In this document: piece after piece, positions 1 through 39,959 of the stretch | Layout: the number at the start of each line of letters is the position of its first letter | How positions within the stretch are numbered: position 1 is the stretch's first letter | IMG/VR virus record: IMGVR_UViG_3300020469_000099 | Span: 1 to 39,959 of that record | Strand: one strand, 5' to 3' | DNA from: a virus | DNA length: 39,959 bases | Made by a program: the position numbers and the translations under genes | Notes under the pieces: model-generated | Told to the model about the DNA's origin: nothing | The model's database searches: none | What the model saw: only the letters and a program-made list of their open reading frames with translations

Positions 1-291
1 TTGTTTCGAGTGTCAACAGATCCACTAACAGCAATCTTCAATAAAGACTTTGCAAGAATACAACTGTTCAGTGTAAGGAATAATCCACACGGGTGGGTTG
101 AAAGAAATATGGTTTACTCATCTACTGGTGTGCCACTAGAAGACTTTAGTACAGACTTTATTATCGACGAGATATCAAGCGTTGTAAACAAAGATGGTGA
201 TATCAGTATGGAAAAAGAGTTGTACTGGCGTGAGCAAGCAGAAACTATTATGAAGAAAGCAATAGTAAAGCTTATACAAAATGAAAAGTAA
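1..291 (+). CDS. Unknown protein, 5' end probably cut by window edge
   Basis: The frame is open from the first base and the first codon is TTG. The visible 96 residues therefore probably are the C-terminal part of a longer protein, although a TTG start cannot be excluded. The end of the protein is charged and helical (YWREQAETIMKKAIVKLIQ). No domain was recognised. It is on the + strand, upstream of the first tRNA-like element and the small-gene block, so it probably belongs to the same left-arm transcription unit. Real coding status is likely from the sustained open frame and ordinary amino-acid composition; the function is unknown. Confidence 0.55.
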   Translation: MFRVSTDPLTAIFNKDFARIQLFSVRNNPHGWVERNMVYSSTGVPLEDFSTDFIIDEISSVVNKDGDISMEKELYWREQAETIMKKAIVKLIQNEK

Positions 292-346
292 CATAGGCAT
301 GAGTGTGATGCTGTAACTCGATCTTAAAACGTACGAGTATGTTAAC

Positions 347-474
347 GGTGTGTATGGTAAGTGAGACAGTATCTCAACCACGGCAAAAGCAAAGGTAGTA
401 GACAGTGTCTCGACCACGGCGAGAGCAAAGGTAGTAGACAATATCTCAATGCAGGTTCGATTCCTGCCACACCA
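347..474 (+). ncRNA. tRNA-like element 1 (acceptor stem plus T-arm, oversize)
   Basis: The 3' part is a textbook tRNA T-arm: GCAGG, loop TTCGATT, CCTGC at 451-467, followed by CACACC and an A (468-474). CACACC pairs perfectly with GGTGTG at 347-352. The enclosed stretch is far too long for a tRNA (128 nt in total) and holds a 36-nt tandem repeat. I find no 5-bp stem with a 7-nt loop and U33 that would serve as an anticodon arm. Small hairpins of the type TGAGA-loop-TCTCA occur in the repeat units. It could be a decayed tRNA expanded by duplication, a tRNA with an insert, or a tRNA-mimic RNA. CCA is not encoded; the next bases are CTA. Confidence 0.5.
365..450 (+). repeat. 36-nt tandem repeat, 2.4 copies, inside tRNA-like element 1
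   Basis: Units start at 365, 401 and 437. The first two are full 36-nt copies that differ at only a few positions; the third stops after about 14 nt, where it meets the T-arm. Each unit begins GACA(G/A)T(A/G)TCTC, and the full ones contain ACCACGGC and end AGCAAAGGTAGTA. The copies are contiguous, with no spacers, so this is not a CRISPR array. Unit 2 contains a small GC-GAGA-GC hairpin with a GNRA-type loop. The repeat lies outside any convincing coding region. Confidence 0.85.
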
Positions 475-489
475 CTAAAATTAAATAAT

Positions 490-738
490 ATGAAAAACAA
501 AGACAGAGACAAGGATATCCTTAACTATATATTAGTTGAGCTTCGCAATCAGATAGTGTACAGTTACTATAAAGGTTCATACGCTAATGAGGTTGCTGAA
601 AAGACTATAGCAGACTATGTTATAGATACAAACTTAGTTACTAAAGAGTTCTTCCACGATCACTGGGCAGAAGATAAGACTAAGACTTTAATTAATTTAC
701 TTAACGATTTATACAAGAGATATGAAAGTGAAGCCTAG
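490..738 (+). CDS. Small protein of unknown function (82 aa)
   Basis: The start is set at the ATG at 490, just after the tRNA-like element. The frame is open further upstream but would run through the T-arm and the tandem repeat, which is not credible coding sequence. The product is charged and probably all-helical, beginning MKNKDRDKDILNYILVEL and ending with a YKRYE motif. The next but one gene (894-1265) has a similar YKRYE segment near its end, so the two may be distant paralogues. It overlaps the following gene by 17 nt. No known domain recognised; probably an early host-takeover or accessory protein by position. Confidence 0.65.
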   Translation: MKNKDRDKDILNYILVELRNQIVYSYYKGSYANEVAEKTIADYVIDTNLVTKEFFHDHWAEDKTKTLINLLNDLYKRYESEA

Positions 739-907
739 AAGCACACGCGTTGAGTGGAAAATACTAAATAAATACTATGGCGTTGATGAAATGTCTATAA
801 TGTTTAGAGACTACAGTAGTTATGCTACTATAAGAGAAGAAAATACTTTTCAGGAAGTATTCGATGAATTAGAAACAGTAATGAATATAAATTATGAAAA
901 CAGATAA
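722..907 (+). CDS. Small protein of unknown function (61 aa)
   Basis: Starts with ATG at 722 inside the end of the previous gene and itself overlaps the next gene by 14 nt, a packing typical of translationally coupled phage genes. The product starts MKVKPRSTRVEWKILNKYYG and has no recognised domain, signal peptide or membrane segment. It is part of the block of small left-arm genes. Assigned as real mainly because it fills the space between two overlapping neighbours in the same direction. Confidence 0.55.
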   Translation: MKVKPRSTRVEWKILNKYYGVDEMSIMFRDYSSYATIREENTFQEVFDELETVMNINYENR

Positions 908-1265
908 AAATTTTGATAAACTATTAAAAGTATTCTTCAAAGTTGGTTGGGAAAATATAACTCATCAACAAATACTATCACTCGCATACAAAGAAATTGA
1001 CAGGTTATTACCTATTGATGACTATTGGGAGTCAGACGAGCACTACAAAATCTCAAATCTTATTTACGACTGGTGTTTAGGTAACAGTATTATAACTCAA
1101 CACTGGTTAGATGATAAGCTTAAGCACTTAGACGATGAAAGACTAATGGAATTACTTCCAATACTATTTAAAAACTACAAAAGGCACATTAATAGTAAAG
1201 TAACTGAAGATTTAATGAACACATACAAGAGATATGAAAGATGTTACAATCAAAATACGAAGTAA
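894..1265 (+). CDS. Unknown protein, helical (123 aa)
   Basis: ATG at 894, overlapping the previous gene. The product has many charged and aromatic residues (WENITHQQIL; DYWESDEHYK; DWCLGNSIITQHWLDDKLKH) and looks like a compact helical globular protein. The stretch LMNTYKRYERC near the end resembles the end of the 490-738 product, which suggests paralogy. Its stop codon lies within the first copy of the 24-nt repeated element (1254-1277). No known family was recognised. Confidence 0.65.
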   Translation: MKTDKNFDKLLKVFFKVGWENITHQQILSLAYKEIDRLLPIDDYWESDEHYKISNLIYDWCLGNSIITQHWLDDKLKHLDDERLMELLPILFKNYKRHINSKVTEDLMNTYKRYERCYNQNTK

Positions 1266-1277
1266 TTCGGATAATAA
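1254..1277 (+). promoter_or_regulatory. 24-nt repeated intergenic element, copy 1
   Basis: One of three same-length copies (others at 2349 and 3279). All share AATACGAAG at the left and GGATAATAA at the right, with a variable 6-nt centre, here TAATTC. This copy can form CGAA-GTAA-TTCG, a 4-bp hairpin with a GNRA-type loop. Each copy straddles or directly follows a stop codon and precedes the next start by 14-24 nt. The GGATAATAA end resembles a -10 box, so promoter is one reading; an RNA processing, attenuation or translation signal is another. Confidence 0.5.
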
Positions 1278-1301
1278 ATATGAATATAAAAAATAATAAT
1301 T

Positions 1302-1568
1302 ATGGGACTAACTAAAGAACAATCACTATGGCCACGTAAGCGTGGTAATAAGTTTACCGATCAGGTATTCTGGAAAGACGAGCACGTAGGCCAAGTGTGG
1401 ACGTGTAAACCTGAAGATGCTAAACAGGTTGCGGCAACTAGAACTACAACACACTACAGAACTTTCGATCTCAATAAGTTTTTAACTGAAGTCGAGAGTG
1501 ATGATAATGAATTTGAGGTTGTTGGCCTTAAGTTTGAGGGTAATAACTTAACAGTTGTACTAAAATGA
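1302..1568 (+). CDS. Unknown protein (88 aa)
   Basis: First gene after repeated element copy 1, with an AT-rich leader and no Shine-Dalgarno box. The product begins MGLTKEQSLWPRKRGNKF, followed by what looks like a beta-rich middle (FWKDEHVGQVWTC) and a C-terminal strand pair (FEVVGLKFEGNNLTVVLK). It may be a small beta-barrel or nucleic-acid-binding fold, but no family was recognised. It overlaps the next gene by 4 nt (ATGA arrangement), indicating coupled translation. Confidence 0.65.
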   Translation: MGLTKEQSLWPRKRGNKFTDQVFWKDEHVGQVWTCKPEDAKQVAATRTTTHYRTFDLNKFLTEVESDDNEFEVVGLKFEGNNLTVVLK

Positions 1569-1753
1569 CAGGCATAGATGATATGGTGACTCGCGAGCAA
1601 TTAATCATGAGGATTTTTGCTCTTAAACGAGAGCTTATAGAAGCAAAAGAAAGAATTAACAGTTTAAACTATAGTAATGATAGGCTTAAACACTTAATTG
1701 AAGATTTAAATAATAGTATAAACAAATTAAGAAATGGAAAAGAAAATAAATGA
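1565..1753 (+). CDS. Small coiled-coil protein (62 aa)
   Basis: The ATG at 1565 overlaps the previous stop. Most of the protein, from about residue 10 to 57, is one predicted coiled coil with heptad-like hydrophobic spacing (REQLIMRIFALKRELIEAKE, then INSLNYSNDRLKHLIEDLNN). It has no membrane segment. A dimerising or adaptor role is possible, but the function cannot be inferred. It overlaps the next small gene by 20 nt. Confidence 0.6.
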   Translation: MTGIDDMVTREQLIMRIFALKRELIEAKERINSLNYSNDRLKHLIEDLNNSINKLRNGKENK

Positions 1754-1886
1754 GCACAGAGAAAGAGCTGCTCAAAGCCTAGAAGATATATCATATTGGA
1801 TGCGAAACAGTAGTATATCCTATAGAGAAACAGATTTAAAACGAGTATTCAAGGAAGTTATAAGCGACTATATGAAAAGCGTATAA
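1734..1886 (+). CDS. Small protein of unknown function (50 aa)
   Basis: ATG at 1734 within the end of the coiled-coil gene, stop TAA at 1884-1886. The product is charged and helical, MEKKINEHRERAAQSLEDIS followed by YWMRNSSISYRETDLKRVF, with no recognised family. It is supported by the overlap with its upstream neighbour, the shared direction, and the fact that it fills the gap up to the tRNA-like region. Short length keeps the confidence moderate. Confidence 0.5.
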   Translation: MEKKINEHRERAAQSLEDISYWMRNSSISYRETDLKRVFKEVISDYMKSV

Positions 1887-1896
1887 CTTTCTAAAC

Positions 1897-2047
1897 AACC
1901 AGGCAAGGTTGCGGTATACAAGTCCAGATCATAGTGTTAAGGTTTATTATCCATACCAATGACAAAAAATGGTCAACAGTAAGAATTGGGCCCCTTACAC
2001 CCGCATAGCTGCTGACGAGTACGAAGGTTCGATTCCTTCGCTGGTTA
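1897..2047 (+). ncRNA. tRNA-like element 2 (acceptor stem plus T-arm, oversize)
   Basis: A perfect T-arm, GAAGG-TTCGATT-CCTTC, lies at 2023-2039 and is followed by GCTGGTT and A. The last six bases, CTGGTT (2041-2046), pair with AACCAG at 1897-1902. The whole element would be 151 nt, about twice a tRNA. Near the 5' side, TTG-CGGTATA-CAA could be a D-like hairpin with a GG in its loop. No convincing anticodon arm was found in the remaining ~100 nt. Options are a tRNA with a large insert, a decayed tRNA, or two remnants fused. The bases after the discriminator are CTA. Confidence 0.4.
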
Positions 2048-2053
2048 CTAATA

Positions 2054-2141
2054 GAATGAGTCCTGATGGTAAAGCAACAGTTAGCGAGGGCCAACCTTCG
2101 ATTGGAACACGTTGTAGTGGGTTCGATTCCCACCTCATTCT
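2054..2141 (+). tRNA. tRNA-like element 3, 88 nt, possibly class II; amino acid not assigned
   Basis: A 7-bp acceptor stem (GAATGAG at 2054-2060 with CTCATTC at 2134-2140), a 2-nt spacer TC, a 3-bp D-stem CTG/CAG with a 12-nt loop starting ATGGTAA, and a perfect T-arm GTGGG-TTCGATT-CCCAC (2117-2133) are all at canonical places. The 36 nt between D- and T-arm fits a class II tRNA in length. I cannot find a proper anticodon arm: the best is GCCAA-CCTTCGA-TTGGA, with a first-pair mismatch and C instead of U33 (it would read as UUC), and it sits too far downstream. Discriminator T is followed by CTA rather than CCA. Confidence 0.5.
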
Positions 2142-2163
2142 CTAAATTTAAAACAATAAGCAC

Positions 2164-2349
2164 ATGACAAATTCCGAAGTAGTAGAATTGATAGCAGAGA
2201 AAACTGCTAATGAAATAAAAAACTCTTGTAAACAGATCATTATCAGGAACTTAAAGCTTCCTTGGCAACTTGATGAAAATGATTTTAACAATGTAGACCC
2301 TGCAGAGCTAAAGCGTTTGTATGAAATACTACATGATCATACGATCTAA
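2164..2349 (+). CDS. Small protein of unknown function (61 aa)
   Basis: ATG at 2164, 22 nt after the third tRNA-like element. The product is helical and acidic, starting MTNSEVVELIAEKTANEIKN and containing WQLDENDFNNVDPAELKRL. No family was recognised. The stop codon is immediately followed by, and overlaps the first base of, repeated element copy 2. Coding status rests on direction, spacing and ordinary composition. Confidence 0.55.
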   Translation: MTNSEVVELIAEKTANEIKNSCKQIIIRNLKLPWQLDENDFNNVDPAELKRLYEILHDHTI

Positions 2350-2372
2350 ATACGAAGAGATTTGGATAATAA
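2349..2372 (+). promoter_or_regulatory. 24-nt repeated intergenic element, copy 2
   Basis: Same ends as copies 1 and 3 (AATACGAAG and GGATAATAA), centre AGATTT. The small hairpin becomes CGAA-GAGA-TTTG, keeping a GNRA-type loop and replacing one pair by G-U. Similarity to copy 3 extends upstream (ATACGATC precedes both). It lies 15 nt before the ATG of the DnaA-domain-like gene. Confidence 0.5.
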
Positions 2373-2386
2373 AATAAACAAACAAT

Positions 2387-2899
2387 ATGAATATAGATTT
2401 AGTATTTAAAGAGATAGCACACCTAAATGGTGTAACCCCTGACCAGATGAAACGTAAAGGCAGGCGTATGGAAGTAATCAAGGCTAAGCGTATGCTATGT
2501 GGATATCTTAGAAACAATACTCGCATGAGCTTTAAAAGCATTGGCGATTACATAGCTAGTGACCACTCAACAGCAGTATACCACAACAAGTTACACAATC
2601 AACTACATGAGACTAACTCAAAAGGTAATTACTTTGACCAAGAGTATGTTAATCAGTACCAAATAGTTGAGCGATTACTTAAACAACATAACCTATCACG
2701 CTCTGTTATAGCTAAATACCTGTGGGTACTTGATTTCAGCAACGGAGAAGTGTATCGTTATAACATAGATGATAAAAACTGGAACCCAGAAACCCAAGTA
2801 TGCCAAGCTTTTTTGTGTGGCAAAGGGCACAACACTGATCGGTGTACTTGGATGGTGGGTTCTGAAGATAAGTTTAACATAAACCCAGATGTAATATGA
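2387..2899 (+). CDS. DnaA domain IV-like DNA-binding protein (170 aa)
   Basis: Residues ~25-70 resemble the C-terminal DNA-binding domain of DnaA: a helix with AKRMLCGYLRNNT, then MSFKSIGDYIASDHSTAVYH, which matches the shape of the DnaA signature (I-G-x-x-hydrophobic, then D-H-S/T-T). There is no AAA+ ATPase part. The C-terminal half has a probable strand-rich segment (LWVLDFSNGEVYRY) and a cysteine-histidine cluster (C139, C144, H148, C153) that could bind zinc or belong to a small phage-specific domain. Likely a sequence-specific DNA binder, perhaps at the phage origin or competing with host DnaA; that is inference. Preceded by repeated element copy 2. Confidence 0.7.
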   Translation: MNIDLVFKEIAHLNGVTPDQMKRKGRRMEVIKAKRMLCGYLRNNTRMSFKSIGDYIASDHSTAVYHNKLHNQLHETNSKGNYFDQEYVNQYQIVERLLKQHNLSRSVIAKYLWVLDFSNGEVYRYNIDDKNWNPETQVCQAFLCGKGHNTDRCTWMVGSEDKFNINPDVI

Positions 2900-3060
2900 G
2901 TGATATAAAACAATCAAAATGTATCCTGTGTAACAGCAGCTTCACAGGTTGGGGACATAACCCAGAGCCATTAGCATCTTCAGACCATGAATGTTGCAGT
3001 ACTTGTAACCAAACAAGAGTAATACCTTATAGAATAAATCAAATAACAAGTTATGAATAA
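2896..3060 (+). CDS. Small zinc-ribbon-like protein (54 aa)
   Basis: ATG at 2896 overlaps the preceding TGA (ATGA). The product has a C-x2-C knuckle near the start (KCILCNSSF), a central WGHNPEPLASS segment and a second cysteine group CCSTC followed by N and a short basic end (TRVIPYRI). The pattern of paired cysteines around a GxNPxPL motif is common in small phage proteins that probably bind zinc; no function is established. Overlaps the next gene by 8 nt. Confidence 0.7.
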   Translation: MSDIKQSKCILCNSSFTGWGHNPEPLASSDHECCSTCNQTRVIPYRINQITSYE

Positions 3061-3280
3061 TTTAAAAAGAATAAATGATTACCAATTAGGTAATATAAGA
3101 AAGTTTGATAAGTATAAAGAAAACTTAATGCTTATTGATGACAAAGTAATTAGCTACACAACTCACGTAGCTACTGTGAAACCTTTTGAGCTAATTCAAT
3201 GGCAAAGCTGGAGCCAAACAACTCAAAAACATATTAACTACGTAGCTAAAGAGCTAGGTTTAGAATTGATACGATCATAA
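3053..3280 (+). CDS. Unknown protein (75 aa)
   Basis: ATG at 3053 within the end of the zinc-ribbon gene. The product starts MNNLKRINDYQLGNIRKFDK and includes a likely strand pair (MLIDDKVISYTTHVATV) and an aromatic stretch (FELIQWQSWSQTTQ). No family recognised. The 3' end runs into repeated element copy 3. Confidence 0.6.
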   Translation: MNNLKRINDYQLGNIRKFDKYKENLMLIDDKVISYTTHVATVKPFELIQWQSWSQTTQKHINYVAKELGLELIRS

Positions 3281-3302
3281 TACGAAGAGTTTTGGATAAT
3301 AA
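3279..3302 (+). promoter_or_regulatory. 24-nt repeated intergenic element, copy 3
   Basis: Same ends as the other two copies, centre AGTTTT; the hairpin is CGAA-GAGT-TTTG. It overlaps the stop codon of the preceding gene, as copies 1 and 2 do, and lies 24 nt before the KTSC-domain gene. No fourth copy was seen by eye elsewhere in the window. Confidence 0.5.
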
Positions 3303-3326
3303 TATAAATAATTAAATAAATAAACA

Positions 3327-3590
3327 ATGGAAAAAAGAAGCAAAAGCATATTACCTTATCAACTTATACATGTTAATTCAGAAGCTATCAAGTCTGCTGA
3401 GTATTACTACACTGATTACAGGCTACGCATTGTATTCAAGAACAATAGTTGTTATGATTACGAAGATGTGCCTGCATTTATGTTTGAAGGCTTACGTACA
3501 GCTTTATCTAAGGGTAAGTTTATTAATAAGTATATATTAAAAGGTAAGTTCAACCACAAATATATTAGTCATGAGTCTAGAAACAATTGA
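3327..3590 (+). CDS. KTSC-domain protein (87 aa)
   Basis: Residues ~14-75 match the KTSC pattern: a V-x-S-x-x-I start (HVNSEAIKSAEYYY), strands LRIVFKNNSCYDYEDVP, then ALSKGKFINKYI. KTSC domains are short beta-rich units found alone or fused to RNA- or DNA-acting domains in phages and bacteria; the biochemical role is unknown. Here it is nearly the whole protein. Leader is AT-rich without a Shine-Dalgarno box. It overlaps the next gene by 20 nt. Confidence 0.75.
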   Translation: MEKRSKSILPYQLIHVNSEAIKSAEYYYTDYRLRIVFKNNSCYDYEDVPAFMFEGLRTALSKGKFINKYILKGKFNHKYISHESRNN

Positions 3591-3876
3591 TGACAACAAG
3601 TATAATGGTTGGACAAACTACGCAACCTGGAAGATAATGCTCGAGCTGTTTGACGGTGTAGAGTTTTATCATCCAGTAACTGCTAGTGAAGTAAAGCATA
3701 TGGTTGACGAGTATCTACTTGATGGCCTTATGATTGACACACCATTACATCCTATGTCTACACCAAAGGCTATGGAGTATGCTCGTGAGTTTACTAAGCT
3801 TGCAGATTATGAAGAGCTTGCTGAAGCAATTAACGAACGTAACGAAGATAACTTTGATGAAGAAAACATTACATAG
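3571..3876 (+). CDS. Phage protein with YNGWTNYATW motif (101 aa)
   Basis: ATG at 3571 in the end of the KTSC gene. The N-terminal motif YNGWTNYATWKIMLELFD is the hallmark of a widespread small phage protein family of unknown function (DUF7249-like, as I recall it). The rest is acidic and helical, ending in a Glu/Asp-rich tail (EAINERNEDNFDEENIT). No enzymatic motif is visible. It probably belongs to the phage accessory set that modulates host functions. Confidence 0.7.
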   Translation: MSLETIDDNKYNGWTNYATWKIMLELFDGVEFYHPVTASEVKHMVDEYLLDGLMIDTPLHPMSTPKAMEYAREFTKLADYEELAEAINERNEDNFDEENIT

Positions 3877-3886
3877 GCGTATAAGT

Positions 3887-4036
3887 ATGGGTCATAATAA
3901 GAAACTTTTTGACAAACTAAAAGTGATAGATATACTAAGTAATAAAACTGCAGTTGATTATTTTAATAATCATACTGTGTTTGATACTCTGAATATCACC
4001 GACAGTGACAATAGCCTATTAGAAGATAAAGAGTAA
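3887..4036 (+). CDS. Small protein of unknown function (49 aa)
   Basis: The start is placed at the ATG at 3887 (MGHNKKLFDKLKVIDILSNK). An upstream ATG at 3734 in the same frame would overlap most of the previous gene and give a Leu/Ile-rich out-of-frame translation, so it is rejected. The product is small, with an acidic C-terminus (SDNSLLEDKE). It is 7 nt from the next gene. No family recognised. Confidence 0.5.
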   Translation: MGHNKKLFDKLKVIDILSNKTAVDYFNNHTVFDTLNITDSDNSLLEDKE

Positions 4037-4043
4037 GAGCCTA

Positions 4044-4664
4044 ATGTCACACGAAAGAAATATGAGATATCTTAATCAGCAAAGGATTATATACCGTAGA
4101 GAACCTATTACAGATATACCTACTGAAACATATGAGTGGGGTAGCTATTACGAAAATGGTACTCACGAATGTTATGATCTGTTCAGAAGCAGGGCTAAGA
4201 TTACTACATATAAATCTTTGAAGTGGCATATGCTAGTTCTGTGGTACTTAAACCCAGACCTTACTCAAGATGACTTTGAATTGTTATGCAGACATTTAAC
4301 TCATAAGCCAAATGGTTTTGTTACGTTTAAGGTCTCAGAACAGTTACTAAAGACTATGATTTACGATGTAAGTATGTGCGATTTAGATGCTCCACCTAAA
4401 AATAAATTAAGAAAAATTTTATTTAAGGAATTTTGTGGTCTATCTTTAGAGCAGAAGCTACACATTGTAGGTCAGATGGTTGGACGCTCGAAGAGCATAC
4501 AAGAAGATGACATTTATCAATGCATGTTAGATGTGCATGATCTGGGCCAGGCAATTACAATTAACAAATTGTCTAGTCTATTAAGGTGTTCAACCAGAAC
4601 TATTCATAGGAATATGAGTATCGAATTAAAGAAAGAAAAGGAATTACTAAACAAGGAGTTATGA
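4044..4664 (+). CDS. Unknown protein with C-terminal helix-turn-helix-like region (206 aa)
   Basis: Starts at ATG 4044 and overlaps the next gene by 4 nt. The N-terminal half is aromatic and charged with no recognised fold (DIPTETYEWGSYYENGTHEC). Near the C-terminus, residues ~173-195 (AITINKLSSLLRCSTRTIHR) look like a helix-turn-helix, in which TRTIHR would be the recognition helix. This suggests DNA binding, for example a transcription regulator or replication accessory protein, but the rest of the protein gives no clue. It lies shortly upstream of the sigma-factor gene. Confidence 0.55.
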   Translation: MSHERNMRYLNQQRIIYRREPITDIPTETYEWGSYYENGTHECYDLFRSRAKITTYKSLKWHMLVLWYLNPDLTQDDFELLCRHLTHKPNGFVTFKVSEQLLKTMIYDVSMCDLDAPPKNKLRKILFKEFCGLSLEQKLHIVGQMVGRSKSIQEDDIYQCMLDVHDLGQAITINKLSSLLRCSTRTIHRNMSIELKKEKELLNKEL

Positions 4665-5008
4665 TATTCGAGATGATAAAAACTATAATAGTTGTAGCAA
4701 CAATATATCACGCTGATCCAGCGCAATGTAATGCTGACTATTTAACGACAGCATCAATGAAAACTATTAACGAGAGTAATCCACAGGGTCACCGATGGAT
4801 TGCAGTTAGTAGAGACCTAGAAAAACATGGCTTTAAATTCGGAGCTAAAGTTAGAGTTTCAGGAGCTGGTAAGCTTGATGGTATATGGACTGTTGAAGAC
4901 AGGATGAACAAGAGATATACCAAACGCATTGATTTCCTAGTCAATAAAGAAATGACTGGAGGCAAATGGAACAACGTAAAAATAATTTTAGTAAATGAAA
5001 AAGTATAA
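4661..5008 (+). CDS. 3D-domain/double-psi beta-barrel protein (115 aa)
   Basis: The sequence from about residue 13 resembles 3D/RlpA-like double-psi beta-barrel domains seen in Bacteroidota phages: ATIYHADPAQCNADYLTTAS, then RWIAVSRDL, KFGAKVRVSG, GIWTVEDRMNKR and RIDFLV. The conserved Asp pattern (VEDRMNKRYTKRIDFLV) is the part by which I recognise it. Related domains act on or bind peptidoglycan or occur in virion proteins. The N-terminus is mildly hydrophobic (MIKTIIVVA) but too short for a clear signal peptide. Its place in the early arm, overlapping both neighbours, is odd for a lysis enzyme. Confidence 0.65.
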   Translation: MIFEMIKTIIVVATIYHADPAQCNADYLTTASMKTINESNPQGHRWIAVSRDLEKHGFKFGAKVRVSGAGKLDGIWTVEDRMNKRYTKRIDFLVNKEMTGGKWNNVKIILVNEKV

Positions 5009-5747
5009 TGTACAAAACTATGTTAGGTACAAAGAAGATTTAAGAAACTGTATGCCTGAACAAAAGGCTTATCATGAATATACAAGAGACGAATTAATAA
5101 TAGTATTTATGCCATTAGTAGAAAATTTAGCAAGGAAGTTTTCAACTTCACAACAGGCTTCTGGTGTGTTAAGTATAAATGATATATTACAAATAGGTAA
5201 TGAAGGTTTGGTAAAAGCAGTAGACAAATTAGACTGGACCAAGCTTCGATTATCTGATGATATAGAAAAAACATTAAAGTCTTTCCTTAGCAAACGTATA
5301 AAGGGTAATATCAGACGTAGAATAGATATGGCTCGAGGAGATATAAGAATACCTGAGCATAAGCTCAATGAAATACGTAGCAATCCAAAAGACAAGACAA
5401 TGGTTGCAATGTTTTTCAATAGTGTATTTTTAAGTATTGACGCGCAAGTAAACAATGACGATGAAAATATGATGTATCAAATACCAGATGAGTCTGAACC
5501 ATATAACGTACCTTTAATGAATATGTATCTCAAAGGACTTATGAAGAAACATTTGAATGAAGAAGAATATGAGGTGTTAAGATTATCATATGGTCTTGAC
5601 TGTGATAAGCACGCCGCAAAAGAAATAGCTGATAAATTAAATATCAAAGGAGTGAGCGATTATGTACGTGTTTCAGAGCTTAAAAAGCAAGCTGTGCAGA
5701 CACTTATAGACAACGTAGATCACTCGCAAGTCCTTGATTATCTATGA
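4995..5747 (+). CDS. RNA polymerase sigma-70 family factor
   Basis: Residues ~30-110 fit sigma region 2: a core-binding stretch (FMPLVENLARKFS), then SINDILQIGNEGLVKAVDKL and FLSKRIKGNIRRRID. Residues ~185-245 fit region 4 with a helix-turn-helix (EEYEVLRLSYGL, AAKEIADKLNIKGVSDYVRV). It is short for a primary sigma factor (250 aa) and lacks region 1.1. It would recruit host RNA polymerase to phage promoters, probably middle or late ones, as no phage RNA polymerase was seen here. Starts within the end of the DPBB gene (14-nt overlap). Confidence 0.85.
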   Translation: MKKYNVQNYVRYKEDLRNCMPEQKAYHEYTRDELIIVFMPLVENLARKFSTSQQASGVLSINDILQIGNEGLVKAVDKLDWTKLRLSDDIEKTLKSFLSKRIKGNIRRRIDMARGDIRIPEHKLNEIRSNPKDKTMVAMFFNSVFLSIDAQVNNDDENMMYQIPDESEPYNVPLMNMYLKGLMKKHLNEEEYEVLRLSYGLDCDKHAAKEIADKLNIKGVSDYVRVSELKKQAVQTLIDNVDHSQVLDYL

Positions 5748-5790
5748 GTTATATACCTAAAACCAATTAATAACCTGTAATTATAATACC

Positions 5791-6294
5791 ATGAACATAA
5801 ACCTAAAACTAATAACAATACAAACAAATCTTAAAGCTAAAAAAAGCAGATACAACAAGTTCGGTGACTACAAATATCGTAGTGCCGAAGATATTCTTGA
5901 GGCTATCAAACCACTTTTAGATGAGCTTAAACTTTACGTTACTATTAACGAAACTATTATAGCTGCTGAAGGTGATTTTCCTATCATAGAGTCTAAGGCA
6001 ACTATATCTGATGGAGAAAATGCTATACACGCAACGGCTATCGTTGGTGTAGATATAAACCAAAAAGGTATGGCAATGCCACAGCGTTTTGGTACTGCAT
6101 CATCATATGCTAAGAAGTATTCACTTGGTAATCTATTTTTAATAGATGATACTCAAGATGACGACGCTGGAAATAAACCTGAATTAAAGGGTGAAGCTTT
6201 GCAAAAAGCTAAAAAGTTCTTAGCAGACGGTGGTAAGTTAGAAGCAATTAAGTCTAAGTATAAAATACCTGCTGCTACTTTAAAAACTCTATAA
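5791..6294 (+). CDS. ERF-family single-strand annealing protein
   Basis: The 167-aa product matches the ERF superfamily: a start with LKAKKSRYNKFGDYKYRSAE, followed by ILEAIKPLLDEL, then ATAIVGVDINQKG and the characteristic FGTASSYAKKYSLGNLFLID with D-D-T-Q-D-D-D. ERF proteins form rings on ssDNA and anneal complementary strands in phage recombination and repair. The C-terminal tail is Lys-rich (KAKKFLADGGKLEAIKSKY). It overlaps the exonuclease gene by one base (TAATG), the usual pairing of annealer and exonuclease. Confidence 0.9.
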   Translation: MNINLKLITIQTNLKAKKSRYNKFGDYKYRSAEDILEAIKPLLDELKLYVTINETIIAAEGDFPIIESKATISDGENAIHATAIVGVDINQKGMAMPQRFGTASSYAKKYSLGNLFLIDDTQDDDAGNKPELKGEALQKAKKFLADGGKLEAIKSKYKIPAATLKTL

Positions 6295-7025
6295 TGACAC
6301 GACAACAACAGTTAGACAAGCTCAGAGAAGACGAGCACTACTATGGTAAATTTGGAAAACAATTTCTAAGTAACTCTGATATCTCTAAGCTTTTAACGAA
6401 CCCTTTATCACTGGGTGAGGATATGAAACCTATACCCGCATTTTTAATTGGTGGCTACTTTCACACAGCTATACTTGAGCCTGAAAAACTTAAGAAGTTT
6501 AAGATCGTTCAGTCATCAACTAGAAACACCAAAGTGTATAAAGAAATTTCAGACGGAGAGCTCTGCCTGTTACAACATGAAGTAGATCAAACAGAACTAT
6601 TAATAGACAAAGTAATGTCTAATAAGGTTTGTGAGGAATTAATTCGTGGTAGTAATGTAGAGTACGAAGTACCTGGAATTGGCGATCTATTTGGAAAACT
6701 ATGGAAAGGAAAAGCTGATATCTTAAACCATGATGAGAAACTGATCATCGACCTTAAGACGACTGCTGATTTGCAGAAGTTCCAATATTCAGCTGATCGC
6801 TATAATTACGACAGTCAATCTTATATCTACCAAACTTTGTTTAATTACGAAATGATATTTATTGTTATCGATAAAACTACAAAAAATATTGGTATATTTG
6901 ATTGTTCAGACAGGTTCTTACAACGCGGTGAGAACAAAGTGCAGGAAGCTGTCGCTGCACATGATTTATTTTTTAACAACCCGGATTTTAATCCAGATAA
7001 TTATTTTATTAACAAAACCCTTTAA
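6294..7025 (+). CDS. PD-(D/E)XK exonuclease, RecE/YqaJ-like
   Basis: The 243-aa product carries the nuclease core: H57 in GGYFHTAILEPE, D142 in KGKADIL, the D-x-K pair D153/K155 in IIDLKTT and Q175 in YDSQSYIYQ. This arrangement is that of RecE/exonuclease VIII-type enzymes, which make 3' ssDNA overhangs for an annealing partner, here the adjacent ERF protein. All expected catalytic positions are present and the length fits a stand-alone nuclease domain. Followed after 2 nt by the SSB-like gene, giving a compact recombination operon. Confidence 0.88.
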   Translation: MTRQQQLDKLREDEHYYGKFGKQFLSNSDISKLLTNPLSLGEDMKPIPAFLIGGYFHTAILEPEKLKKFKIVQSSTRNTKVYKEISDGELCLLQHEVDQTELLIDKVMSNKVCEELIRGSNVEYEVPGIGDLFGKLWKGKADILNHDEKLIIDLKTTADLQKFQYSADRYNYDSQSYIYQTLFNYEMIFIVIDKTTKNIGIFDCSDRFLQRGENKVQEAVAAHDLFFNNPDFNPDNYFINKTL

Positions 7026-7027
7026 AT

Positions 7028-7336
7028 ATGGCAAGTATAATTAAAGCAAACATAAACCTAAACGATATCCCAAAGGATAAGATTTATGTTGGTAAAAAAG
7101 GTAAGTATTTACCTATTACAATTACATTAAACGACGAGGTCGATACCTATGGTAATCAAGGCCCAGTTGTAGTAGAACAGTCTAAAGAAGAGCGTGACTC
7201 AAAAACTCCTAAGACTTATCTCGGTAATGTAAAAGTGGTTTGGACTAATGGCGACAACGTTGCTGCTGCTCCTCGCACTGATCAGCCTCAGGCTGCACCT
7301 CAACCTAAAGTGGTTGAAGAAGATCTACCGTTTTAA
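7028..7336 (+). CDS. ssDNA-binding-like protein with acidic tail (102 aa)
   Basis: The first ~75 residues are strand-rich (SIIKANINLNDIPKDKIYVG, KYLPITITLN, YLGNVKVVWT), compatible with an OB fold. They are followed by an Ala/Pro/Gln linker and an acidic tip ending EEDLPF, which closely resembles the conserved DDDIPF-type C-terminal tip of bacterial SSB proteins. It sits between the exonuclease and the primase-helicase. Likely role: coating ssDNA and recruiting partners by its tip. Assignment relies on tail and context more than on the core. Confidence 0.75.
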   Translation: MASIIKANINLNDIPKDKIYVGKKGKYLPITITLNDEVDTYGNQGPVVVEQSKEERDSKTPKTYLGNVKVVWTNGDNVAAAPRTDQPQAAPQPKVVEEDLPF

Positions 7337-7390
7337 TAAACGACTAGATATATTTTACTCAATATTAATTGAAGACTTAAATTAAATTAA

Positions 7391-9106
7391 ATGCAGACAA
7401 CAGAGATCAATGGATTCTTGATTGATGAATTTAATCAATATGGTTTGGAAGAGGGTAAAGCTCAAGGCACATGTCCTTTATGCTCCTCTGACAGACAACC
7501 CAAGAAGCAAAAGCTTAAGTGCGCTTCATATGATTGGGAACGTGGTCTCGGTACTTGTCACAATTGTAATACCTCTTTTCAACTACATACTTACCAGCGT
7601 AAAGGCGCATCAGAGAAAGTTTATGTTCGCCCGAGTTTTTCTACAAAAACTCATAAAGCAGTAGGTAGCAAAGTTGTAAAGTGGTTTGAAACAAGAGGAA
7701 TATCTCAGGATACTTTGGAAGCATTAAATGTTTCTGAAGGTCCTGAGTTTATGCCTCAGACCGGTAAAACCGAGAATGTAATAAAGTTCAACTACATGAT
7801 GGGCGATCAGCTTATCAACATCAAATATAGAGATGGTAGGAAGAACTTTAAATTATTTAAGGGCGCTGAGAAAGTGTTCTATAATATAAATAGTATAATA
7901 GGTTTTGACACTTGTGTGATTGTTGAAGGTGAAATGGATGTACTAGCTTTACATGAAGCTGGTGTAACAAACACTATATCAGTTCCTAACGGAGCTACAC
8001 TTAATACAAATAACCTTGAATACTTAGATGCTTGTATTGATTACTTTGAAGACAAAGAAAAAATAATACTAGCAGTTGACTCAGATGAAGCTGGGCAAGC
8101 ACTACAGGCGGAGCTTATCCGCCGTTTAGGTTCCGAAGTATGTTACCTTGCCTCGTTTGATGAGTGCAAAGATGCTAACGAATATCTACAGAAGTATGGT
8201 AAAGACAAACTACTTGACCGTATAACTAATTGTAGGCCAGTGCCTTTAGAAAACGTTACAACATTTAGAGATATCGAAGATGACATAACTGATTTTGTAA
8301 GGCACGGTTTTAAGAAAGGTTATCAAGTGGGTTTATCAAACTTTGATAGAATATTTTCTACGTATACAGGTCAGTTTATAACTGTAACAGGTATACCATC
8401 GTCAGGTAAATCAGACTTTGTAGATCAAATGGTAGTTGGTTACAACGCTAACTACGGTTGGAAAACAGCATTTGCATCTCCTGAAAATGTACCTACATAT
8501 TTACATGCGCATAAGCTAATGCGTAAGACTTGGCAGCGTATGCCTAGTAAAGAAGATATCGGTACAGACAAGTGGAACCAAGTAGCAGATCATTGCAATA
8601 GTAATTACTTTCACATTGATATGGAGCGATATACGCTAGAGTCAGTCCTTAAAAAAGGTGCCGAGCTAGTTAAACGTAAGGGTATCAAGTGTTTAGTGAT
8701 TGATCCTTTTAATAAGATCAGAGACGTCGACTGTAAAACAGAAGATGTTAACCGCTACACGATGGAATATCTAACTAAGATAGAGGTGTTTGCAAAGAAA
8801 TACGACGTGTTGGTTTTTGTGGTTGCACACCCAACAAAGATGTATAAAGACAAAGATGGTAAGATTGAAGAACCTACTATGTACAGTATTAAAGGCGGTG
8901 GTGAATGGTATGATGCTAGTTACCACGGTCTGTTAGTTCATAGAGATTACGAAAACAAAACTGTTAAATGTAAGGTGTTAAAGGTTAAGTTTCAAAACCT
9001 TGGTGAGAACCAAGCTGAAGCTCATTTTAAATGGGAGCCTAAGTCAGGATGTTTTATTCCTCATGAGTCTCCAGTTGAAGATGAAGACCCAATGCCGTGG
9101 GAATAA
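7391..9106 (+). CDS. Bifunctional primase-helicase, T7 gp4-like
   Basis: The 571-aa protein has a zinc-binding domain (C28-x2-C31 and C56-x2-C59), a TOPRIM primase core (VEGEMD at 178-183 and AVDSDEAG at 228-235) and a DnaB-like helicase with Walker A GIPSSGKS (334-341) and Walker B CLVIDPF (434-440). A later KGGGEW...HGLLVHR stretch fits the motif of hexameric helicases preceding the arginine finger. It unwinds DNA at the fork and primes lagging-strand synthesis. The start is the ATG at 7391 after an AT-rich leader (TTAAATTAAATTAAATG). No DNA polymerase gene was found in the window. Confidence 0.93.
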   Translation: MQTTEINGFLIDEFNQYGLEEGKAQGTCPLCSSDRQPKKQKLKCASYDWERGLGTCHNCNTSFQLHTYQRKGASEKVYVRPSFSTKTHKAVGSKVVKWFETRGISQDTLEALNVSEGPEFMPQTGKTENVIKFNYMMGDQLINIKYRDGRKNFKLFKGAEKVFYNINSIIGFDTCVIVEGEMDVLALHEAGVTNTISVPNGATLNTNNLEYLDACIDYFEDKEKIILAVDSDEAGQALQAELIRRLGSEVCYLASFDECKDANEYLQKYGKDKLLDRITNCRPVPLENVTTFRDIEDDITDFVRHGFKKGYQVGLSNFDRIFSTYTGQFITVTGIPSSGKSDFVDQMVVGYNANYGWKTAFASPENVPTYLHAHKLMRKTWQRMPSKEDIGTDKWNQVADHCNSNYFHIDMERYTLESVLKKGAELVKRKGIKCLVIDPFNKIRDVDCKTEDVNRYTMEYLTKIEVFAKKYDVLVFVVAHPTKMYKDKDGKIEEPTMYSIKGGGEWYDASYHGLLVHRDYENKTVKCKVLKVKFQNLGENQAEAHFKWEPKSGCFIPHESPVEDEDPMPWE

Positions 9107-9123
9107 AAGGTAGAAAAAGTAAA

Positions 9124-9372
9124 ATGAAAGAATACACTAGGTCTGCTAAAGAGGAAGCTGCTTGGTACTGGTGTTTTAAAAACAATTTACTAATTCAACC
9201 AAGACAAACAAAAACAAACGAAAGTTTGTGGTATATAGATATTCATAAAGGACCTGTTGGCAGAAGGAAAGTTATTGGAACAAGCCCTGAGCCTTACACG
9301 TCTACAGAGATATGGAAAAAGGTTAGCGAGTATCAATTATACTATTATAATAAATATAACAATGAGAAGTAA
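9124..9372 (+). CDS. Unknown protein (82 aa)
   Basis: The start is placed at ATG 9124 (MKEYTRSAKEEAAWYWCFK). A GTG at 9097 in the same frame would overlap the helicase end and is less likely. The product is basic and aromatic with a likely strand pair (LWYIDIHKGPVGRRKVIGT) and a Tyr-rich C-terminus. No family recognised. It overlaps the next gene by 11 nt. Confidence 0.6.
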   Translation: MKEYTRSAKEEAAWYWCFKNNLLIQPRQTKTNESLWYIDIHKGPVGRRKVIGTSPEPYTSTEIWKKVSEYQLYYYNKYNNEK

Positions 9373-10006
9373 TTTTATAAATGCAAATGAAGCTTATGAG
9401 TATTTTCTTGATAAAATAATACTTGAAGGCGTAGACTTTGATGATACTAAAGCTTTGTTTAACGTTGGCTTTACTATGGAAAATCCTATGGATAACCATA
9501 TAACTAATGTTGAAAGAGAGTGGAGCCAGAAGTATGCAAGAGCAGAGTGGGACTGGTATTTATCTCGCAACCCTAGTATAAATAAGCTAGGTGAGATATA
9601 TGGTAAGATACCTCCAATATGGAAAAAGATGGCCGACGAAGATGGTCATGTAAATTCTAATTATGGATATCAGATATTTAGGAAAAATCAGTTATATTAC
9701 GTAGTAGAAAAATTAACTAACAATCCTAATACTAGACACGCGGCTTTGAGCATATACGACGGCAAAGAAAACGCAGAATACGCAACAGATACGCCATGTA
9801 CTTACGCGATACAGTTTACGGTACTTGACAATAGACTGAACATGTCCGTCTATATGCGTTCTAATGACCTCTGGTACGGCTTTTGTAATGATCAGTATCA
9901 GTTTTCAAAGATACAAGAGATGGTATCTAAGATGTCAGGATATGAGATCGGAACGTATTACCACCACGCGCACAACTTACACTTATATAATAATAAAATA
10001 AATTAA
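9362..10006 (+). CDS. Thymidylate synthase-fold enzyme, probably dCMP hydroxymethylase
   Basis: From the ATG at 9362 the product is 214 aa and follows the TS fold: WDWYLSRNPSI, PPIWKKMAD, SNYGYQIF, R125 in NPNTRHAAL, catalytic C146 in DTPCT, MRSNDLWYGFCND, and an end with HNLHLY. It reads closest to T4 gp42 dCMP hydroxymethylase as I recall it (SNYGWAIW, CTNTVQY, MRSNDVVFGFRND). In particular D177 stands where thymidylate synthase has the Asn that recognises dUMP; an Asp here is what gives T4 gp42 its dCMP preference. Expected reaction: dCMP to 5-hydroxymethyl-dCMP with methylene-tetrahydrofolate. An upstream in-frame start at 9257 is rejected as out-of-frame overlap. Confidence 0.75.
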   Translation: MRSNFINANEAYEYFLDKIILEGVDFDDTKALFNVGFTMENPMDNHITNVEREWSQKYARAEWDWYLSRNPSINKLGEIYGKIPPIWKKMADEDGHVNSNYGYQIFRKNQLYYVVEKLTNNPNTRHAALSIYDGKENAEYATDTPCTYAIQFTVLDNRLNMSVYMRSNDLWYGFCNDQYQFSKIQEMVSKMSGYEIGTYYHHAHNLHLYNNKIN

Positions 10007-10011
10007 AAAAT

Positions 10012-10803
10012 ATGTATTATTTATACCACATTCCAGGTAAAAAGATAGGTGTTACACGTAATCTTAATACCCGCGTAACTCTTATACAAGGTTATAAGAA
10101 GGGAGAATATGAGGTTCTTGAGCAGTCAGATGATGTTAACTACATATCTGAACGCGAAATAGAACTTCAAAAGTCTTACGGGTACAAGGTTGACATACGT
10201 AAATACAATGAATTAAATTTTAAATCTAAATTAAATACTATGAAAATCAACTCAACAGAGCAAACAACTACCTTCCCTTGCCCGGTAGATAAATTAAAAG
10301 GGCAGTTAATGGATAACGTTGGTTTATCCTGGAACACACCACACGGTGATTTTATAATAACAAAAGAAAATATACCTTGGTTAGTTAGCAACGCTAAAGT
10401 ATCTATGTTCACTAAAGAAAAATGCTACATATATAACAAAGCTTTTCAAGGTGAGTTTCACGATGTTGCTGAAGACTTCAAAGATGATGATGTAGAAACC
10501 AAAGAGCAAAACATATTTGATCTGATACGTAAGTGGGGTAAAGAACGTGGTATACACAAACGCGGTACATCACAAGTTCAATACATAAAGCTTATGGAAG
10601 AAGCCGGCGAGCTTGCTGAAGCTATGTTAAAAGATGATGACGAAGAAATTGTTGACGCTATCGGTGATATGGTCGTAGTTTTGACTAACTTAGCACATCT
10701 AGAAGGCGTTCGCATTGAGCATTGTATTCAATCAGCATATGATGTTATCAAGCACAGGAACGGCAGCATGAAACGTGGAACCTTTGTAAAAGAGACAAAA
10801 TGA
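10012..10803 (+). CDS. Fusion: GIY-YIG-like N-terminus plus MazG-like pyrophosphohydrolase
   Basis: The 263-aa protein has three parts. Residues 1-65 (YYLYHIPGKKIGVTRNLNTR, later SEREIELQKSYGYKVD) look like a compact GIY-YIG-type domain with a conserved Arg (R21) and a Glu-rich helix; catalytic competence is uncertain. Residues ~85-150 form an unassigned linker domain. Residues ~165-250 are an all-alpha NTP pyrophosphohydrolase of MazG type: EEAGELAEA (E196, E197, E200) and EEIVDAIGDMVVV (E212, D215, D219). The MazG part should hydrolyse (d)NTPs to monophosphates. It directly follows the dCMP hydroxymethylase-like gene and overlaps the next gene by 4 nt. Confidence 0.78.
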   Translation: MYYLYHIPGKKIGVTRNLNTRVTLIQGYKKGEYEVLEQSDDVNYISEREIELQKSYGYKVDIRKYNELNFKSKLNTMKINSTEQTTTFPCPVDKLKGQLMDNVGLSWNTPHGDFIITKENIPWLVSNAKVSMFTKEKCYIYNKAFQGEFHDVAEDFKDDDVETKEQNIFDLIRKWGKERGIHKRGTSQVQYIKLMEEAGELAEAMLKDDDEEIVDAIGDMVVVLTNLAHLEGVRIEHCIQSAYDVIKHRNGSMKRGTFVKETK

Positions 10804-11060
10804 AAATAAGAACTAAAGACCAAGTTGTATTATCCGTATTAAAGAAAATGGATGAACGTAGTTTAGTTGGCCAAGATAAGTATGGCGCAACAATGATGCA
10901 AGAGATCGTTGGCGAGAAGAAAGATCTAAGGAGATTTTTAGTTGACGTTCAAGAAGAACTAATGGATTCTTTATTATATCTTGAAGCTGCAAAGCTTTGT
11001 TTATCAGACGAGATAGAAGAAGCTGCATTAAAATTCGTACAACAACGTGAGGGCTATTAA
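10800..11060 (+). CDS. Small MazG-related nucleotide hydrolase-like protein (86 aa)
   Basis: The product contains LVGQDKYGATM, then DLRRFLVDVQEELMDSLLYL, a pattern of small phage proteins related to all-alpha NTP pyrophosphohydrolases (KYG...DL...QEELMDa..YL). The acidic pair EE followed by D at the expected distance suggests a metal site, though the four-helix core is short. It overlaps the upstream MazG fusion (ATGA) and the downstream nuclease gene, so nucleotide-pool trimming is a shared theme of this stretch. Confidence 0.65.
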   Translation: MKIRTKDQVVLSVLKKMDERSLVGQDKYGATMMQEIVGEKKDLRRFLVDVQEELMDSLLYLEAAKLCLSDEIEEAALKFVQQREGY

Positions 11061-11517
11061 TAAAAAAAACTTCAGAAAGAAGCCTCGTAAAAAAGGTCCT
11101 GTTGTATCTAGGAAAGTTAAATACGACGGTATAACCTTTGCATCTGGCCTTGAAAAGTATATGTATATAGCTTTGAAAAAAGCTAAAGTTAAAGCTAAAT
11201 ATGAAGGTGAGACATTTGTTTTGGTCAACGGGTTTCACTTTGATAATCAAGTATTTGAGCGACAGTCTAATGGTAAAGGAGACTTTACTAACAGAGGTTG
11301 TAAAAGAATATTACCCATTAAGTATACTCCTGATTTTATAGGAGAGGACTTTATAATAGAAACTAAAGGCAGAGCTAATGATTCGTTTCCTATGAGATGG
11401 AAGTTATTCAAGCAGCTCGTTGTCAGGCAGTTTCCAGGAGTTACACTATATAAACCACAAAATCAAAAAGAATGCGACACCACGGTAGAGTTGATCCTGC
11501 AGAAGCAAAAAGGATAG
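11047..11517 (+). CDS. DUF1064/PD-(D/E)XK-type endonuclease
   Basis: The 156-aa product starts at GTG 11047 with a very basic tail (KKNFRKKPRKK). It then shows the family pattern YDGITFASGLEKYMYIAL, YTPDFI and FIIETKGRAND followed by RWKLFKQL. The E-D-E-x-K residues form a PD-(D/E)XK nuclease site, resembling phage endodeoxyribonucleases such as T7 gp3-like or DUF1064 proteins. Probable roles are junction resolution, DNA debranching or host DNA breakdown. No ATG start exists near the N-terminus; the GTG gives the basic leader expected for this family. It overlaps genes on both sides. Confidence 0.8.
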   Translation: MRAINKKNFRKKPRKKGPVVSRKVKYDGITFASGLEKYMYIALKKAKVKAKYEGETFVLVNGFHFDNQVFERQSNGKGDFTNRGCKRILPIKYTPDFIGEDFIIETKGRANDSFPMRWKLFKQLVVRQFPGVTLYKPQNQKECDTTVELILQKQKG

Positions 11518-11639
11518 CAAGAAAAAGATACGCCGAAAGAAAGGTAGATAAGTGGATTAAGTGGAGCTGGAAGATGCGAGGCAAAATCCTTATGAGAGAA
11601 TTAATTGAACAACAAGAAAAATACGGTATAAAATGTTAG
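11472..11639 (+). CDS. Small basic protein (55 aa)
   Basis: ATG at 11472 overlaps the end of the nuclease gene by 46 nt; TAG at 11637-11639. The product is strongly basic and Trp-rich in the middle (ARKRYAERKVDKWIKWSWKM) and looks like a single helical protein able to bind nucleic acid. No family recognised. It overlaps the following small gene by 7 nt, consistent with coupled translation. Confidence 0.55.
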   Translation: MRHHGRVDPAEAKRIARKRYAERKVDKWIKWSWKMRGKILMRELIEQQEKYGIKC

Positions 11640-11788
11640 ATAACGAGGAAAGAGATTACGACTGGAAGTTAGAGTTTGGCTTTTATCCAGGTATATTACT
11701 AGGTATGAGATCTTACCGTGAAAATGGTTATACTATCCACGTTTTATATTTTCCTTTTGTTGAATTTGCATTAACAGTTTATAATTAA
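11633..11788 (+). CDS. Small conserved phage protein with GFYPGILLGMR motif (51 aa)
   Basis: ATG at 11633, stop TAA at 11786-11788, only 3 nt before nrdB. The sequence LEFGFYPGILLGMRSYRE followed by THVLYFPFVEFALTVYN-type strands (here YTIHVLYFPFVEFALTVYN) matches a very small protein often found beside nucleotide-metabolism genes in marine phages. Function unknown; it may be a soluble beta-hairpin protein or weakly membrane-associated. Confidence 0.7.
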   Translation: MLDNEERDYDWKLEFGFYPGILLGMRSYRENGYTIHVLYFPFVEFALTVYN

Positions 11789-11791
11789 GAT

Positions 11792-12760
11792 ATGTCATTA
11801 TTTGAAGAAAGAATACCATACAAGCCCTTTGAGTACCCACATTACTATACAGAAGGGTGGTTAAAGCAAGCGCAAGCATTTTGGTTACATACAGAAATAT
11901 CAATGCAAAATGATATTAAAGACTGGAACGAAAAGCTTAATGATAAAGAGAAAAGTTTAGTAGGTAATATATTACTTGGCTTTGCTCAGACCGAGTGTGC
12001 AGTGTCAGATTACTGGACACAAAAAGTAGTTGGCTGGTTTCCAAAGCATGAGATACAACAAATGGCTATGATGTTTGGTTCACAAGAAACAGTTCACGCT
12101 GTAGCTTACAGCTACCTGAACGAAACATTAGGTCTTGAAAACTATGAGGCTTTTTTACATGAAGATGCTACCGCTGATAGGTTTAATAACCTTGTGGCAT
12201 ATGAAGGTAATGGTAGGGTGGGTATAGGTAAATCGTTAGCTATATTTTCTGCGTTTGCTGAGGGTGTTAGCCTATACTCTGCCTTTGCCGTATTATACTC
12301 GTTTCAATTACGTAACATGTTAAAAGGTATTGGCCAACAAATGAAATGGTCTGTTCGTGATGAATCACTACATAGTAAAATGGGTTGTCAACTATTTAGA
12401 GATATGTGTGCTGAAGACGAGCACTTACTTGAGCTATGTAGAAAAGATGTCATTAAAGCTGCAGAGACTATGGTAGAGCTTGAAACAAAATACATACACA
12501 AGATGTTTGAAGCTGGAGATGTTGAAGGCATAGCAGCAGAAGACCTTATAAACTTTATTAGAAAAAGAGCTAATGAAAAACTCATTGAGCTTGGATATGA
12601 AAAGCTTGGTAATCTTTTTACATACGACTCTGCTTCAGCAGATAATCTTAACTGGTTTTATCATTTAACTGGTGGTGTTACACACACAGACTTTTTTGCG
12701 ATACGACCTACAGATTATTCAAAAGCAAACGAAGGTGAAGACTTCCAAGACATTTGGTAA
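11792..12760 (+). CDS. nrdB: Class I ribonucleotide reductase small (beta) subunit
   Basis: The 322-aa protein carries the complete dimetal-site set: E68 (QTEC), E99 and H102 (ETVHAVAY), E157 (EGVS), E191 and H194 (RDESLH). The radical tyrosine is kept as Y106, four residues after H102. The first ligand is Glu rather than the Asp of E. coli NrdB. It generates the tyrosyl radical used by the large subunit to reduce ribonucleotides. The C-terminus (NEGEDFQDIW) is the peptide expected to bind the large subunit. Separated from nrdA by two small genes. Confidence 0.93.
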   Translation: MSLFEERIPYKPFEYPHYYTEGWLKQAQAFWLHTEISMQNDIKDWNEKLNDKEKSLVGNILLGFAQTECAVSDYWTQKVVGWFPKHEIQQMAMMFGSQETVHAVAYSYLNETLGLENYEAFLHEDATADRFNNLVAYEGNGRVGIGKSLAIFSAFAEGVSLYSAFAVLYSFQLRNMLKGIGQQMKWSVRDESLHSKMGCQLFRDMCAEDEHLLELCRKDVIKAAETMVELETKYIHKMFEAGDVEGIAAEDLINFIRKRANEKLIELGYEKLGNLFTYDSASADNLNWFYHLTGGVTHTDFFAIRPTDYSKANEGEDFQDIW

Positions 12761-12778
12761 ACAATTAAATTAAATAAA

Positions 12779-13030
12779 ATGAACGACAAAAAAACCGGTA
12801 GAGTAAAACAACTTGAAAGGAAAATGCACTCGTGCACTCAACTTATAGAACAATTATTAAGACAGAATACATATTTAAGAGATCTTGCTGTCGGAACTTT
12901 AGAAACAATTAAACTAATGCCAGATTATGAAGAAGCTATTCAAAAGCTCAAAGACCAAACCGCTGAGCAAGCTGGGAAAGATGCTAACAGCGAGAAAAAA
13001 TTTGAACCCTTGGGAGAAGCTGGCAACTAG
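12779..13030 (+). CDS. Small coiled-coil protein between nrdB and nrdA (83 aa)
   Basis: ATG at 12779 after an AT-rich leader (AATTAAATAAAATG). A helical region with coiled-coil character fills residues 5-60 (VKQLERKMHSCTQLIEQLLR; LETIKLMPDYEEAIQKLKDQ); the tail is charged and flexible. No enzyme motif. It overlaps the next small membrane protein gene by 50 nt. Function unknown. Confidence 0.6.
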   Translation: MNDKKTGRVKQLERKMHSCTQLIEQLLRQNTYLRDLAVGTLETIKLMPDYEEAIQKLKDQTAEQAGKDANSEKKFEPLGEAGN

Positions 13031-13202
13031 ATCAGGATATATGGGTAGCGGTTTTTTAATCGCAGCTCAATGGACCATAGACCCTAAGCTATACGTGCTT
13101 GGGTTTATTTTAGTAATCTTGCAAACTACTAGCAGGAAACAATGGAACTTAGTAGTATTAAATATGAATGGGCTTTTTGCCTGGTTAAATCACTTATTTT
13201 AA
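12981..13202 (+). CDS. Small membrane protein between nrdB and nrdA (73 aa)
   Basis: The start is placed at ATG 12981; an upstream in-frame ATG at 12927 would lengthen the overlap with the previous gene. The protein starts NPWEKLATRSGYMGSGF after a basic leader and has two probable membrane segments (GSGFLIAAQWTI and LYVLGFILVILQ), then TTSRKQWNLVVLNMNGLFAW. I recognise this as a recurrent small protein of marine phages of unknown function. It ends one base before the nrdA start. Confidence 0.65.
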   Translation: MLTARKNLNPWEKLATRSGYMGSGFLIAAQWTIDPKLYVLGFILVILQTTSRKQWNLVVLNMNGLFAWLNHLF

Positions 13203-14924
13203 ATGTGGAATGAAGACTGGATCATCGGAGAAGATTACCCTGCGTGGGGTAATAACGACATCTATAAGAAGACAATATCCGGGGGATATTTACATCACGA
13301 CGAAACGCCTAGAGAAGCATACCATCGGGTCGCTAAGACGGTTGCTCGTAGATTATATAAACCGGAAATGGCCTCTACGTTTTTTGATTACATCTGGAAC
13401 GGTTGGCTGTGTCTTGCTAGCCCAGTTCTTAGCAACACCGGAACTGATCGCGGCTTGCCTATTAGTTGCTTTGGTATTGATGTGGCTGACTCAATCCAGG
13501 ATATAGGACAAAAGAACTTAGAAATGATGCTGCTTGCGAAACACGGAGGCGGCGTAGGTATTGGTATAAACCAGATTAGACCAGCTGGAACTAAAATAAC
13601 AGGTAATGGAACAAGTGACGGCGTTGTGCCTTTTTGTAAAATATACGATTCGACTATACTTGCCACTAATCAGGGTTCTGTCAGACGCGGAGCTGCATCG
13701 GTTAATCTTAACATTGAGCACTCCGATTTTGAAGAATGGCTTGACATACGTGAGCCTAAAGGAGATGTCAACAGACAATCACTTAACTTGCATCAATGCG
13801 TTATTGTCGGCGATAAGTTTATGCGAAAGCTTGAGCAAGGAAATGAAGAAGCAAGGAAGAAGTGGGGAAAATTATTACAAAAACGTAAAGCTACTGGAGA
13901 GCCTTATATCTTATTTAAAGGGAACACAAATAAGTCTAATCCACCAGCCTACAAAGAAAACGGACTTAAGGTTCATATGACAAACATCTGTAGTGAGATT
14001 ACATTACATACAGATGAGAACCATAGTTTTGTCTGTTGTTTATCATCATTAAATTTAGCTAAATATGAAGAATGGAAGGGTACTAACCTTATATATGACG
14101 CCACGTTCTTTCTTGACGGCGTTATGGAGGAATTTATTCAAAGAGCCAAAGGTTTACGTGGATTCGACAACTCTGTTCGATCTGCGCAAAAGGGGAGAGC
14201 ATTGGGCTTGGGAGTCCTCGGTTGGCATACGTATATCCAAGAGAAAGGTATTCCTTTCGAGGGTTTATTATCTCAGTATGAGACTAGGAAAATATTCTCA
14301 CAGATTAAGATCGAAAGTGAGCGTGCCTCAATGGATCTGGCAGAGATTTATGGAGAACCTTTATGGTGTAGTGGGACTGGTATGCGTAATACCCATCTTC
14401 GTGCTGTTGCTCCCACTGTTAGTAATAGTAAGTTGTCTGGTAATGTTTCACCCGGAATAGAGCCCTGGGCCGCTAATGTTTTTACAGAGCAGTCTGCCAA
14501 AGGAACTTTTATCAGGAAAAACCCCACGTTAGAAAATGTGTTGGAAGACAACGGTTTAAATAACGATTATATATGGGGTAAGATACTAGGTGACGGAGGT
14601 TCTGTTCAAGACATAGAAGAACTTGACGACGTGCTCATGGGTGATCACGATATACCTGTTAAAGAAGTATTTAAAACCTTCAAAGAGATCAATCAGCTTG
14701 AACTTGTTAATCAAGCGGGTATAAGGCAACAATATATAGATCAGTCAGTTAGCCTTAACCTAGCATTTCCAAGTGTTGCAACACCTAAGTGGTTAAACAA
14801 AGTTCATATGGATGCTTGGAAAAAAGGCGTTAAGACTTTGTATTATACTAGAACTGAAAGTGTATTAAGAGGTGACATAGCTGCAAGTGCTATGGATGAA
14901 AACTGTTTGTCGTGCGACGGTTAA
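13203..14924 (+). CDS. nrdA: Class I ribonucleotide reductase large (alpha) subunit
   Basis: The 573-aa protein has the active-site set: C89 (ISCFGI), N261-x-C263-x-E265 (NICSE) and C278 (VCCLSS), which together carry out ribonucleotide reduction. A YY pair sits in the radical path (TLYYTRTE), and C568-x2-C571 (CLSC) at the very end is the shuttle dithiol. It is short compared with cellular enzymes (~760 aa) and the first residues lead straight into the 10-stranded barrel, so the N-terminal ATP-cone for allosteric activity control is missing, as is common in phages. Local GC is visibly higher than in the small genes upstream. Confidence 0.95.
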   Translation: MWNEDWIIGEDYPAWGNNDIYKKTISGGYLHHDETPREAYHRVAKTVARRLYKPEMASTFFDYIWNGWLCLASPVLSNTGTDRGLPISCFGIDVADSIQDIGQKNLEMMLLAKHGGGVGIGINQIRPAGTKITGNGTSDGVVPFCKIYDSTILATNQGSVRRGAASVNLNIEHSDFEEWLDIREPKGDVNRQSLNLHQCVIVGDKFMRKLEQGNEEARKKWGKLLQKRKATGEPYILFKGNTNKSNPPAYKENGLKVHMTNICSEITLHTDENHSFVCCLSSLNLAKYEEWKGTNLIYDATFFLDGVMEEFIQRAKGLRGFDNSVRSAQKGRALGLGVLGWHTYIQEKGIPFEGLLSQYETRKIFSQIKIESERASMDLAEIYGEPLWCSGTGMRNTHLRAVAPTVSNSKLSGNVSPGIEPWAANVFTEQSAKGTFIRKNPTLENVLEDNGLNNDYIWGKILGDGGSVQDIEELDDVLMGDHDIPVKEVFKTFKEINQLELVNQAGIRQQYIDQSVSLNLAFPSVATPKWLNKVHMDAWKKGVKTLYYTRTESVLRGDIAASAMDENCLSCDG

Positions 14925-14982
14925 TTATTAAATGCGCGCTATGTTTAATTATGCTATACACATGCATATATATGATATATAG

Positions 14983-15072
14983 ATGAGTATGTTTATTTTA
15001 GGATTTTTATATGGCTTTGTTTTAGCCTCAGCCATATTCTTTGTTGTACTTTATTATTTAAAAGACCAATAA
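14983..15072 (+). CDS. Tiny single-pass membrane peptide (29 aa)
   Basis: ATG at 14983 to TAA at 15070-15072. The peptide MSMFILGFLYGFVLASAIFF followed by VVLYYLKDQ is one hydrophobic helix with a short charged end. It is the last candidate gene of the + arm, directly before the terminator hairpin. The length is minimal, so chance cannot be excluded. Confidence 0.4.
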   Translation: MSMFILGFLYGFVLASAIFFVVLYYLKDQ

Positions 15073-15101
15073 AAAAAAGGGGACCACATAATGTGATCCC
15101 C
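15071..15101 (-). terminator. Rho-independent terminator between convergent arms
   Basis: The hairpin at 15079-15101 pairs GGGGA with TCCCC and CACA with TGTG around a TAA loop, with one internal mismatch. On the - strand it is followed by eight T residues (the A run at 15071-15078), a canonical terminator for the structural arm. On the + strand the tail is CTTCTTGG, weaker, but the stem may also slow the left-arm transcription. Confidence 0.85.
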
Positions 15102-15135
15102 TTCTTGGTTACAGGAACTTTTAGGTATGGTACGC

Positions 15136-15399
15136 CTATTTTATATTGTTCCTTTTTTGTTTCATAGTAGCTTCAATAAGACCTCGCTCATATTCTAGTT
15201 GCTTTTCTATATCTATCAGCCTGTCTTCCAGCTCATTAATTACTTTTACTTTTTTGTCTAGTCTGTCGTGCACCATAGTTAATTCTGCTTTAACTGATGT
15301 AAACTCACTAAATACTCCTCCTGCTGTAAATACAGCAATAACAAACCATAAGATGATTTGCCAGTTTTTGATTATAAAACCATTAGTTGAAGAACTCAC
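15136..15399 (-). CDS. Membrane-anchored coiled-coil protein (87 aa), lysis region
   Basis: The N-terminus has one membrane segment (WQIILWFVIAVFTAGGVF, residues ~13-30) followed by a coiled coil to the end (VHDRLDKKVKVINELEDRLI, then DIEKQLEYERGLIEA). The start overlaps the stop of the upstream 103-aa gene by 4 nt. It is next to the amidase group, so a holin, antiholin or spanin-like function is plausible. No holin family was recognised. It is the last gene of the - arm before the terminator. Confidence 0.65.
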   Translation of the reverse strand: MSSSTNGFIIKNWQIILWFVIAVFTAGGVFSEFTSVKAELTMVHDRLDKKVKVINELEDRLIDIEKQLEYERGLIEATMKQKRNNIK

Positions 15400-15707
15400 C
15401 TTACTCTTGATTGGTTAAATAATCTTTCTTCCATTTTATCTATAGATTTCTTTATCTCGCTAATGTCTTCCTTAGTTTCGATAATAGCGTTGTCCATCAT
15501 TTCTTTTTGGAGTTCATATTCTGTTTTTGTGACTGGTGGTTTGGGCTCTTCCATCGCGACTTGTATGTCGGCTTGAAGAGTCATATACATAGACACCATC
15601 GTAGCCACGGTCATACCTGCTGCTATTAAAGTTTTAATAGAAAGACCTACCACTGTTCCTTCACTAAACTCATCGAATTTATCTATTGCAGATTTTTTTC
15701 TAGCCAT
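15396..15707 (-). CDS. Membrane-anchored coiled-coil protein (103 aa), lysis region
   Basis: After a charged start (MARKKSAIDKFDEFSEG) there is one membrane segment (LIAAGMTVATMVSMYMTL, residues ~27-44) and then a coiled coil (YELQKEMMDNAIIETKEDIS, EIKKSIDKMEERL). The organisation mirrors that of the downstream 87-aa protein, suggesting that both sit in the inner membrane with their coils on the same side. Candidate holin or spanin component by position and topology only. Confidence 0.65.
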   Translation of the reverse strand: MARKKSAIDKFDEFSEGTVVGLSIKTLIAAGMTVATMVSMYMTLQADIQVAMEEPKPPVTKTEYELQKEMMDNAIIETKEDISEIKKSIDKMEERLFNQSRVR

Positions 15708-15713
15708 TTTTAT

Positions 15714-15821
15714 TTATACGTTTTTAAACATTAAGAAACTCAACATAGAGTTCCACTTTCTTTTTAAATGATTATTTACTTCAATAATCTTTTTTCCGAT
15801 TTTTACTAATAATTTTCCCAT
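15714..15821 (-). CDS. Cationic amphipathic peptide (35 aa), lysis region
   Basis: ATG at 15821-15819, stop at 15714-15716, between the amidase and the 103-aa membrane protein. The product starts MGKLLVKIGKKIIEVNNHLK and continues RKWNSMLSFLMFKNV. Lys/Arg and hydrophobic residues alternate in a way that gives an amphipathic helix. Such a peptide could disturb or sense the membrane during lysis. Very short; supported by its fit into the gap and same-direction neighbours. Confidence 0.45.
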   Translation of the reverse strand: MGKLLVKIGKKIIEVNNHLKRKWNSMLSFLMFKNV

Positions 15822-15830
15822 ATTGTTTTT

Positions 15831-16253
15831 TTACCAAGCGTTACTTATTTTTTTATACTCTTCCTTAGCGTCAAAGCTAGGACAGGCCTTGCTAGAGAAG
15901 TCTCTATGGCCATATATATCTAGATCACAGTATAAATGCTTTAGTTCCGTAAGAATTTCAATTAGGGACTCTTTTTGTTCCTTTGTTCTTGTATCTTTTG
16001 GCTTTAGGTGCTTTTTATCTATGCCTCCAACATATGCGATGCCAACTGACCCTTTGTTTTGTCCTTTACAGTGAGCACCCATCCTTTCAACAGGTCTGCC
16101 TTCGTGTATTGAACCATCCAAGTAAATTACATAGTGATAACCTATATCACTCCATCCTCTAGCTTTATGCCATGATCGAATATCTTCGACTGTCGTATGT
16201 CTCCCTTCTGGAGTTGCAGTGCAATGTACAATTGCTTTACTTATATCTCTCAT
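15831..16253 (-). CDS. N-acetylmuramoyl-L-alanine amidase, T7 lysozyme-like endolysin
   Basis: The 140-aa product belongs to the Amidase_2 family. The zinc ligands are H10 (AIVHCTAT), H116 (GHRDFS) and C124 (KACPSF); K122 and the YHYVIYLDG segment match the catalytic surroundings of T7 lysozyme. It cleaves the amide bond between MurNAc and L-Ala in peptidoglycan to release progeny. No signal peptide, so it needs a holin to reach the wall. Its ATG overlaps the stop of the giant upstream gene (ATGA). T7 lysozyme also inhibits T7 RNA polymerase, but no such polymerase is seen here. Confidence 0.92.
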   Translation of the reverse strand: MRDISKAIVHCTATPEGRHTTVEDIRSWHKARGWSDIGYHYVIYLDGSIHEGRPVERMGAHCKGQNKGSVGIAYVGGIDKKHLKPKDTRTKEQKESLIEILTELKHLYCDLDIYGHRDFSSKACPSFDAKEEYKKISNAW

Positions 16254-19200
16254 TCTATTACGCGCCTTTTTGTTATTACTTTACGTTTAAGTAAAGTTTT
16301 TGTTTTGTTTTTTTCTTTTTTTTCTTGTATGCCTAAATCCCATTTATTCCAACCACCTATTAAAGCTAATCTTTGATAAAACTCTAATTCACTGTCTGTA
16401 GCATCCTTAAGGTTTGTTATTTTTTTAATAGCTCTGTCTAAAGGTAAATTTGTTAATGCTTCAATTGTTTTACCTGTTATTTCAATAGCTGGATTATCAA
16501 TTGTTAAACCTTGTTCAAATATTTCGTCTCCTTCCCATTTCATAAGATTTGAAGCTCTTTCAATTTTTCTAACTTTTGATGAAATTGGTGGAGATATTCT
16601 AAAAAGTTCCATGATTATTTCTCCATATTCTTTTTTGTATATTCTTATTGCAGCGTTTTTGACTATAGAAAGTATTGCTCCTTGAATACCCATACCTCTT
16701 AATAAAGAATCAGCCATACCGTTAGCAACTCTTATTTCTTTTTTAAGTTTATCTTCATCATCTACATCGCCAAATGCAACTGCAAACATAGCGTTTTGTA
16801 AGGCGTTAAATATTAAGTTTTGAGCAAACGTATAATAAAGTATCTTAGATATGTTTTCTTTATCATTCCCTCGGCGATTCTTAAGATCTAGGGCGGCTTT
16901 TTTAATTATTCTTGCATACTGGGATGGCGTGTTGGCAAAAGCTAGTATTAAACGTCCTAACTCACTAGCTTGTTGCTGGCTAATTTTATCAGGTCTACTT
17001 GACTGTTGAGATTCTTCAGCTGTTTCTCTAAAATCTCTCATAGCTTGAGCTTGTGCATCAGCTTTGTTCATACCACCTTTAACCAAAGCGTTATATCTAT
17101 TTCTGTAAAAAGTAGCACCACCAGTTGCTATAGCAATACTATCAGCCACTTGAGTAGGTGTAAAACCTAGTTTTAATAACTTATTTATTAATCCTCTAAC
17201 TCCTTTTTCTCTAGCAACGTCAGCAATATCCGCTTCGTTAACACTCATTTTTAAACCATCTCTTCTGTTTACTAGAAACTCTGAGTTAAATAACATAGTA
17301 ACATCAGACCAGTATTGTTTTTGATTAGAAAAAGCTTTAGCAGCGGCTACTATATTATTATCTCCAAAGTTTATAAAGTTACCTGCAGATATTAACTGTA
17401 GTAAAGCTGAACGAGTGTTGAAAAACATTATAGCACCAGTAGCGCCGTTAGTCCAATCAACAAATCTATTTACAAGGTTGTTTCTTCCAACGTCTCTGTT
17501 TCTACCTGTCTTCATTCTTTGTAAAGAGTTTTCAACAGCTAATCTGTATGGTTTACCAAATGCAGCTTCAAGTTTATTAAGGTTATTTTCGGAAAATATA
17601 TCATCAACATTATTTTGCCATTCTTCTAAATACTCTGCACGTCTAGTAGTGTTTAGGCTTTCTAGCATGTCTGTGCCTAAATTACCTACCTGCCAAGAGC
17701 TAGTTGGTGTTTTAAAATCTACATTGTTTATTTTTATAATGTTATTAGCAAGCTTTACAAGATTACTTTTTCCATTAATATAGCTAACAAGTTCTTTTTG
17801 TTCTTTCTTTAATAGACCTGGTATTTTTAATCCTTGTTTTGCCCATATGTAAACCCTTAAAGCATCTTCTTGAGTAAACACACTATTAGGTATTTTCTTT
17901 TTTAAGTCTTTTTCTGTTATGTTTAAGTCTTTTTTTATGGCTTGAAAGCTATTTGTTACAACACTTCTTGCAGTTGTAATTTTTTCTATAGCTATAGCAT
18001 AAGGTTTCATTATGTTTTCGTCAACCCACTTTTTCTGCTTGTCACCTAGTTTACCTTTACTAAGAATTTTATACATTAACCCCATAAAATCTTCAGCTGA
18101 TGGGGCAATAAAAAAGTCTATTTTTCCATTTTCTTCTCCCATCTTTGCTGCAGTAACAGCACTAAGTTTTTGTTTAGCAAGTATACCTGTTTTTTCTTCT
18201 ATCATTTTAGCAAAAAATGAAGATTTTTTTCTTTTGCTTGCTTTTGTTTCTGAAAAACCTTCTGCGTTATTTGTTTTAAAAGGGTTTTCTCCACCTTCAA
18301 TCATTTCAATGTTTGAAAAAGAAAATGTTTTACTTAATTTTTTTGCTATTAAATCTGCTATTTCATTATTTAAATATCTTTGCCAATAAAAATCTTTAAA
18401 AGGATTCCAAGGTACACCATCAACATTAGGCATAGTGAACTTACTGTTTGCTTGTGAATTTAAGACTTCATCAAGTTTTTCAGGTAAAGCTATTAAAGTG
18501 TAATTTTTTTGTATAGCTTTTAAATAATCTTCAAACTCTTTATCAGTTTCTAACTTTAACGCCTTTTCAAATAAATTAGTAAACGCATAAGCGTTTGGAA
18601 CAGCGTGCTCCCACTTTATTTTACCTGTACCCCCTTTGTAAAATCCTATAAACTTAGCTCCTCTAGCTGCTGGATGATTTCTTTGGTTTATAGAAGACTC
18701 TAGCATAAAATATAAGCTACCACCAATTTTGTTTTTTAAATCCGAATATTCAGAATCTGAAAGTATTTTTCTTATACCCATAAAAAAGTTAAAAAAGTCT
18801 TTACTATTATTTTTGTTAAAGTCTTTTACTTTTTGTTTAAAACCAGGTAAAGAAGATATTTTATTAAATTTTTTAAAAGTGTTACCAAATACTTGATCTG
18901 CTCTTTGATTTGTCCCAGTTGTTTTCGGGCCAAAGTCAATGTCTTTAATTAAAGCTCTTAAATATGATTTTAACTTTATTTCTCCTTGTTGTATTCCAGA
19001 ATTCTTTTTTCTCTGTGGAGAGTCTGTGTCTTTTTGCTCTATTTGCTTTGTAGTAGGGTTAGATCTTTTTATCCAACTTTCTATTATTTCAGCTTCTTTA
19101 CTGTTTTTTACATACTCAATTGTTCCAAATTTAACTGTTGGAACTAGCATAGATGGTGTAAGTAAACCACTTTCAAAAACACCCGCTTCAGCTAAAAGTT

Positions 19201-22200
19201 GTATATGATCAGCATATTCTTCAACTCCTTCTTGAGTTTGAAAATCAGGTGTTTTAAATCCATTACTTTTGTTAAATTCAACTCCTTTTCTTAAAGAAAA
19301 CTTTTGGTCTATAGATCTATCAATTGGAATAGCAATACTTTTAGGAGTGATTGCTGGGTTTACAAACTCAGTTTTTTCAACCACTTTAGGCTCTTGTATA
19401 GTTTCCATTGTAGCATCAAAACCTAGCTCTTGAGCCATCATCCTTACTATTGCGTCTTTTCTTGTACCTCTAGTGGAAACACCAAGATCTCGGCTAAAAA
19501 AATAATCTAAAAACTCCTCTTTAGTTATATTCTTTTTTCTAAATATACGTTCACCTTCGGGTGTCTTTTCTCTTTTTTGTTTACCGTTTTTGTCTAAAAC
19601 AGGCTCTCTAAATGGAGCAAAGCTTTGGTTTAGTGTTTGTTGAGGAATAGCATCATATAAAGCTTTCCAGTTTTGAGACATAAAAAACTTGTAATCATCT
19701 CTTGATTTAAAAACATTAGTTTTTAACTCTTTGAAGAGTTCGGTGTCAAAAGCTTTTCTAAGAACTTTTTTGAATTCAGGCGAGTTAGGTGGAGGTAATT
19801 TTGTTCCAAATGTTTTTCTAACTGCTTCTCGTACTTTTTCGACTTGCTCATCTGGTAGTTTTATTTTTTTTCTTAAATTTAACTCTTCTTGTTTTGTTGG
19901 TGTTATTGATTCATCAACCGCCTCTTCAATTGTTGTATCAGCTTCTTCAATAGTTGAAGTTTTTTGCTCATCAATTTGTTTTGTAAAACTTTTTGGAAAT
20001 ATTTTTTCGTCTACTTCTATCATTCGTCTAGGCAAATTTAGACTTATAAAAGCCGCTAGACTGTCATTTCTTGAAGGATCATATCTTCTTATTAAACCAA
20101 GTATTCCTCTATCAGTATTTTCTATCTCTGACAAAAGCTCGTCTTTGTAAACATTAAAATCATCATGTTTAAACCTTCTCATTTCAACAAGTTTCTTTGT
20201 AATAGGCTTATATAATTCTATTATTTTACCTTCCCAGTCTCTAGGTTTTTCTTCAAATAACTTTTGTACCGCGTCTGAAGCAACTTTTTGTCTTTCAGTA
20301 GGTTGTTTTTTTAGTGAAGATTTAGTTTCAGTTTGATTTAACTCTTGTAAAAGTTTTTGCTTTCTGTTTTTACTTTGTTCATTTGGATTAAAGTCTGCTT
20401 CGAACTCGTCTATTTGTCTTAGCTCCTCGTATATATTTTCTTTTCTAACTTTTTCTAATAACTCTTGTTTTCTTTTTTTAGACTGTTCTGTTGGTTTAAA
20501 ATCTGCTTCAAACTCATCTATTTTTTGTAGCTCTTTATATATTTCTTGATTTTTTCTTTGTGATTTTTTTGTTTCTGCTTCAAAAAATTGTCCTGATTCT
20601 CTTATTGCTTTTTCATCTTCTGCTAATTGATCTTTCTGCTCTTGAGATAAATCACCTAACTTTCCTTTAATACCATCTTTCGCTGCTTTTTCTAAAACTG
20701 CAGATCCTTTACCGGTTTTAGCATATCTATTATAATCTTTTATAAAGTTTATAATATCAATACCCTCGTCAAAAGATATATCTTTTACACCTACGCTTTG
20801 AAGCAGCCTTCTAAAGAAATCTTCAAGCCTAGTTTTTATGCTGTTATCTAATACAATACCACCACTTTCTATTCCTTCAACAGCTAAAGCTATAGCTTCT
20901 TCAAAAAACACAGCTTCTGATATTTCTCCATTAGCAAATTGTTGCAAATAATCACCTACTCTTTGTTGGTATTCAACACTAGTAAATCTAGCTTTATTTT
21001 TAAGCTCTTCTAGGAAAGATTTACCTGACTCTACAGCTAGTTTAGGGTTTGCCTTAAAGCTTTTGTTTAATATAACATGAGAAACTTCATGTAATAAAGT
21101 TGTTTCAGGTATAGCATCTGCTTTTTCTGATTGTTGATTTACTATTACGCCAACCTTACCATCGCTAGTAGTATAAAAAGTACCATAATTAGCACTTTCT
21201 TTTTCATCTACCTTAATACCTTGTTTTTTTAATTCTTTTATTTTGTTTTTTACCGCATCTTCATTTTCAAGAATCTCAACGTCAGTACTTAATCTTGTTG
21301 CTAAGTTTTTAAGATTTGTTTCTCTACCAGACCTTTTACCTTCTTGAGTTCTAGTTAGTTTAGAATTTTTAATTTTTTCGTCTACAGCTTTTATTTGCTC
21401 GTTTATTTCTTCTCTAAAACCTTCAGGTGTATTATTCTTTTTTTCTAAAAGCTTCTTTTTTTGTACTAATAAATCTATTTCTTCCGATGATACATTTTCT
21501 GGGCTGTTATTTATTGCGTCTATAACATCAACAGCGTATAATTGAGCGTCTCTAAACTCTTGCTTTAATTTTGGGTCTTGTATGCCTTCAGCCATTGCGG
21601 TTAGCTGCATAAGCAAGCCTTCACTATTAGCGCTCATCTCTCTGTAAAATCTAATTTTTTCGTTAGAAAAAGTTTTAGCAGCACCTACAGTACCTAAACC
21701 AGAACTTAACATTACCGTACCGGCTAAAAGTCTTTTTTGATCGGCTACAAAAGAGCTTGAATCAGGTAGTCCTAAACCAAAAGCTAAGTCTGCCATTATT
21801 TTGCTACCAGCTTGAAACTCTTCTTCTAAGGTTTCTAAACCTATACCTTTAACAAATTGTGCTACAGCAGCTTGAGTGGCTTGTTTATTGGCGGCAGTTT
21901 TTAAGTTTCCTATAAAATCATTTAATAATCTAGAACCTTTTACTCCTTTAAAAAAATTAGCATCAGGCATTATGCTTTGCACTAAACCTTCAGCCAAAGA
22001 AACCACGCCGCTATAAACAGTAGCTTGATTATCACTTAAACCTCTTTTCATAGCTTCGGCTTTATTGTCTAAAACAGTTATGCTAAAAGCTGATTCAGCC
22101 ATAATAATGCTGTTTTTAGTCGCTTGGCTAATTGGCTTCAGGGGAGTAGAAGTTATGTTTTTTAAGTTTTTAACATTTTTTAAAGAAGAGGCCTGGCCTT

Positions 22201-23860
22201 TGACGTTTCTAAATGTTTTATTTTTTAAATTAGTAAGTGCATTACCTAATCCTTTTTTATAACCTGTAATTTTACCTCTTCTAACGTCCAGCATTATTTG
22301 AAGACTAAAAGGTAGCATTTCAGCTGTAGTTTTAATATAATTTCTTGGTGAACTTTTAAAATTTCCTTCTTCGTCTAAAATATCAAACTTTTTATCTTTG
22401 GAAACTGCTAAAATATCAGTACCAAGTATATTAGTCATTCTATCGCTAAAAGCATCAAAAACAGAGTATTCGTCTTGATCTGTAAATAAGTCTCCAGCGC
22501 TAGTTAAAAACCAAGAAGCAGTACCAACTGTTGCTTTACCAAATGTTTGTGCCATTCCTTGAACAAACGTATTTGTAATATCTCTAGTTCCATTCCACCA
22601 ACCATCTTCACTAAAGCTTTCAGAATATTCTTTAGCTTTTTTAGTAGATTCAAAATTATTAGGTAGTGTTAAAATACCATTTGTAACTTCAATGTTTAAA
22701 TCTGCAGCTACTTGATCTCTTTTGTCTTTTAAATCATTAAATTTATTTTTATAAAAAACATTTGATTTTTTAGCTTGTGAAATAACCTCATTATAAGAGT
22801 TTACTAAGTTGTTATAAGAATTTACAGCTTCTGGTGTTTTATTATTTAGATCTTTGAATGAATTATTTAATATGTTTAATTGACCTTTTATGTCTAAAAG
22901 TTTATTTTCTAAATTAAAAGAGCCTTGAGTATATTCTTTTTGAACGTTTTCAATTTGAAGATCAATTATATTTGATTTTTTAGAAAAAACATTAACTATA
23001 GCATTGTTTATTATTGCTTCTTTTTCTTCTGTTGTAAAATTACCTTTTGATAGTTTTTGAAGATCTCTTTTGTCCATACTACTTACAGCACTAACAAGCG
23101 CATCGTCGTCTAGCTTTATTTCTTCTTTAGAACCTACGTTTATATTAACTAAACCTAAAACATTTTGAACTGTATTTGTAACAGTTTCAAAAACATCTGC
23201 CGTTCTTTTCGTAGTGTAAGTGTCTTGTTGTAAGTTTTCAATACCTTTTTTTTGTAATTGAAAAATAGGATTATCGTTTAAATCCTGTAACTGGCTGTTT
23301 ACATAATTTAAATCTACTTGTGCTTTATCTTTAATTTCTTTATTTCCAACACTTGTAGATATTTCTTGTTCTAATATGTTTTTTTGATTTTCAAGTTGTT
23401 TTTGTTTTTTTAAATTATCTGAAAGTAATTCTTCATTAACATTCGTTCTTTTGTTATCAAAAAAAGATTTATAATCTTCATCTGTTAATTCCATTACGCT
23501 AGTCGCTTCTCTACCTGTTCTATTTTTAAAATTATTGAAAGCACCTTGATCTGTCATCTTTGTGTTTAATTCAAAGTCAGGCTCTTCAGGTTTAATATTT
23601 TCTCTAATTTCTCTTAAGCTTTTATCTAAAGGAGTTTCTGATTTAAAATCAGCTTGTTGTTTTGCGTATAATTCCGAAGAAAAAACTCCCGAATCTGAAA
23701 CCATATTCTCGGATGCTCCCGGATTTGGTGTTGCAGTCGCACCCTTTTCTGCAGCACCGTTCAGCTTTCCCGCCTTGTAGTCTTTAATGTACTTTTTTAT
23801 TTCTTCTTCAGGAGTGTTTTCATCCATCATTCTTTTTACAATTTCTTCTAATTCTTCCAT
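16250..23860 (-). CDS. Giant polyvalent virion protein with metalloprotease-like motif (2536 aa)
   Basis: The largest gene of the window. An HEVSH motif at residues 924-928 (ETTLLHEVSHVILN) marks a zincin-type metalloprotease domain. Around 1265 a segment RYDPSRNDSLAAFISLNLPR resembles stretches in other giant polyvalent phage proteins. Around 1750 KWEHAVPNAYAF, and the last ~500 residues (NTRSALLQLIS, TPTQVADSIAIATGG, ELGRLILAFANTPSQYAR, FAQNLIFNALQNAMFAVAF), are typical of ejected internal proteins with amphipathic or membrane-active helices. A 36-aa repeat occurs twice at 1107-1178. The N-terminal ~400 residues are coiled and charged. Probably packaged in the capsid and injected with DNA. 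No RNA polymerase motif was recognised. Confidence 0.75.
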   Translation of the reverse strand: MEELEEIVKRMMDENTPEEEIKKYIKDYKAGKLNGAAEKGATATPNPGASENMVSDSGVFSSELYAKQQADFKSETPLDKSLREIRENIKPEEPDFELNTKMTDQGAFNNFKNRTGREATSVMELTDEDYKSFFDNKRTNVNEELLSDNLKKQKQLENQKNILEQEISTSVGNKEIKDKAQVDLNYVNSQLQDLNDNPIFQLQKKGIENLQQDTYTTKRTADVFETVTNTVQNVLGLVNINVGSKEEIKLDDDALVSAVSSMDKRDLQKLSKGNFTTEEKEAIINNAIVNVFSKKSNIIDLQIENVQKEYTQGSFNLENKLLDIKGQLNILNNSFKDLNNKTPEAVNSYNNLVNSYNEVISQAKKSNVFYKNKFNDLKDKRDQVAADLNIEVTNGILTLPNNFESTKKAKEYSESFSEDGWWNGTRDITNTFVQGMAQTFGKATVGTASWFLTSAGDLFTDQDEYSVFDAFSDRMTNILGTDILAVSKDKKFDILDEEGNFKSSPRNYIKTTAEMLPFSLQIMLDVRRGKITGYKKGLGNALTNLKNKTFRNVKGQASSLKNVKNLKNITSTPLKPISQATKNSIIMAESAFSITVLDNKAEAMKRGLSDNQATVYSGVVSLAEGLVQSIMPDANFFKGVKGSRLLNDFIGNLKTAANKQATQAAVAQFVKGIGLETLEEEFQAGSKIMADLAFGLGLPDSSSFVADQKRLLAGTVMLSSGLGTVGAAKTFSNEKIRFYREMSANSEGLLMQLTAMAEGIQDPKLKQEFRDAQLYAVDVIDAINNSPENVSSEEIDLLVQKKKLLEKKNNTPEGFREEINEQIKAVDEKIKNSKLTRTQEGKRSGRETNLKNLATRLSTDVEILENEDAVKNKIKELKKQGIKVDEKESANYGTFYTTSDGKVGVIVNQQSEKADAIPETTLLHEVSHVILNKSFKANPKLAVESGKSFLEELKNKARFTSVEYQQRVGDYLQQFANGEISEAVFFEEAIALAVEGIESGGIVLDNSIKTRLEDFFRRLLQSVGVKDISFDEGIDIINFIKDYNRYAKTGKGSAVLEKAAKDGIKGKLGDLSQEQKDQLAEDEKAIRESGQFFEAETKKSQRKNQEIYKELQKIDEFEADFKPTEQSKKRKQELLEKVRKENIYEELRQIDEFEADFNPNEQSKNRKQKLLQELNQTETKSSLKKQPTERQKVASDAVQKLFEEKPRDWEGKIIELYKPITKKLVEMRRFKHDDFNVYKDELLSEIENTDRGILGLIRRYDPSRNDSLAAFISLNLPRRMIEVDEKIFPKSFTKQIDEQKTSTIEEADTTIEEAVDESITPTKQEELNLRKKIKLPDEQVEKVREAVRKTFGTKLPPPNSPEFKKVLRKAFDTELFKELKTNVFKSRDDYKFFMSQNWKALYDAIPQQTLNQSFAPFREPVLDKNGKQKREKTPEGERIFRKKNITKEEFLDYFFSRDLGVSTRGTRKDAIVRMMAQELGFDATMETIQEPKVVEKTEFVNPAITPKSIAIPIDRSIDQKFSLRKGVEFNKSNGFKTPDFQTQEGVEEYADHIQLLAEAGVFESGLLTPSMLVPTVKFGTIEYVKNSKEAEIIESWIKRSNPTTKQIEQKDTDSPQRKKNSGIQQGEIKLKSYLRALIKDIDFGPKTTGTNQRADQVFGNTFKKFNKISSLPGFKQKVKDFNKNNSKDFFNFFMGIRKILSDSEYSDLKNKIGGSLYFMLESSINQRNHPAARGAKFIGFYKGGTGKIKWEHAVPNAYAFTNLFEKALKLETDKEFEDYLKAIQKNYTLIALPEKLDEVLNSQANSKFTMPNVDGVPWNPFKDFYWQRYLNNEIADLIAKKLSKTFSFSNIEMIEGGENPFKTNNAEGFSETKASKRKKSSFFAKMIEEKTGILAKQKLSAVTAAKMGEENGKIDFFIAPSAEDFMGLMYKILSKGKLGDKQKKWVDENIMKPYAIAIEKITTARSVVTNSFQAIKKDLNITEKDLKKKIPNSVFTQEDALRVYIWAKQGLKIPGLLKKEQKELVSYINGKSNLVKLANNIIKINNVDFKTPTSSWQVGNLGTDMLESLNTTRRAEYLEEWQNNVDDIFSENNLNKLEAAFGKPYRLAVENSLQRMKTGRNRDVGRNNLVNRFVDWTNGATGAIMFFNTRSALLQLISAGNFINFGDNNIVAAAKAFSNQKQYWSDVTMLFNSEFLVNRRDGLKMSVNEADIADVAREKGVRGLINKLLKLGFTPTQVADSIAIATGGATFYRNRYNALVKGGMNKADAQAQAMRDFRETAEESQQSSRPDKISQQQASELGRLILAFANTPSQYARIIKKAALDLKNRRGNDKENISKILYYTFAQNLIFNALQNAMFAVAFGDVDDEDKLKKEIRVANGMADSLLRGMGIQGAILSIVKNAAIRIYKKEYGEIIMELFRISPPISSKVRKIERASNLMKWEGDEIFEQGLTIDNPAIEITGKTIEALTNLPLDRAIKKITNLKDATDSELEFYQRLALIGGWNKWDLGIQEKKEKNKTKTLLKRKVITKRRVIE
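20327..20542 (-). repeat. Two tandem 108-nt units coding a 36-aa repeat
   Basis: Within the giant virion protein, residues 1107-1142 and 1143-1178 are tandem copies. Both contain IDEFEADF, EQSK and KRKQ- or NRKQ-type segments ending in LLEK or LLQE. At DNA level the copies differ at many third positions, so the duplication is not recent. The units probably form a charged helical spacer. Confidence 0.85.
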
Positions 23861-23862
23861 AA

Positions 23863-25542
23863 TTAATCTACATTATTTATTAATTCTTCAGCTGTTCCTG
23901 AATATGATATAGTTGGAGTTTCACCAGAGTTTGGTAATGTTATAGGAGAACCAGTTTGATTAACGCCAACACTACTTAACCTATATGGCTGTCCAATAGG
24001 AAAAAGAGTGAGTAAAGCTTTCATTTCTCCTTGTGATAGTGAATTTTTATTTGTATTAAATTGATATAATTCTTGTGCTAAAAGTCTCATTTGTTCTGGA
24101 CTTGTTGTATCATATCTTCTTTTTGTAAATTTCTCTTCTTCAGAACTAACACCTTCTCTTACGGTAAAAACAATATCTTTGCTACCTAAGTATTTATCTC
24201 CATCAAATATTGGAAACTCAACAGCATTAACAAACTTACCACCTATTTTTTTGTTTAAAAAGAAATTTTTAGCATTTTCAGTATTTGATGTTATAGCGTT
24301 GTTTAAGTTTTGTTTAAACAATTCCATTTTACTTAAATCATCCGTGTAGTTTTCATTATTGTTATCATCATCATCAACTTTAAATAGTTGAGCTGCGGTA
24401 GCGTTAACGTTTTTTATTTCATCAAACTTTGAACCTTCAATTTTTAAACCATTATCTATAACTTTTTTTGCTAAAGCTTCTGCTTGTTCACCGTTTAGCT
24501 CAACTCCTGAATTAATATATTCTAATTCACCAGTTTCACTTACATTAGGCTTTAAACCAAATTGAATATTATCACCTATGTTATAATCAAATTTTCCATT
24601 ATAATTGTAATCTTCAACAGAGTTCCATAAATCAGCTTGAGCATATAAATTTGGATTATCTTGAGAACCTCTTATACCTATAACGTGTGCAAGAGTATTT
24701 TGATAAATAGCTGAAGCGACGGCTTCTCTATCTAAAACTTGTTTAAACTGAACATTAACAGCCCTACCACTTTTATCTACTTGATATGTTGTTTCTAATG
24801 ATCTAAATTTTCCATTTGATTTACCGTTTTTATCATAAACAATATCGCTTACAGCCGTGTTTACAAAACCTGTCCAATTATCTATAACTTGAACAGCGGC
24901 GTTTGGGTTGTTTGTGTATTGTTTTAAAGTTGCTCCGTCAAACGTAATTCTTTCACCATCTACGCCAACTGACATGTATGGAACATTACCGCTTGTTGGT
25001 GTTGAGTATGTACCGCCTTGCAACTCACTAGATGGGGTGTTTGGGTTTTTCAGCTTCTGCATAGCGCGCCACACATAATTTTTTTGCCCAACAGATACTT
25101 GACCGGGCCCATTACCAACTGTTAATCCTTCGTATAATTTTTCTAAAGATCCATAATCAGTTAAAAGATTACTTATATTTGGCGCCCCGTTAATATTAGA
25201 AACATTTTCAGCTTTTTGTTCTGAAGTTAAAACCGCATTTGTGTGGGTATTGTCTAAATTAACACTATAAGCCTGCATAAAACCATCTCTTATTATTTCA
25301 TTAGGTGCTTTATTTGCTTCTAATTGAATTTCAGCAAGCCTTTTTGTGTTTTGTTTATTTAACTCCATTAAAGCTTCATATCCTTTTATTTTGTCTAATA
25401 GAACTTGTTTGTTTATAGCGTCTTGCCTAGCATTTTTAGTAGAAACTAAATTGTTTAAAGTTTCAGTATATCTATCTATAGCCTGTTGAGCTATTTTTCC
25501 ATACTCTACGCCTGCTATTTGATTTGGATTTCTATAACTCAT
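23863..25542 (-). CDS. Probable internal virion protein (559 aa)
   Basis: Ends 3 nt before the giant gene in the direction of transcription. The N-terminus is a long helical stretch (YGKIAQQAIDRYTETLNNLV, KIKGYEALMELNKQNTKRLA), followed by an Asn-rich globular part (GSLEKLYEGLTVGNGPGQVS; VQVIDNWTGFVNTAVSDIVY). No enzymatic motif was recognised. By position between the 234-aa and 2536-aa proteins it corresponds to the internal/ejection protein group of podoviruses. Confidence in structural role is contextual. Confidence 0.6.
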   Translation of the reverse strand: MSYRNPNQIAGVEYGKIAQQAIDRYTETLNNLVSTKNARQDAINKQVLLDKIKGYEALMELNKQNTKRLAEIQLEANKAPNEIIRDGFMQAYSVNLDNTHTNAVLTSEQKAENVSNINGAPNISNLLTDYGSLEKLYEGLTVGNGPGQVSVGQKNYVWRAMQKLKNPNTPSSELQGGTYSTPTSGNVPYMSVGVDGERITFDGATLKQYTNNPNAAVQVIDNWTGFVNTAVSDIVYDKNGKSNGKFRSLETTYQVDKSGRAVNVQFKQVLDREAVASAIYQNTLAHVIGIRGSQDNPNLYAQADLWNSVEDYNYNGKFDYNIGDNIQFGLKPNVSETGELEYINSGVELNGEQAEALAKKVIDNGLKIEGSKFDEIKNVNATAAQLFKVDDDDNNNENYTDDLSKMELFKQNLNNAITSNTENAKNFFLNKKIGGKFVNAVEFPIFDGDKYLGSKDIVFTVREGVSSEEEKFTKRRYDTTSPEQMRLLAQELYQFNTNKNSLSQGEMKALLTLFPIGQPYRLSSVGVNQTGSPITLPNSGETPTISYSGTAEELINNVD

Positions 25543-25558
25543 AGTTTATTTTTTAATT

Positions 25559-26263
25559 TTATCTTGGAAATTTATAACCTTTTAACAATGAAGGATCTGC
25601 TGATCCTAAAGCTCCTGCTGACGCTGTAATTCCATCTAAACCAGCAACCATTGATTCATAAATTGCTTGTTGAGATTGTGTTTCTCTCATTTGAGCACCA
25701 TCAATTTTATTTTGTGCTCTATCTAAAGCGGTCATATCCCTTAATTCTTGTTGACTAAATACAAACTCTTTGCCCGCGGCGTCTAAACCTTGTATTCTTT
25801 GAGCCTCTGCCATTTGCTGTTGTTGAAGTACTTGTTCTCCTCTAGCTCTAAGTTGTTCATTTTGAGCTTCTTGTTTTTCAATACTTGCAGATACTCCTTT
25901 TTTGCTTTGCAAAGCAGCTTGAGCTAAAGCAGTTGCGCCACCCGCACTTGCTCCAGTAGCTCTTAATGTATCTAATGTGTTTGCTAAAGATATATCAGCT
26001 TGTTCAATTTGCATTTCTGCAGCTTGAGTTGCAACTCCTAAGTTTTCCATAGGGTTAGAAAGCATGCTGCTTAAATCAACTACATCTTCATATGGGTTTA
26101 TTATGTCTTGCCTATTAGCTTCAAGACTTGCCAAAGTGGCTTCAGCAACTTCTTTTTCATCTCTAGCTTTTATTCTAGCTTTATTTGCGGCTATAGCAGA
26201 AACAGTAGAAGTAAGAACACTTGCTCCTGCCGATACTAAAACACCTACTACTACTACTGACAT
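25559..26263 (-). CDS. Internal virion protein, gp14-like in organisation (234 aa)
   Basis: The N-terminus is a Val/Ala-rich membrane-like segment (VVVVGVLVSAGASVLTSTVS, residues ~2-24). A long Ala/Gln/Glu-rich helical region follows (ATLASLEANRQ, AATQAAEMQIEQADISLANT, EQLRARGEQVLQQQQMAEAQ). The C-terminus is Gly/Ser-rich (GITASAGALGSADP). This combination is typical of small ejected proteins that enter the host envelope, such as T7 gp14. Overlaps the next upstream gene by 10 nt. Confidence 0.65.
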   Translation of the reverse strand: MSVVVVGVLVSAGASVLTSTVSAIAANKARIKARDEKEVAEATLASLEANRQDIINPYEDVVDLSSMLSNPMENLGVATQAAEMQIEQADISLANTLDTLRATGASAGGATALAQAALQSKKGVSASIEKQEAQNEQLRARGEQVLQQQQMAEAQRIQGLDAAGKEFVFSQQELRDMTALDRAQNKIDGAQMRETQSQQAIYESMVAGLDGITASAGALGSADPSLLKGYKFPR

Positions 26264-26733
26264 AATTTTGTTTGTTTTTCTTTATTCATATTTTCATAAT
26301 TTTTATAACTTTTAGATGTAAGTATTTTTTCTAGCTCATCTGTATCAGTTATATTATTTGGATTTGGGTGTACGTTGATAAATATAGAGTCTGTTAAAGC
26401 TCTTAACACCCTTTTATGTCCAGGCTTTGCATTAAAATAAACTGGAGCATCATATTTATCAACACCGTCTTCTGTTGCTATTATCAAAGAACCTTTCATT
26501 AAAAACCATGTGTGGCTTATATTGTGAATGGCTCCAATAACAACACATCCTTTAGGCATTGCCATTTCCCTTATATAAACACCCTCGGAAAAAGAATGTG
26601 TTAAAGGGCAATTGTTTGTATTTCCTTTAAATACTAGTTCATTTTCTGAATCTAATAATTTATTTTCTATTTCAATAATTTTTTTTCTAAAATCTTGCAC
26701 GTAAAGTTCATGTTGTTCTTTTTTTTCCAACAT
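26254..26733 (-). CDS. Cupin-like structural protein (159 aa)
   Basis: Residues ~45-130 have the strand pattern of a cupin-like barrel: YIREMAMPKGCVVIGAIHN, HTWFLMKGSLIIATEDG and VYFNAKPGHKRVLRAL. Two or three His are in suitable places but a full metal-binding HxH motif is absent. The N-terminal 35 residues are a charged helix (KIIEIENKLLDSENELVFKG). Small proteins of this type occur in tail/internal regions of marine podoviruses. A virion assembly or fibre-attachment role is a guess from context. Confidence 0.55.
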   Translation of the reverse strand: MLEKKEQHELYVQDFRKKIIEIENKLLDSENELVFKGNTNNCPLTHSFSEGVYIREMAMPKGCVVIGAIHNISHTWFLMKGSLIIATEDGVDKYDAPVYFNAKPGHKRVLRALTDSIFINVHPNPNNITDTDELEKILTSKSYKNYENMNKEKQTKLCQ

Positions 26734-26745
26734 AATAAATTAAAT

Positions 26746-28239
26746 TTAATATCCATTATTAGAGAAAAAGTCTGTTGCTACTGAAAACAATTGCTTTTCG
26801 CCGCCTGGGTCGGTTGTTGTATCTGTTGAAAAAGTTGCTGTAGCAAAAAATCCTTTTATACCACTTATAACATTTCCAAATATTATTTCACCTTGCGCTG
26901 CCGTACTGTTATTAACTAGATTAGCAACATAAGCATTTTCTTTTCTATCAAAACCAGCATGCACTCTTGGATAAGGAGGATCAACTGTGCCAAAAACAGC
27001 ATTATAATTAGATCTAACTACAGCTTGACCATTAGCCGGGTTTATTATATATTCACCTTCATAATAGCTAAAAACAGAATTAGATTCATCATTTGTACTT
27101 ATCCAATTAGCATCAATATAATCTTCTCCAGTAGCGTCAGAAGCTAAAGCAGTCATTTTCCAACCACTACCACCCTCATAGCTTATAGTGCTAAAAGTTT
27201 TAGATCTTACCGGTTCTGGGTTAAAGATAACTGTTACAGAGCTTTCATAGTCAGTTCCGTAAAAATTTCCTCTATTTACATCAGAAGAGTGATGTTTATA
27301 TAACTTACTGTCTATTGTAGAATAAAAATTATTTCTTATACTAAAAATTTGATCAGGTCTATAACTAAATAAACTAGTCCAACCGTTTATAGAATCATCA
27401 AAAGCAACTGTTTTATTACTTATTGTTCGTTCATCGTTATAAACAGGACTTTGGTGTAGTGATAAAACATATTGGTCTGTATATAAATCATAACCACCAA
27501 CAGCTACGCCTGGGCCTTGAGTTGTGTCTATGCTGTTTAGTTCATCTCTAAAAAAGTCTTTCATACCATAATTAGATATTTCAGTAATACCGTCTCTTGA
27601 TAATCTTAATACAGCGTTATTATTTTTGTCTGTAAAATATTTTCTATATCCATAAGTAGCAAAACTTTCTGGATTGTTGCTTATACCAAAGCTTCCGCTA
27701 TAAGCTTGTAAAGTTCCTATAACTAAATTAGCAGCAGTTACAGCACCACCACCTTCTGCAGAATATATAGCGTCTTTGTCTATTAAAGCTCTACTAACTT
27801 TAAACTGTTGAAACACAGTTAAGTTTGTATTTTCTGCATAAAGCCTTTGTATAGATCCATTTGCTGGATCAGCACTTTTGGTAATATCTGCGCCAATTGA
27901 AAAAACATTGGTGTCATTTATACCAGTTCTTGAATTAAATATACCAGAATAAATGAGTGAGTTAAACCTTATAACAGCATTTGGTTCATCTTCAACTAAA
28001 TATGCTTTAGGAGAAAAATCTACAGTAGTATTGTTAAAACCACCTCTTATTCTTGATTCTTCTATAGCCCAGTTGTTTGTAGTTAAAGGCGTTGAAACAA
28101 CAGGATAACCACCGGTTTCGGTAGAAGGTATACCAAAAGAACCGTTCCAAACAGGTTGGTTTGTTACTGCTTGCCCGCTAAGCGTCTTTTTTAAAACAAA
28201 AGTGTTAAAGTATTTTATTTCTACTGTTACTCCGGCCAT
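26746..28239 (-). CDS. Tail-associated protein, possibly receptor-binding (497 aa)
   Basis: Beta-rich protein with motifs that I recognise from marine phage structural proteins: VLKKT at the start, NNWAIEESRIRGGFNN, SLIYSGIFNSRTGINDTNVF, DPANGSIQRLYAENTN, DKDAIYSAEGGG and GYRKYFTDKNNNAVLRLSRD. There is no collagen-like repeat or obvious chaperone domain. It follows the large tail protein and precedes the cupin-like gene, so it probably belongs to the tail tip or adsorption apparatus. Exact function unknown. Confidence 0.65.
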   Translation of the reverse strand: MAGVTVEIKYFNTFVLKKTLSGQAVTNQPVWNGSFGIPSTETGGYPVVSTPLTTNNWAIEESRIRGGFNNTTVDFSPKAYLVEDEPNAVIRFNSLIYSGIFNSRTGINDTNVFSIGADITKSADPANGSIQRLYAENTNLTVFQQFKVSRALIDKDAIYSAEGGGAVTAANLVIGTLQAYSGSFGISNNPESFATYGYRKYFTDKNNNAVLRLSRDGITEISNYGMKDFFRDELNSIDTTQGPGVAVGGYDLYTDQYVLSLHQSPVYNDERTISNKTVAFDDSINGWTSLFSYRPDQIFSIRNNFYSTIDSKLYKHHSSDVNRGNFYGTDYESSVTVIFNPEPVRSKTFSTISYEGGSGWKMTALASDATGEDYIDANWISTNDESNSVFSYYEGEYIINPANGQAVVRSNYNAVFGTVDPPYPRVHAGFDRKENAYVANLVNNSTAAQGEIIFGNVISGIKGFFATATFSTDTTTDPGGEKQLFSVATDFFSNNGY

Positions 28240-28268
28240 GATTTATTATTACTTATTTTTATATTTTA

Positions 28269-31200
28269 TTACAGTTCTATAATTTGAAAGAAAACTCCAG
28301 AAGGTATATTTACTGCAGTTTTAGAAAAGAAGCCAACGTTAGGAGTGCAGTCACCATTCCAAATAGTATTTATAGCACTTTCGGTATTTGCATAATACCA
28401 AGTTTCAGATACACATGTTCCTGGTGGTGTTCCTGTAACTGCGTTTTTTCTATCTATAGTTAAAGGGCTAGATTGACTACCTACGTAAGTGTTTAACCAA
28501 GTGTTAAAATCTATTCCGTTTAGTAAATAATGACCATTGTTTGAAGAAGGGTAACCTGATCTTGCATCATTAACTACAATATAAACTCCTTTTCTTTTAG
28601 TAGAAGCGTTAACTGTTTGCTCAGCGTTATAAACTGTTACAGCTGTTGTGCCTATTTTTATAGAATAAGTTGTTGTTGCTGGAGAACCCTGCGGATCGTT
28701 TAAATCTACTTCTACATCGTAATCACCAACTGGAAGAGTGTTTACGTTTTTGTTTGTTAGGTTTATGTTTAATTGGTTTGAAACTACCGCTTGACCACCT
28801 AATCCAAAAAAGTTAACATTTAAAGTTCCTATTTTTTGACTATTTATAACATAAGACAGATCTTGAGTTCTTAATGCTACATTATTAGCTCCGTTTATAC
28901 CGCTTAGTGTTGCAAATGTTGTTTCAGTATTATTAGTGTATATTGTTCCAGCTGCGGGTACAGAAGTAGCTGTAGGAGCTACGTTTTGTAGGTTTGCAGT
29001 TTCAGTGAAAGTTGTTGTTACACCTTGATAAACCGCGGTAAAATTAAAAACAAAATTTCTTAACAAAGCATTTGATCCAAAAAAGACATTATTCCAATAT
29101 GCTTGTTTAATTATTATATTATAAACTCCTGTACCAGCACCACCTATTTCTACTAAATCAAAATAAGAACTTACATTTACACCGGCTTGATTAACAACAC
29201 TAGATATCGTAAAAGATGTTGGAACTTGAGCAGCTCCATTAGAATCTATTAAAGTAAAATCACTAGCTAATATTTCAGCAGAAGATGCTGGGTTGTAATT
29301 TAAACTTTCTTTAAAAAGAGTTGGCGCGAAACCACTCATGTTTGTTATACCACCTATAGAGTTTTGTATTAAGGTGTTTAGTCCATTAATAGTTCCAGAT
29401 GTAGAAGTTTCCCAAAATATATCTAACAGTGAATCTACAGGTTCTGTTTCACAAACTGCTAAAAACTGTATTCCTGTATCTGGATTTACTGTTTTTAATT
29501 GACCTAATTTTGTAGAAGTGCTTATTCTTGATATTAATGGATTAGACTCATTATCATAAAATTGTAAAAACCCTGTGCTAGATAAAGAAGTTGGAACTTC
29601 AAACATATCTCGCATTGTAGATATCATGGATACAGTTTCTGTTTCTTGACCAGCATAAAACTGCTCTGACTGTAGACCATAATTAGTGCTTGGCGTGGCT
29701 GTGTTTATAGAATCATCAGTATTTATAACCCTTGGCAAAAGCCTAACAGAGCTTCTAAATTGTTTTTGTTCTGGACCTACTTCGTTTAAATCTCTAGGAA
29801 CTTTGTTAATATTGTCGTTTATTAAAACAGTATGTGAAGTGCTTCCAACTTCTAAAGTTTCTCCACCAGAGCCTGGATAAGAAGCCATAATACCAGGAAG
29901 ATAAACATTATAATAATCTTGCTCTGTTTGTTTTACTACTATTTTATAAGAATACCAACCAAGAGGATTATTTACGCTATATATACCTGGCCATTCAATA
30001 GAACCTTCAGCAGTTCCAGCAGCACCAGTACCTCTAACTGGAGAAGCAGGACCTATAACGCTATTAAACTCTATTTTTAAAGAGTCACCCGGCCACTCAA
30101 CTGTGTTTGTTGAAGACGTAAAATAAGCATTGTAAATAGTAGAACCTTCATTAGACCCATTTAGAATAACACTTGATTGTCTTCCATATCTATCAGCTAA
30201 AACTACACCAACCTGGTAGTTTCTATTTTGTTTTAACGAAGAGTTAGGATATTCAGCTCTACTTGTAAAATTACCATCTTTTGCGGCTGGTGTAAATGTT
30301 AAGGTTCCTAAAGTGTTTGTTGCGCTTTGAGATATAACTATTTGAGTTATGTTAGGTACAGTGTTGTTTAAAGAAGTAACAACTGTTCCAGCTGGTATTC
30401 CTGTTCCACTTACACTGCTAGCTACTTTTATATTTCCAGCGCTATTTGTTACATTTATTGTAGTTCCTGATTGAGCTCCACCTTGAACCGTAACAGTTCC
30501 TGTTTGCAAACTTGCTAATTCTTTATCATCAACTTTTATACTATAATCTAAAGATTCTGGTGGTGTGTGTTTATTTTGAAAATTACCATAAACTATTCTA
30601 TTACTTATAACTTCTTGAGCAAAGGCTCTTACTGGAACTTTATCATAAACTCTTGTTAGTTCATCTGAAGGTAAAGTTTTAAACGGCTTTGTAGATTTAT
30701 AATTATATATAATATCTGAAGTGCCGTTGCTTGAGTCTATAGGTATTGTTTCTACAACTTTTACTACTAAACCATCAGATTCTTTAAATAATATATCTAC
30801 TTCTGATATTTCAAACTCATCACTAATAGATGCTGTAGTTGTTGTAGAATCTGGTTTAGGGATTATTAATTTTATTTCATTAACTTTATTTTCAACAAAA
30901 GAAACAACTGTGCTTCTGTAAGTTTGAGCTAAATCATCTTTGTCGTCTATGTTGTTTATACCTTTATCAACATACATAAAATAACCATCTTGCTTAGGAA
31001 TAAAAGCTATTTGTGTAAATGGAGCCATTAAAGAATATTCTCCATCTTTAAATTTAAATCTATAACTAAATCTTACAAATAAATCTTGTAAATAGTCTGA
31101 GTCTCCATTAAATGCTCCATCAAATTTAGGATTAGGATTAAACACTAGCATTTGATTATCTGCAACGGTTATTGTACCTGTTAAAGTTACAGATGTAATT

Positions 31201-31970
31201 GTAGTTCCACCACCTACACTAACAACTGTTTGGTTTGTAGCGGTTAAAATAAAATTACCAGCTGCGTTTGTACTTCTTAAACTTACGCTAGCACCTATGC
31301 TTGTACTATAACTTTGATTTGGTAAAATAATATCTCCATTAATATTATCTATGTTTATTGTAGTTCCTGTTTGACCACCCGCGGCTAAAGCTGTACCTCC
31401 ATTTGGATTTGTAAGACTAACCACATCCTTCATTGTTGTCTCAAGAGCGCCAGCTGAAGCTGTTTCTTGAAACATTTCTATTGATCTATAAGGATAATAT
31501 TTAGCTACAGATATTTTATCTTCTGTATCATAATATGAAGAACCTTGAGCTACAGCTGTAGTTATGTTTATTTTTCTTGGTTGATTACGGTTATCTGTCC
31601 AATACAAAAAATCTTCTAAAATATTTATTCCAAATATAGGATTTTCTTGACTAAAATTTAAAAAAGAACCTTGAACTAAAGTTAAAGAAGTATCATTATC
31701 TATGTCATACCTATATATTCTGTTTGCAGAAGAAAATAAATAAATGAAACCATTAGTTTCATCTTCTTTATGACCTATAATTCTACCGCCGTCAGCAAAG
31801 TTTTTAACTAACTTATTACCTAAAACATTTTCAAGTGAGCCTACGCTTGCGCTTTCTGACCTACTAACTTGAACATTAACAGCGTCTCTATATTCACCAT
31901 TAGGTATTAGTCTAGCGTCTAAATCTTTATTTAGTTTACTTTTTATAAAAGTATTTATAGCTTTTGGCAT
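28269..31970 (-). CDS. Large tail protein (1233 aa), tail hub/nozzle-like
   Basis: The N-terminal region (MPKAINTFIKSKLNKDLDAR, then GEYRDAVNVQVSRSE and GSLENVLGNKLV, followed by IIGHKEDETNGFIYLFSSAN) is characteristic of large tail tube-end proteins of marine podoviruses and resembles the beta-propeller-like layout of nozzle proteins. Two related inserts, near residues 185-270 and 490-565, share GG-x-x-GTTIN(I/V) and a Thr/Val-rich strand series. The C-terminal third is Ig-like and Thr/Ser/Asn-rich (GINGANNVALRTQDLSYVIN; YDVEVDLNDPQG). Likely exposed at the tail tip. Neighbouring genes are also tail proteins. Confidence 0.65.
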   Translation of the reverse strand: MPKAINTFIKSKLNKDLDARLIPNGEYRDAVNVQVSRSESASVGSLENVLGNKLVKNFADGGRIIGHKEDETNGFIYLFSSANRIYRYDIDNDTSLTLVQGSFLNFSQENPIFGINILEDFLYWTDNRNQPRKINITTAVAQGSSYYDTEDKISVAKYYPYRSIEMFQETASAGALETTMKDVVSLTNPNGGTALAAGGQTGTTINIDNINGDIILPNQSYSTSIGASVSLRSTNAAGNFILTATNQTVVSVGGGTTITSVTLTGTITVADNQMLVFNPNPKFDGAFNGDSDYLQDLFVRFSYRFKFKDGEYSLMAPFTQIAFIPKQDGYFMYVDKGINNIDDKDDLAQTYRSTVVSFVENKVNEIKLIIPKPDSTTTTASISDEFEISEVDILFKESDGLVVKVVETIPIDSSNGTSDIIYNYKSTKPFKTLPSDELTRVYDKVPVRAFAQEVISNRIVYGNFQNKHTPPESLDYSIKVDDKELASLQTGTVTVQGGAQSGTTINVTNSAGNIKVASSVSGTGIPAGTVVTSLNNTVPNITQIVISQSATNTLGTLTFTPAAKDGNFTSRAEYPNSSLKQNRNYQVGVVLADRYGRQSSVILNGSNEGSTIYNAYFTSSTNTVEWPGDSLKIEFNSVIGPASPVRGTGAAGTAEGSIEWPGIYSVNNPLGWYSYKIVVKQTEQDYYNVYLPGIMASYPGSGGETLEVGSTSHTVLINDNINKVPRDLNEVGPEQKQFRSSVRLLPRVINTDDSINTATPSTNYGLQSEQFYAGQETETVSMISTMRDMFEVPTSLSSTGFLQFYDNESNPLISRISTSTKLGQLKTVNPDTGIQFLAVCETEPVDSLLDIFWETSTSGTINGLNTLIQNSIGGITNMSGFAPTLFKESLNYNPASSAEILASDFTLIDSNGAAQVPTSFTISSVVNQAGVNVSSYFDLVEIGGAGTGVYNIIIKQAYWNNVFFGSNALLRNFVFNFTAVYQGVTTTFTETANLQNVAPTATSVPAAGTIYTNNTETTFATLSGINGANNVALRTQDLSYVINSQKIGTLNVNFFGLGGQAVVSNQLNINLTNKNVNTLPVGDYDVEVDLNDPQGSPATTTYSIKIGTTAVTVYNAEQTVNASTKRKGVYIVVNDARSGYPSSNNGHYLLNGIDFNTWLNTYVGSQSSPLTIDRKNAVTGTPPGTCVSETWYYANTESAINTIWNGDCTPNVGFFSKTAVNIPSGVFFQIIEL

Positions 31971-31976
31971 ATAACT

Positions 31977-33185
31977 TTAGTTTTTAATCCACTTAGATTT
32001 ACCTCTCATAATTTGGGTAAACTCTTCTAGCTTAATATTTGATAATCTTATTTTTGCGTTTCTAAGCTTTGCAGCTTTTTCTCTGCTTAATCTATTTACT
32101 ACATATTCAGGCTGATTTGAACGTGTAGATATTATAGCGTGGCTTATGTACGCATACATTGCCTCCTCGGCCATTTTAGGCACTCTAGTGTCACTGTCTA
32201 TAGATAAACCGTCTGATATATAACTGAGTATAATTAATTTGTCACTAAGGTCGCTAGAGAAACTAAACTTGTTTTCTCTTTCGTTTATAGTAAACCAGCC
32301 ATTTATCTGTGCTATTTCTGGTTGTATACCGTATTGTCCGCCAACAGTTCCAAAACCGTTACCAAAACCGCCTCCATATATATTAGCCCAAAACGATGAG
32401 TTATCTAACTCTCTGTCTAAGTTTTTTAGATTATTATCTCTCCAACGCTTGTTAATTATAGAAGTTCCTTGTAAATTACTTTCAAAATTGTCTTGAGTTG
32501 GAACACCTTGACCATCTTGTATAGGTGTTTTGTAAGGATTACTTGTCAATGTTGTTGGATATATAATATGCTTAATTCCAGCTTGATCTATCCAGCTTAT
32601 ATTTACGTAGTTAACATAGTCTTGTGGAATAGGTACACTTAAGTTTGGTGGTATTGTTAATTCTTGTGACTTAATACTTTTAAGTGTGTCATAGCTAAAT
32701 TCTTGTAAACCTCTTTTAGCAAAGAATAACACATCACTTTTCTTTACCTTGTTTACTAGCTTACCGTCACCAACATAACCAACCATATAGTTATCTATAA
32801 TATCATTAAGCTTTATATAAGCGTATGATCCCCAGTTTTCTTCAACAACATCACCGTAAGCATCTCTGTTGCCATATTGACCACCTTCCTTAGTTTTTAG
32901 TTGAACTACAATGCTTGTGTTTAAAGGTATACCAGCAGTTATTGTTATTACATTATTTAAAACAGTGTAAGCTGCTGTATATTCTGTATATGTAGCAACA
33001 CCAGCGGCTGCAGTGTATAACTTAAAGTTATTTAGCGCGTAGTTTGTTTCTAAGGGATTATGACTACCAAAAACTAAATCAGTATCAAATGTGCATGTGT
33101 ATGCTTGACCAGCAGCTGCATTACTAACAAGAAAGTCTTGCGTTCCAGCGTAGTATTGTGCGTTATTTTCAGTTATTAATGCCAT
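31977..33185 (-). CDS. Tail/neck structural protein (402 aa)
   Basis: The first ~100 residues are beta-rich (AGQAYTCTFDTDLVFG, NNFKLYTAAAG, VLNNVITITAGIPLNTSIVV) and recall the N-terminal attachment domain of T7-type tail fibres. The remainder (DIIDNYMVGYVGDGKLVNKV, DVLFFAKRGLQEFSYDTLKS, LSVPIPQDYVNYVNISWIDQ) is conserved among marine podovirus structural proteins near the connector, so an adaptor/tail-tube role is likely. The last part is basic and helical (REKAAKLRNAKIRL). It lies 3 nt upstream of the 260-aa gene's end, in the same operon. Confidence 0.6.
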   Translation of the reverse strand: MALITENNAQYYAGTQDFLVSNAAAGQAYTCTFDTDLVFGSHNPLETNYALNNFKLYTAAAGVATYTEYTAAYTVLNNVITITAGIPLNTSIVVQLKTKEGGQYGNRDAYGDVVEENWGSYAYIKLNDIIDNYMVGYVGDGKLVNKVKKSDVLFFAKRGLQEFSYDTLKSIKSQELTIPPNLSVPIPQDYVNYVNISWIDQAGIKHIIYPTTLTSNPYKTPIQDGQGVPTQDNFESNLQGTSIINKRWRDNNLKNLDRELDNSSFWANIYGGGFGNGFGTVGGQYGIQPEIAQINGWFTINERENKFSFSSDLSDKLIILSYISDGLSIDSDTRVPKMAEEAMYAYISHAIISTRSNQPEYVVNRLSREKAAKLRNAKIRLSNIKLEEFTQIMRGKSKWIKN

Positions 33186-33188
33186 TTA

Positions 33189-33971
33189 TTAACGTTTTAA
33201 GTTTATTTCTTCTTGTTGTGATGCTTGTGCTGCAGCTTGTACTATTTGCGGGTCCTTAATTATTATACCTGCATATTTTAATATCTCAATTACTAGGTTG
33301 TTTTGTTCTGAAGTATCTAGTTCAAAATCTACTGAAGTAGCTGAATTATAAACATATTGGCCTAATGTACCTACTGTAAAACCCCAAGAAGGGTCAATTG
33401 GCTTAAACAAGCAGTTTACGGCTAAAGTTGTCGTAGCTGAAGCTGGAGACACTTTGATTAATAATTGTGGAGTTGTTGCTGGCGCAATTGCAGCAGCTGT
33501 TTGCGTTGTGAAGCAAATAGGATATTGAGCTGTTGGCGCTGTTAGCTTAGATTTTGTAATTTCTGTATAATCACTTTTACTGGTTAGTTGTACAACTGAC
33601 TCATATTGAGCAGGTTGGCTTGTTTGTGAAGCCGGAGTTGTTGCAACAATTTCTCCAAGCTTATATATTGTTTTAGTACCAGTGTATATAAAACCTGTAT
33701 TTGCAGCATTCCAGGTAAAAGCTGTTTCTTTTTCAAAAGGAAAGAGTTTATATGATATATCTTTAAACATATCAAAAAACTCAGTATCGTTTTGTCTGTT
33801 ACTTTGATTTAAGCGGTTTACCTGGTTTCCATCAGGAAAGTAAGAATCAAAAATATCATTTTGAACTTGTACAGCAAGACTATTAAACTCAGCCGGTGGA
33901 ATATATCCCCGCTGTTCTTTGTTCAGTATGTATAATACTGTAGTGTATACTGTGTTTATATTTACCGCCAT
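33189..33971 (-). CDS. Head-tail or neck structural protein (260 aa)
   Basis: Begins with a helical segment (VYTTVLYILNKEQRGYIPPA; LAVQVQNDIFDSYFPDGNQV), followed by an Ala/Thr-rich strand region (QLLIKVSPASATTTLAVNC) and a helical end with EQNNLVIEILKYAGIIIKDP and Gln/Ala. This architecture is seen in connector-associated proteins of marine podoviruses. No closer assignment is possible. It is followed downstream by the 402-aa gene after 3 nt and preceded by a hairpin-containing gap. Confidence 0.55.
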   Translation of the reverse strand: MAVNINTVYTTVLYILNKEQRGYIPPAEFNSLAVQVQNDIFDSYFPDGNQVNRLNQSNRQNDTEFFDMFKDISYKLFPFEKETAFTWNAANTGFIYTGTKTIYKLGEIVATTPASQTSQPAQYESVVQLTSKSDYTEITKSKLTAPTAQYPICFTTQTAAAIAPATTPQLLIKVSPASATTTLAVNCLFKPIDPSWGFTVGTLGQYVYNSATSVDFELDTSEQNNLVIEILKYAGIIIKDPQIVQAAAQASQQEEINLKR

Positions 33972-33998
33972 TATTTTTTATTTTATTTATAATAGTTA

Positions 33999-34019
33999 GG
34001 CCACTCATAAAGAGTGACC
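33999..34019 (-). terminator. Hairpin between 278-aa and 260-aa structural genes
   Basis: On the - strand GGUCACUC pairs with GAGUGGCC (8 bp, one G-U) around a UUUAU loop. The downstream sequence is A/U-rich but lacks a pure U run, so it may be a partial terminator or an mRNA-stabilising or processing hairpin. A 12-bp perfect palindrome TACTATATAGTA lies at 34024-34035, just upstream in the direction of transcription. Confidence 0.5.
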
Positions 34020-34042
34020 CGACTACTATATAGTATTACATG

Positions 34043-34879
34043 TTATGAGAATTTTTTCTCTATTGATTTGTATATTTCCAAACCTTCATCCGTTTTGAAG
34101 AATGCTGCCATAGCTGAGTATGGATGCTCATCAAAAGGAACTGTCATGAATTTTTTGTTATTTGAACCCCAAACAAAAGTTCTTTGGTCTTCTAATAATT
34201 TAATTACTCCAGCTTCTGTGGCTTGAATAGCAAAGTTTCTTAACATTACGTTTTCATCATTAGCTAGATCTAAAAACAAACTTGGATTTTCTTTAGCGAA
34301 AAACATAAGGTCTCTTTTTATTTCTTTACTTTTCATTTTAGAAACTTCTGAACCTACTTCAACTCTAAGTATAGCTTCCATTTGATCTATATCCATAGAT
34401 CTTGCAGCTACTAAAGCATCTATCTCTAGTTCAATATCATCAAGTTCGTCTATCGCAATAGCAACAGGGTTGAACTCGTAATATTTTTTGTTTAAACCAG
34501 GATGATAAAGAGAAAGCAGTTTTTGTAAATTTTGAAGTCTTTTTGAAACTTTTAATTCACCATTAATAAACATAATGTGACCAAGAGTTGCTTCTCCTTT
34601 TTGCTCATCTTTAAATGGTGAAGCTTGGTTTGTTGCATATCTTAATTCTCTTTGCTCACCTGTTTTTTCATCAAAAAACAATAAGTTAGATCTGTGATGG
34701 TGAGCGCTTTGAATTGTGTATGTTAAAGGTCTTCTTCTATCGTTTAATAGATATATTCTATCCTTTATTTCCCACTTAGGAGTTTTATTTTCCTTTTGTG
34801 GTGTTTTTTCCACGCGTTGTGGAGTTTCGATTTCTTGAGGTGCTACCTCAATATTTTTAGCTGTAGCTTTTTTAGCCAT
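34043..34879 (-). CDS. Conserved head-region protein of unknown function (278 aa)
   Basis: A Lys/Glu/Pro-rich flexible start (residues 1-35) precedes a globular part with KDRIYLLNDRRRPLTYTIQS, LLFFDEKTGEQRELRY, TLGHIMFINGELKVSKRLQN and YHPGLNKKYYEFNP, then a helical, acidic region (DELDDIELEIDALVAARSMD) and NDENVMLRNFAIQATEAGV. It has no enzyme motif that I recognise. It follows the major capsid gene, where such a protein recurs in marine phages; a role in head maturation or as a minor capsid component is possible. Confidence 0.6.
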   Translation of the reverse strand: MAKKATAKNIEVAPQEIETPQRVEKTPQKENKTPKWEIKDRIYLLNDRRRPLTYTIQSAHHHRSNLLFFDEKTGEQRELRYATNQASPFKDEQKGEATLGHIMFINGELKVSKRLQNLQKLLSLYHPGLNKKYYEFNPVAIAIDELDDIELEIDALVAARSMDIDQMEAILRVEVGSEVSKMKSKEIKRDLMFFAKENPSLFLDLANDENVMLRNFAIQATEAGVIKLLEDQRTFVWGSNNKKFMTVPFDEHPYSAMAAFFKTDEGLEIYKSIEKKFS

Positions 34880-34914
34880 GATATAATAAGATTAAATAGT
34901 TAAAAGAGTAATAG

Positions 34915-34940
34915 TTACCCCCAGCCTAAGCCAGGGGTAA
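34915..34940 (-). terminator. Hairpin downstream of the major capsid gene
   Basis: TTACCCC (34915-34921) pairs with GGGGTAA (34934-34940); on the - strand RNA the stem can be extended inward by UGGC/GCUG with two wobble pairs around UUAG. The following sequence has scattered U residues but no uninterrupted run. Placed between capsid and 278-aa genes it may cause partial termination or protect the capsid mRNA end. Confidence 0.55.
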
Positions 34941-34961
34941 AAATTACAGTGATTGCGTTTA

Positions 34962-36419
34962 TTATGCTCCAGTGAAAATAACAAAGTTGTTTGCACCTTG
35001 AACACAAAGACATCTCTCAGATAAGAAATGAACTTGCATAGCGTCTAGATCAGAAGTATAAGCTCCTCCAACAGATCCAGTCAACCAAGACTTCATGCGA
35101 CGGTCATCAGCTTGAGAAGCGCGATAACGTACGTGTAAGAATGGTCGGCGAATGTTAGTGCCTAAAGTTTGATCGTAAACAGTAGAAGTTCCAGCAGGAA
35201 CTAATACTCCCTCAATTGGGTTGATAGTTGCGGCTCCACCAGCGGCTACTAAACCACCACGTGTAGATGCATCGTTAAGATACTTCCAGTCAGTTTTATA
35301 GAAGTCGTAAGAACCTCTTCGGAAACCTGTGAAACCTAAGTTTAAGGCCATGTCTTCAGAGTTCTCAAACAAACCATAAGCTGTTCCACCATTTGCTCCT
35401 GCAGATAATCCAGCAAGCATGTCGTCAAGCTCTAATGAAAGACCTCTGTTAACGAATAACATATTCTCTTCAATAGCTCCTTGAGTATCAAGGTTCTTAA
35501 GAATCTTGTCAAACTCAGCTAGAGTTCCACCAAATTCGTTTTGAACATTACCTCTTGACTTAATAGCAGAGAAAAGACCATCAGTACCTTTCTTAGTAGC
35601 AATTGCAGCAGAACCAGCAACAGCTAATTCTCCCTCAACAACAGACATTTCCAAGTAGTCTTCAAAACGTAGTCGTGTCTCAGACTCAGCTTTTAAGTAC
35701 CACAAGTATCCGCTTGTTCCGTCTTCAGTAGCAACTTCTACCCAACCAATCTGTGCAGTGTCAGATCCGGAGATTTGATACTTAGACTTGATAATGATAG
35801 GTGAGTTACTGAATTGAGTGAAAGAAGGAGTGATAGACTCTGCAGAAGCATCGCCAAGTCCTTTTCCATATTCAGAACCGTAAACAAAGATCTTAAGATC
35901 TGTACGTGCTCCAGCTCCCAAACCACCTGCGTTTGCAGCTGCAGATAAAGCAGCAGCAGCATAAGGTGCAACTGTAATAGTAGCATCAGCTCCTCCTACA
36001 ACACCTGCAGTTTTAGCAGTTACAACAGCTGTACATTCAGTTCCGTTAGTTGGGTCCATAACAACAATTGTGTCATTTACTCCAATAACGTTAGTGATAG
36101 TAGCTGTAACGTTGAAAGATAAAACATTAATAGGATTACCAGCTGCCATGATAACGTTATCATAAGCAATGTGTAATCTGTTTTGCTCCGACCAAACAAC
36201 TTGGTCAGATGTCATTGGCATTTCAGCTCCAACCATACGTAAGAAACCAGAAAGAGTTCTGTTTCCGTAACGCTCTACTTCTTGTTCGTAGATCTCAGGT
36301 AGATACTGTTGTGCGAAATCATTTGTGCCATCTGTGAAACTAAGGTAGTTAGTTTCAAGGGCTTGTAATTTTTGGCTAGGGACTATTGATCCAAAAGCCG
36401 GCGTTAATGAACTTGCCAT
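34962..36419 (-). CDS. Major capsid protein
   Basis: The 485-aa product is the expected length and position for the major capsid protein: after portal and scaffold-like genes. It begins MASSLTPAFGSIVPSQKLQA, followed by a helical spine-like segment (FAQQYLPEIYEQEVERYGNR), Gly/Ala-rich loops (VVTAKTAGVVGGADATITVA), an EGELAVAGSAA segment and a strand-rich C-terminus (RRPFLHVRYRASQADDRRMK, ERCLCVQGANNFVIFTGA). HK97-type fold is likely from composition and order; no protease domain. Local GC content is clearly higher than in neighbouring genes, as often in highly expressed capsid genes. Confidence 0.8.
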   Translation of the reverse strand: MASSLTPAFGSIVPSQKLQALETNYLSFTDGTNDFAQQYLPEIYEQEVERYGNRTLSGFLRMVGAEMPMTSDQVVWSEQNRLHIAYDNVIMAAGNPINVLSFNVTATITNVIGVNDTIVVMDPTNGTECTAVVTAKTAGVVGGADATITVAPYAAAALSAAANAGGLGAGARTDLKIFVYGSEYGKGLGDASAESITPSFTQFSNSPIIIKSKYQISGSDTAQIGWVEVATEDGTSGYLWYLKAESETRLRFEDYLEMSVVEGELAVAGSAAIATKKGTDGLFSAIKSRGNVQNEFGGTLAEFDKILKNLDTQGAIEENMLFVNRGLSLELDDMLAGLSAGANGGTAYGLFENSEDMALNLGFTGFRRGSYDFYKTDWKYLNDASTRGGLVAAGGAATINPIEGVLVPAGTSTVYDQTLGTNIRRPFLHVRYRASQADDRRMKSWLTGSVGGAYTSDLDAMQVHFLSERCLCVQGANNFVIFTGA

Positions 36420-36432
36420 AATTTATATAGTT

Positions 36433-37650
36433 TTAAATTTTGATTTTTTTAATTTTAAGTCTTGAAGAATCATTTGATTTATCGCCTAACACTTTTACTT
36501 TAATCCCATCTTTAAACCCATCAGTCTGTGTAGCCTGTCTTGGATTTGCGCTAGGATTTTTAGAACCATCTACAACCTCGCGGATTGCATCTGCTTTTCC
36601 TTGTTCGTAAAAATGATTAGCAATAGTATCTACATTTTCAGCAGCATAAATAGCCTTGTGATAACCTTTAGAATCGTTTATATTACCTTTCCCATCAAAG
36701 AACTTCCCTATTAGGTTTTGTAAACTTGATTGTTCACTTGCTGTTTTATTAGGATTTTGAACATTATACCTGAATTTTTTATTACCTACATTGAAATCAA
36801 AACCTTTGAAATCAGAATTAAAATATTCTTTTGTTTTTTGTTTAAAATCTTCTCGTTGTTTTTGTAAATTATCCTGCTCCTTCGTATAGCGATCGAAAAA
36901 TTCCATAGCTTTTTGTTGCTCTTGAGTTACACCCGGTCTCAACTTGATCTCGTCGTAATATTTACTCTTTGAGCTTTCTAAAAAGTTTTTGGCTTTTGCG
37001 ACCTCTTCTTTCATTGCGAGTTTCTTTTTGCGGATATCTCGCTCCTCATCTAGTTCTTCATCAAATGAAAAAGAATCTTCCATAAGAAAGTTTACTTCTT
37101 CAATGTTTAAATGCGGTTTTGTTTGCTTATAGTATTCTCTTAACAATGTGTTATTGTCAACATTAGAATAATCAGCATTGAGCCGCACATAATCTTCTAT
37201 AGTTCCACCTGTCTCTTCCATGAAAGAAACAAGCTTTTCAATATTTTCTGGTAAAGGCTTACCTGTTATTTCAGCTTGTTTTTTAGCTTCTTCAACCTCT
37301 TGCTTTACATCTTTAACTTCTTCAGCTATCTCTTTATCGGTTATTTCTTCAAGAACTGATTTTTCATCTTGAACGGATTCCCGTACTTCTTCAACCACTT
37401 CTTCGCTACTTGTACTGTCTTTTTGTTCTTCGACAGCAACATCGCTTGCATTTGTTTCTCCGATTTGAACGGCATCGTCTTCTTTTTTATCTTCTGTAGG
37501 TATAACTACTTTAGTTACTTCTTCCTGTTTAACCTCTTCTTTAGGTTTTGATAAATCAACTTTTATAACCTCTTCAGTTTTGTTTAGTTTTTTCATCTTA
37601 GGCTTAGACTTTATTTTAAAGTCGCCTTCTTGTTTTACTGTTTCTGACAT
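36433..37650 (-). CDS. Scaffolding-like acidic protein (405 aa)
   Basis: The first ~150 residues are extremely Glu/Lys/Val-rich and low-complexity (EEVKQEEVTKVVIPTEDKKE; EEITDKEIAEEVKDVKQEVE). A helical region follows (DEERDIRKKKLAMKEEVAKA; RYTKEQDNLQKQREDFKQKT) and a small C-terminal part (FFDGKGNINDSKGYHKAIYA, NHFYEQGKADAIREV) is typical for proteins located between portal and capsid genes. Composition and position fit a scaffold that guides capsid assembly. No protease motif seen. Confidence 0.75.
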   Translation of the reverse strand: MSETVKQEGDFKIKSKPKMKKLNKTEEVIKVDLSKPKEEVKQEEVTKVVIPTEDKKEDDAVQIGETNASDVAVEEQKDSTSSEEVVEEVRESVQDEKSVLEEITDKEIAEEVKDVKQEVEEAKKQAEITGKPLPENIEKLVSFMEETGGTIEDYVRLNADYSNVDNNTLLREYYKQTKPHLNIEEVNFLMEDSFSFDEELDEERDIRKKKLAMKEEVAKAKNFLESSKSKYYDEIKLRPGVTQEQQKAMEFFDRYTKEQDNLQKQREDFKQKTKEYFNSDFKGFDFNVGNKKFRYNVQNPNKTASEQSSLQNLIGKFFDGKGNINDSKGYHKAIYAAENVDTIANHFYEQGKADAIREVVDGSKNPSANPRQATQTDGFKDGIKVKVLGDKSNDSSRLKIKKIKI

Positions 37651-37688
37651 AATATAATATAATTAAATAAATAAAAGATTTGTTTAGG

Positions 37689-39959
37689 TTATAAAGATCC
37701 TAAATCAAATCCACCTAACTCATCATTACCTTCTGACTCAAAGTTAATAGGTAATAAATCATTTTTTCTTTGGTCAATCAATTCTGATTGCTGCGTTCCT
37801 TGTATTCTTGTTCTTTGATCTTTACGATCTTCTATTTCTTTTTCTCTATTTGCTTCAACGCCCGCTCTAGCTTTTGCTAATTCCATCTGGTAATTAAACT
37901 CTTCAGCCATAAGTTCTCTTTTTATTTGAGCTTCTGTTTGCATGCGTTGTATTTCAAACTGAGATTTAGCTTGTTCTATATTTACTTTTTCTTGAGTTAA
38001 AGCTTGTTGTTTTTGAACTTCTGACAAAGCTGCCGCTTCTGAAGCTTTTGCGTTTGCTTGAGCTTGAGCTTGAATATTCTGTTGAGCAGCTTGTTGTTCT
38101 CTTTCAATTTTCTGCTTTTGTCTAAGCTTAATATATTGATTAGCAAGTTTTGTGTTTTTAATTTCTCTAATATCAATAGCGTCAGATAAAGCAATTGCTC
38201 CAGTTTTTAAAGCTACTTGAATATTTTGCTCTAATAAAGCTTTTTCTTCCTCTTCAGGTTCTAGCTCTAAATAAATACCAAAATCATGTAATTGTAAATC
38301 AATTAAACTTTGTAGTGTTTCAGTATTAAAATTACTAATAGAATTTTGTAAAGAATTTCTAGTCAAAGGATTAATTATTGTATCTGAAACTCTTAAGCTT
38401 ATATTTTCGCATATTCTTAAACTTATAAACAACAAAGAATCTATCATGTGTCTTGTTGCAACATTTGAAGCGTTAGCTGCTAATTTTTGTAAACCTACTA
38501 AAGCGTCTTTTTCAGGCATACTACCATCTCTAGCCTCATTAAGCCCAGTTACGTCGCGTATCATTTGTAAATAATATTGATACGTTCCTATTAAACTTTG
38601 AATTTTAGCTTGACCCGATGAAGAAGTTAATTCTGAAACAGGTACTTTACCTGGATTAATACCACCTTCTTGAGTAAGTGATCTACCAACTATAGAACCT
38701 GTTTGAAAATACATGTTTAAAGCTTCAGCTGGATTATAAGTTGTTCCATTACCTAAATCAACTTCAGCTAAACCATCCATATCTAAGAAAACTCCATCTG
38801 GAACTAATCTAGACATTACTTGTTGTAGTTTAAGATGTGTTAGCTGTATCATATCAGCAAATCCAGTTATTTTACTAACCATAGATTCAACACGACCTTT
38901 GTATATTCTAGGTGCAGATATACAGTAATTCATTTTAACTCTAGTTGTGTCTGCATATGGCCTAGTCATGTTTTCAGAAAGTTTCCAATCTAACATGTAG
39001 TTATTACCTAAAACTTTTGCGCCTGTATATAAAACTTCAATTGTTCTAGTTACAACATCAAAATTATCGTTTTCTGGTGGATTAAAAGTATCTGGCTTTA
39101 CTAAAGCTTTTTCAAGACCTTGATCTGTTTTCTTTATTTTAAATACTTGATTATGATAAGTTTTATATTCAAAATACATTACCTGAACAGTATTTTCGTC
39201 ATAATTACCCCAACCTGTTATATATTGAGAATTACCAGGCATTTGCTGTATTCTTAGTAATTCTTCTTCTGGGATGTTAGGATATTGTTTTTTTAATTCA
39301 GGTATAGTTATAGACTTTACTTCTCCTATGTAATAAACATCTTCAAAATTAGGATCTTCTGTATAAGAATAAACCATATATGCAGGATCAACATAATCTA
39401 TTGTTATTCCTTCTGCTTTATTAAACATTGTTTTTGAAGCTCCTATTCCTAATACAGCTAAGTCATAAGCAATTCTTTTTTTAGTTTGATCGTATTTGTT
39501 TTTGCTTAAAACATTATTAATTAGTTCTTCTTCTGCTATTTCTACTTGTTGTTTGTAGTTCATTTGCATATAAAGATCTAATTCTTCTTTGCTAGCAGGT
39601 AAATCTTCTGGGTTAGAAGTTTTATAAAGATTCATTCCAATTTTTAAAAAATTTTCTAAAGCTTCTTTATTGTTTATGTCTCTAAGTATAGCTTTTTGAT
39701 AATCACCTCTTTGTTTTAATGAATAAGGATCTTGAGCAACAGCATTAATGTCATAATTTTTTTCTGACATACCGTTTACTACTATGTCAACAAACTTAGG
39801 AACAATAGCTACGGGTGTCCAATCTAAGTTTAAATAAGACAAGTCACCATTAATTGACATTTCGTCTTTATACTTAGCTATTGATTGCTCTCCTCTTGCG
39901 TATAATCTTAATTGATGAAAATTACTATAAGCTTTAGCATATCTGTTTCCTGATCTTCC
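37689..39959 (-). CDS. Portal protein (5' end beyond window)
   Basis: An ATG at 39860 exists, but the frame stays open upstream to the window edge and the added residues (YAKAYSNFHQLRLYARGEQS, then IAKYKDEMSING) continue the conserved protein, so the true start lies outside. Visible motifs: LSYLNLDWTPVAIVPKFVDI, AYDLAVLGIGASKTMF, DPAYMVYSYTEDPNFEDVYY, and the helix pair around DVTGLNEARDGSMPEKDALV. The C-terminal ~150 residues form a Gln/Ala/Glu-rich coiled coil, the barrel/crown-like extension of podovirus portals. It forms the dodecameric vertex for DNA entry. Terminase probably lies just beyond the right edge. Confidence 0.88.
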   Translation of the reverse strand, partial: GRSGNRYAKAYSNFHQLRLYARGEQSIAKYKDEMSINGDLSYLNLDWTPVAIVPKFVDIVVNGMSEKNYDINAVAQDPYSLKQRGDYQKAILRDINNKEALENFLKIGMNLYKTSNPEDLPASKEELDLYMQMNYKQQVEIAEEELINNVLSKNKYDQTKKRIAYDLAVLGIGASKTMFNKAEGITIDYVDPAYMVYSYTEDPNFEDVYYIGEVKSITIPELKKQYPNIPEEELLRIQQMPGNSQYITGWGNYDENTVQVMYFEYKTYHNQVFKIKKTDQGLEKALVKPDTFNPPENDNFDVVTRTIEVLYTGAKVLGNNYMLDWKLSENMTRPYADTTRVKMNYCISAPRIYKGRVESMVSKITGFADMIQLTHLKLQQVMSRLVPDGVFLDMDGLAEVDLGNGTTYNPAEALNMYFQTGSIVGRSLTQEGGINPGKVPVSELTSSSGQAKIQSLIGTYQYYLQMIRDVTGLNEARDGSMPEKDALVGLQKLAANASNVATRHMIDSLLFISLRICENISLRVSDTIINPLTRNSLQNSISNFNTETLQSLIDLQLHDFGIYLELEPEEEEKALLEQNIQVALKTGAIALSDAIDIREIKNTKLANQYIKLRQKQKIEREQQAAQQNIQAQAQANAKASEAAALSEVQKQQALTQEKVNIEQAKSQFEIQRMQTEAQIKRELMAEEFNYQMELAKARAGVEANREKEIEDRKDQRTRIQGTQQSELIDQRKNDLLPINFESEGNDELGGFDLGSL

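Follow-up and report, generated by a model that had tools for sequence, protein, structure and literature searches.

What is an RNA that carries the T-arm and acceptor stem of a tRNA with no anticodon arm, and what would a phage use it for? The question is raised by a 39,959-base viral fragment from a marine phage (IMG/VR record IMGVR_UViG_3300020469_000099, positions 1 to 39,959), the whole of which is referred to here as the window. Its minus strand encodes a portal protein and the structural module, and its plus strand encodes a primase/helicase, a ribonucleotide reductase, and many small genes. Three such elements, numbered 1 to 3, lie in a tRNA-like array approximately 5 to 9 kb upstream of the primase (Table 1). 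No close DNA relative matching this region was found among cultured phages; by primase, the nearest cultured phage is Cellulophaga phage phi10:1, at 41% identity. A recurrent motif resembling AATACGARGNNNTTNGGATAATA precedes several genes (window positions 1253-1276, 2346-2371, and 3276-3302), occurs also in the related locus L002, and looks like a candidate early phage promoter.

Table 1. Coordinates of the tRNA-like elements, their parts, and the associated hairpin modules (window positions unless a locus is named)
Feature	Position	Strand	Sequence or remark
Hairpin module	286-345	+	TAACATA...TATGTTA; directly upstream of element 1
Element 1	347-473	+	A73 at 474
Element 1, acceptor	347-352/468-473	+	GGTGTG/CACACC
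Element 1, D-loop-like	353-361	+	TATGGTAAG
Element 1, P2-like helix	362-366/444-448	+	TGAGA/TCTCA; closes insert with 36-nt repeats
Element 1, T-arm	451-467	+	
Hairpin module	378-430		
Element 2 (family B)	1897-2046	+	GG D-loop-like
Element 2, acceptor	1897-1902/2041-2046	+	AACCAG/CTGGTT
Element 2, possible P2	1910-1914/2001-2005	+	TGCGG/CCGCA
Element 2, hairpin before T-arm	2010-2021	+	TGCT-GACG-AGTA
Element 2, T-arm	2022-2040	+	6-bp T-stem
Element 3	2054-2140	+	U73
Element 3, acceptor	2054-2060/2134-2140	+	GAATGAG/CTCATTC, 7 bp
Element 3, D-loop-like	2061-2073	+	GG
Element 3, P2-like helix	2074-2078/2111-2115	+	GCAAC/GTTGT
Element 3, T-arm	2117-2133	+	
tmRNA-like element with hairpin module as P2 insert, L276	5545-5650		
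Hairpin module, L163			

An earlier note on this DNA had reported three T-arms with matching acceptor stems of 6, 6, and 7 bp and no anticodon arm, and each of these observations was borne out. Exact GGTTCGATTCC sites occur only three times in the window, at 451-467, 2023-2039, and 2117-2133; GTTCGATTC was observed 3 times against an expectation of 0.11; the stems pair over the lengths claimed; and pairing is kept in relatives, as described below. ARAGORN found 0 tRNAs and 0 tmRNAs in the window, Rfam at the gathering threshold gave no tRNA or tmRNA match there, and neither program folded any of the three elements as a tRNA. A permissive Rfam scan of the window produced no tmRNA model match anywhere and one sub-threshold match only, to tRNA-Sec on element 3, which at 23.8 bits against a threshold of 47, and with no UCA loop or D-stem, was rejected. 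All three elements contain a D-loop bearing GG, missed in the earlier note, which stands without a D-stem; the P2-like helices of elements 1 and 3 had also escaped that note. The canonical D-stem, 5-bp anticodon stem, and 7-nucleotide loop with U33 were not found in elements 1 to 3, and the absent D-stem and anticodon loop, together with the ARAGORN and Rfam results, led to the rejection of both a canonical and an intron-bearing tRNA.

The acceptor stems were compared with dinucleotide shuffles. A stem of the observed length arose upstream of the T-arm in 10%, 64%, and 7% of shuffles for elements 1, 2, and 3, respectively, and, when a GG directly following the stem was also required, in 3.4%, 27%, and 2.6%. 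On the window sequence by itself, support for acceptor pairing is modest, and for element 2 it is weak; since a stem like that of element 2 is expected in 64% of shuffles, comparison with relatives was needed.

The nearest relative is IMGVR 3300025876_000027 (loci L002/L007), with a primase 94% identical to that of the window. Elements 1 and 2 lie there between the same genes, and element 3 is absent. The acceptor of element 1, GGTGTG/CACACC in the window, is GGCGTG/CACGCC in the relative, a compensatory change, and the P2-like helix reads CTTGAG/CTCAAG in L007, so that the letters differ and each version is able to pair. At the top of the T-stem of element 2, a C-G pair in the window corresponds to U-A in the relative, and the element's acceptor becomes AACTAG/CTAGTT in 24 other members of its family. 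It is these comparisons, with pairing conserved through compensatory changes, that establish the acceptor stems of elements 1 and 2.

A primase search yielded 80 loci, and among the 35 relatives with at least 7.5 kb upstream of the primase, 33 have T-arm elements, tRNAs being counted in, within the early region of small genes. The array frequently runs from a family C element to a family B element, then to one A, D, or E element, and then to tRNAs, which include true tRNA-Met and tRNA-Gln recognized by ARAGORN. Family C consists of minihelices of 39 to 42 nt with only an acceptor, a AATGGTTAA-like loop, and a T-arm, while families A, D, and E follow the pattern GGGNGTG ... CACNTCCA. The A/D/E element starts 5 to 6 nt past B in L026, L058, and L074; element 3 starts 7 nt past element 2, which is the A/D/E, or tmRNA-like, slot of the relatives. 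Element 1 occupies roughly the position of family C. Anticodon-less elements were also seen in other phage contigs, L268, L271, L267, and L270, with acceptors GGAGTG/CACTCC or GGGGTG/CACCCC; a GG D-loop and P2 are visible in L268 and L271 and are less clear in L267/L270.

The character of the A/D/E type, which we refer to as the main class, became evident from pattern scans of IMG/VR, one using the 3' half with U70 prescribed and the other using the 5' half and leaving positions 3 and 4 open. These scans gave 95 distinct short elements, or 92 after three called tRNA by ARAGORN were dropped. The 92 anticodon-less elements span 62 to 176 nt, with the approximately 40-nt minihelices coming on top of that number. 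Complete tmRNAs and standard tRNA-Ala genes fitted the patterns as well and were used as controls. Among the matches, L116 and L140 proved to be tRNA-Ala, ARAGORN calls L144 a tRNA-Pro, and the long ones are full tmRNAs. The plan of the elements is an acceptor, a D-loop that has GG and no stem, a helix of the P2 type that is hypervariable in sequence yet covaries, and a T-arm. In the 5' scan, where positions 3 and 70 were not fixed, G3.U70 was present in 32/33 elements and A73 in 33/33, counts that are not independent events because the phages are related; together, these two features make up the alanine identity. Acceptor pair 4-69 is C-G, A-U, G-C, or U-A, Watson-Crick throughout. P2 averages 5.5 bp over the 95 elements versus 3.1 for swapped arms and 2.9 for shuffled arms. 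Among 54 elements picked regardless of pairing, 88.9% of cells pair, versus 73.3% when shuffled and 39 to 48% when slid. Covariation is seen in this same set at acceptor pair 4-69 and at each of the seven P2 pairs.

These features, a G3.U70 acceptor, A73, a stemless GG D-loop, P2, and a T-arm, are those of the tRNA-like domain (TLD) of tmRNA. With the Rfam tmRNA model RF00023 (gathering score, 47), elements of this class scored 69.4, 64.7, 63.4, and 60.6 bits, in alignments that delete approximately 300 model positions corresponding to the mRNA-like part; family A scored 33 to 38 bits, with E values of about 1e-10 to 1e-13. The mRNA-like domain with its tag frame and pseudoknots was not found in the main class, at 62 to 176 nt. 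The D-loop carries the tmRNA letters UGGUUUUGAC, and some elements have CGGAC, likewise typical of tmRNA, ahead of the T-stem. A covariance model built from main-class elements also found family E and several family C elements, none of which had been used in building it. The main class is linked to tmRNA because full-size phage tmRNAs share its acceptor, GGGCGTG/CACGTCC, and carry a tag frame, read by eye as AKQNQFALAA* in L089. The G3.U70 class, with 92 distinct sequences, thus represents a phage-encoded TLD with the mRNA-like part absent. Full-length tmRNA-like genes of 240 to 410 nt were observed on viral contigs L089, L108, L177, L152, L198, and others, some of 242 nt with a tag frame ending in ALAA.

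Other origins within the tmRNA world were considered. A piece of a permuted tmRNA is excluded, as the 5' acceptor strand precedes the T-arm in every resolved element; matches to the tmRNA_permuted model were weak and below threshold, and one in L276 spans the junction of two tandem TLDs. A prophage attachment remnant of a host tmRNA is not favored, given that most relatives have the acceptor complete, with its two strands. BLAST for TLD-only copies in cultured phages matched 3' ends only; the inspected matches in S-CAM1, DLP6, Rb1, XacN1, and EfsSzw-1 are full-length or permuted tmRNAs, and the match in Microbacterium phage Gack, which ARAGORN reads as tRNA-Pro, is for that reason ambiguous.

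The window elements are related to this class in different ways. Element 1 shares with family A the T-arm GCAGG/CCTGC, the D-loop ATGGTAAG, and the 3' tail CCACTAAAA, and model R1 scores it at 28.7 bits (E = 8e-6), mainly from its 3' part. Its acceptor is one pair shorter than that of family A in the window and L007 alike, which is consistent with a derivative of the G3.U70 family whose G3.U70 pair was deleted on both strands, GG[G]CGTG / CACG[U]CC. It has U3-A70 rather than G3.U70, with A73 kept. Element 1 folds better than shuffles (z = -3.8), to which a 36-bp tandem repeat at 364-449, overlooked in the earlier note, contributes; its minimum-energy fold pairs the insert otherwise than in the proposed P2, and folding of the L007 homologue is no better than that of shuffles.

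Element 2 is, by sequence comparison, a member of a separate conserved family, B. The 26 sequences of this family are marked by a hairpin ahead of the T-arm, which had likewise been overlooked, in the forms TACC-GACG-GGTA (13), TACT-GACG-AGTA (6), TAC-GACG-GTA (3), TGCT-GACG-AGTA (2), and TACT-GACG-GGTA (2). A P2 in element 2 is plausible, and a perfect-helix test over family B was not significant (4.3 versus 3.8). By itself, element 2 folds no better than shuffles, and it has C3-G70, not G3.U70. Upstream of element 2 in the relative (L007:4730-4880), extra structured-looking sequence in which CTTACCACC pairs with GGTGGTAGG has no counterpart in the window. Element 3 has A3-U70 with U73, and its acceptor and U73 are identical to those of one phage tRNA-Cys; it folds with a z of -2.0 against shuffles. 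In elements 2 and 3, model R1 recovered nothing beyond the T-arm. The TLD layout can be drawn for elements 1 and 3, with the reservations noted for the element 1 fold and the family B P2. Because the window elements fall below the tmRNA model and have no G3.U70, their link to tmRNA lies in layout, synteny, and local similarity; they are probably derived members without alanine identity, and it is for these copies that function is least certain.

Short hairpin modules, for example, CCRCGGCGAAAGCAAAGG, GGTGAGGGATCGTTATGAACTC, GAATAAATAAC, GGAAGTGTATTA, and GGCTCGATGA, turn up repeatedly in many related phages, both within the P2 of different elements and between genes. In L276, another phage contig, a tmRNA-like element carries as its P2 insert a sequence almost identical to the module that directly precedes element 1. 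That contig has two tmRNA-like elements in tandem (L276:5388-5650), the first with an encoded CCA, and its binning as a Bacteroidetes genome hints at the host group.

Molecules of this general kind are known. Mycobacteriophage DS6A encodes a tmRNA TLD with little else (PMC4131195, PMC11915505). Compared by description, this CDS-less tmRNA is like the main class in being a phage-encoded TLD; the present elements differ in coming from a large group of related phages, in their hypervariable P2 insert, and in that a genome usually has a single G3.U70 copy accompanied by further anticodon-less elements, and the window copies differ further in having no G3.U70. Jakobid and oomycete mitochondrial tmRNAs and the approximately 65-bp plastid tmRNA of Mallomonadaceae likewise retain the tRNA-like part only, with no tag frame, but the mitochondrial forms are usually permuted, whereas the phage elements are unpermuted, viral, and several per genome. 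Full-length phage tmRNAs (Maribacter phage Panino, L089, L177, and Enterococcus phage EfsSzw-1) have similar acceptor, D-loop, and T-arm letters and differ in their tag frame, pseudoknots, and length of 240 to 410 nt. Mitochondrial t-elements, which provide tRNA punctuation, are also anticodon-less tRNA-like structures between genes. We know of no conserved charging identity in t-elements, whereas the main class keeps G3.U70 and A73.

Of the options raised in the earlier note, a family of tRNA-mimic RNAs was the right one. Insert-bearing tRNAs are not supported, there being no D-stem or anticodon loop to restore and 40-nt members having no insert; nor is simple decay supported for the family overall, in which acceptor, D-loop GG, T-arm, and P2 are kept with compensatory changes in dozens of phages. 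The note was right in kind, and in part only, as the identity of the main class with the tmRNA TLD had escaped it. Our preferred reading, held tentatively and with slightly less than even confidence, is that elements 1 to 3 are members or derivatives of a group of tRNA mimics without anticodons, encoded by phages and having the TLD as their core type, which may act as decoys of trans-translation. The elements adjoin genuine tRNA genes, and RNase P and RNase Z would excise them, with the host adding CCA. The acceptor would stack on the T-arm, with the P2 helix in place of the anticodon stem, as in the secondary structure established for the main class, and the stemless GG D-loop would dock on the T-loop. 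Elements with G3.U70 would be alanylated, and the RNAs would bind SmpB, and EF-Tu when charged, competing with host tmRNA for stalled ribosomes, such that trans-translation would be damped during infection. A TLD-only molecule similar to these, chargeable or not, is reported to inhibit tmRNA, perhaps through SmpB titration (PMC4131195, PMC11915505). Uncharged variants, such as element 1, could still titrate SmpB; having no G3.U70, the window elements may be uncharged SmpB decoys or may have drifted to another tRNA-binding protein.

Contrary to an SmpB decoy, a genome has several elements of different kinds, some of them only 40 nt long and with no P2, which is more than such a decoy would need. 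A broader proposal, rather unlikely, is that these marine phages, of Bacteroidota by inferred host, carry a mimic set, with an Ala-type TLD, a Gln-like 40-nt minihelix, Cys-like and A1-U72 acceptors, and exchangeable P2 modules, as an RNA toolkit engaging several tRNA-handling proteins and not SmpB alone.

We consider it unlikely that the elements are punctuation between small genes, of the mitochondrial tRNA or t-element type, at which RNase P and RNase Z would cleave a polycistronic phage transcript and leave an otherwise idle RNA. An acceptor/T-arm minihelix is sufficient as an RNase P substrate, and such 40-nt minihelices exist here; the elements lie on the coding strand, in narrow spaces between genes, and families B and C are mostly without alanine identity. 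Near-invariant G3.U70 and A73 and the conserved P2 of the main class would nevertheless go unexplained, and in most of the relatives scanned in full, model matches fall within the tRNA-type array rather than genome-wide. Tagless rescue, in which an alanyl-TLD with SmpB would accept the nascent chain and free stalled ribosomes untagged, as proposed for mitochondrial tmRNA, would account for retention of G3.U70 and A73. Some mitochondria keep a tmRNA with no tag frame together with SmpB, thought to help with incomplete mRNAs (PMC11915505), but the effect reported for TLD-only molecules is inhibition (PMC4131195), and the window elements have no alanine identity, making this distinctly unlikely. 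It is more doubtful still that the RNAs are decoys for other elbow or acceptor binders, such as aminoacyl-tRNA synthetases, CCA enzyme, modification enzymes, or tRNA-cutting defense nucleases. The tRNAs imitated would be Ala (families A/D/E), Gln-like with U1-A72 (family C), and Cys-like with U73 (element 3, by its tRNA-Cys acceptor), and most family C acceptors do start TGAC/GTCA, like tRNA-Gln of this phage group; however, the similarity is limited to the acceptor, anticodon-dependent synthetases would bind poorly, and there is no nuclease target loop. Finally, the elements could be functionless relics, left when insertion and recombination in a plastic array disrupted tRNA or tmRNA genes. 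This would fit the hypervariable inserts common to different elements, the shortened acceptors of elements 1 and 2, and the absence of element 3 from the nearest relative, but is very improbable against compensatory changes that preserve pairing in dozens of phages and the T-arm elements, tRNAs counted, of 33 of the 35 relatives.

A 2025 tmRNA database lists only nine standard-form tmRNAs with no coding sequence and 79 phage tmRNAs (PMC11915505). The 92 distinct elements found here were all missed by ARAGORN and lie partly below the Rfam cutoff. The main class is a known kind, the TLD-only tmRNA, and is far larger and more varied here than in the papers found by a search of open PubMed Central. 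Two unannotated T-arms adjoining annotated tRNAs were noticed in Cellulophaga phage phi4:1 (L207:1390-1660; KC821632), with possible acceptor strands TAGCAG/CTGCTA and GGAGTTA/TAACTCT, and this cultured phage could serve as a laboratory model. The P2 hairpin, strongly covarying yet hypervariable, may carry specificity. The elements suggest that blocking or diverting ribosome rescue may be a common tactic of marine phages, one that could be tested with short synthetic RNAs.
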